Shown here: positions 1-32,187 of the stretch, piece by piece | How positions within the stretch are numbered: the stretch's first letter is position 1 | How the letters are laid out: each line of letters starts with the position of its first letter | NCBI GenBank assembly: GCA_021848125.1 | Contig: JAJZMY010000038.1 | Span: 1,871-34,057, forward strand | DNA length: 32,187 nucleotides | Reading direction: 5' to 3' | DNA from: Microcaldota archaeon | GTDB lineage: Archaea > Micrarchaeota > Micrarchaeia > Micrarchaeales > Micrarchaeaceae | Notes under the pieces: generated by a model | Seen by the model: the letters and a program-made list of their open reading frames with translations, nothing else | Told to the model about the DNA's origin: nothing | Database searches by the model: none | Made by a program: the position numbers and the translations under genes

Positions 1-433
1 ATTCCCCAAAACTAAAGGTATACAAATCAAACAATATTGCTCTTCCAACTAGAAAACTAAGAATTTTTGTTCTTAACTCTAACGAAGATGATCCTGATGT
101 AAATATCTTTAATTTTCCTTTAAATGTATCATAGAATATTTTTAAGTTTTCGCCAGCATTGTCTAATCTTTGTATTTCATCAAGGAATAAAACCACCTTT
201 TTGTTATTATGTAATATTTTTTTTACATAATCTATAGGCGATTCGCTTATTGATTTTCTATTTTGTGCAATGTCCAAATTTACAAATAATTTTTTAGTAT
301 GTATGGTAGAATCAAGCATTTGCATTAGTGTTGTTTTTCCTGCCTGCCTTGGCCCTCTTATAATTATAATTTCACTTCTATCAACAAATTTTAAAATTTT
401 ATTTTCAATATCTCTATGAAAAAACTTGTTCAT
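1..433 (-). CDS. AAA ATPase of the DUF4143-associated type, C-terminus cut off by window edge
   Basis: The minus-strand reading frame opens with ATG at 433 (MNKFFHRDIENKIL) and stays open to base 1, giving 144 codons of a longer protein. It has a Walker A motif GPRQAGKTT near residues 27-35, a Walker B motif VVLFLDEIQ near residues 81-89, and a sensor region SGSSSLELRTKI followed by GRAILFDLYTFSFGE. That order is the hallmark of the archaeal and bacterial AAA ATPases whose C-terminal half is DUF4143, often small defence-like or orphan ATPases. The DUF4143 part would lie beyond the window and is inferred. Its upstream region holds a 25-bp tandem repeat. The cellular role of this family is not known, so no function beyond ATP binding and hydrolysis is claimed. 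Confidence 0.85.
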   Translation of the reverse strand, partial: MNKFFHRDIENKILKFVDRSEIIIIRGPRQAGKTTLMQMLDSTIHTKKLFVNLDIAQNRKSISESPIDYVKKILHNNKKVVLFLDEIQRLDNAGENLKIFYDTFKGKLKIFTSGSSSLELRTKILSFLVGRAILFDLYTFSFGE

Positions 434-476
434 AATTATCTTATTAATAATAGACCTAAAGATATTTTAATCTTTC

Positions 477-532
477 TAAATAACCCTGCTATTTTAAAAT
501 AAATTTTTAAATAACCCTGCTATTTTAAAATA
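477..532. repeat. Tandem direct repeat, two identical 25-bp copies 31 bp apart
   Basis: Copies lie at 477-501 and 508-532, separated by six A/T bases. Each contains TAACCCTGCTATTTTAAAAT, including the palindrome TATTTTAAAATA. The pair sits 44 bp upstream of the minus-strand ATPase start and downstream of the MFS stop. The position fits a duplicated promoter or operator of the ATPase gene, but that is inference. Confidence 0.9.
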
Positions 533-658
533 TAAAAACAAGACAATATGATTAAATAGTTAGGACATACAAAAAAAAGTAATAAAAAAATGACTGTTTT
601 GTTGAGTAAAAAATGAAGATTAGGTATCAACTTGAAATTAAAAATGGAAACTCAAGTT

Positions 659-1831
659 CTACTGTTCAGATAATTTATTGAGTTTTATCAATTTTACCTC
701 CCTTCTTGCTAAAACGAACAATATCATTATAATAGGAACTATGAATATCATGACATTTCTAAATCCTATGTTGTCTATTAATAATCCGGCCGCTGTCGGA
801 ACAAGTATATTTATGAGCATGATTATTGCAAAAAAATAGCTGTTCGCCTTGTTCCTTTTATTTATATTAAAAGACCTGCCTATTGAGGATATAGATAATG
901 GATATGTAAGTCCATGTGGTATTCCAAGAAGCATTATCCCTATAACATAAAATAAAACGTCTCTGCTAAGAAATATAACAGATACTCCTATGGCAGTCAT
1001 AAACATTGAAATTTTTATATACCTCCATAAGTTTGATGGTACAAAATATGATAACGCAACTCTTGATATAAACGATACTGTAAATAATAAAGAGAAAACC
1101 AGCATTATGGCGGAGTAAGGCATTTTAAAGGCTTGCTCTGCAAATATGCCGCTGAAGTATATTATCATTGAAAATGGCACATTATAAGTTAATATGGAGA
1201 ATATTGCAACCTTAAAACCTGGGTTTGAAAAAACCTTCACATCTTTTGATTCTTCTGATTTAGATTCCGGGAATTTCATGAAAGGCGACAAGATCACGGC
1301 AATGGCGCTTACAGGTGCAAACAGGAGAAATCCATATTTTAATGGGAAGTAGTCAAGCACTAGCCCTTCTAATATGGGTCCGACTATTAAGCTTGCACTC
1401 AATGCCAAAGTATATATACCCATCATCCTTTCTCTTACTTTTCTGTCAGGATAATATCCAGCAGAGGTTATTATGTTTGGCATTATTATTCCGGCTGAAA
1501 AACTTATGAACAGGACATAAAACCATATCGAAAAATCGGTTGAATACATCACCAATAGCAAAGAAATTGTTATCAATACATTTGCAAAAATGAACAGGTA
1601 TCTACGTGATCTGGCATTCAACTTGCTATTTATGAAAAATGTTGCCAAAAACATTATAAGAGAAGAGAATCCAGCAATCAGCCCGACATCTGTTCCTGTG
1701 AAATGAAAGTATCTCTCAACAAAAAGAGGTATGGTTGTCATGAACGCATTATTTGAGGATCTCACTGCAAAAGTGAAAGCAACAAGAAGGAGTATGGAAT
1801 AAATAATATAGAGATTTCTACTTTTTGACAT
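659..1831 (-). CDS. Major facilitator superfamily (MFS) transporter
   Basis: A 390-residue integral membrane protein with about 12 hydrophobic segments, the normal size for an MFS permease. It starts MSKSRNLYIIYSILLL. A charged segment around residues 185-203 (KFPESKSEESKDVK) fits the central cytoplasmic loop between the two six-helix bundles, and NSKLNARSRRYL near residues 68-79 fits the loop 2-3 signature region. The substrate cannot be read from sequence; drug or metabolite export or sugar uptake are all possible. The start codon follows a good ribosome-binding site (GGAAAGGT), and a 28-residue membrane peptide is encoded just upstream on the same strand. Its codon use looks less A/T-extreme than most neighbours, which may reflect transfer from another lineage; this is an impression and was not computed. 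Confidence 0.9.
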   Translation of the reverse strand: MSKSRNLYIIYSILLLVAFTFAVRSSNNAFMTTIPLFVERYFHFTGTDVGLIAGFSSLIMFLATFFINSKLNARSRRYLFIFANVLITISLLLVMYSTDFSIWFYVLFISFSAGIIMPNIITSAGYYPDRKVRERMMGIYTLALSASLIVGPILEGLVLDYFPLKYGFLLFAPVSAIAVILSPFMKFPESKSEESKDVKVFSNPGFKVAIFSILTYNVPFSMIIYFSGIFAEQAFKMPYSAIMLVFSLLFTVSFISRVALSYFVPSNLWRYIKISMFMTAIGVSVIFLSRDVLFYVIGIMLLGIPHGLTYPLSISSIGRSFNINKRNKANSYFFAIIMLINILVPTAAGLLIDNIGFRNVMIFIVPIIMILFVLARREVKLIKLNKLSEQ

Positions 1832-1851
1832 TCAGTTACCTTTCCACTTTT

Positions 1852-1938
1852 TTATTTTCGGCTCTTCCTCCATCCATAAACTTCAATTCCTATCGCAGCA
1901 AACAACCCTACAAAACTAACAATCCAATAATAATTCAT
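1852..1938 (-). CDS. Predicted 28-residue single-span membrane peptide upstream of the MFS gene
   Basis: A short frame begins with ATG at 1938 and encodes 28 residues starting MNYYWIVSFVGLFAAIGIEV, then ends with a basic tail (WRKSRK) before TAA. It has one hydrophobic helix of about 18 residues followed by positively charged residues, the normal layout of a small membrane protein with a cytoplasmic C-terminus. It ends 20 bases before the MFS start, so the two are probably co-transcribed. It could be a transporter accessory subunit or a leader peptide. I do not recognise the family; the call rests on composition and position only. Confidence 0.5.
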   Translation of the reverse strand: MNYYWIVSFVGLFAAIGIEVYGWRKSRK

Positions 1939-2024
1939 ATCTAAATAGTTTTGATAATTTTTTCATTTTTTATATCTTAAACAAAATTACAAAATATTTT
2001 TATTGCATTTATATATTTATATTT

Positions 2025-2060
2025 ATCCTTTATTTGGACTCTGGGATAATCCTTTATTTG
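2025..2060. repeat. Short direct repeat ATCCTTTATTTG x2
   Basis: Identical 12-mers occur at 2025-2036 and 2049-2060 with a 24-bp period, about 70-100 bp upstream of the metallopeptidase-like gene. They may be a regulatory site, but the motif is short and A/T-rich. Confidence 0.5.
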
Positions 2061-2128
2061 TTTTTGAATAATAACTTAAAACTTAAACAAAAATTTTAAA
2101 TAATATTTGTAAGCAATAATCATTACTG

Positions 2129-3028
2129 ATGAATTTGCATAAACAAAAATTAGTTGAAGAAAAAGAAATTAATAATCCATTAATTGAAACAGCATATTAT
2201 AAATCTAAAAAAATTATTGAAGACATATTAGGAATTGAAATAAAAAATAGACCAAAAATAATATTTAAAAATATAGATGAATCTTTAGAAGCTTATTTTA
2301 AAGAAAATAGCAAAAAAATTATTATAAATAAAAAACATGCTGAATTATATAAAGATTATTTTTCAAGCAGATTATTTAAAATTACTTTAACACATGAATT
2401 AATCCATTATGCCCAAAAAACTGAAAAAATAACAAATAATGACGGCAAGAATATATCTTATTTTAATACATTAATGCAAAAAATTAAAAATTTAAATTTA
2501 GATGAAAAATTAAATAGTGGAAATTATGATTTGATAGTAAGCCGAAAACTTAAGGATTGTGTTGACTTTAAAGAAATCAATTCGCTTGGAAAATATCTGT
2601 CTCAAAAAAGCATAAATGAAGCGCTTGCTAAGTTTATAGAGCCAGTTGTTTTGAGCAATGATATTAAAGATGCAAATAAAATAAGAATAAAGATTTTTGA
2701 ATATTTTTTTATTAGAGATGAAAAAGTTGACAAAGATCAGAAAACGCTATTAAAACTGCATTACTTCATAAGATCTGAAAACAAACAAAAGCATGCAGCC
2801 AGACAAATCCAGTATTTATTGCCCTTAACTTTTATAACTGAAAGAGGGAGCATTGGTGAAAAAATTGCATTACTGGCATTTATAAAAAATGATTTTATCA
2901 TTTTAAAAACAGCGAAATTCCTATTCAGACCTTGGGAAGAAATACTAAACGATTTAATTAAAAATAATAATCAATTAAAACATGAATTTGAAATCAAAAT
3001 AAAGAATATTAAAAAATTTATCCATTAA
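2129..3028 (+). CDS. Putative zinc metallopeptidase (HExxH), family not recognised
   Basis: A 299-residue soluble, Lys/Asn-rich protein. Residues 89-93 are HELIH within ITLTHELIHYAQK, a zincin-type HExxH preceded by hydrophobic residues as in an active-site helix. About 70 residues later NEALAKF (163-169) offers Glu164 as a possible third metal ligand, the spacing and NE-x-A pattern being reminiscent of gluzincins. No signal peptide or membrane segment is seen, so it would act in the cytoplasm. The C-terminal half (200-299) has no motif I recognise. It stands alone between convergent and divergent neighbours, so context does not suggest a substrate. The metallopeptidase call is inference from motif geometry. 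Confidence 0.6.
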   Translation: MNLHKQKLVEEKEINNPLIETAYYKSKKIIEDILGIEIKNRPKIIFKNIDESLEAYFKENSKKIIINKKHAELYKDYFSSRLFKITLTHELIHYAQKTEKITNNDGKNISYFNTLMQKIKNLNLDEKLNSGNYDLIVSRKLKDCVDFKEINSLGKYLSQKSINEALAKFIEPVVLSNDIKDANKIRIKIFEYFFIRDEKVDKDQKTLLKLHYFIRSENKQKHAARQIQYLLPLTFITERGSIGEKIALLAFIKNDFIILKTAKFLFRPWEEILNDLIKNNNQLKHEFEIKIKNIKKFIH

Positions 3029-3062
3029 AATTTATAATTAAAAAGATAATAATAAATAATAT

Positions 3063-4550
3063 CTAAAATTTCTTTTCCATTGGAAACATTATTACTTCTT
3101 TTATTGATTGCTTGTTTGTCAGCAGCATGACTAATCTGTCAATTCCAATTCCTAGTCCGCCTGTTGGTGGCATACCGTATTCCATTGCCTCTATAAAATC
3201 CATATCAATATTTTTATTTTGATTTATTTTCATTTCTTTTTCAAAATTAGATTTTTGTATTATAGGATTATTGAGTTCTGAATAAGCATTTGCAATCTCA
3301 ATTCCTGAAACATATAATTCAAATCTTTCTGCGAGCTTTGAATTGTTTCTTTTTTCCCTGCATAAAAATGATGTTTCTTTCGGAAAATCAATGACAAATG
3401 TTGGCTGAACAAGATCTTTTTGGATAAATGTTTCAAATATTTTTTCATATAAATGAGCTCTATATATTTTATTCTTTGGTATTTTCACATTTTCCTGCTC
3501 CAAAAGCATGATTAATTTTTCATCGCTTTCATTTAATAAATCTATATTGAGTTTTTGGTTTACTGAATCAACAAAATATATTTTATTAAATTTCATTTTT
3601 ATGGTATTTTCTTGATAAACAAAAGAATCTGAATTTAATATATTATTTGTCACATGTATCAAAAGGTCTTCAGTTAATTGCATTATGTCATTATAATCTG
3701 AAAATGCCTGATAAAGTTCTATCATTGTGAATTCAGGGCTGTGTGTTACATCAATATCTTCATTCCTAAATGCTTTGTATATTTCAAATACTTTGTCAAA
3801 TCCACCTATAATAAGTCTTTTGAGATATAATTCATTGGAAATTCTCAGATAATCTTCTTCGTTTAAAGTGTTGACAAAAACCTTAAATGGATCTGCATCA
3901 GCACCACCATAAAATGGCTGTATCGCAGGTGTTTCAAACTCAATAAATTCTTTTTTATATAAAAAATCTCTAATAAACTGAATAATATTGCTTCTTTTAA
4001 TAAATACATTTTTTGAATCATTGCTCATTATTAAATCAAGATATCTTTTTCTATATCTTGTTTCAATATCAACAAGGCCCTTGTATTTATTTGGAAGCGC
4101 CCTGAGCGCTTTTGACAATAGCGCATAGTCTTCTACTTTTATGCTTATTTCTCCAGGGTTTGTCTTAAACACAATTCCAGACACGCCAATAATGTCACCA
4201 ATATTAAAAGACTTTACTTTATCAAATCTTTCATTTAACAAATTAAAATCAAAATATGCTTGTATTTTTTCTGAAGAATCAAGAATGTCTGCAAATATTA
4301 ATTTTCCTGATTTTCTTATTGCAGTAATTCTTCCGGCAATTTGGACTTTTTTATCCTTAAAATTATCAAAATTTTGTTTTATTTGAGCTGATTTGTTTGT
4401 TATTTTATAGTTATATGGTAAATTTAAAAATAATTCATCTAATATTCCTGAATTTTTTAAAACATTCTCATTATTATCATTATTATTAATATTATTTTCA
4501 ATATTATTTTTAATATCCTCTTTCTTATTTTCTTGAACCATAAAAATCAA
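3063..4550 (-). CDS. lysS: Lysyl-tRNA synthetase, class II
   Basis: Charges tRNA-Lys with lysine in the cytoplasm. The 495-residue protein has an N-terminal OB-fold anticodon-binding domain (residues about 68-145, IAGRITAIRKSGKLIFADIL), class II motif 1 around FIEFETPAIQP (202-212), motif 2 at FRNEDIDVTHSPEFTMIELY (261-280) and motif 3 at GMPPTGGLGIGIDRLVMLL (459-477), which is the arrangement of class II LysRS. Many archaea use the unrelated class I enzyme, so the class II form is of note. The first about 35 residues are low-complexity and Asn-rich. Initiation could be at Met1 or at Met4 (MVQENKK); the sequence does not decide. Confidence 0.96.
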   Translation of the reverse strand: MIFMVQENKKEDIKNNIENNINNNDNNENVLKNSGILDELFLNLPYNYKITNKSAQIKQNFDNFKDKKVQIAGRITAIRKSGKLIFADILDSSEKIQAYFDFNLLNERFDKVKSFNIGDIIGVSGIVFKTNPGEISIKVEDYALLSKALRALPNKYKGLVDIETRYRKRYLDLIMSNDSKNVFIKRSNIIQFIRDFLYKKEFIEFETPAIQPFYGGADADPFKVFVNTLNEEDYLRISNELYLKRLIIGGFDKVFEIYKAFRNEDIDVTHSPEFTMIELYQAFSDYNDIMQLTEDLLIHVTNNILNSDSFVYQENTIKMKFNKIYFVDSVNQKLNIDLLNESDEKLIMLLEQENVKIPKNKIYRAHLYEKIFETFIQKDLVQPTFVIDFPKETSFLCREKRNNSKLAERFELYVSGIEIANAYSELNNPIIQKSNFEKEMKINQNKNIDMDFIEAMEYGMPPTGGLGIGIDRLVMLLTNKQSIKEVIMFPMEKKF

Positions 4551-4613
4551 TTAAATAATTAAAATTTATATTATTAAATAATATATTATAAAAATAGATT
4601 TTAAAAAGAATAG

Positions 4614-4648
4614 AAAAATAGAGAGTGAGGTTTCAGCTCTCTATTTTT
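4614..4648 (-). terminator. Hairpin at the 3' end of the wHTH gene
   Basis: A perfect 12-bp stem AAAAATAGAGAG / CTCTCTATTTTT (4614-4625 and 4637-4648) with an 11-nt loop overlaps the stop codon of the regulator gene, and T-rich sequence follows on the minus strand. It could act as a terminator or mRNA end stabiliser between this gene and lysS. Confidence 0.6.
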
Positions 4649-5201
4649 AGTTTGGGGAAATAATAAAGAGATTCGCCTTGCCAGCATCATATTTGTAATA
4701 AACTTTGTGACCAACTTGGTGTCTTTCAAGAATTCCAAGTTTATATAATCTATTTAAACGGGAACATGCTGCATTTCTGCCTTTATAATTCAATTTAGCC
4801 TTTATATCATCAGCGCACACCATATTGGAATTAGACAACTGGATTAATTGTATTATTTTAACATCAGGTTCTGGCAATATTATTTGTTTTTTAGGACTTC
4901 CTAAATCCACTTGGTTATTTATCTCGTTTTTGGTATTATTTATTGTTTTTTTATTGATTTCAGGTTCCTTTAAGGACTCCTCTAATTTCCCAATTGTCTG
5001 TGTAATGTTTTCCAAAAGCATTGTTGTTCTTTTATTTTCATCAATCATATATTTAATTAGCGCAAACATATTTGAATTAATATTCTGTGATTTGTTGATA
5101 TCTACTATCTGCTTGTCTTTATTTTGATCTGTTAATAAACTTAATTTCTTTTTAATATCCAGAAGCTGTTTTTCAATATCTTTTTTATTTCTTTGCTCCA
5201 T
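4647..5201 (-). CDS. Coiled-coil plus winged-helix DNA-binding protein
   Basis: A 184-residue protein with two parts. Residues 1 to about 85 are polar and heptad-like (EKQLLDIKKKLSLLTDQ, ENKRTTMLLENITQTIGKLE), suggesting a coiled coil for oligomerisation. Residues about 110-180 form a winged helix: VKIIQLIQLSNSNMVCADDI (helices 1-2), KLNYKGRNAACSRLNRLYKL (recognition helix), then ERHQVGHKVYYKYD (beta wing). It is probably a transcription regulator or nucleoid-associated factor; no ligand domain is visible. It lies divergent from the KH-protein gene across a 283-bp gap holding a 17-bp palindrome, so autoregulation is a reasonable inference. Confidence 0.75.
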   Translation of the reverse strand: MEQRNKKDIEKQLLDIKKKLSLLTDQNKDKQIVDINKSQNINSNMFALIKYMIDENKRTTMLLENITQTIGKLEESLKEPEINKKTINNTKNEINNQVDLGSPKKQIILPEPDVKIIQLIQLSNSNMVCADDIKAKLNYKGRNAACSRLNRLYKLGILERHQVGHKVYYKYDAGKANLFIISPN

Positions 5202-5292
5202 AATATCATATTAATTATAAATTTTATTTAAATTCAAAGATTGAATTTAATCCCTATTTGATTATTATTTAATCATTAATGGTTCACAAATG

Positions 5293-5314
5293 AATCATGA
5301 TTTAATCATGAATT
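5293..5314. promoter_or_regulatory. Operator candidate: 17-bp palindrome with extra AATCAT half-sites
   Basis: TCATGATT-T-AATCATGA (5295-5311) is a perfect odd-centred palindrome. Another AATCAT lies at 5271-5276, and AATCATGATT (5293-5302) is itself palindromic. It lies 92 bp upstream of the wHTH regulator start in a divergent intergenic region, a typical place for an autoregulatory site. Binding is inferred. Confidence 0.45.
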
Positions 5315-5484
5315 ATAATGTATAAATAAGTATTTAAATGTTTCTTTAACATAAAATTAGTGGAATTTTTATTTTTAATTTATCTATTTTGCATATTTTG
5401 CTTTCGGAGTTATAGAATAAATTAAATAATATTAAATATTTTTATAAAAAAATAAAATATACAAACTAAAAAACAGAGATTGAA

Positions 5485-6006
5485 ATGCAGGAAATAAATA
5501 TTAATCGTGAAAAAACAAAGGAATTTAAAAAAAACAGGCTAAAAGAAAGAATTGAGGCTAAATGCAGCTGCAAAATAAATATTATTGAAAACACTGTTAT
5601 TATTAATGCAGAGCCTTATAATGAATTTATTGCAAAAAATATTATTCAAGCATTTGGCAGGGGATTTGATATTGAAGCTGCAGAATGCCTTCTACAGGAA
5701 GATTATTATTTTTCTTCAATAAACATTAAAAATTTATTCAAAAGCAAGGAAAGAATCAGGCAAGTTAAGGCAAGATTAATTGGAAGAGATGGAAAGGCGA
5801 AAAATTATATTGAAAAGTTAAGCAATACAAAAATAAGCATTTATGGAAATACAATAAGCTTTATTGGAGATATGGAAGGAATCAGTGAGGCTGAAATTGG
5901 AATAAATAGCATAATATATGGATTTAATCATGGAATTGCATATGCAAAAATGCAAAAACAGCATAAAAAAAATAAATTAAATCAAATAAAATTATATAAT
6001 AAATAA
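5485..6006 (+). CDS. KH-domain RNA-binding protein, archaeal Dim2/Pno1/Krr1-like
   Basis: A 173-residue protein with two KH-type modules. The first (about residues 20-75) is degenerate and ends with AFGRGFDIEAAECLL, a signature of archaeal and eukaryotic Dim2/Pno1 proteins. The second (about 90-160) contains RLIGRDGKAKNYIEKL with the GxxG loop GRDG at 100-103, followed by ISIYGNTISFIGD. The eukaryotic relatives bind the 3' end of pre-18S rRNA during small-subunit maturation; the same role is presumed here. The last 15 residues are Lys/Asn-rich. It is transcribed towards the tRNA-Gly gene, 22 bp downstream, and could be co-transcribed with it. Confidence 0.88.
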   Translation: MQEININREKTKEFKKNRLKERIEAKCSCKINIIENTVIINAEPYNEFIAKNIIQAFGRGFDIEAAECLLQEDYYFSSINIKNLFKSKERIRQVKARLIGRDGKAKNYIEKLSNTKISIYGNTISFIGDMEGISEAEIGINSIIYGFNHGIAYAKMQKQHKKNKLNQIKLYNK

Positions 6007-6028
6007 TTTTAAATATTAAAAACCTTAG

Positions 6029-6140
6029 GCGAGTATAGTCTAGTCTGGTAGGACTTTGGCCTTCCATTAAAACTTCTTAAAAAGAAGTTTTATCAAGAAG
6101 AAGAAAGTCAACGACCCGGGTTCAAATCCCGGTGCTCGCA
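6029..6140 (+). tRNA. tRNA-Gly(UCC) with a 39-nt intron
   Basis: Cloverleaf: acceptor GCGAGTA / TGCTCGC (7 bp), D-stem GTCT/GGAC with loop AGTCTGGTA, anticodon stem TTGGC/GTCAA, anticodon TCC at 6063-6065, T-arm CCGGG-TTCAAAT-CCCGG, discriminator A at 6140. Exons are 6029-6066 and 6106-6140, 73 nt when joined. The intron interrupts after A37, the canonical archaeal site. A 4-bp helix CTTC (32-35) with GAAG of the intron, followed by an AAA bulge next to the 3' anticodon stem, fits a bulge-helix-bulge for the splicing endonuclease. CCA is not encoded. Confidence 0.93.
6067..6105 (+). other. Intron of tRNA-Gly(UCC), containing an 11-bp palindromic hairpin
   Basis: Bases 6068-6078 pair perfectly with 6082-6092 around an AAA loop (AAAACTTCTT / AAGAAGTTTT core), then ATCAAGAAGAAGAA follows. 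The same layout, hairpin then ATCAARAG, is found after the lonB and DUF929 stop codons. The boundaries follow from the loop geometry and the AAA bulge. Confidence 0.8.
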
Positions 6141-6155
6141 TTTGAAATTAAAGCC

Positions 6156-6246
6156 CTTCTTTTTAAGAAGTTCATTTCTGCTAAAACTCTTTTCTAAAGA
6201 GTTTTATTTCTTTTGATAAAAATTTTCTTTTTTAAAGAAAAGTTTT
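6156..6246 (-). repeat. Cluster of three small palindromes behind lonB, including the shared 44-bp element
   Basis: In the direction of lonB transcription the order is: the 44-bp element 6246-6203 (identical to 25096-25139 in the other orientation), a 10-bp hairpin AAAACTCTTT-loop-AAAGAGTTTT at 6183-6205, and a 6-bp hairpin AAGAAG/CTTCTT at 6156-6170. The two smaller hairpins have 3-nt loops. The element starts inside the lonB stop codon, so it forms the 3' end of that transcript and probably acts as terminator or stabiliser. The tRNA-Gly intron holds a related unit. Confidence 0.8.
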
Positions 6247-8179
6247 ATTTGCTGGATTCAAGTTCATTTATGAATTCCTGCTTTTTCTTTGTGTCTTTTA
6301 ATGCATATTTAATTACTTCTGACAATGTCTTTACTGGAATAATTTTTATTTTTTTCAGCAAATCCTTGCTCAGGCTTATGTCGTCTGCGTTGCTATACGG
6401 CAGAATAACTTGCTTTATTCCTGAGTTTATTGCTGCTTCGACTTTGCTTGAAACGCCTCCAACTGGCAGCACCTCGCCCCTTACTGATAATGAGCCTGTC
6501 ATTGCAACTGACTGGTTTACTGGAATATTTTCCATTGCACTGATTATGCTTACTGCAACTGAAATGCTGGCGCTGTCGCCCTCAATTCCCTCATATGTCT
6601 GCAGAAACTGGACATGAATATCATAATTAGCAATATCTTTTCCGTGCTTTTTTATTATTGCGCTTACATTTTTTACTGCTTCATTTGCAATTTTTCCAAG
6701 CTTTCCAGTTGGAATGAATTTTCCTTCTGATCTTGAAGAGGCAGGCGTTACTTCGCTTACAATCGGCACAATTATGCCTGATGCCATAACAGATCCCCCA
6801 ACAACAGCAAGCCCATTGACTTTTCCAACACTAAATCCAGTTGTATTAAAAACACGGTAGTCTTTTTTGTATTCAATTGCTTGTGCAATTGCCTGAGATT
6901 CTATTGGAGACGCAAGCTTTCTTGCATTAATAACATCATCTTTTGTTACAATGGTGTGCTTGTGTTCAATTGCCATATCTCCTGCAGCTCTTATTAATCC
7001 TCCGAGATCCCTCAAAATCAATGTCAGCCTATGCTTTCTTCCTGATCTTCTTTTTGCCTCCTCAATTATTTCTTCAACAGCTTCTCTGTTAAATGCTGGA
7101 ATTTTTTTGTCTTTTTTAATTTCCTGCGCAATAAACTGGATCAGCGCATTTGTGTTATTTACATTGTCCTCCATTGTTGATTCCATATAAATCTCATATC
7201 CATAGCCCCTTATCCTTGAACGCAGCGCTGGATGCATGCGCTGTATATCCTGCATATTTCCAGCAGCAACCAGGATAAAATCAGCTGGAACTGGCTCTGT
7301 CTTCACTAATGCGCCGGAGCTCATTGAACTCTGGCCAGTAATTGAATATTTCTTTTCCTGCAGTGAAGTCAGCAAATCCTGCTGTGATTTCGGATCCAGG
7401 CTAGATACTTCATCAAGAAACAATACACCTTTGTTTGCCTTGTGTATTGCGCCGCTTTCAACTCTTAAATGCGCAGGAGTGCCGAGCCCGCCGGTCTGCA
7501 ATGGATCATGGCGAACGTCCCCGAACAAGGCGCCTGCTTTTGAGCCTGTTGCATCAATAAACGGAGCATGGATCAGGCCAGTGTTATCAACAATAAGCTT
7601 TGGCTCATTGTAGTCATTCATTCCTGGCAGCATAATCCTCTTTGACAATGTACTCATGAATAATAAAACAGAACCGAAAATAAATACGCCCAGAATCAGT
7701 GCTGCAAAAACAATTAATTCAGTGCCTTTTATAATTCCAGTGAATGTTAATCCTGCTAGTATAATTACAGCAACAATAATTATTGGCACTATAATAGACC
7801 CCTGCTTGCTCCCCATCATTCTGTTTTTCATGCGCTCCTTTTGAAGCATGATGCGGCCCTGGCCATCCTGGCCTGGCTTTATATTGTTTGGGTCTGGATA
7901 TGTTTTCACTGTTTTTACAAGAGGCATATTTTCATCATTGACATTTTTGTAAACCAGTATGTCCTCAAGATCAGTTGCTGGCATTAATTCAGCCATTGCC
8001 TGTGCGAGCATTGTTTTTCCAGTTCCAGGGTCGCCTATTAGCAGAATATTTCTTCTTTGCCTTGCTGCTTTCTTGATTATTTCAACTGCTTTATCTTGCC
8101 CAATAACCTGATCAATCAATTTGTCTGAAATCTTTATGTCATCTGTTGTCTTGAAATTTTTTGCTTTTGAATTTAACAT
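6245..8179 (-). CDS. lonB: Archaeal Lon protease, membrane-anchored LonB type
   Basis: ATP-dependent protease that degrades misfolded and regulatory proteins at the cytoplasmic membrane. In the 644-residue protein the AAA domain has Walker A GDPGTGKT (49-56), an insertion with two membrane helices (about 128-147 and 155-175) that marks archaeal LonB, Walker [11 protein letters not shown] (251-260) and an arginine-rich sensor region (RSRIRGYG). The C-terminal protease domain carries EGDSAS with catalytic Ser536 and SSKVEA with Lys579; the 43-residue spacing matches the Lon Ser/Lys dyad. No Lon N-domain is present, as expected. It is a complete gene. Its coding GC appears higher than most of the window, common for conserved genes. 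Its stop codon begins the 44-bp repeated 3' element. Confidence 0.97.
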
Positions 8180-8321
8180 AAAATCAACATAAAATCTTTT
8201 TATTATTTTTTTATCTGATTGAATAAATAAGAATAACTGAAATTAATTAATAAAATTAAAATACAATTAATATTAATTAATAAAATATAATAAAATATTT
8301 AATAATTTATAATTTGGTTTT

Positions 8322-9374
8322 TTAGTTAAGTCCGAAACTTGGAGTGTGAATTGTTGTAAAATTACACCCATATGGCTGGACAATATTATTGCTTAATACT
8401 AATTTTAAATACCCCAAATAAGGAATGACTGCAATTACTTTCCCTTCAATTGACGTGCTGTTGATTGGATAATTGCCATACTGCATATCCAGGCCAGGAT
8501 TATTGTCGCCTTTTGTAAGATAATAATATTTATTTGATACATTCAATACTGCAAATATTCTATGAACAATAAAAAGATCACCTAGCTTGTAAAAAGAATC
8601 ATTTGGGATTGTTTTGTAAACAATGATTGTGTTATTCCTGTCTGTGTTTATTATTGTATTATTTATTTTGATTGATGTTGTATAGGCAACTTGTTTTATA
8701 GTATTATTTGCAAATTTGATGTTTTTTATTCCGCAGTTATATTCTATTAAACTATTATTCTGGTTTTGAACAATTGAATATGTATTGGTCATTGGATTGA
8801 ATTTAGACAAAACTGCTTTATCTCCAGGACTAAAATACTGCGTAAAAGAACGCAATGTTGAATTATATGATTGGCATACAAGAAACTCATTAGTTATATT
8901 ATTTAATAAATTTGAGAAAGATTTGCTGCTTATATTGATTATTGGCGCTTTAATATTTTTCATGTTTCCGGACAGCACGACTAAATCGCCTCTCTGCAGG
9001 ACAGGCAGCATGCTGCAGCTGGGCACAACATTTAGCGGGGAATTTGTTTGGAGAATTATTCTTAAACCAAAATAAAGCAGCACAACAGCAAAAATTGCAA
9101 TTATGACTTCAACAATGTCTTTTTTTATATTTGTTTTGTTTTCCTTTGTGATATTAAAAATTTCCAAAACAATTAGAGCGATTATCAATAAAAATAATGC
9201 AGTTCCAAAAATTAATGAGAGGAGGGAACTGCGCTGAAAATAAATATAAACAGCAAACAGCAGTATTATCAAAACATACAATGGCAGTGTATTTATTTGC
9301 TTTGCGCCATTTCCTGTTTCCTTGTTTTGCAGTTTAGCCTGCTGGTATTGATTGTTTTTGGATTTTTTTGTCAT
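8322..9374 (-). CDS. Signal peptidase I, archaeal (S26B) type, with long insertion
   Basis: Removes signal peptides from exported proteins on the outer face of the membrane. The 350-residue protein has three hydrophobic segments (about 32-47, 50-72, 88-108), then VVPSCSMLPVLQRGDLVV with the catalytic Ser121 in the SxSM box. FIVHRIFAV supplies His271, which replaces the bacterial lysine in archaeal and ER enzymes, and TKGDNN contributes Asp290. Ser and His are separated by about 150 residues, clearly more than I expect for archaeal signal peptidases; the extra segment (about 132-260) is Asn/Ser-rich. The Gln/Lys/Asn-rich N-terminus is cytoplasmic. Same strand as lonB and smc, with small gaps. 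Confidence 0.9.
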   Translation of the reverse strand: MTKKSKNNQYQQAKLQNKETGNGAKQINTLPLYVLIILLFAVYIYFQRSSLLSLIFGTALFLLIIALIVLEIFNITKENKTNIKKDIVEVIIAIFAVVLLYFGLRIILQTNSPLNVVPSCSMLPVLQRGDLVVLSGNMKNIKAPIINISSKSFSNLLNNITNEFLVCQSYNSTLRSFTQYFSPGDKAVLSKFNPMTNTYSIVQNQNNSLIEYNCGIKNIKFANNTIKQVAYTTSIKINNTIINTDRNNTIIVYKTIPNDSFYKLGDLFIVHRIFAVLNVSNKYYYLTKGDNNPGLDMQYGNYPINSTSIEGKVIAVIPYLGYLKLVLSNNIVQPYGCNFTTIHTPSFGLN

Positions 9375-9425
9375 AAAATCTTTTGCTTTTATTTTTTGTT
9401 TTCAATTTCATATTTATTATTTCTT

Positions 9426-12400
9426 TCATTGATTCTCAATTTTTAATTTATCTATCTGCACGCCGATTGCCTTTGATTCGTCATTTTGCTTTGCAATTCC
9501 AATTGCAGTGTCTGCATCAACAATCAGCGAATCATTATGGCTTACAACAATGAATTGGGAATTCCTGCTTAATTCTTTTATCAGCCTTGATAATTTTTTA
9601 GAATTTTCCTTATCAAGTGCAGTATCTATTTCATCAAATAAATAAAATGACAGCAAATTTCTCATCTGGATTGAAAGCAATAAAATTATTAAGACAAGGG
9701 ATTTTTCGCCGCCAGATAAAGTATCAATTGATTTTATGCTCTTCTTGTTTTCTTGCTTGACAAGATCAATATATAACCCTGAATTGAATGGATCTAATGG
9801 CTTGTCAAGCCTTAAATTTATTTGTTCATCTTGGCTGATAATACTATATAATTTTTTCATGTTCTGGCTTACTGAATTAAATGTCTCATTAAAAATATTG
9901 AGCTTTCTGCCTTCTATTTCATTGATCATTTCAAGAATTGAATTTTTCTCATTTTTTAAAGTGTCCAGTTTCTGCTGCACTTCATTAAACTCTTTCTGCT
10001 TCAGCAGAAATATTTCCGGTGCTTTCAGGTTTACTGTTTGAAGTTTTTCAAGCTCTTTTTTTAGTGAATCTAATTCCACTTCAAGATCATGCATTTCATT
10101 TATATTAAAAAGGCTTTGAATAAATCTGAAACTGATATTTTCAATGCTGCCTGCTCCTGTTGAATCATCTGCATCTGCAGTGTTTTTCTTGCCATTTAAA
10201 TCTTTAACCAACTGATTTATCTCGTCTTTGTTTATGATATTAATTTCCGCTTTTATATCATTAAGCCTCATCTGCGTGTGCTGCTTACTCAGATTAGTTT
10301 CAATATTTTCCCTGCTTATTTTTTCCAGATTGCTCTCTATTTTTCCTTTCTCAATGCTTAATTTAGACATTAAATTGTCTAAATCAGATATCTGGCTAAA
10401 AATTGCGTCTGAATTTTTGTATTTTGTCTTTAATTCTGTTTCAAAATGCAATAGATTCTGCTTAAGAAGTCTTAGTTTTGATTCTATATCATTGATATGT
10501 ATTTTTGCATCTTCTTTGCTTTTTTCACTAGCGCTGATTTCATTTTTTAATTGCTTTAGCCGCATATTAAGCATCTCATTTTCCTTTGTTAATGAAGCAT
10601 GCTGGATCTTTTCCTGTTCAATCTGTTTTAATAAATTTGATCTTGTTTCATTTTCTGAGTCAGATTCTTTTTCATTGATTAAATTGCCGATATTTGAATA
10701 AAGCGCTTTAATTCTTTCTTTTTTCATTTTAATGATTTTTTCCTGCTCTGCCTGGGTTGATTTAAGGCTTTCGTTTTTTTGGACTAAGTCTTTATATTCA
10801 ATTAAATTTTTTGATTTATATAATGAATTCAGATTATCAAGTAATTTTAATAAATTATTTGCATTGTTTTGAATATGCTTGATTTCAATTGTTTTGTCTA
10901 ATTTTTGCATTTCATATTTTGAAGCAGTTTTTGAAACAAGCTCAATTTCTTCGCTTGTCTTTTCAATGACCTGAATTAATTCTTTTTTCTGCAGATTAAG
11001 AGAATTCAATTCAGATTCCAACTGATAGTATTTTTTATTGATTTTAAAACTTCCGCCGCTTATTATACCAGACGGCTCGATTACTTCGCCGTCAATAGTC
11101 ACAAATCTGTAGCTTCCGAGGCCTACTTTTTTTGCATAATCAATATCCTTAATAAAATAAGTATTAAAAAAAACATATTGAAAAACTTTTTCATATTTTT
11201 TATCAAAACTGACTAAATTAATCAGTGGCTCTGCATTTTGAATTGGTTTTGTCTGCTTTACTATTAAATCATTGATTGGAATAAAAGACGCTGATCCAAG
11301 TCTCCTTATTTTAAGTATATTTATTGCTTTGTTTGCAGTTTCAATTGAATCAACAACAAAATAATTCAGCCTGTTTCCAGTGCTGGCATGTATTAATGTA
11401 TTATACTTTTCATCGCATGAATACAATTCATAAACGTATCCGTAAAATCCTGTTTTTATTTCATTTTTTAATATGCTATTTAGTTCAATTCCTGAATTTG
11501 ATTTAGAAATTGCAATATTCTCTTTGATATTTAAAATTTTAGAATCAATTTCTTCTATTTTTTTGTATAATTCTTTGTTTTTTTCTGAAAACTCTTTTAT
11601 TCGAGAACTATGATTGTTTATTATTTTATCGATTGATTCTATATCGCTGTTCATGTTTTTTATGCTTGATTCATTGTTCTTTAATTCCTGCTGCGCATCA
11701 ATTATTTTTTTGCTTAATTCATTTAATTCTGATTTAATGTTGCTTACCTGCATTTCATTTTTAATTATATTTTGATTGGTGTCCGATACGATTTTATTAT
11801 GCGTATCAAGTTCTTTGTCCAATGATTCATATTCCTCTATTAATTTAGTATTATCAATTGATTTGGCTTTTATATTAAATTTTTTTGATTTTTCTTCGCT
11901 GTCTGATATTTGGATTGCCAGCTTGTTTATTAATTCAGTATTGTGTTTTAGTTTCTGCTGTATTTCACTAAATTCCTGTTTTGATAAAATTAATTTTTCA
12001 ATTAAATTTTTAACAGACGCATTAAAAGTATTTAGCTCTGATTCGTTTATTGCGATTTGCTTGTTAAGCTCATTTAAATTTCTATTTAAAGCGCCAGAAT
12101 CTGATGAATCCTGGTTCATTTTTTTTGTTAATTCTATTTTATCATCTGATAATTTTTTGATCTGCGCAGTGATATCAGATACCTGCTCTTGCATTTTCTT
12201 GATTATGCCTGAATTTTCATTTAATTTATTTGTGTTTTCTTCATACATTTTCAATAAATTTTGCTCTTTTTCCTTTAATATTACAAAATTAAATAATTTG
12301 CTTTTTCTTGTTAAATCTGTATAATATTCTGCTTCATCTTTTTCCTTCTTTAATTCTTTTAAGAACCCGAATCTCTCATTAAGCAAAATATTTGCTTCAT

Positions 12401-12947
12401 TGATTTTTAAGTCCACTTTGTCTAATTCCTTTAGTGCAGTGTCTTTTTTTTCATCGAATTGTTTTATTCCTGCGGCAGTATCAATCAATGCCCTTCTTTC
12501 TTTTGCATTCTGGTTTGACACTTGTATAATTTCGCCTTGTATCATTGTATTTGTATTATTTATTTCTGCCTTATATGCCTTCAGCAAATCAGTAATATTC
12601 TGTCTTGAAACTCTTTTTCCGTCAAGCCTGTAAACTATATTATTATTTGAATCTATTGATTTCTGGATTTCTATTTTTTTAGTTCCATTGAATTTTATTA
12701 TGACATGTGCTTTTTTGGCTTCTTTTTTGTTTTTGGATCTTACTGAATTATTGATTATATTTTGATATGATGTGATGCGCAACCGTTTAAGCGACGGTTC
12801 GCCAAGTGCAAATAAAATTGAGTCGCACACGCTTGATTTTCCAGATCCATTTGGACCAACAATGCAATTAAAACCATTGTTAAGATGTATTACTGAATTT
12901 TTAAAGGATTTGAAATTATGGAGAGCTATTTCTTCAATATACATCAT
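9426..12947 (-). CDS. smc: SMC chromosome segregation ATPase
   Basis: Organises and segregates the chromosome as a ring-shaped ATPase dimer. The 1173-residue length is normal. It has an N-terminal Walker A GPNGSGKS (31-38) and Q-loop region, a long coiled coil, a hinge around residues 505-625 (KTGFYGYVYELYSCDEKY, GSYRFVTIDGEVIEPSGIIS), a second coiled coil, and the C-terminal signature LSGGEKS (1077-1083), Walker B FYLFDE (1101-1106) and the H-loop VVSHN. All ATPase elements are intact. Kleisin (ScpA) and ScpB genes are not seen next to it. Initiation at Met1 or Met2 is not decided by the sequence. Confidence 0.97.
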   Translation of the reverse strand: MMYIEEIALHNFKSFKNSVIHLNNGFNCIVGPNGSGKSSVCDSILFALGEPSLKRLRITSYQNIINNSVRSKNKKEAKKAHVIIKFNGTKKIEIQKSIDSNNNIVYRLDGKRVSRQNITDLLKAYKAEINNTNTMIQGEIIQVSNQNAKERRALIDTAAGIKQFDEKKDTALKELDKVDLKINEANILLNERFGFLKELKKEKDEAEYYTDLTRKSKLFNFVILKEKEQNLLKMYEENTNKLNENSGIIKKMQEQVSDITAQIKKLSDDKIELTKKMNQDSSDSGALNRNLNELNKQIAINESELNTFNASVKNLIEKLILSKQEFSEIQQKLKHNTELINKLAIQISDSEEKSKKFNIKAKSIDNTKLIEEYESLDKELDTHNKIVSDTNQNIIKNEMQVSNIKSELNELSKKIIDAQQELKNNESSIKNMNSDIESIDKIINNHSSRIKEFSEKNKELYKKIEEIDSKILNIKENIAISKSNSGIELNSILKNEIKTGFYGYVYELYSCDEKYNTLIHASTGNRLNYFVVDSIETANKAINILKIRRLGSASFIPINDLIVKQTKPIQNAEPLINLVSFDKKYEKVFQYVFFNTYFIKDIDYAKKVGLGSYRFVTIDGEVIEPSGIISGGSFKINKKYYQLESELNSLNLQKKELIQVIEKTSEEIELVSKTASKYEMQKLDKTIEIKHIQNNANNLLKLLDNLNSLYKSKNLIEYKDLVQKNESLKSTQAEQEKIIKMKKERIKALYSNIGNLINEKESDSENETRSNLLKQIEQEKIQHASLTKENEMLNMRLKQLKNEISASEKSKEDAKIHINDIESKLRLLKQNLLHFETELKTKYKNSDAIFSQISDLDNLMSKLSIEKGKIESNLEKISRENIETNLSKQHTQMRLNDIKAEINIINKDEINQLVKDLNGKKNTADADDSTGAGSIENISFRFIQSLFNINEMHDLEVELDSLKKELEKLQTVNLKAPEIFLLKQKEFNEVQQKLDTLKNEKNSILEMINEIEGRKLNIFNETFNSVSQNMKKLYSIISQDEQINLRLDKPLDPFNSGLYIDLVKQENKKSIKSIDTLSGGEKSLVLIILLLSIQMRNLLSFYLFDEIDTALDKENSKKLSRLIKELSRNSQFIVVSHNDSLIVDADTAIGIAKQNDESKAIGVQIDKLKIENQ

Positions 12948-13023
12948 TATTTACACCAGATTGAAAATTTATAAAACTAAAATATAATAATAATTATTAT
13001 AAAATAAATTACATTAATTATTA

Positions 13024-14142
13024 TTAATTATTGTTTTTCTTTGTTTTTTCATTTTTTCTATTAATTTTATTTAGTTCTTTTGACATTTGCAGGGATATAA
13101 TTGACTCAACATGAGATTCAAGCAAAACTCCAATAACCTGATTTTTCTTAGTCACTGCAATTATTGATGTTTCATTGCTGCCCATTAAATCTAGTGCTTT
13201 TGACAAGGGCATATTATACTGGATTGCTGGAATCTGAATTGAAATTGATTTTATTATATTGCTATTAGCAATATTTTTGCTGATTAAATTTTTTTGCCTG
13301 TATATATTTTTAAACTTTGATACCAGATAAATTTTATTATTGTCTTTAAATAATATCAAATGTGTGTGAAATTTAAGTATATAATTATATATTTCATCAA
13401 TTGTTTTTGGCTGTTTTACTAAAATAAAATTTTTAGTTATTGCGTCTTTTGCATGTAATTTGGATGAATATTTTTTAATATATACTGACTGCAATTCCGC
13501 TTGGGCACCAGAATATAAAAATAATGCAATAATAATGTCCCAAAACACAAAAAATTCTTTGTAAATTAATGATGAGCTTTCAATACCCACATAAATTAAA
13601 GAACCTGCTATAATTAAAAATGCAATTATATTTGTAGATTTTGCAGTTATTTGGGTTGATTTTACAAAATCTCTTGTTTTTTCAAGATAGCTTCTAAATA
13701 CTCTTCCGCCATCTAATGGAAATGCCGGCAATAAATTCAGTATGCCTAAAAGCATATTCAAGAGAAATAGACTTTGAATTATTTGCTTTAATATTCCGCC
13801 ATTTAAATATATAACAAATATGCCAAACAAAAGACCCAAAAAAATGCTGACAATTGGACCAATAATAGATATTTTAAATTCAATGTCTTGCTTTAGCTTA
13901 TCTGTATCTATCATTGATGCTCCGCCAAGCAGATTAAGAACTATTTTTTTAACCTTGATTTTATTTTTTAATGCTATAAATGAATGGGATAACTCATGCA
14001 AAAAAACACATGCCCATAACAGCAAGATAATAATAAAAAAAACAGGGCTTATCAAAGAAAATATTAATAAAATAAGAAGAGTCCAGTGAATTTGAATATC
14101 AATGCCAAAAACGCGTCCTATTACTGGTGAAAAATCAGCCAT
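13024..14142 (-). CDS. Site-2 protease (M50 family) with C-terminal CBS-domain pair
   Basis: Intramembrane zinc metalloprotease of the S2P family. The 372-residue protein has about six membrane segments, the zinc motif HELSH (49-53) in a hydrophobic helix, and NLLPAFPLDGGRVFRSYLE (137-155) supplying Asp144 as third ligand. Residues about 235-360 form two CBS-like repeats (AKDAITKNFILVKQ; MPLSKALDLMGSNETSIIAV, then VIGVLLESHVESI), which in this subfamily probably sense adenine nucleotides. The C-terminus is Lys/Asn-rich. Substrates, such as membrane-bound regulators, cannot be told from the window. A clear TATA box lies upstream at 14186-14200. Confidence 0.92.
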   Translation of the reverse strand: MADFSPVIGRVFGIDIQIHWTLLILLIFSLISPVFFIIILLLWACVFLHELSHSFIALKNKIKVKKIVLNLLGGASMIDTDKLKQDIEFKISIIGPIVSIFLGLLFGIFVIYLNGGILKQIIQSLFLLNMLLGILNLLPAFPLDGGRVFRSYLEKTRDFVKSTQITAKSTNIIAFLIIAGSLIYVGIESSSLIYKEFFVFWDIIIALFLYSGAQAELQSVYIKKYSSKLHAKDAITKNFILVKQPKTIDEIYNYILKFHTHLILFKDNNKIYLVSKFKNIYRQKNLISKNIANSNIIKSISIQIPAIQYNMPLSKALDLMGSNETSIIAVTKKNQVIGVLLESHVESIISLQMSKELNKINRKNEKTKKNNN

Positions 14143-14185
14143 TATATCATTTATTTAGTTCTATCTAATTTTAATAAATTTAATA

Positions 14186-14200
14186 CTATTTATATATATT
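14186..14200 (-). promoter_or_regulatory. TATA box (box A) for the site-2 protease gene
   Basis: On the minus strand AATATATATAAATAG lies about 45-58 bp upstream of the start at 14142. It stands directly after a short GC-richer stretch (GTTCCC), which makes it stand out from the AT background. A transcription start about 25 bp downstream would give a short leader. Confidence 0.45.
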
Positions 14201-14296
14201 GGGAACAATTTCAAGAAATTCTTTTTTTCAATGCAGAAATCATTGCAATTGATTTTTGCAGTTTTAATTTTTAAAATAAAATTTATTATAAATTTG

Positions 14297-15397
14297 TTAT
14301 GGCAGAAAATCATTATTCTTGATTTTTTCTATAATATAATCATCGACAAATGTTAATCTTGGCGCCTGCAGACTATCCTGCTCTAACTTTAATTTTAATT
14401 TTATAACTTTTTTTAGTTCTTCTTCCCATTCTTTATGTCTATTAATCCAGGGGTAATTCAGCATTTCCTGTGCTCTTTTTAAATCCACATCTGTTGCTTT
14501 CATTGTAAGATTTTTAAGAAAATCATAATGTTCTAGATCAGCCATTGTTACTCCTATAAATTTCGCCTGCGGACTTGCAATTTCAGGTCCAATATATGCT
14601 AAATTCATACTTCCTGTTTTGATTGTCCAGTAAATATACCAGCCCCACGCATCGCAGTCGTTGAATACATAAATAGGAAGGCCTGCGCTGCTTAATTTGT
14701 TGAGCAGCCGTCTAGTACCTCTTGATGCCTGGCCCTGCGGCGATATGAGTATTGCATTTTGTTTTTTCCAGAATTTATCCTCATTTAATCTTTGCCATAA
14801 AGTGTCTTTTTCAACAACAAGCGCATATTTTGCCTTTATGTCCACAAATTCAATGTCATTATCAACATCGCTTGGAATCGGCCAGCCGCTTCTTCCTTGT
14901 TTGCTTGCGTCTATTTCTATTTTTTCATCCCCAAATCTGTCTATGACCCGCATATTTCCAGCAAGAATGCCTTTTCTGTTTGCGTTCAAATTTAAGTCTT
15001 CTCTCTTTAGATTTAATGCAACTTCAAGATCTTCTATCAAAGGATTTGATTCTGCTTGTTCACTGAATATGTTTTCATCTATGTCTTCGCCGAGGCCGAA
15101 TTTCAGCTGATAAAATAGGCCTCTTATTGTTGTATGCAGATTTTCTGAAACAAATTTATGGCATTTTGAAGCAATTGCTATTGTTTGCATGAATCTCTTT
15201 GTCTGCGATACATTCATAAAACTGCGTTCTTCTTTTGAACTGCCTAATTTTAAATATCCTTTTTTTTCGTCATACGAAATATTAGACCTTGATCTTACTG
15301 CTGTAATAAATTTTGGATTTTTAGAAAGCTCAATATCGTCAACAATATTATTTCCAAATTCTTCTAATTTTTTTTTAGGGTTTTTTTCGGCCATCAA
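14297..15397 (-). CDS. top6A: DNA topoisomerase VI subunit A
   Basis: The cleavage subunit of type IIB topoisomerase VI, related to Spo11. The 366-residue protein has a CAP-like domain with LHTTIRGLFYQLKFGL, where Tyr96 is the likely DNA-attacking tyrosine; the family pattern is T-x-R-x-x-Y-Y and the first Tyr is Phe here, as in some Spo11 proteins. The Toprim domain follows with LVVEKDTL (Glu196) and FNDCDAWGWYI (Asp247, Asp249), which bind Mg2+. Length is normal. The ATPase subunit gene top6B, often adjacent, is not found on either side: the upstream neighbour is a divergent carbonic anhydrase and the downstream neighbour is the S2P gene. Met1 or Met2 could be the start. Confidence 0.96.
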   Translation of the reverse strand: MMAEKNPKKKLEEFGNNIVDDIELSKNPKFITAVRSRSNISYDEKKGYLKLGSSKEERSFMNVSQTKRFMQTIAIASKCHKFVSENLHTTIRGLFYQLKFGLGEDIDENIFSEQAESNPLIEDLEVALNLKREDLNLNANRKGILAGNMRVIDRFGDEKIEIDASKQGRSGWPIPSDVDNDIEFVDIKAKYALVVEKDTLWQRLNEDKFWKKQNAILISPQGQASRGTRRLLNKLSSAGLPIYVFNDCDAWGWYIYWTIKTGSMNLAYIGPEIASPQAKFIGVTMADLEHYDFLKNLTMKATDVDLKRAQEMLNYPWINRHKEWEEELKKVIKLKLKLEQDSLQAPRLTFVDDYIIEKIKNNDFLP

Positions 15398-15527
15398 ATC
15401 AGTTTAATGCAATAGAATAATTTAAAAATTATTAATAATATTTATTATTTCTTATAGAAAAATATAAATAAGAAATCAATAATATATTATCTTAATTTAA
15501 TTTAATAATTAATTAATAGATGATAAA

Positions 15528-16211
15528 ATGAAAATTGCCGAATTTATTTATAGTATAAATAAATTTTCAGAAAAAAACAAAGATGAAATAGAAAATTTGA
15601 GCAAAGGTCAGCACCCCAATATTACTTTGGTAACATGCAGTGATTCCAGATTAAATGCAATAGACAATATATCGGGATTAGGCAAGGTATTTACAATAAG
15701 GGAAATGGGGAGCATTATCAATGATTCTTCAATAGCCTCAATAGAGTATTCAGTAATTATTGATGTTAAAAAAATAATATTTTTGTCGCATACCAATTGT
15801 GGTGCAATAAAAGGTGCTTTCAGCCTTTTGGATAAAAAAAATAATAATGAAAAATCAGAAATATCAAAATCAAAAGAACTGAAAGAATTTCTTGTAACTA
15901 ATATTATAAATCCATTGAATTTGCATTACAATGACAACTTGGATAATGCAATTATTAAAAATGAAGAAATACAGGTATTAAAACTTTTAAATAAAAGCCA
16001 GTTAATAAAAGATAAATTAAAAAACAATGAAATTGAAATTATTGCTATGCAGTATTCAACAGAAAATGGAAAAATTCAGCATCAGCAAAATTGCATTTAT
16101 AATAAAAATAATAATAAATTTGATTTTATTTCCAGAATGGAATATGAATCAATGGTGGCAGCAAAAAGAATGTTTGAAAAAAAACAAGGACTTGAAAAAT
16201 TAAAGGGGTGA
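15528..16211 (+). CDS. Beta-class carbonic anhydrase homologue
   Basis: Interconverts CO2 and bicarbonate. The 227-residue protein shows the beta-CA zinc site: VTCSDSRL with Cys37, Asp39 and Arg41, and LSHTNCGAIKGAF with His88 and Cys91. The Asp-Arg dyad expected near the zinc is therefore present. The segment 100-150 is rich in Lys/Asn, and the C-terminus QYSTENGKI fits the usual last strand. It is the first of three closely spaced plus-strand genes (carbonic anhydrase, disulfide oxidoreductase, SpeH); its stop codon overlaps the ribosome-binding site of the next gene, so they are very probably one operon. Some small CA-like proteins have lost activity, but all key residues are kept here. 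Confidence 0.88.
   Translation: MKIAEFIYSINKFSEKNKDEIENLSKGQHPNITLVTCSDSRLNAIDNISGLGKVFTIREMGSIINDSSIASIEYSVIIDVKKIIFLSHTNCGAIKGAFSLLDKKNNNEKSEISKSKELKEFLVTNIINPLNLHYNDNLDNAIIKNEEIQVLKLLNKSQLIKDKLKNNEIEIIAMQYSTENGKIQHQQNCIYNKNNNKFDFISRMEYESMVAAKRMFEKKQGLEKLKG
16204..16211 (+). promoter_or_regulatory. Ribosome-binding site that points to an AUA start
   Basis: AGGGGTGA, complementary to the 3' end of 16S rRNA, spans the carbonic anhydrase stop codon. Four bases after it comes the codon ATA at 16216, in frame with the disulfide oxidoreductase. No ATG, GTG or TTG start lies between it and the TTG at 16291, which would cut into the conserved fold. Confidence 0.5.
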
Positions 16212-16215
16212 GAAC

Positions 16216-16863
16216 ATAAGTATTATAAACCAAAGAGATCTGGAACAAATTAAAAAAGTTTTTGAAAAAAACATTGAAAATAATGTAGATTTGCTTTTTT
16301 TTCACAATAAGGATAAAAATAAATGCGAGTACTGCAACAAAATGCTGGAATTATTAAAAGAAATAGCAAATATTGATAAAAGAATTGTTTTAACAGTTAA
16401 AGATATTGAAAAAAATAGAAAAGAGGCACAACTTTTAAATATTGACAATGCCCCTGCTTTAATTTTAAATGGCGAAATAAAATATAACTTATACTATTTT
16501 GGAATACCTATTGGATTTGAATTTCCAGCATTGATCAATGATATTATTGATGTTTCTAGAGGAAAAACAAATTTATCAGATAGGGCAAAAGAAAAAGTGA
16601 ACTCAATAAAAAAAGAAATTGATATAAAAGTTTTTGTGACTCCAACGTGCCCTTATTGTTCAAATGTCGTAAGGCTTGCGCATCAATTCAGCATTGAAAA
16701 TCAATTAATAAAAAGCTCAATGATTGAAGCAGTAGAATTTAATGATCTTGCAAATAAATATGAAGTAATGGGTGTTCCAAAAGTTGTTATTAATGATTCT
16801 GTTTCTTTTGAAGGTTCTGTATCTGAGGAGAGATTTGTTGACTACTTATTGAAAACAATGTAA
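16216..16863 (+). CDS. Protein disulfide oxidoreductase (two thioredoxin folds), probable AUA start
   Basis: Cytoplasmic thiol-disulfide exchange protein of the archaeal PDO (glutaredoxin-like) family. With the start proposed here it has 215 residues, the usual family length, and two thioredoxin folds, each with a CxxC: CEYC (37-40) and TPTCPYC (CPYC at 145-148). NAPALILNG and GVPKVVIND are the cis-proline segments of the two folds. The frame is open back to a stop at 16201, and residues before the TTG at 16291 (SIINQRDLEQIKKVFEKN) look like the normal first helix. The only well-placed initiation codon behind the Shine-Dalgarno is ATA at 16216; ATT at 16222 is an alternative. A base error (ATG read as ATA) is also possible. 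Confidence 0.85.
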   Translation: MSIINQRDLEQIKKVFEKNIENNVDLLFFHNKDKNKCEYCNKMLELLKEIANIDKRIVLTVKDIEKNRKEAQLLNIDNAPALILNGEIKYNLYYFGIPIGFEFPALINDIIDVSRGKTNLSDRAKEKVNSIKKEIDIKVFVTPTCPYCSNVVRLAHQFSIENQLIKSSMIEAVEFNDLANKYEVMGVPKVVINDSVSFEGSVSEERFVDYLLKTM

Positions 16864-16890
16864 TTCAAATGTTAAAAGGTTAGGATAAAT

Positions 16891-17289
16891 ATGAGGGGGC
16901 ATATCAATGAAAACAAACAAAAGCAGGTTTATAAAGTTATTGGAAAACACGTATATGGTAATTTATATGAAATTGAGGATAAATTTTTAACAGATCTTGA
17001 ATTTTTAATAGATATTGTTAATAAATCTGCAGAAATTGGAAATCTACATATTATTGAAGTTTATACGAAAAAGTTTAAGGCAATAAATAATATGCCTGGA
17101 GGAGTTTCAGTAATTGCATTATTAGAGGAAAGCCATATTGCATTGCATACATGGCCTGAAAGCAATTACGCCACAATTGATATTTATTCCTGTGGCAAAA
17201 AAAGCAGCCCAGAAGAGTCATTTAAATTTATATTAAATAAACTAAAACCGAAAACATTTAAGATGTTTAAGGCAGATAGAGGAAACTAA
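16891..17289 (+). CDS. speH: S-adenosylmethionine decarboxylase proenzyme
   Basis: Decarboxylates S-adenosylmethionine to provide the aminopropyl donor for spermidine-type polyamines. The 132-residue proenzyme is a prokaryotic class 1B AdoMetDC: GKHVYGNLYE near residues 18-27, then LLEESHIALHTWPE, where cleavage before Ser81 makes the pyruvoyl cofactor, His86, and DIYSCG with Cys101. The Ser-His-Cys spacing (+5, +20) equals that of the well-studied bacterial enzyme. It lies 27 bp after the disulfide oxidoreductase, in the same direction, and probably in the same transcript. No spermidine synthase (SpeE) gene is in the window. Confidence 0.95.
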   Translation: MRGHINENKQKQVYKVIGKHVYGNLYEIEDKFLTDLEFLIDIVNKSAEIGNLHIIEVYTKKFKAINNMPGGVSVIALLEESHIALHTWPESNYATIDIYSCGKKSSPEESFKFILNKLKPKTFKMFKADRGN

Positions 17290-17319
17290 AATACACAATA
17301 ATTTTAAATTAAATAATAG

Positions 17320-17730
17320 TCAATATAATTTATCAATTTTTAGAAGTTTTATTAATTCTTGTCTGTCTTCTTCATTCAATTCCCTGTCTTTCCAATAAAC
17401 ATATTTTATTTTTTTCTCGTATCTCGGCAGTACATGAATATGAAAATGCAGGATTACTTGGCCTGCCAGTTCACCAATATTTGTACTTACATTTAATCCA
17501 TTAGAATTTAATTTTTCCTTTATATGTATACCGAAATATTTTGCAACCTTAAAACAGTGTTCAAGAATATTATCATCAACTTCAAGCATGTTTTTATAGT
17601 GCTTTTTTGTAATTACAAGCGAATGGCCTTTTGAAGTCGGATACTTATCAAGTATTATGAAACAGGTGTCATCTTCAAATAATAAATTTTTTTTCATTTT
17701 ATAAATATCGCAAAATATGCAGTCGGGCAT
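17320..17730 (-). CDS. HIT-family nucleotide hydrolase
   Basis: A 136-residue histidine-triad protein that hydrolyses or transfers nucleotidyl groups (AMP-lysine, adenosine polyphosphates and similar; the exact substrate is unknown). The N-terminus DCIFCDIY has the CxxC (4-7) common in zinc-containing HIT proteins. The triad is HFHIHVLP with His95, His97 and His99 behind GELAGQVIL, the typical strand and loop. Length and order are standard. It is convergent with speH and divergent from the glycosyltransferase gene. Confidence 0.93.
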   Translation of the reverse strand: MPDCIFCDIYKMKKNLLFEDDTCFIILDKYPTSKGHSLVITKKHYKNMLEVDDNILEHCFKVAKYFGIHIKEKLNSNGLNVSTNIGELAGQVILHFHIHVLPRYEKKIKYVYWKDRELNEEDRQELIKLLKIDKLY

Positions 17731-17877
17731 TAAATCAGTCCTTTATTTTATTTTTTTATTTAAATATATCCTTATTTATAGTCATATTATTATTTTTTAG
17801 ATTTGTTATTAAATTATATAATATGTTTCATAATATATACCTGTTATAGTTGTTATTTAATTTATTAAAATTTATTG

Positions 17878-19047
17878 ATGGATGAAATGTCTGTAAAATT
17901 AATTATAATGCAATCCAATTTAACGCTTAAAGGGGGCGCTGAAAGAGTAATTTTAAAAATAGCAAAACATTATAATGCAAAAATATATACTGCAGAATAT
18001 GAGCAGCAAAACACTTTTAATGAATTTAAAGATATTGATATTGAAGTGATTGGAAGTAAATTTTTATTAAACTTATTGCCTTATGGCAGAATCAATCAAG
18101 CTATTAATTATGGTTCTGCATTTTATAATTTTAAATTAAAAGAAGACTATGATGTTATAAATGCGCACATGGCGCCAAGCCACTGGATTAGAAATAAAAA
18201 TATAAATGTATTATGGTACTGCCATACTCCATTAAGGGATGTATATGACTTATACAAATACAGATTATCATTAAAAAAATATTATCAAAAACCACTATAC
18301 AGCCTTGGAAGAAATGTAATTAAACATATTGATAAAAATATTGTGAATAAAATAGAATTTATTTTTGCAAATAGCAGGAACACTGAGATGAGAATAAAAA
18401 AATTTTATAATAGAAATGATGCTGAAGTTTTAAATGGAGGAATTGATTATAAATTATATGAAAATAATGGCGATAAAAAATATTTTTTGTATCCATCAAG
18501 AATTTCACAAAACAAAAGACAGGATTATGCGATTAGGGCATTTGAAATATTTAAAAGAAAATTAAGATTAAATGATAAAAATAAATATAAACTTATTATT
18601 TGCGGAGCATTATCAAAAGACAAATCTTTTAGAAATTACTACAATGAAATCAAGCACCAAATAAAAAAAATAGAAAATGCTGAACTACTATTAAATATTG
18701 ACGAAAAAAAACTGCATAATCTTTATTCCAATGCAACTGCTGTTCTTTATCCTCCATTAAATGAAGATTACGGGCTTGTTCCTCTAGAAGCAATGGCATC
18801 AGGAAAACCCATTATTGCAGTTAATGAGGGAGGGCCAAAAGAAACCATAGTCAACAATAAAACAGGCTTCCTAATAAATAATGAAAATGAAATGGCGGAA
18901 AGAATGAAATATGTTGCAGAACACCCTGCTATTGCAAAAGAAATTGGAAAAAATGGAATGCAAAGAATAAAAAAATATTATTCATGGGATATTTTCTTTG
19001 AAAAATTTGACAAAAAAATAAATGAAATGAAAAAAAATGGCAAATAA
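17878..19047 (+). CDS. Glycosyltransferase family 4 (GT-B fold)
   Basis: Transfers a sugar from an activated donor to a lipid, protein or polysaccharide acceptor. The 389-residue protein begins GGAERVILKIAKHYN, a donor/acceptor loop typical of GT4 enzymes. Its C-terminal Rossmann domain has LYPSRISQNKRQDYAIRAFE (donor phosphate binding) and NEDYGLVPLEAMASGKPIIA, which carries the E-x7-E motif, then EGGPKETI. I chose ATG at 17878 over the TTG immediately before it. The last 11 bp overlap the start of an acetyltransferase, so the two are translationally coupled and may modify the same glycan. The acceptor is unknown. Confidence 0.92.
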   Translation: MDEMSVKLIIMQSNLTLKGGAERVILKIAKHYNAKIYTAEYEQQNTFNEFKDIDIEVIGSKFLLNLLPYGRINQAINYGSAFYNFKLKEDYDVINAHMAPSHWIRNKNINVLWYCHTPLRDVYDLYKYRLSLKKYYQKPLYSLGRNVIKHIDKNIVNKIEFIFANSRNTEMRIKKFYNRNDAEVLNGGIDYKLYENNGDKKYFLYPSRISQNKRQDYAIRAFEIFKRKLRLNDKNKYKLIICGALSKDKSFRNYYNEIKHQIKKIENAELLLNIDEKKLHNLYSNATAVLYPPLNEDYGLVPLEAMASGKPIIAVNEGGPKETIVNNKTGFLINNENEMAERMKYVAEHPAIAKEIGKNGMQRIKKYYSWDIFFEKFDKKINEMKKNGK

Positions 19048-19633
19048 ATTTAACAAAAAGAGAATAAAAATTCATATTGGATTATTGCCAAATATTTATT
19101 TGGCTAACTTAAAATTAGCTGATGCAAAAAACCTAAGGAATGATCTTAATCAGATAAATAAAGAACTTAATTGCAATATTTATTATACTTCTTATGCAGT
19201 AAAATCATTTATTAAAAATTCATTAAATTTTTATAGTAATGAATTTCATTTTGGAGTCTATAAGTTTTCATCAAAGCAGATTATTGGAATGTTTTCAATA
19301 GTAAGTATTGACTATAGGAAAAAAATTTGCGAAATAGGATACTGGATTGCAAAAAAATACAGGAAAAAGGGTTATGGAAAAGATGCGCTTGCTTTATTGA
19401 TCTACTTTATTTTTAAAGTTTTAAAATTCAATAAAATATATGCAGTGCTGGATTCAGATAATATATATTCCCTTAATCTGCTGCTGCGAAATAATTTTAA
19501 AAAAACAATAAACAATAACAAATATATTCCGCAAAATAAAATCTTATATAAAATAGCAAATCCTAATAAAATTAAAGCATATGTTTTATTAAAAAAAGAT
19601 TTTTTATTTAATGACAAAATAAAAATTGAATAA
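19037..19633 (+). CDS. GNAT-family N-acetyltransferase
   Basis: A 198-residue protein with a GNAT core: HFGVYKFSSKQIIGMFSIVS (strands 2-3), EIGYWIAKKYRKKGYGKDAL, which contains the acetyl-CoA pyrophosphate loop Q/R-x-x-G-x-G/A, then KIYAVLDSDNIYSLNLLLRN, the conserved C-terminal half. This pattern is closest to RimJ/RimL-type enzymes that acetylate protein N-termini or small amines. It overlaps the preceding glycosyltransferase by 11 bp, which suggests that it may act on an amino sugar made or placed by that pathway; this is inference. The tail is rich in Lys/Asn, as elsewhere in the window. Confidence 0.85.
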   Translation: MANKFNKKRIKIHIGLLPNIYLANLKLADAKNLRNDLNQINKELNCNIYYTSYAVKSFIKNSLNFYSNEFHFGVYKFSSKQIIGMFSIVSIDYRKKICEIGYWIAKKYRKKGYGKDALALLIYFIFKVLKFNKIYAVLDSDNIYSLNLLLRNNFKKTINNNKYIPQNKILYKIANPNKIKAYVLLKKDFLFNDKIKIE

Positions 19634-19686
19634 AAAATAAAATAAACAGTAAAAATTTTCTTTTTTAATTTCATGTTGTTGCTGCT

Positions 19687-21255
19687 TTATTTTATAATAT
19701 TATCTATTTTACTTAAGTCATAGCCTTTTTTTCGCGCCCATGCTTTTAGCCAATTCAGCATGATTGAAAACGCTGGAAGCGCGCTTGAATATAATAAAAA
19801 TTTTAAGGATGCGCTTTTAACAACGCCTGAAGGTGCATGAGTCAATTCATATACAATATGCTTCCATGAAAGGTATAAAACAAAGAAACGCAGTTCTGTC
19901 ATTTCTTCATCAATATCAAAAAATGAATCCCCATGCATTATTCCTGCAGGAATAAAACTTAAAGGAACAGTAACAAAATGTGTTTTTTCTTTTCCTATTT
20001 TTTTAGGTACTTCAGTTTCCATTTTATGCAATAATCTTATAGTATCTTTTAAATCATCATCAGTTTCGCCGGGAATTCCCAAAATCAAAGTATATGCTGG
20101 AAACCAGTAGTTTTTATTGTAATTAATTGTTCCCTTTATTACAACATCCTCCCATTCATCAGCAGAAAAAGGCTTTGCTTTATAAGGCATAATTTGTTTT
20201 AACAGTCTTGCGGAGCCTGTTTCAAGTCCTGGCTGTACGCCAACCCAGTAGTTTTTACCGGCATGCATAATTTCGCTTAATTTTTTTACAAGATCAGGAT
20301 CATGTGCTGCTGGGGCAATGGAGCCGTGCGTTGGGTGTATATCTCTTAGGCCTTTTATTTTGGATATTTCAGAGAATAATTCAATCAATGCATCATTATT
20401 TGGTATAAAATTTCTATGATCTTCAAGTTTGTAAAGCCAGAAATCCTCGCTTTGAGCCCATAGGCTTTTATATCCTGAATTAACATTTACTTGTATTTCT
20501 TTTTTAATATAATCCACTGACTGGTATCTTGCTCTCCTTAAATTGGGCTCACAAAATTCGCAATTTCTTCCGCATCCTCTCATTATTTCAACTAGTCCGT
20601 TTAAAGAAGGATTTCTTATTTGCGGGGTCTGGGAAATAATTGGAAATTCCTTATGCCTGTAAACTCTTGGCAAGGTGTTATTTAATACCTTGTGCAATAT
20701 ATTATCTGCAATTCCATCATATTCTCCAATAATAACATTATCAATATTATTATAGGGTTCTTTTTCCAGGTAATTTGATCTTAACTCAAATTGCCATGCT
20801 CCTGGACCTCCGACAAGCAGTTTAAATTTATAATTGTTCCTTTTTTTAATTTCTCCGATCTGCTTTATTAATTCAGCAAATAAAAATTTTGAATATGATG
20901 TTGTTTTTCCGCCAAGAGTAAACATCATGCTAACAGGACCTAATGCTAAAGGATCCATTGTATTTACAGCAACAATTTCTGTATCTCTGCTAATAAAATT
21001 TTTAATATAATCAGGATAAGCTGTTATTATATCATTTGCATTCCAGTCAAAAATAGATGCCTCGAACTTTCTTAGCCCGTAAGGAGCTCTTGATGCAATG
21101 CCGTTATTAAGAACTGGAACTTTTTTTGCGAAAAAGAAGAATAAAGATTTGGGTACTATTTCTTTTGGGGCGCAGGCAAAAAAATCGCCTAATGGAATGT
21201 CTCTATATTCACTCATCAGACTCCTATCAGATGTTAATATTATTCTATTAGCCAT
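19687..21255 (-). CDS. Radical SAM protein with B12-binding-like N-terminal region
   Basis: A 522-residue archaeal radical SAM enzyme of unknown reaction. The cluster motif is MRGCGRNCEFCEPN with Cys228, Cys232 and Cys235 (C-x3-C-x2-C). The N-terminal about 200 residues, with APYGLRKFEASIF (57-69) and LLVGGPGAWQFE (147-158), resemble the cobalamin-binding-like domains of the methylthiotransferase-like group, although the classical DxHxxG cobalamin-ligand motif is not obvious. After the barrel come GVQPGLETGSARLLKQIM and LILGIPGETDDDL, typical of this family. The C-terminus is hydrophobic and helical. The gene lies 57 bp behind the TBP-like gene on the same strand, so they could be co-transcribed. 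Confidence 0.88.
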   Translation of the reverse strand: MANRIILTSDRSLMSEYRDIPLGDFFACAPKEIVPKSLFFFFAKKVPVLNNGIASRAPYGLRKFEASIFDWNANDIITAYPDYIKNFISRDTEIVAVNTMDPLALGPVSMMFTLGGKTTSYSKFLFAELIKQIGEIKKRNNYKFKLLVGGPGAWQFELRSNYLEKEPYNNIDNVIIGEYDGIADNILHKVLNNTLPRVYRHKEFPIISQTPQIRNPSLNGLVEIMRGCGRNCEFCEPNLRRARYQSVDYIKKEIQVNVNSGYKSLWAQSEDFWLYKLEDHRNFIPNNDALIELFSEISKIKGLRDIHPTHGSIAPAAHDPDLVKKLSEIMHAGKNYWVGVQPGLETGSARLLKQIMPYKAKPFSADEWEDVVIKGTINYNKNYWFPAYTLILGIPGETDDDLKDTIRLLHKMETEVPKKIGKEKTHFVTVPLSFIPAGIMHGDSFFDIDEEMTELRFFVLYLSWKHIVYELTHAPSGVVKSASLKFLLYSSALPAFSIMLNWLKAWARKKGYDLSKIDNIIK

Positions 21256-21312
21256 TTTATCATTAATACCCAGAATATGCTAAATTTTCTTATTTCAAAA
21301 ATTTAAGTAAAA

Positions 21313-21612
21313 TCAGCTTGGAACTTTAATAACATATTTAGAAAGAACCTTAGAAACGTAGGCCAATATTTTTTTGATATCCTCTTCTGTTTTTGCGCCA
21401 GTGCATATCATTTTTCCGTTTTTAAATATTATAAGAACTGATTTTGGTTCTGCAATTCTGAAAATTGCCCCTGGAAACTGCTCGGGCTCATAGTCAACAA
21501 ATTTAATATTATTGGATAATGCATATAGATCAATGCTTGCATGAAGATCTGCACTAACAACAAGATTTTGTATGTTTATTTTTGGCATTCCTTTAGTATT
21601 TGATTTTGACAT
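21313..21612 (-). CDS. Single-repeat (half-length) TATA-binding protein homologue
   Basis: A 99-residue protein that aligns by eye to one repeat of archaeal TBP: INIQNLVVSADLHASIDL, YEPEQFPGAIFRIAEP, then IIFKNGKMICTGAKTEEDIK. Archaeal TBP normally has two such repeats in about 180 residues. Residues that touch DNA in TBP are kept: Asn16 (minor-groove centre) and the two intercalating phenylalanines, Phe46 and Phe63, with the same 17-residue spacing as in known TBPs. The frame ends after SKYVIKVPS with a proper stop, and no second repeat follows in any frame within the 57 bp before the next gene. It could act as a homodimer, be a paralogue of a full TBP elsewhere, or be a truncated copy; lack of decay argues against the last. 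Confidence 0.88.
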   Translation of the reverse strand: MSKSNTKGMPKINIQNLVVSADLHASIDLYALSNNIKFVDYEPEQFPGAIFRIAEPKSVLIIFKNGKMICTGAKTEEDIKKILAYVSKVLSKYVIKVPS

Positions 21613-21731
21613 AAATACACCATTTATATTATAAGATTAAGTAATAAAAGAATTTAAATATTTATCTTATATGTTTTAATATAGTTTTATTTTTAATTCA
21701 TTATTTTATCTATGAATAAAAAACAATAATA

Positions 21732-22853
21732 GTGGATAGATTGAAAAAAGTTATTATTATTGGCGCTGGAATCATTGGCTTAATTTTTGCTAAAGAGCTG
21801 TCTGCCCTTAACATTAATTGCGAAATCTATGAATCAAAACCAAATGTATATAAAAATGCAGATAAAGCATCTGGGATACTATCAAAAAATGGCCTTGAAA
21901 AATTAGGCATTGATTTTTCTTCGAGTATTGAAAATAAAATCAATGGGGCAATAATCCACATAAACAATAAAAAAATAAGACTGGAAAAAACATCAACAGT
22001 TGCCTATATTATTAACAGACAGAAAATTGTTAAAGTTCTATATAATGAACTGAGAAATAATAAATTTATAAAATTTAATTTTAACAAAAAAATAGAAAAA
22101 CAAGAACTCAAAAAACTGAAAAACAATAAAAATAATATAATTGTTGGCGCAGACGGCGCTGTTTCTGCTGTTGCTTCTGCTTTTGATTTTCCAAAGATAA
22201 AGGAATATATTCTAACATATAAAACAGAATATAACAATGCAAAAGCAGCAAATACAAATTTCGTTGAATTGTTTTTTAACAATAAACTTATGCCTGGTTT
22301 TTTTGCATGGGTTGCACCGCATTCAAATTCTAAAATTGAAATAGGAATTGGAATAAGCAGCAATAAAAAAAAGAACAGCAGAGATATATTTAATAAATTT
22401 ATTGAAGATAAGAACATTAAACAAATTATAAAAAATGCAAAAATAAAATCGCAGCATGCCAGTATTATTCCGATTGCGATAAGAAAAAAAACAGTTATTG
22501 ATAATGCGATTTTAATTGGGGATGCTGCGGGCCAGGTTAAATCTTCTACTGGCGGCGGAATAATTTTTGGCGCCATGTGCGCAAAAATAGCTGCTGAAAT
22601 AGTGCATCAAAATATTCTAGAAAACAAACCATTGAAAAAATACGAAAAAGAATGGAGAAAAAAATACGAATTTGATTTGAAAATGCACAGATTATTGCAT
22701 AATTTCTATTCACGTACAAATAATAAGCATTTAATAAGTATTTTGGATTTTTTAAAATTATTGAATATGGAAAGAATAATATCAAAATATGGAGATATGG
22801 ATAGTCTGGTGCAGACATTAAAAAATATTGTAACAAGAAAAAAACAAAGATGA
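21732..22853 (+). CDS. FAD-dependent oxidoreductase, geranylgeranyl reductase-like
   Basis: A 373-residue flavoprotein. An N-terminal Rossmann FAD motif (IIIGAGIIGLIFAKEL, GAGIIG at 11-16) is followed by IIVGADGAVSAVASAF (136-151), the second FAD/NADH motif, and by PGFFAWVAP (188-196) and GDAAGQVKSSTGGGI (263-277). The last two are typical of geranylgeranyl reductases, which saturate archaeal isoprenoid lipid chains. The length is near that of the family. The start is GTG at 21732; a TTG nine bases later is the alternative. It is divergent from the TBP-like gene. Lipid reduction is a reasonable guess, but other members of this flavoprotein family act on different polyprenyl substrates. Confidence 0.82.
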   Translation: MDRLKKVIIIGAGIIGLIFAKELSALNINCEIYESKPNVYKNADKASGILSKNGLEKLGIDFSSSIENKINGAIIHINNKKIRLEKTSTVAYIINRQKIVKVLYNELRNNKFIKFNFNKKIEKQELKKLKNNKNNIIVGADGAVSAVASAFDFPKIKEYILTYKTEYNNAKAANTNFVELFFNNKLMPGFFAWVAPHSNSKIEIGIGISSNKKKNSRDIFNKFIEDKNIKQIIKNAKIKSQHASIIPIAIRKKTVIDNAILIGDAAGQVKSSTGGGIIFGAMCAKIAAEIVHQNILENKPLKKYEKEWRKKYEFDLKMHRLLHNFYSRTNNKHLISILDFLKLLNMERIISKYGDMDSLVQTLKNIVTRKKQR

Positions 22854-22881
22854 ACAATAATAAAAAACTATATTTATATTT

Positions 22882-23469
22882 TTAATTTTTTTTGTATAGC
22901 AATAATTCATTGCTTGCATGCTCTATCAGAATTCTTGAAACATCCTGCTTTTTTCTAATATCCGGTATTAGTGCTGAAGAAAAACGAAGCGGCCTTGTCA
23001 AATCAGATATTTCAATCATTATGTCTAAATAGGTTTCTGCAATTTTTATATTGCTTTTTCTCAGAGAATCAATAAATTCGCGATTTAATTCGCCGACAAG
23101 ATCCAGCAAGCCGAGCAGATATGCTTCCGGCCTAATATTTATTGATGAATGAGATAGAAATTTATTATTGATTTTAATTTCAAAGAATAATTTAGCTTCA
23201 ACATATTCTTGATATGCTTGCAGAGTATAATATTCAAATTCCTTATCTATTCTTTTTAAGTTTTTGACACGTTTTTCCAAATATTTAAGCTTGTTTTGCA
23301 TTGCTTTTTTTGAATTCAAATTGATATTATGAACCATTGTAATTAATTCTGCGGCTTCTCTTACAATTAATTTGGATTCATTTAATATCTTATCAAAGTT
23401 ATTCTGTCTTTTTAATAAATATTTTTTAATGTCTGCAATGTCTTTTTTTATATCGCTAAATAAAAACAT
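22882..23469 (-). CDS. Translin-family protein
   Basis: A 195-residue all-helical protein. The C-terminal half carries the translin signature: RPEAYLLGLLDLVGELNREF, then KIAETYLDIMIEISDLTRPL and LIPDIRKKQDVSRILIEHAS, matching the order found in archaeal and eukaryotic translin. Family members form octameric rings that bind single-stranded RNA or DNA, and some have RNase activity together with TRAX. The acidic residues expected in TRAX-type active sites are not clearly visible, so I favour the nucleic-acid-binding translin role. The N-terminal about 80 residues are a Lys-rich helical region. It is convergent with the flavoprotein gene. Confidence 0.85.
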   Translation of the reverse strand: MFLFSDIKKDIADIKKYLLKRQNNFDKILNESKLIVREAAELITMVHNINLNSKKAMQNKLKYLEKRVKNLKRIDKEFEYYTLQAYQEYVEAKLFFEIKINNKFLSHSSINIRPEAYLLGLLDLVGELNREFIDSLRKSNIKIAETYLDIMIEISDLTRPLRFSSALIPDIRKKQDVSRILIEHASNELLLYKKN

Positions 23470-23613
23470 AATATCAATTATTTTATTTTAATATACTAAA
23501 ACTCCAAATATATAATATGATTGATTTTTCAAGTATTTTATAATAATTAATAATTAATCTAATCAAATTATAAATAATTAAGTTATAATATTAATTAAGA
23601 TAATTAGGATTGG

Positions 23614-23973
23614 ATGGCAAAAAAATCAAAATCAATAAAAAACAAGCCGACTGCTGCATTTATTTTAATTATTATTGGCGGAACTTTTGTGTTTTTCAAT
23701 GGATTGGTTATCTCATTGATGGGCACTGCCATGTCAATTATGCTTGCATCATCTCTAATTGGCGGAAGCATTGGACTAATAGGAATTGTAAGCGGCTTAA
23801 TGATGATTTTGGCAGCAATTATGATAAACACGTCAAATAAAACAAAAGCAACAACATGGTCAATAGTGGCTCTGATATTTAGTGTTGTAAGCCTTTTGAA
23901 TATGGGTGGCTTTATAATTGGATTTATATTAGGTTTTATTGGAAGCATATTAAGCTTAACACATTATTTATAA
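23614..23973 (+). CDS. Small multi-span membrane protein, function unknown
   Basis: A 119-residue protein starting MAKKSKSIKNKPTAAFILII. After a basic cytoplasmic N-terminus it has about four hydrophobic segments (residues about 14-36, 42-70, 80-97 and 99-117), rich in Gly, Ser and Met. It resembles the generic small membrane proteins of the DUF4064 type, but I cannot assign a family with confidence. It is followed after 92 bp by the DUF929 gene in the same direction. Confidence 0.75.
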   Translation: MAKKSKSIKNKPTAAFILIIIGGTFVFFNGLVISLMGTAMSIMLASSLIGGSIGLIGIVSGLMMILAAIMINTSNKTKATTWSIVALIFSVVSLLNMGGFIIGFILGFIGSILSLTHYL

Positions 23974-24065
23974 ATTAGATCCTTATTTTATTAAAATAAA
24001 CAAACATTTTAATAAATAACCTGCAATAAATCATAAAATAAAATAATCTTATTTTTGTTGGTTAT

Positions 24066-25097
24066 ATGGTTAATAAAAAATCAAAAAAACAGACAATAAA
24101 AAAAACTAGAAAAACAAATCAGGCGCAAAGCAGTTCAAATAGCATTCTTCTTGAAAATTATAAAACACTTAAAAAAATAGTATATGTGTTAATTGCAATG
24201 GTTATTATTGTTTTTGGTCTTTATCTTAAACCAATTATTACTAATTCATTAAAACCGGCAAACTCTAATTTTGGATCAAGACTTACAAATATTGATGCTC
24301 AGTTCAGCGCAGCTAATTTAGCAATTATTAACAATGCTTCAAACAACTATTTTGAAATCGCTGGCCAAAGGCTTCTTAACAATTCATTGACTGACCCGGT
24401 TTTGCCGTTTCCAGCAAATAAAAGCAACCAGTATCCTTTATTTATTGCTAATGGAAAACCCAGTGTTATTTATATAGGTGCAATAACTTGCGTTTTTTGC
24501 GGAGAAAACAGATGGGCAATGGCATTGGCATTATCCAGATTCGGCTCATTTAGCAAATTGTTTTATGGATACAGCGCTTTTGGGGATCATGATGTTCCGA
24601 CAATTTACTGGAATGATTATAACTATACAACAAGTTCAAGTGTGGGATATGGAAATTATTATTCCAGCAAGTATATTAATTTTATATCAGCTGATTATGA
24701 AAGCAATATTACCCAGGGATTTACATTAAGACCATTGTCTTTTTATGTCCAGCTGGCACCAAACCAGACTTATAAAAATGCTTTTGAATTTATGAATTCA
24801 ACAAATAAATTTGTAGGAACTCCATTCACATTTTGGGGAACGAGCCTGGTGCCAGGTGCGGATGCAGTTGTTTTTGGAAATTCAACCCCAACCAGCGCGA
24901 CATTGCCATTAACAAGCATGACCCACCAGCAGGTGCTGAACCAGATTAAAAACTTTAATGACCAATTTGCCTATGGCGAATATGCAGCAGCTGATGTTTA
25001 CATTGCTTATGTATGCCCAGGCATCAATAATAGCGCGTCAGTATGTTCACTGCCAGCAATCAAGCAATTGGAAATTGACATGAATTTGTCAAAATAA
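24066..25097 (+). CDS. DUF929 family membrane-anchored thioredoxin-like protein
   Basis: A 343-residue protein with a Lys-rich cytoplasmic N-terminus, one membrane anchor (about 38-56), and an outside domain of about 280 residues with many N-x-S/T sites. The domain contains VIYIGAITCVFCGENRWAMA with a CxxC (CVFC, 142-145) at the position of a thioredoxin-type active site, followed by GSFSKLFYGYSAFGDHDVPT and a Tyr/Ser/Asn-rich segment. This is the DUF929 layout seen in archaea, often thought to be an extracytoplasmic disulfide oxidoreductase. Its stop codon merges with the 44-bp 3' element also found behind lonB. The redox function is inferred from the CxxC and fold. Confidence 0.88.
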   Translation: MVNKKSKKQTIKKTRKTNQAQSSSNSILLENYKTLKKIVYVLIAMVIIVFGLYLKPIITNSLKPANSNFGSRLTNIDAQFSAANLAIINNASNNYFEIAGQRLLNNSLTDPVLPFPANKSNQYPLFIANGKPSVIYIGAITCVFCGENRWAMALALSRFGSFSKLFYGYSAFGDHDVPTIYWNDYNYTTSSSVGYGNYYSSKYINFISADYESNITQGFTLRPLSFYVQLAPNQTYKNAFEFMNSTNKFVGTPFTFWGTSLVPGADAVVFGNSTPTSATLPLTSMTHQQVLNQIKNFNDQFAYGEYAAADVYIAYVCPGINNSASVCSLPAIKQLEIDMNLSK

Positions 25098-25155
25098 AAC
25101 TTTTCTTTAAAAAAGAAAATTTTTATCAAAAGAAATAAAGCTTTTAGAAAAAGCG
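25096..25155 (+). terminator. Two-hairpin 3' element behind the DUF929 gene (44-bp repeat)
   Basis: Bases 25096-25139 are the exact reverse complement of 6203-6246, and begin inside the stop codon. The first hairpin pairs TTTTCTTT with AAAGAAAA; after the linker ATCAAAAGAAAT a second hairpin GCTTTT-AGA-AAAAGC follows (25140-25154). In the lonB copy the second hairpin has a different stem but the same AGA loop on the transcript strand. It probably acts in transcription termination or mRNA 3' end formation. Confidence 0.65.
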
Positions 25156-25189
25156 GCAGCAAAATAAATTAAAAATAGATAGGAACATT

Positions 25190-25747
25190 TTAAAATTTTG
25201 ATTTATTTTTATTTTCTATTTTATCATCCAGCTTATTGCATTCTTTGCATTTTTCCTCTTTTCTTAATAATTTTGACTGTGGAGAAAATATGCTTGATAA
25301 AGGTTTATCCTTTTCTAATTCTGTTGCTTGTAAATTTATTGCTCTTGCAAGCTCTTGATTATTAGGTATTGAAATGGGAAGCCAGACATGTTCGTTTTCA
25401 ATATGTGTATTTCCGCATATGCATGCATATCCTGATATTGTTGAAAAACCTGATGCAGAAGAATGGCCGTGCATTACTACTTCGTCAAAAATTCTTGAGT
25501 CTCCGGAAAGATTTGCATGATCGCATACAATCGCGTCATCAAAAATCCAACAACTTCCCTCTTGGCTTAGGTTATGCTCTGTTTCAACATATCCTCCAAT
25601 TTCATGTTTTTTGACAATAACAACGCCATTGTTGTTTTTTATGTCATCTAATGCCTTTATGCGGTGAACTATTTTTCCAAGAAAAATATCTTCATTATTT
25701 TCATCAAATAAAATCTCATATTTTTTTGTTCCGCTCATTCTTATCAA
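25190..25747 (-). CDS. Left-handed beta-helix protein resembling phage 'GGYVE...SQEGNCW' proteins
   Basis: A 185-residue protein. Residues about 10-60 contain VHRIKALDDI, then KKHEIGGYVETEHNLSQEGS and CWIFDDAIV, close to the opening of a group of phage and bacterial hexapeptide-type repeat proteins. The following turns (DDAIVCDHANLSGDSRIF, DEVVMHGHSSASGFSTISGY) fit irregular beta-helix rungs. The C-terminal 50 residues are charged and hold CKEC. I do not know its function; phage relatives are thought to be structural or polymer-forming. No phage genes surround it. Two Met codons at the start (MIRMSG) leave the exact start open. Confidence 0.72.
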   Translation of the reverse strand: MIRMSGTKKYEILFDENNEDIFLGKIVHRIKALDDIKNNNGVVIVKKHEIGGYVETEHNLSQEGSCWIFDDAIVCDHANLSGDSRIFDEVVMHGHSSASGFSTISGYACICGNTHIENEHVWLPISIPNNQELARAINLQATELEKDKPLSSIFSPQSKLLRKEEKCKECNKLDDKIENKNKSKF

Positions 25748-25848
25748 CTAAAATAGTAAAATAAGAATAACAAGATTTAAAAATTAAATCTGCAATAAGC
25801 TAAAAAACGAATATAAGTTGAACATTAATACCTTTCTTTCGCTTTTAT

Positions 25849-26085
25849 CCCTCTCTTGTAGGACTTTAATGAAAAAGAACATAAGTTTTCGTGGAGTCTG
25901 AATGATGCAGCTTATAGCAAGTAGTGGAGAAAAATGGCGAATATATTTTGGTTCAAATCCTAATTCAAATCCACGAGCAAAAGAATTTATATCGACGATG
26001 AGAGAGCATATAAAAGTGACAGATAGATAATATCTTTTTAACGGTGAGACGAACAGTCTGTGTGCTAAAACTATGTTAGAGAGGG
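25849..26085 (+). ncRNA. Structured RNA candidate, possibly RNase P RNA
   Basis: A 379-bp gap (25748-26126) has no convincing frame but is richer in G/C than other gaps. CCCTCTCT (25849-25856) pairs perfectly with AGAGAGGG (26078-26085), closing a domain of about 240 nt. Inside, TCGTGGA (25889-25895) pairs with TCCACGA (25970-25976), and GACT with AGTC near 25862-25899. Purine-rich single-strand-like segments GTGACAGATAGATAA (26016-26030) and AACGGTGAGACGAAC (26040-26054) recall conserved regions of RNase P RNA in the right order. I could not form a convincing P4 helix, so the identity is open. A TATA-like box at about 25809-25816 suits the plus strand; a strong one at 26102-26113 would suit the minus strand. 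Confidence 0.45.
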
Positions 26086-26126
26086 GGGAACATTTGAGGC
26101 TTTTATATATAATCCCTTAATTTTAA

Positions 26127-26213
26127 TGGGCCTGGAGAGATTTGAACTCTCGGCCTCCTGATTTCTATTTTTAATATCAGTCAGGCGCTCCAACCAAGCT
26201 AAGCTACAAGCCC
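26127..26213 (-). tRNA. tRNA-Ile(GAU) with a 12-nt intron
   Basis: Minus-strand cloverleaf: acceptor GGGCTTG/CAGGCCC, D-stem GCTT/GAGC with a GG-containing loop, anticodon stem CCTGA/TCAGG, T-arm GAGAG-TTCAAAT-CTCTC, discriminator A. The anticodon GAT lies at 26176-26178. The anticodon loop is 19 nt long; removing 12 nt after A37 gives a normal 7-nt loop and a 75-nt tRNA. The intron ends so that AAA precedes the 3' anticodon stem, as in the other two tRNAs here. Confidence 0.93.
26163..26174 (-). other. 12-nt intron of tRNA-Ile(GAU)
   Basis: The minus-strand intron TTAAAAATAGAA sits between positions 37 and 38. Loop bases CTG (32-34) can pair with the intron TAG, leaving the AAA bulge before the anticodon stem. 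The central helix is short and the outer helix is missing, so this is a reduced bulge-helix-bulge. Confidence 0.7.
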
Positions 26214-26295
26214 ATGATTTTCAAAATAATATTATATTTAGCATATTTATTTTATTTTAATATTTATAAAAATTTATCAGTATTATTATAATTAA

Positions 26296-26910
26296 TTATT
26301 TTGTCAATTTTATTTCTATTATTTTTCCGTCTGGTTTTTGTTCTTTAAATATTTGTGTTTCAAATTTATATAGATTTGCATTTGGGTATGACCAGTAGTT
26401 TTTATTTAATCCTGCTTTTAAGCATACATTTTCTAAAAATTCAACAACATTCCACTTCTGTTCAACAGCAACAATAGGCAACAACAATCCGCTATAAATA
26501 CCATATTGGATCATCAGTCCATCCTTTCCTATTTTTATTTGTTTTTTAATTTGTTCTTTATTTCCTGAAATTTTTTCTAAATCTGACAAAATACTTACTT
26601 CTATTATCAAATCATTTAATTCTTGAAAAGTAATTGACAAAAACCTGTAATCCTCAAATGCAGCTGCTAGTGCTGCATCAATTATATTTTCCTTCACTGC
26701 TCTATTGCTGCTTGTAAATCCAACACATCCCCTTAATTCATTTGTCTGGTAATATTCCAATGTAACAAATAAACCATTATGCTCTTCAAATTTTTTCAAA
26801 TTATTTATTATTAAATTTTTATCAAAATGCGGATTTTTCAAATAAAGCTCTATTGCTGACCTTGCTGCTTTTACCAGTTCTTCGCCATCTTTTAAATCAT
26901 AAACATGCAT
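26296..26910 (-). CDS. AMMECR1-domain protein
   Basis: A 204-residue member of the AMMECR1 family. It has the strictly conserved LRGCVGF (59-65), then AALAAAFEDYRFLSITFQEL (80-99), LIIEVSILSDLEKI, and GLMIQYGIYSGLLLPIVAVE further on, all in family order. The protein is cytoplasmic with no membrane segment. The biochemical function of AMMECR1 proteins is unsettled; in other organisms they are linked to RNA or to radical SAM and Memo partners. A radical SAM gene is present in the window but not adjacent. It lies in the same direction as the NFACT gene, 76 bp downstream of it. Confidence 0.93.
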   Translation of the reverse strand: MHVYDLKDGEELVKAARSAIELYLKNPHFDKNLIINNLKKFEEHNGLFVTLEYYQTNELRGCVGFTSSNRAVKENIIDAALAAAFEDYRFLSITFQELNDLIIEVSILSDLEKISGNKEQIKKQIKIGKDGLMIQYGIYSGLLLPIVAVEQKWNVVEFLENVCLKAGLNKNYWSYPNANLYKFETQIFKEQKPDGKIIEIKLTK

Positions 26911-26986
26911 TTTATCTTTGTTTTTTTTATTGTTTTATATTTATTTTTACTTTTTTATTTTTTTATTTATTTGGCAATATAAATAT

Positions 26987-28147
26987 TTAATCTAAATCAA
27001 TTAATATTGTTTTTTGCTTTAAATCAATATTCAGAATTTTAAAATCTGGAAATATTTTTTGCAGTTCTTCAATAGAAATTTTATTGTTATTTCTTAGTTC
27101 AGCAATAAGCGCATTGATAATATTCATATTTCTAAATATAATTTCTCCGCTTAACTTATTTATTTCCATCTGATCCTGATTTGATTTTAATAACTGGTGT
27201 TGTTTCTTTATACTATTTTCAAGGCCAATTATCTGCTTTAACTGCTCTTCTTTTTGCTGTGAGGGCTTAGTTAAATTTAACTCTGGAAATTCATTTAAAA
27301 AATCCAGGCACATATTAAAAGAATTGAATGTTTTTTGCTTTGATTCTTCATATTTTTTTAATTTAAATAATGAATAGTCAAGAACCTGATTGCTGTCATT
27401 CAAATAGATTATTGGCTCTATTCTACTGCTGTATTCCAGTTCTTGTTTTAATGCCTGTATTATTTTTTCAATATCATAATCATTTATTTTTGAAATCCTG
27501 ATTTTCGGGTCTAAATTTATACTTAATAATGCGTCTTCAATATATAATGGGCCGAAATTTAAATATTTAGATAGAATTGAAATTAGCCTGTCATCCACCT
27601 TTTCTTCGCTTTTGCGGTCTTGCTCTAAACTTTTTTTAAAATCAGATAGAATAAATTTAAGTTTATCCAGATCTGTTCCAATAAAATCATTTTTTGGAGA
27701 TATATAAGTTTTGCCTGGCCGGATTTGCCTGTCTTTAAAATCATGGATATTATAACATAAAATAATATTCATTGATTTGTCTGTTATTATTAAATTGCCT
27801 TTTCCGAACATCTCAAAAATGATATTTTTTTCTGTATCTTTATTTTTTAGATTGAATACAATTATTCTGTCATTGTTTAATTGGTAAATATTATTTATAA
27901 TATAATTAGTTATCTGTTTTCTTGCAGCAATTGCGAAATTTGTTGGGGTTTCTGATTTCTTGATAAAAGATGTGATATTTATCCTGCCTGGAATTAGAGA
28001 TTCAATATTTATTTGTATTTTTTGACTGCTTAATTTTAATCTAAAAATATTTTTATCAATTTCATAAAATTTTTCAATATAACTTCCAGTTATTTCTTTA
28101 AGTTCTTTAATAATAATACTAATTTCCAAACCTGATAAATTGTGCAT
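26987..28147 (-). CDS. NFACT/RqcH-family protein lacking the C-terminal NFACT-R domain
   Basis: RqcH/Rqc2 proteins bind stalled 50S/60S subunits with peptidyl-tRNA and recruit tRNA-Ala to tail the nascent chain. This 386-residue protein has the NFACT-N domain (MHNLSGLEISIIIKELKE; TNFAIAARKQITNYI; IIFEMFGKGNLIITD; KDRQIRPGKTYISP), a helix-hairpin-helix-like segment (about 190-235), and a coiled coil (QKEEQLKQIIGLENSIKKQH) that ends at ILNIDLKQKTILIDLD. Archaeal homologues are about 650 residues and continue with the NFACT-R (DUF814) domain; here a stop follows immediately. No NFACT-R frame is seen downstream. The missing part may be a separate gene elsewhere. Confidence 0.85.
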   Translation of the reverse strand: MHNLSGLEISIIIKELKEITGSYIEKFYEIDKNIFRLKLSSQKIQINIESLIPGRINITSFIKKSETPTNFAIAARKQITNYIINNIYQLNNDRIIVFNLKNKDTEKNIIFEMFGKGNLIITDKSMNIILCYNIHDFKDRQIRPGKTYISPKNDFIGTDLDKLKFILSDFKKSLEQDRKSEEKVDDRLISILSKYLNFGPLYIEDALLSINLDPKIRISKINDYDIEKIIQALKQELEYSSRIEPIIYLNDSNQVLDYSLFKLKKYEESKQKTFNSFNMCLDFLNEFPELNLTKPSQQKEEQLKQIIGLENSIKKQHQLLKSNQDQMEINKLSGEIIFRNMNIINALIAELRNNNKISIEELQKIFPDFKILNIDLKQKTILIDLD

Positions 28148-28333
28148 TTTATCTATTTTTATTTTTAGAATTTTAATTTTATATTCAATTAACCTAAGTA
28201 TTATAATTTTCTATTAATATTTTTTAAGATTTTTGCTTTTTATTTGAATTTAGCAGTAATTCGTTTTTTTATAAAGTTATAAAAAGATTTAAAAATAATT
28301 ATATTTATATAAATATAAAAATATGTGATAAAA

Positions 28334-28699
28334 ATGGCAAAAAAGAATAAAAATGCAGTATTTATTTTAGAGTTTCTAGGCAGCTTGGTTTTCCTTTGGT
28401 TAGCTTTTACATCAACTGGGGGATTTTTAAATTCCCAATGGAATAATGGCGCTGGATCTCTTTGGTTACCTGTTTTATATGCAGGTGCAGTAATAGGGGC
28501 AGTCGGCTTGTTTCTGGTAAGCTTTTCACATTTAATTGGTATTAATCATGAAATGGTTTCTCATGGTGCAATGTCAATGACATTAGTTGCTGGTGGTTCA
28601 TTAGTCGCATTAACTTATGGTTCACTTTCATTATTTATTCCAGCACTAATAGGTTTTGTGATTGCTTTTATTGGATCAGGTTTAAGCTACGATAAGTAA
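28334..28699 (+). CDS. Small four-span membrane protein, function unknown
   Basis: A 121-residue protein starting MAKKNKNAVFILEFLGSLVF. It has a basic N-terminus and about four hydrophobic segments (10-30, 45-68, 76-95, 100-117), with many Gly, Ser and Ala. No motif is recognised. I chose ATG at 28334 over the in-frame GTG at 28325 because homologous-looking small membrane proteins here start MAKK. Upstream lies an AT-rich promoter region shared with the divergent NFACT gene, and an unusually long T tract follows the stop. Confidence 0.75.
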   Translation: MAKKNKNAVFILEFLGSLVFLWLAFTSTGGFLNSQWNNGAGSLWLPVLYAGAVIGAVGLFLVSFSHLIGINHEMVSHGAMSMTLVAGGSLVALTYGSLSLFIPALIGFVIAFIGSGLSYDK

Positions 28700-28704
28700 T
28701 CTGT

Positions 28705-28742
28705 TTGTTTTTTTCTTTTTTTTCTTTTTTTTGATTTTTTAT
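28705..28742 (+). terminator. Poly-T terminator after the small membrane protein
   Basis: A run of about 38 bases composed almost only of T, with scattered C, G and A, starts six bases after the stop codon. Archaeal RNA polymerase terminates at such U tracts. The facing NUDIX gene ends just beyond it. Confidence 0.7.
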
Positions 28743-28751
28743 ATTTCTGTT

Positions 28752-29249
28752 TTATTTATTATTTAAATAAAATAACAGGGCTTGGATTGCAGGTCCGCTC
28801 ATAATTTTATTATTTTTAATCATTTGCTTTATTTGCTCAAAACTTATAAATTCTAATTTTATAACTTCATGTTTTTCCAGTTCTTGTTTTTGTTTTTTAT
28901 TTGGAAATGCCAGAAAAAAATAATGCATTTCATTTGAAACTCCAGGAGTGGGATAGGACTTAAATAGAAATTTTACTTTGTCTGTAATTAAGCCTGTTTC
29001 TTCTTTTAATTCTTTTTTGGCCCTTATTTTTGGGTCTTCATTTTTTTCAAGCGTTCCTGCAGGCAATTCAAATATATATTTTTTAATACTTGGCCTATAT
29101 TGTTTTATCATTGCGATTTTTTTCTCATAAATTGCCAGAATTATTACACCACCATTATGGATCATATAGCTCATTAATGCAGTTGTTTTGTTTGGTAACT
29201 TCACTTTTTCAACTTTTATATCAAATCTTTTAAATTTGTATTCTTTCAT
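28752..29249 (-). CDS. NUDIX hydrolase, ADP-ribose pyrophosphatase-like
   Basis: A 165-residue NUDIX protein. The box GTLEKNEDPKIRAKKELKEE followed by TGL (65-87) fits G-x5-E-x7-R-E-U-x-E-E-x-G-U, except that the Arg is Lys. ELPAG just before it and YPTPGVSNEMHYFFLA after it, with a Pro-Gly-Val loop, are typical of ADP-ribose pyrophosphatases (NudF-like), which hydrolyse ADP-ribose to AMP and ribose 5-phosphate. All three catalytic glutamates are kept. The conservative Arg-to-Lys change may modify but probably does not abolish activity. It is a monocistronic minus-strand gene, divergent from the 29522 gene. Confidence 0.92.
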   Translation of the reverse strand: MKEYKFKRFDIKVEKVKLPNKTTALMSYMIHNGGVIILAIYEKKIAMIKQYRPSIKKYIFELPAGTLEKNEDPKIRAKKELKEETGLITDKVKFLFKSYPTPGVSNEMHYFFLAFPNKKQKQELEKHEVIKLEFISFEQIKQMIKNNKIMSGPAIQALLFYLNNK

Positions 29250-29280
29250 GAGACCATCTAAAAACAGATTTTACTATTTA

Positions 29281-29474
29281 ATTAAAGACTGTTGAAAATC
29301 TTAAATTTTCAAACAATTTTAATAAAATATAATGAACAATAAACTTAAAAAATACACACTGAAATTATTTTGCAGCTCTAAAAATTATATTTTTCTTAAT
29401 TTTGCATTGAAAATTATTGGAAAGAAAAAAACAAAATTCTTCTGTGAATATAAATTTTCAACAGCCTCTTTAAT
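29281..29474. mobile_element. MITE-like element with 19-21-bp terminal inverted repeats
   Basis: The left end ATTAAAGACTGTTGAAAAT (29281-29299) matches the reverse complement of the right end (29454-29474), which reads ATTAAAGAGGCTGTTGAAAAT, except for two extra bases. The 194-bp interior has no open frame of note. Ends with CTGTTGAAAA are like those of several insertion-sequence families. It has the look of a non-autonomous element or IS remnant; a clean target-site duplication is not visible. Confidence 0.6.
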
Positions 29475-29521
29475 AATTTAAAAAAGTAAATATTATATAT
29501 TTTCAATAATTAATAATAGTT

Positions 29522-29782
29522 ATGGCTGTTTATGATAGCAATGAGATAATTAAAAAAGGCGCAGTAAAAATAAGGGTAAAACGAGCTGGGATGCTGCAGA
29601 TGCTGGAATTCAAAGTTAAAAAAATAAATGTGGGAAAAAATTATTTTATTGAACTTTTTTGTGATAGAATTATTGATATGAGCGAACTTTTGAGAATTGC
29701 AGATGAAGTTGATCTGCCGATTGAAACATTGAATGGACGGGCATTTCCGAAGAATAAAACAATAACTGATTTTATTAAATAA
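29522..29782 (+). CDS. Short hypothetical protein, conserved-looking
   Basis: An 86-residue, soluble, basic protein starting MAVYDSNEIIKKGAVKIRVK. It appears to have an N-terminal beta-rich half (AVKIRVKRAGMLQMLEFKVK) and a helical C-terminal half (MSELLRIADEVDLPIETLNG, then RAFPKNKTITDFI). The mixture of strand and helix and the regular reading frame argue that it is real. I do not recognise a family. It starts 47 bp after the MITE-like element, which may supply its upstream region, and lies 51 bp before the DMT transporter gene on the same strand. Confidence 0.65.
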   Translation: MAVYDSNEIIKKGAVKIRVKRAGMLQMLEFKVKKINVGKNYFIELFCDRIIDMSELLRIADEVDLPIETLNGRAFPKNKTITDFIK

Positions 29783-29833
29783 CCAGCAAGTAAATAATAA
29801 TATAGAACTATAAAAAATAAAATAAATGATACG

Positions 29834-30718
29834 ATGTTTTCGCTTATTCTTTTTGCCTCATTTGCAACGCTGTCTTTTTTTATCAGCGATATAATTTATA
29901 AGTATGTTTCTGATTATTTTGAATATTATAAAATAGCAGCAATAGTTACTGGAATCGGAGCAATTCCAATGTTTTTATTATTGCTGGTAAATCTTAATTT
30001 TTCTAATTTATTTGCTGGTTTTAAAATTGATGTTTTTATTATTATTTCATCAATTTTTTTAGTGGCAGGATATATACTAAACTTTATGACACTTAAAACA
30101 GAGCAGGCAACAAATACATTTTCTCTTTCTGTGCTGCAACCTGCAATGCTTATTATGTTTGGTTTTTTTGTAATGAAAGAACATATTACATTTATTGAAA
30201 TAATTGCATTAATATTATTGGTAATAGGCACATTTCTTGTAACAAGCAATGAAAGATTAAAATTAAACAAACAGTTTATACCAGCAATTGTTGCAAATAT
30301 TTCATGGGCTAGCTATTGGTTTATTATGGCATTAATGTTAACAATTAAAGGAATAAATTATATTTCATTTATCTCTTTTTCAAGGATGTTTGCATTTGTG
30401 GTTGGCATTGTATTTTTATTTTGGCTAAATACTAAAAGACATAGAAATATAGCAAAAAAATATAATGATAAACAAAAAAATATTAATAAAAAATTAGTCC
30501 TAATTATTTTCATTGCTGCATTTAGCGATGGCATAGGAAATCTATTATTCTTATTCATTACTAAATCAAAGAATCTTATTTTTGGCAGTATTTTTCTTGC
30601 TATGCTGCCTGCTTTAATAGGTATTTTTGCGTATTTATTTTTCAAAGACAGACTTAATAAAATGCAGTTGATTGGGCTTGCAATGATTATAAGCATTGGT
30701 GTTTTGCTTTCTCTCTAA
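29834..30718 (+). CDS. EamA/DMT-superfamily transporter
   Basis: A 294-residue integral membrane protein with ten hydrophobic segments, arranged as two five-helix EamA-like halves (about 1-137 and 145-294). Segments such as EQATNTFSLSVLQPAMLIMF and VIGTFLVTSN at the end of the first half, and SGNLLF-like IGNLLFLFITKSKNL in the second, match the drug/metabolite transporter pattern. A Lys/Asn-rich cytoplasmic loop (204-220) separates helices in the second half. The substrate is unknown. It is convergent with secF; the two stop codons are 6 bp apart. Confidence 0.88.
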   Translation: MFSLILFASFATLSFFISDIIYKYVSDYFEYYKIAAIVTGIGAIPMFLLLLVNLNFSNLFAGFKIDVFIIISSIFLVAGYILNFMTLKTEQATNTFSLSVLQPAMLIMFGFFVMKEHITFIEIIALILLVIGTFLVTSNERLKLNKQFIPAIVANISWASYWFIMALMLTIKGINYISFISFSRMFAFVVGIVFLFWLNTKRHRNIAKKYNDKQKNINKKLVLIIFIAAFSDGIGNLLFLFITKSKNLIFGSIFLAMLPALIGIFAYLFFKDRLNKMQLIGLAMIISIGVLLSL

Positions 30719-30724
30719 TCCTTA

Positions 30725-31885
30725 TTATTTTGATTTATTGTCCTTGTGGTGCTTATACCATAATATTAATGTTGTGTTCCCAAACCATGTTGTAAATATA
30801 TCTGCAATAAGGCCAAAAAGAACTACTGCTGAAATTTCAAAAAATGTTGAAATACCTGTAATATATGACACAATAAAAAGAACAGAAAAAGAAATAATTG
30901 CTGCTGATGTCATTGTTAATCCTGTTTTGAGCGTGGAAAAAGCTCTTTTTGTTGCTGTTTCATCACTTCTTTTTAAAATTCTTATTGCTGTTAACAGATC
31001 AGTATCCATTGAATATCCTATTAACATTAATATGGCCCCGATTGATGCAACGCCGAGAGGTATTCCAAACAGCCCCATTGCGCCTAATGCAACAATAATA
31101 TCATTTCCAGCTCCGAAAACAACTGCCATTGAGGGAATTGGATTCCTGAATATAAAAAATACAGCAATAGCAACTAAAATAAAAGATATTATTACTATTT
31201 GTTTTATTTTCTGAAGAAAATATTGGCCGAGTGTTGGCGTGATTGCATTGTATGAATAGGATTTAAAAGGAATAATAGAATTCAGCAAGGAAAGCGTGTT
31301 TTTCTTATAAATTGATGATGCATTTGTAAATGAAGTCTGAGCCATGGTTATCATTTGCTTAGCATTGCTTGAGTTATATGAAGTGGTTGAAATTATGGGA
31401 GACAATTGAATTAATTCATTTTTTAAACTGGAGTTCATCTGGGAAAGATATTTTGACTGATTTAATTTTTGGGCGCCTATTAAATTATTTAAAGATGAAG
31501 AATTTGTAATGCTTTTATTCTGCAGCAGAATTTGGGCCTTAGCAATTGACAGTGTTGCATTGGAATAATTTTTATATTCATTGTAAATCAGTAAAAGACT
31601 TGATTCTGCATTTGCTAGACTTGTATTTGCATTAAGCGTTATTGATAAATTATTAGGATTGATCTTAGAAACTTTTACATCAGCACCAGATATTTTTTGA
31701 TTTATAAGCAATGCAATTGAGGCTGTATTATTGACTGAATTATAGGTCTGAATACTGATATCAATACCTCCTTTAAGCGATGAATCCAATTGAATTTTTG
31801 GAATATAATATAAACTAATAAATAATAATAAAATAGGTATTAATACAAGAAATTTATAATTTTTAGTCTCATAAATGTTTTTCAT
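30725..31885 (-). CDS. secF: Protein-export membrane protein SecF, enlarged external domain
   Basis: Part of the SecDF complex that aids late steps of Sec-dependent export, using the proton or ion gradient. The 386-residue protein has TM1 (about 12-28), the D1 box SLKGGIDI (36-43), an external domain, and five more helices from about residue 230, including VVFGAGNDIIVALGAMGLFG and LMLIGYSMDTDLLTAIRILK, the SecF D4/D5 motifs. The external region (about 30-230) has about 200 residues and many N-x-S/T sites; this is longer than I expect for SecF, as archaeal homologues are usually about 280-300 residues in total. secD is not adjacent: the upstream neighbour is a tRNA gene. Confidence 0.92.
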   Translation of the reverse strand: MKNIYETKNYKFLVLIPILLLFISLYYIPKIQLDSSLKGGIDISIQTYNSVNNTASIALLINQKISGADVKVSKINPNNLSITLNANTSLANAESSLLLIYNEYKNYSNATLSIAKAQILLQNKSITNSSSLNNLIGAQKLNQSKYLSQMNSSLKNELIQLSPIISTTSYNSSNAKQMITMAQTSFTNASSIYKKNTLSLLNSIIPFKSYSYNAITPTLGQYFLQKIKQIVIISFILVAIAVFFIFRNPIPSMAVVFGAGNDIIVALGAMGLFGIPLGVASIGAILMLIGYSMDTDLLTAIRILKRSDETATKRAFSTLKTGLTMTSAAIISFSVLFIVSYITGISTFFEISAVVLFGLIADIFTTWFGNTTLILWYKHHKDNKSK

Positions 31886-32055
31886 AGTAAAACTCGGAAT
31901 AAATCAAAAATAATAAAATTAATAAGAAAATAAACTTATTAATAAATTTATTTTAATTAATTAAAATTATTTAAATAATCTTATTAATTATAAAAATATT
32001 TAGATTTAATTTAATTAATAAAAATTAAAAATATATGCCCCAGTAGCTCAGTGAT

Positions 32056-32068
32056 TCTTTTGCACTAA
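32056..32068 (+). other. 13-nt D-loop intron of tRNA-Thr(GGU)
   Basis: The intron TCTTTTGCACTAA is defined by a bulge-helix-bulge-like fold: D-stem as outer helix, AGTG (32050-32053) with CACT (32063-32066) as the 4-bp central helix, and AAA (32067-32069) as 3' bulge cut after its second base. The restored 7-nt D-loop and the A19-U56 match support these borders. Confidence 0.7.
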
Positions 32069-32085
32069 AGAGCACTTGCTTGGTA

Positions 32086-32098
32086 TCTATGAACAAAA
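32086..32098 (+). other. 13-nt anticodon-loop intron of tRNA-Thr(GGU)
   Basis: The intron TCTATGAACAAAA lies between A37 and A38. Loop bases TTG (32-34) pair with intron CAA, leaving an AAA bulge next to the 3' anticodon stem, the same arrangement as in tRNA-Ile and tRNA-Gly. Confidence 0.75.
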
Positions 32099-32187
32099 AG
32101 CAAGGGGTCGAGGGTTTAATTCCCTTCTGGGGCTTTACTTATAAATGGTTCGTTGCCCAAAGAATAAATTATGAAAAAATAAGTAGT

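Follow-up and report, generated by a model that had tools for sequence, protein, structure and literature searches.

Single-repeat TATA-binding proteins as the sole TBP type in most Micrarchaeota families and most Diapherotrites

In archaea and eukaryotes alike, the TATA-binding protein (TBP) is regarded as universally two-lobed, each lobe binding half of the TATA box. Its origin by duplication from a homodimer is a standard inference, for which, to our knowledge, there is no living example. Haloarchaea encode multiple paralogous TBPs beside TFB, as does the genome described here, and the haloarchaeal TBPs consist of two repeats. The genes examined here come from Micrarchaeota and Diapherotrites, which are tiny symbiotic archaea, and their repeats are called single-type below. 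Canonical archaeal TBPs (Sulfolobus acidocaldarius, 1mp9; Pyrococcus woesei, 1ais) share with them the fold of each repeat and its Asn, Phe and Glu contacts; as with canonical TBP, a TFB is encoded in the same genome, and BRE/TATA promoters are found in relatives. Unlike canonical TBP, the single type has one repeat per chain and no N/C asymmetry, and its two-fold symmetry would have to come from dimerisation. Single-type repeats also carry the motifs PGAI and FKNGK where classical repeats have PGL and FxSGK.

Archaeal proteins made of a single TBP lobe (‘monopartite’) were reportedly noted by Brindefalk et al. 2013 (NAR); like the protein described here, they are stand-alone single TBP domains. 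Ravarani et al. 2020 (PMC7221094) mention in a single sentence of their Methods that archaeal TBPs with one lobe had been observed; they cite Brindefalk et al. 2013 and name no lineage or role, whereas here a single lobe is the sole TBP of whole families and occurs together with TFB, TATA promoters, paralogous pairs and what appear to be re-fused forms. TBP and TFB have been counted as conserved in DPANN, with the size of TBP unmentioned (PMC8407392). Overlap with Brindefalk et al. 2013 aside, neither the wholesale replacement of TBP by a single-repeat form nor its re-fusion was found in the literature searched; within those limits both appear new, single-lobe archaeal TBPs having been known before.

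The TBP repeat of the window

The window, the whole stretch of 32,187 nucleotides that was analysed, encodes a protein that we call TBP-beta (Table 1). An earlier note had read it as one TBP repeat that keeps Asn16, Phe46 and Phe63, with the phenylalanines 17 residues apart, and that ends without trace of a second repeat; all of this held. The Pfam TBP profile (PF00352) matched TBP-beta in one stretch, residues 11-93, over the whole profile (positions 1-85 of 85; E = 1.1e-27), and a sequence search matched it to solved TBPs with E values down to 1.6e-43. In its AlphaFold2 model (pLDDT 90), strands and helices follow each other as in one TBP lobe (strand-helix-strands-helix), and the top matches of the model among solved structures were TBPs, with an RMSD of 0.7 Å over 84 columns to human TBP (1cdw); the RMSD to yeast TBP (1ytb) was 1.2 Å over 88 columns. 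The monomer is predicted to fold as a TBP half. RNase HIII, DNA glycosylases and RnlA likewise contain one helix-grip TBP-like domain, but within enzymes; the 99-residue open reading frame of TBP-beta holds the TBP repeat only, with no fused catalytic domain, and is closest in sequence to transcriptional TBP.

Table 1 Positions in the window of TBP-beta, its contact residues and its surroundings
Feature	Position	Strand	Remark
TBP-beta (name used here)	21313..21612	-	99 aa from ATG, complete single TBP repeat
Asn16 codon	21565..21567	-	minor-groove Asn of strand S1, from the sequence
E42-P43-E44 codons	21481..21489	-	TFB-contact motif of classical C-terminal lobes
Phe46 codon	21475..21477	-	first intercalating Phe; invariant in 85 beta, 38 alpha and 18 other single-repeat proteins
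Phe63 codon	21424..21426	-	second intercalating Phe; as invariant as Phe46, in the same proteins
Gap between TBP-beta stop and next minus-strand gene (start 21255)	21256..21312	.	57 bases
Divergent intergenic region upstream of TBP-beta	21613..21731	.	about 120 bases
FAD-dependent gene	21732..22853	+	geranylgeranyl-reductase-like by inspection; context, outside the TBP system
Glycosyltransferase gene	17875..19047	+	named by inspection; context, second conserved TBP-beta neighbour

Among the residues invariant in 85 TBP-beta orthologues are Y41, E42, P43, Q45, F46, P47, G48, A49 and I50 as well as F63, K64, N65 and G66, which rules out chance, a frameshift or an assembly break for TBP-beta. The equivalent of Asn16 is Asn in 96% of the 85 orthologues and in all 38 sequences of alpha, the second single-repeat TBP described below. 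The sequence YEPEQFPGA occurs in 54 of 54 single-type repeats; of 22 classical N repeats, 15 have YEPEQFPG, as do 21 of the 22 classical C repeats. At the positions of E42 and E44 (C.L3.2 and C.L3.4), two Glu residues have a TFB-contact role (PMC7221094). A hidden second repeat is excluded by the short gap on the stop side and the divergent gene upstream, and the flanking genes are intact.

Two genes conserved around TBP-beta distinguish its loci from those of alpha: of 81 beta loci, 73 have a homologue of the FAD-dependent neighbour and 72 one of the glycosyltransferase, and neither was found at any of 24 alpha loci. Between the glycosyltransferase and TBP-beta (19037-21255) lie genes that are GNAT-like and radical-SAM-like by inspection, with homologues at 0 of 81 and 2 of 81 beta loci, respectively; they look like an insertion in the lineage of the window. 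On the other side, a 195-residue gene on the minus strand (22882-23469), by eye a translin-like RNA-binding protein, has homologues at 3 of 81 beta loci. The alpha neighbours in the same genome (topoisomerase VI B and an Fe-S protein) were found at 0 of 23 other alpha loci.

TBP complements and their spread among archaea

The genome assembly to which the window belongs (G000; 776 kb, 41 contigs, 94.7% complete) contains exactly two TBP family matches, both single-repeat: TBP-beta and alpha, a 104-residue protein encoded on contig C31. A search of the whole of this assembly found no two-repeat TBP and one intact TFB (410 residues, contig C1) with a Zn ribbon and two cyclin repeats. The zinc ribbon of this TFB (L033:1474-2706) is preceded by an N-terminal extension of about 110 residues, basic and rich in Lys and Gln. 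The closed, one-contig genome of Ca. Micrarchaeum sp. A_DKE (989,838 bp) likewise has both single-repeat genes (at 156,040 and 786,685), with no further TBP, two-repeat or otherwise. That a full TBP was lost in assembly gaps was rejected, as closed or one-contig relatives also have none. The earlier note had suggested a dimerising general factor or else a regulator beside a full TBP. The second suggestion fell, the companion of TBP-beta being the single-repeat alpha; the first is the natural reading in a genome that lacks a full TBP, but TBP-beta is not the lone TBP. A full TBP elsewhere combined with loss of the protein from relatives, which would have spoken against the note, was looked for and not found.

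At the level of the order, 99 genomes were counted. In the family to which matches in named genomes assign the window, Micrarchaeaceae (f1, n = 50), 44 genomes have exactly two TBP matches. In the sister family (f2, n = 49), 27 genomes have one single-repeat TBP and no other, 20 have two and 2 have none; a member assembled as a single contig of 771,545 bp (G005) has one TBP, an alpha-type single repeat. Across the rest of the class (families f3-f21), a lone single-repeat TBP was counted in 26 genomes and a two-repeat TBP in 16, with none seen in 4; a further five genomes have two or three copies of one-repeat TBPs, one copy being divergent. Diapherotrites mostly have a single-repeat TBP. The single-repeat TBP is the sole TBP type in most Micrarchaeota families and most Diapherotrites, and a two-repeat TBP was found in nearly all other archaea sampled (about 70 genomes drawn from elsewhere, plus Thermoplasmatota); a single repeat at the end of a 3.3-kb contig (G182) was left out of the counts.

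Several complements stood out during the counts. Family f7 has up to three single-repeat TBP genes (L213, L214 and L215 in G112, on one 1.18-Mb contig), and in another of its members (G118; L216) two lie near each other on one contig. One genome (G054) has, on an 8.4-kb contig (C43), a classical two-repeat TBP (L003) beside its single-repeat TBPs; its halves group with Sulfolobus-type repeats, and it is probably a binning contaminant. A Diapherotrites genome (G164) has a 726-residue open reading frame with four TBP repeats (L237:964-3141) and a separate two-repeat TBP, and a Thermoplasmatota genome (G184; L252:1483-2632) has a pair of adjacent two-repeat TBP genes, in one of which, strongly diverged, the halves are 27% identical.

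The alpha group includes the gene on C31 together with all single-copy f2 genes that the tree contains, and the beta clade (support 100/100) comprises TBP-beta, f1 and part of f2, on a stem of 0.78 substitutions per site. By this tree, beta arose by duplication within the order, making TBP-beta a derived paralogue of alpha. Residues that bind DNA or contact TFB vary little or not at all among 85 betas, 38 alphas and 18 other single-repeat proteins. The strongest differences between alpha and beta are at TBP-beta residues 12, 24, 25, 27, 33, 35-38, 61, 82, 83, 85, 87 and 91, which sit in the approach to strand S1, helix H1 and its loops, strand S3 and helix H2, a pattern that would suit altered packing against a partner.

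Promoters and a proposed TBP dimer

Promoters were examined by counting TATA hexamers starting at -40 to -26 of start codons against dinucleotide shuffles, with gene starts taken from a simple rule and positions accordingly approximate. TATA hexamers occur in 33 of 236 upstream regions of the one-contig f2 genome G005, compared with 8.5 ± 2.9 in shuffles (z = 8.6), and in A_DKE the counts were 44 and 18.2 (z = 6.6); a genome with a two-repeat TBP (G109) gave 57 and 24.1. In the AT-rich genome of the window itself, enrichment was not significant (67 compared with 57.3; z = 1.5). A de novo search by expectation-maximisation recovered from G005 the motif cAA-n-n-TTTATATA, that is, BRE then TATA, with a log-likelihood gain of 167 compared with 44-54 in shuffled controls, and returned base-composition artefacts alone from A_DKE and the genome of the window.

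We put at roughly 0.8 the probability that, in Micrarchaeota and Diapherotrites, a single-repeat TBP replaces the two-repeat TBP as general factor and acts as a non-covalent dimer. Because each TBP lobe binds half of the TATA box, a one-lobe protein that is the sole TBP must dimerise to do the job of TBP. The results that stand directly behind a dimer are the single repeat, the absence of a full TBP, the alpha/beta pair, the contact residues, the intact TFB and the TATA promoters of relatives, and it also draws on those relatives in which two such repeats are linked in one chain; we infer from these dimerisation, DNA binding and bending, and the identity of the dimer formed. The lack of significant TATA enrichment in the genome of the window counts against a dimer, as does the incompleteness of its fragmented assembly, although the closed relatives answer the latter.

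In the mechanism that we propose, two single-repeat subunits would pair without a covalent link to make the TBP saddle. Each would insert its two phenylalanines into one half of the TATA box and present an identical EPE surface to TFB, and the polarity of the complex would be set by TFB and BRE, not by the TBP halves. TFB with BRE is the accepted determinant of polarity in archaea (PMC7289017). In alpha-only genomes, alpha would form a homodimer with two identical TFB-contact surfaces, which fits the invariance of EPE in single-type repeats, given that it is variable in classical N repeats. In Micrarchaeaceae, the gene is duplicated: alpha, the conserved copy, would pair with itself where it is alone, and beta, keeping all DNA- and TFB-facing residues and diverged elsewhere, would pair with alpha into a split, asymmetric TBP.

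For Micrarchaeaceae we lean, with some reserve, towards alpha-beta pairing in preference to beta as a separate alternative TBP. The competing role, which is possible but the less probable of the two, would make beta a specialised TBP or regulator, pairing with itself or blocking alpha at some promoters only, with alpha homodimers as the general form, an arrangement like that of the multiple haloarchaeal TBPs. Alpha alone is enough in those f2 genomes with a single TBP (27 of 49), where beta is not needed, and the long beta stem followed by strong conservation is also what specialisation might leave behind. Against this, beta accompanies alpha in nearly every genome of the family (44 of 50 with exactly two matches) and retains all residues that contact DNA or TFB; the differences fixed in it spare the DNA-binding loops, a pattern that packing against a new partner would also yield.

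Two-repeat forms and the origin of the single type

Two-repeat TBPs occur inside both phyla, in Micrarchaeota (L048, L069, L070 and L219-L231) and in Diapherotrites (L169 and L170). Their halves are 55-76% identical to each other in Micrarchaeota and 79-82% in Diapherotrites, compared with means of 47% in Thermoplasmatota and 51% in other archaea (maximum 58%), and both halves carry single-type motifs and are placed inside the single-type clade. Plain descent of the micrarchaeal forms from classical TBP, with their first halves grouped with classical first halves, was rejected (AU p = 5e-5 and 2e-5), as was one fusion shared by both phyla (AU p = 0.007); one fusion within Micrarchaeota was not rejected (AU p = 0.25). 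In a tree of RNA-polymerase B, the two-repeat Micrarchaeota are nested in single-repeat ones (nodes 98/95, 97/93 and 97/92) and the two-repeat Diapherotrites form a separate pair, and the halves of L169 adjoin a single-repeat neighbour inside the Diapherotrites clade. On the simplest account, the duplication and fusion of TBP appear to have been re-enacted from single-repeat TBPs in at least two lineages.

The same proteins could instead preserve an ancestral two-repeat TBP whose halves were homogenised by gene conversion, with the single-repeat forms produced by many separate deletions. Comparison of L219 with L220 shows private differences that recur in both halves of one protein, which points to concerted evolution between halves, and in L169 up to 58 of 70 identical residues have identical codons. 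This reading is nevertheless unlikely, given the nesting and separate pairing in the RNA-polymerase B tree, the position of the L169 halves and the fewer changes that fusion requires.

A tree of 98 repeats over 89 columns, including the classical N and C repeats of 22 proteins, compared the single type with first and second TBP repeats. All Micrarchaeota and Diapherotrites repeats formed one clade outside both (support 100/99). A log-odds score separating N from C gave +32 ± 9 for classical N repeats (leave-one-protein-out), -32 ± 14 for classical C repeats and +5.7 ± 9 for the single type. Given the separate clade and the near-zero score, the single type is neither classical half. Segment scores gave no clear breakpoint for an N/C chimera made by unequal crossing-over. 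A split gene, with TBP-beta as the old C repeat and alpha as the old N repeat, was rejected because both genes belong to the clade that stands outside the classical repeats, the log-odds score makes neither of them N or C, and beta is a duplicate that arose within the order.

Could these lineages have split off before TBP was duplicated, so that the homodimeric ancestor lives on as a relic in the single-repeat TBP and duplication-fusion was repeated separately inside Micrarchaeota and Diapherotrites? The separate clade and the intermediate score are compatible with this, and a tree with the classical N repeats as one clade was not rejected (AU p = 0.65 and 0.36). The attachment point of the single-type clade cannot be rooted on 89 columns, however, and on these columns a long-stemmed (0.58-0.65) derived repeat would give the same picture. 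Nearly all other sampled archaea, many small genomes included, have a classical two-repeat TBP, and a relic would require Micrarchaeota and Diapherotrites to be the first archaeal branch. We therefore hold a primitive state to be quite improbable; the spread of two-repeat TBP over the remaining archaea favours a derived state, that is, reduction. That a frameshift, an assembly break or contamination conceals a second repeat has a negligible chance, for although the assembly is in 41 contigs, the gene lies inside a 34-kb contig, flanked by intact genes, the single-repeat state recurs in 85 orthologues and in closed or one-contig genomes, and the closed A_DKE genome refutes it.

With a single-repeat TBP taken as the probable general factor, two phyla appear to run transcription on a one-lobe TBP, most of their families without a two-lobe TBP, and fusion of the lobes appears to have recurred in some single-repeat lineages. 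This raises the questions of whether a symmetric TBP dimer is enough for transcription, where polarity comes from when the lobes are identical, and what is gained when lobes fuse. Such questions are approachable with small proteins, and Ca. Micrarchaeum sp. A_DKE offers a closed genome in which to pursue them.

Follow-up and report, generated by a model that had tools for sequence, protein, structure and literature searches.

A tRNA-Thr(GGU) gene near one end of a 32,187-nucleotide stretch of a Microcaldota archaeon genome (the whole stretch analyzed, hereafter the window) contains a 13-nt intron in its D loop and another in its anticodon loop, and has A19 and U56 at the positions of the nearly universal G19-C56 elbow pair. 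A19 and U56 covary cleanly among the Thr tRNAs of this archaeal order. Its sequence and that of its relatives make it very likely that the gene is genuine, functional, and single-copy, with introns that would be spliced out by the EndA endonuclease of the same genome and an elbow that would be held by an A19-U56 pair.

A tRNA-Thr(GGU) gene with two 13-nt introns

The Rfam RF00005 match spans exactly positions 32037 to 32134 of the forward strand with 47.3 bits (E 2.7e-7), above the curated cutoff of 29 bits and consistent with a cloverleaf with a conserved core. With the introns in brackets, the gene reads GCCCCAG TA GCTC AGTGAT[TCTTTTGCACTAA]A GAGC A CTTGC TTGGTA[TCTATGAACAAAA]A GCAAG GGGTC GAGGG TTTAATT CCCTT CTGGGGC T, and all of its stems pair. 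Its features are as follows.

32037..32134 (+): tRNA-Thr(GGU) gene including two introns, giving a mature tRNA of 72 nt without CCA (RF00005 match of 47.3 bits; relatives; sole GGU-anticodon tRNA among the matches of the genome)
32050..32069 (+): D loop as encoded, 20 nt, AGTGAT-TCTTTTGCACTAA-A (sequence reading)
32054 (+): A19 replacing G19 (retained in G001, G024, and G010)
32056..32068 (+): D-loop intron, 13 nt, TCTTTTGCACTAA, between positions 20 and 21 (absent from G001 of the same genus; helix in the minimum free energy fold; nine other tRNA genes with the same site and helix)
32080..32099 (+): anticodon loop as encoded, 20 nt, with mature loop TTGGTAA and anticodon GGU at 32082-32084 (intronless relatives have ATGGTAA)
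32086..32098 (+): anticodon-loop intron, 13 nt, TCTATGAACAAAA, at the canonical 37/38 site (identical in G001; relatives have other lengths in the same loop)
32115..32121 (+): T loop TTTAATT with a G-C closing pair (sequence reading; RF00005 match)
32117 (+): U56 replacing C56 (retained in G001, G024, and G010)

The Thr isotype is supported by the GGU anticodon and by the nearest relatives, Thr-GGU genes that include those of G001 and G024. The window genome (G000; 776 kb in 41 contigs, ~95% complete) has 41 tRNA matches at E ≤1, and no second gene with a GGU anticodon was detected among them in this ~95% complete draft. ACT and ACC together make up 122 of the 346 Thr codons in 29 open reading frames of the window. 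ARAGORN, the standard tRNA finder that we used, called none of the three intron-bearing tRNAs of the window and thus overlooked the Thr-GGU gene in annotation.

Evidence on the D-loop insert came from G001, a separately assembled genome of the same genus, whose Thr-GGU gene (L044:1501-1585) has a 7-nt D loop, AGTGACA, that lacks exactly the 13-nt insert, which indicates that the insert is a discrete unit. From position 21 to ~22 nt past the gene end, the two genes are identical, anticodon intron included, and the only difference besides the insert is at position 20, which is U in the window gene and C in G001. Within the genus, the D-loop intron was present in one genome only. We did not detect a Thr-GGU gene in the congeners G002 and G003, both incomplete drafts, by a T-arm pattern, the full Rfam tRNA list, or a reading of 20 candidate loci. 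The two genes, one with the intron and a sister without it, form a clean natural test case for archaeal D-loop introns. Directly 3′ of the tRNA, ~22 nt (32135-32156, ttacttataaatggttcgttgc) match G001 without a difference, in contrast to the upstream flank and to sequence farther out, both of which have diverged. This stretch is possibly a 3′ trailer or a regulatory element.

Intron motifs and the splicing endonuclease

In the D loop, exon AGTG (32050-32053) pairs with intron CACT (32063-32066), followed by a 3′ bulge of AAA (32067-32069). In the minimum free energy fold of the precursor, this helix stacks on the D stem across the 3-nt AAA bulge and is closed by a 9-nt loop without a second (inner) helix, so that the motif as modeled is a bulge-helix-loop (BHL). 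The intron thus has the ~4-bp exon-intron helix and 3-nt bulge by which archaeal bulge-helix-bulge (BHB) and BHL introns are recognized, and only 0.5% of shuffled D-loop interiors formed a 4-bp AGTG/CACT helix with a 3-nt 3′ bulge.

A pattern for the BHL motif run over 164 genomes of the order matched eleven loci in ten genomes, ten of which were tRNA genes; the remaining locus, L242, is not a tRNA and was dropped. Besides the window gene, introns between positions 20 and 21 were found in nine tRNA genes of eight other genomes of the order, all with the same exon-intron helix: the Thr-GGU genes of G011, G076, G103, G104, G139, and G141 (two genes) and the Phe genes of G017 and G085. Nine distinct intron sequences occur at this site, of 13 (window), 15, 19, 19, 21, 21, 22, 33, and 36 nt, and every one would splice to a normal 7-nt loop, AGTGGTA, AGTGGCA, or AGTGGGA in the other genes. 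Position 20/21 of the D loop is therefore a recurrent intron site in this order, mostly in Thr-GGU and sometimes in Phe. The window and G011 introns have CTTTTG and CACTA in common around the place of the G011 inner hairpin, which hints at a common origin of the two through shrinkage.

These results bear on several points of the original prediction, which had read this gene as a tRNA-Thr with two 20-nt loops that each return to 7 nt when 13 nt are removed. Both loops measured 20 nt, the Thr identity stood, and removal of the 13 nt left AGTGATA in the D loop, with borders that match the G001 gene, and TTGGTAA with anticodon GGU in the anticodon loop; comparison with relatives supports both sets of borders well. 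The prediction had also taken the match between positions 19 and 56 as support for the intron borders, an argument that fails, since any likely placement of the borders leaves A19 (32054) upstream of the intron; the D-loop borders are fixed instead by the sister gene and the bulge-helix-loop. Its view that so short a D-loop intron is unusual held for length, in that 13 nt is the shortest seen, but not for the site, given its recurrence in the Thr-GGU and sometimes Phe genes of the order.

The anticodon intron has a weaker motif than the D-loop intron, with a central helix of only 3 bp (TTG/CAA), and is absent from the genes of several relatives. As for the splicing enzyme, the window genome contains one EndA gene, encoding 390 amino acids, of which residues 6 to 390 match ARMAN-2 EndA (PDB 4fz2) with an E value of 1e-162. 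It is this match that places the genome near Micrarchaeota. The stretches FRIYFPG, HSKHV, and RKTF are conserved between the two proteins and presumably hold the catalytic Tyr, His, and Lys residues. By analogy to this full-length match, the EndA of this genome is predicted to be able to cut relaxed motifs, as ARMAN-2 EndA is of the epsilon2 type, which is reported to cleave both BHB and BHL substrates (PMC12397907; PMC4033280). The epsilon2-type EndA would most likely cleave both introns, the one in the D loop at 20/21 as a BHL (AGUGAU^U...CACUAA^A) and the one in the anticodon loop at 37/38, and ligation after both excisions would leave 7-nt loops.

One alternative is that the D-loop insert is never spliced and that this tRNA has a permanently enlarged, 20-nt D loop, as could be proposed from the natural variability of D-loop length and from the missing inner helix. 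We consider this very unlikely because 20 nt is far beyond the 7- to 11-nt D loops of the intronless tRNAs that we parsed, because the sister gene is shorter by exactly 13 nt, and because nine other genes, among them that of G011 with its long inner hairpin, resemble the insert in having an in-register CACT and a 3-nt bulge. The position of the gene in a draft genome, 53 nt from a contig end, could likewise point to a mistake in assembly or sequencing or to pseudogene decay. The original prediction had noted that a related genome with a normal G19-C56 pair and no insert would imply such an error; G001 lacks the insert but keeps both A19 and U56, which strongly disfavors a sequence error in one genome. 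Together with the identity of the anticodon intron in G001, the presence of A19 and U56 in two other genera, and the intact stems, this makes an error or a pseudogene extremely unlikely. Furthermore, this is the only GGU gene found, so that its loss should harm the decoding of ACU and ACC. Splicing of a genuine, functional tRNA-Thr(GGU) thus remains our preferred reading.

Other intron-like tRNAs were seen in passing. In the window itself, these were an Ile(GAU)-like tRNA with a 13-nt insert (26127-26213, reverse strand) and a tRNA-Gly(UCC) with a 39-nt intron (6029-6140, forward strand). Apparent T-loop introns of the form GGGTTCAAAAT...AAATCCCGC, for example in Ala-GGC, occur at L033, L034, L036, L040, and L041 of the same genome and at L228 and L230-L232 of G003, and a short apparent T-loop intron occurs in the Leu tRNA L028 of the same genome. 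Gln, Ser, and Leu tRNAs at L035, L038, and L039 (same genome) and L222 and L227 (G003) have Rfam matches broken in the D arm, probably by D-arm introns. At L204 (G000:C2, ~455-472), the 3′ half of a Thr-UGU tRNA with an intron is fused right behind the 3′ end of an Ala-like tRNA; it may be a tRNA fragment left by recombination or one half of a split tRNA.

A19 and U56 covary in Thr tRNAs of the order

The window tRNA does not have the G18G19/U55C56 elbow, which is near-universal but not strictly defining for tRNAs; A19 and U56 are present, and G18 and U55 are kept. In the mature tRNA, A19 and U56 would form a Watson-Crick elbow pair replacing G19-C56, with G18 and U55 unchanged. Two scans of the 164 genomes, with patterns covering Thr-like arms only, addressed each position without reference to the other. 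A T-arm pattern with U56, blind to position 19, matched exactly four loci, the Thr-GGU genes of G000, G001, and G024 and the Thr-CGU gene of G010, the last two genomes belonging to two genera other than that of the window. A D-arm pattern with A19, blind to position 56, matched G001, G024, and G010; the window gene was missing because its D-loop intron hides it from the pattern. With this intron-masked exception, neither scan found a locus with only one of the two changes. Among 50 distinct parsed tRNAs, A19 occurred only in those four loci and U56 likewise; some of the 50 were collected by similarity to the window gene, so that the pattern scans carry less bias. The matched change at 19 and 56, together with these relatives, argues that pairing is preserved.

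Other tRNAs of the window genome retain G19 and C56, its own Thr-CGU and Thr-UGU included. Since the Thr-CGU of the window genome is G19/C56, at least two independent A19-U56 events have probably occurred in Thr tRNAs of one archaeal family. The covarying replacement put forward in the prediction was thus borne out by G001, G024, and G010 and by independent scans. Its rarity was overstated, since A19-U56 is also found in tRNAs of several groups of bacteria and in further tRNAs of DPANN archaea. A scan of ~85,000 species that demanded both letters, and so shows recurrence rather than covariation, matched at least 119 stretches, which among the matches listed were mostly Bacteroidales Gly(UCC). 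The matches listed also included Ala(CGC) of Alphaproteobacteria, Saccharibacteria, and Peregrinibacteria, CAU tRNAs of Omnitrophota, and Thr tRNAs of Fructobacillus, Bacilli, and Nanoarchaeota/Pacearchaeota, those of DPANN being Thr(UGU). We therefore rejected the idea that A19-U56 is unique to this lineage. Loci L073-L152 (e.g., L073, L081, and L080) hold such Bacteroidales Gly(UCC), bacterial Ala(CGC), and Omnitrophota CAU tRNAs.

It appears highly improbable that A19 and U56 arose by drift as unrelated changes and form no pair. The double change occupies only four loci of the order, two of them in close relatives, so that independent events are few. Against drift, the two changes are never seen apart, whether in Thr-GGU (g1 and g22) or in Thr-CGU (g8); the G19/C56 Thr-CGU of the window genome points to probably at least two events; and several bacterial tRNAs show the same double change. 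A different explanation would be that loss of a methylase relaxed the constraint on position 56 and allowed U56. 2′-O-methylated C56 (Cm56) is a hallmark of archaeal tRNA, for which either Trm56 or a guide RNP is responsible (PMC7912444), and we found no Trm56 (PF01994) match in G024 or across the genus (four genomes). However, Trm56 is present in 50 of 85 family genomes and in G010, whose Thr-CGU carries the A19-U56 swap; nearly all of the 35 family genomes without a Trm56 match lack an A19-U56 locus, and other tRNAs of the window genome retain G19/C56. Trm56 loss therefore leaves the swap unexplained; G010 in particular led us to reject it as the cause of U56, and any contribution from it is unlikely. 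Our reading remains a preserved A19-U56 pair.

These findings document a case in nature in which covarying bases replace the tertiary pair that is most conserved in tRNA. We lean toward the broader view that the 19-56 pair of natural tRNAs switches repeatedly between G-C and A-U as a compensated unit. Within a single archaeal family, Thr tRNAs would probably have made the switch two or more times, and Bacteroidales Gly, several bacterial Ala(CGC), and other lineages would have made it separately, so that the universal G19-C56 would be a preference rather than a requirement. An A-U elbow raises the question of what it means for C56 methylation, RNase P, and other factors that bind the elbow.

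Other departures at the elbow were observed. A tRNA-Ala(UGC) at L018:5-107 (G000:C30), identical in a second species at L218 (G003:C25), has D loop AGTAGTG and T loop TGCGATT, so that A18, G55, and G21 replace the near-universal G18, U55, and A21 with G19-C56 retained. In several tRNAs of the order, C55 (T loop TCC) stands in place of the universal U55/pseudouridine 55, at L002 (Lys-CUU), L022 (Thr-UGU), L049, L071, L206, and L238.

Comparison with known systems

Like the multi-intron tRNA genes of ARMAN-1/-2 and the Thermoproteales, which are cut by EndA, the window gene combines noncanonical and anticodon-loop introns, and as in those systems, a relaxed BHL motif occurs with an epsilon2-type EndA in the genome. 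In contrast to them, its D-loop intron is only 13 nt long, the shortest of those found in the order at this site, and its splicing is predicted. The 20/21 introns of G011, G076, G103, G104, G139, G141, G017, and G085 share the site, the AGTG/CACT helix, and the 3-nt bulge with the window intron, but the tRNAs that carry these introns retain G19, and the G011 intron can form a long inner hairpin where the window intron has merely a 9-nt loop.

With respect to the elbow, Bacteroidales Gly(UCC), alphaproteobacterial and Saccharibacteria Ala(CGC), and DPANN Thr(UGU) show the same double change at 19 and 56, although these natural tRNAs, identified by pattern, are other isoacceptors without introns. 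A literature search of limited coverage found no report naming a natural A19-U56 tRNA. The closest functional parallel is human mitochondrial tRNA-Ser(UGA), in which an engineered A19:U56 pair restores aminoacylation and thus functionally replaces G19:C56, but in a laboratory mutant rather than in a natural gene (PMC10412605).
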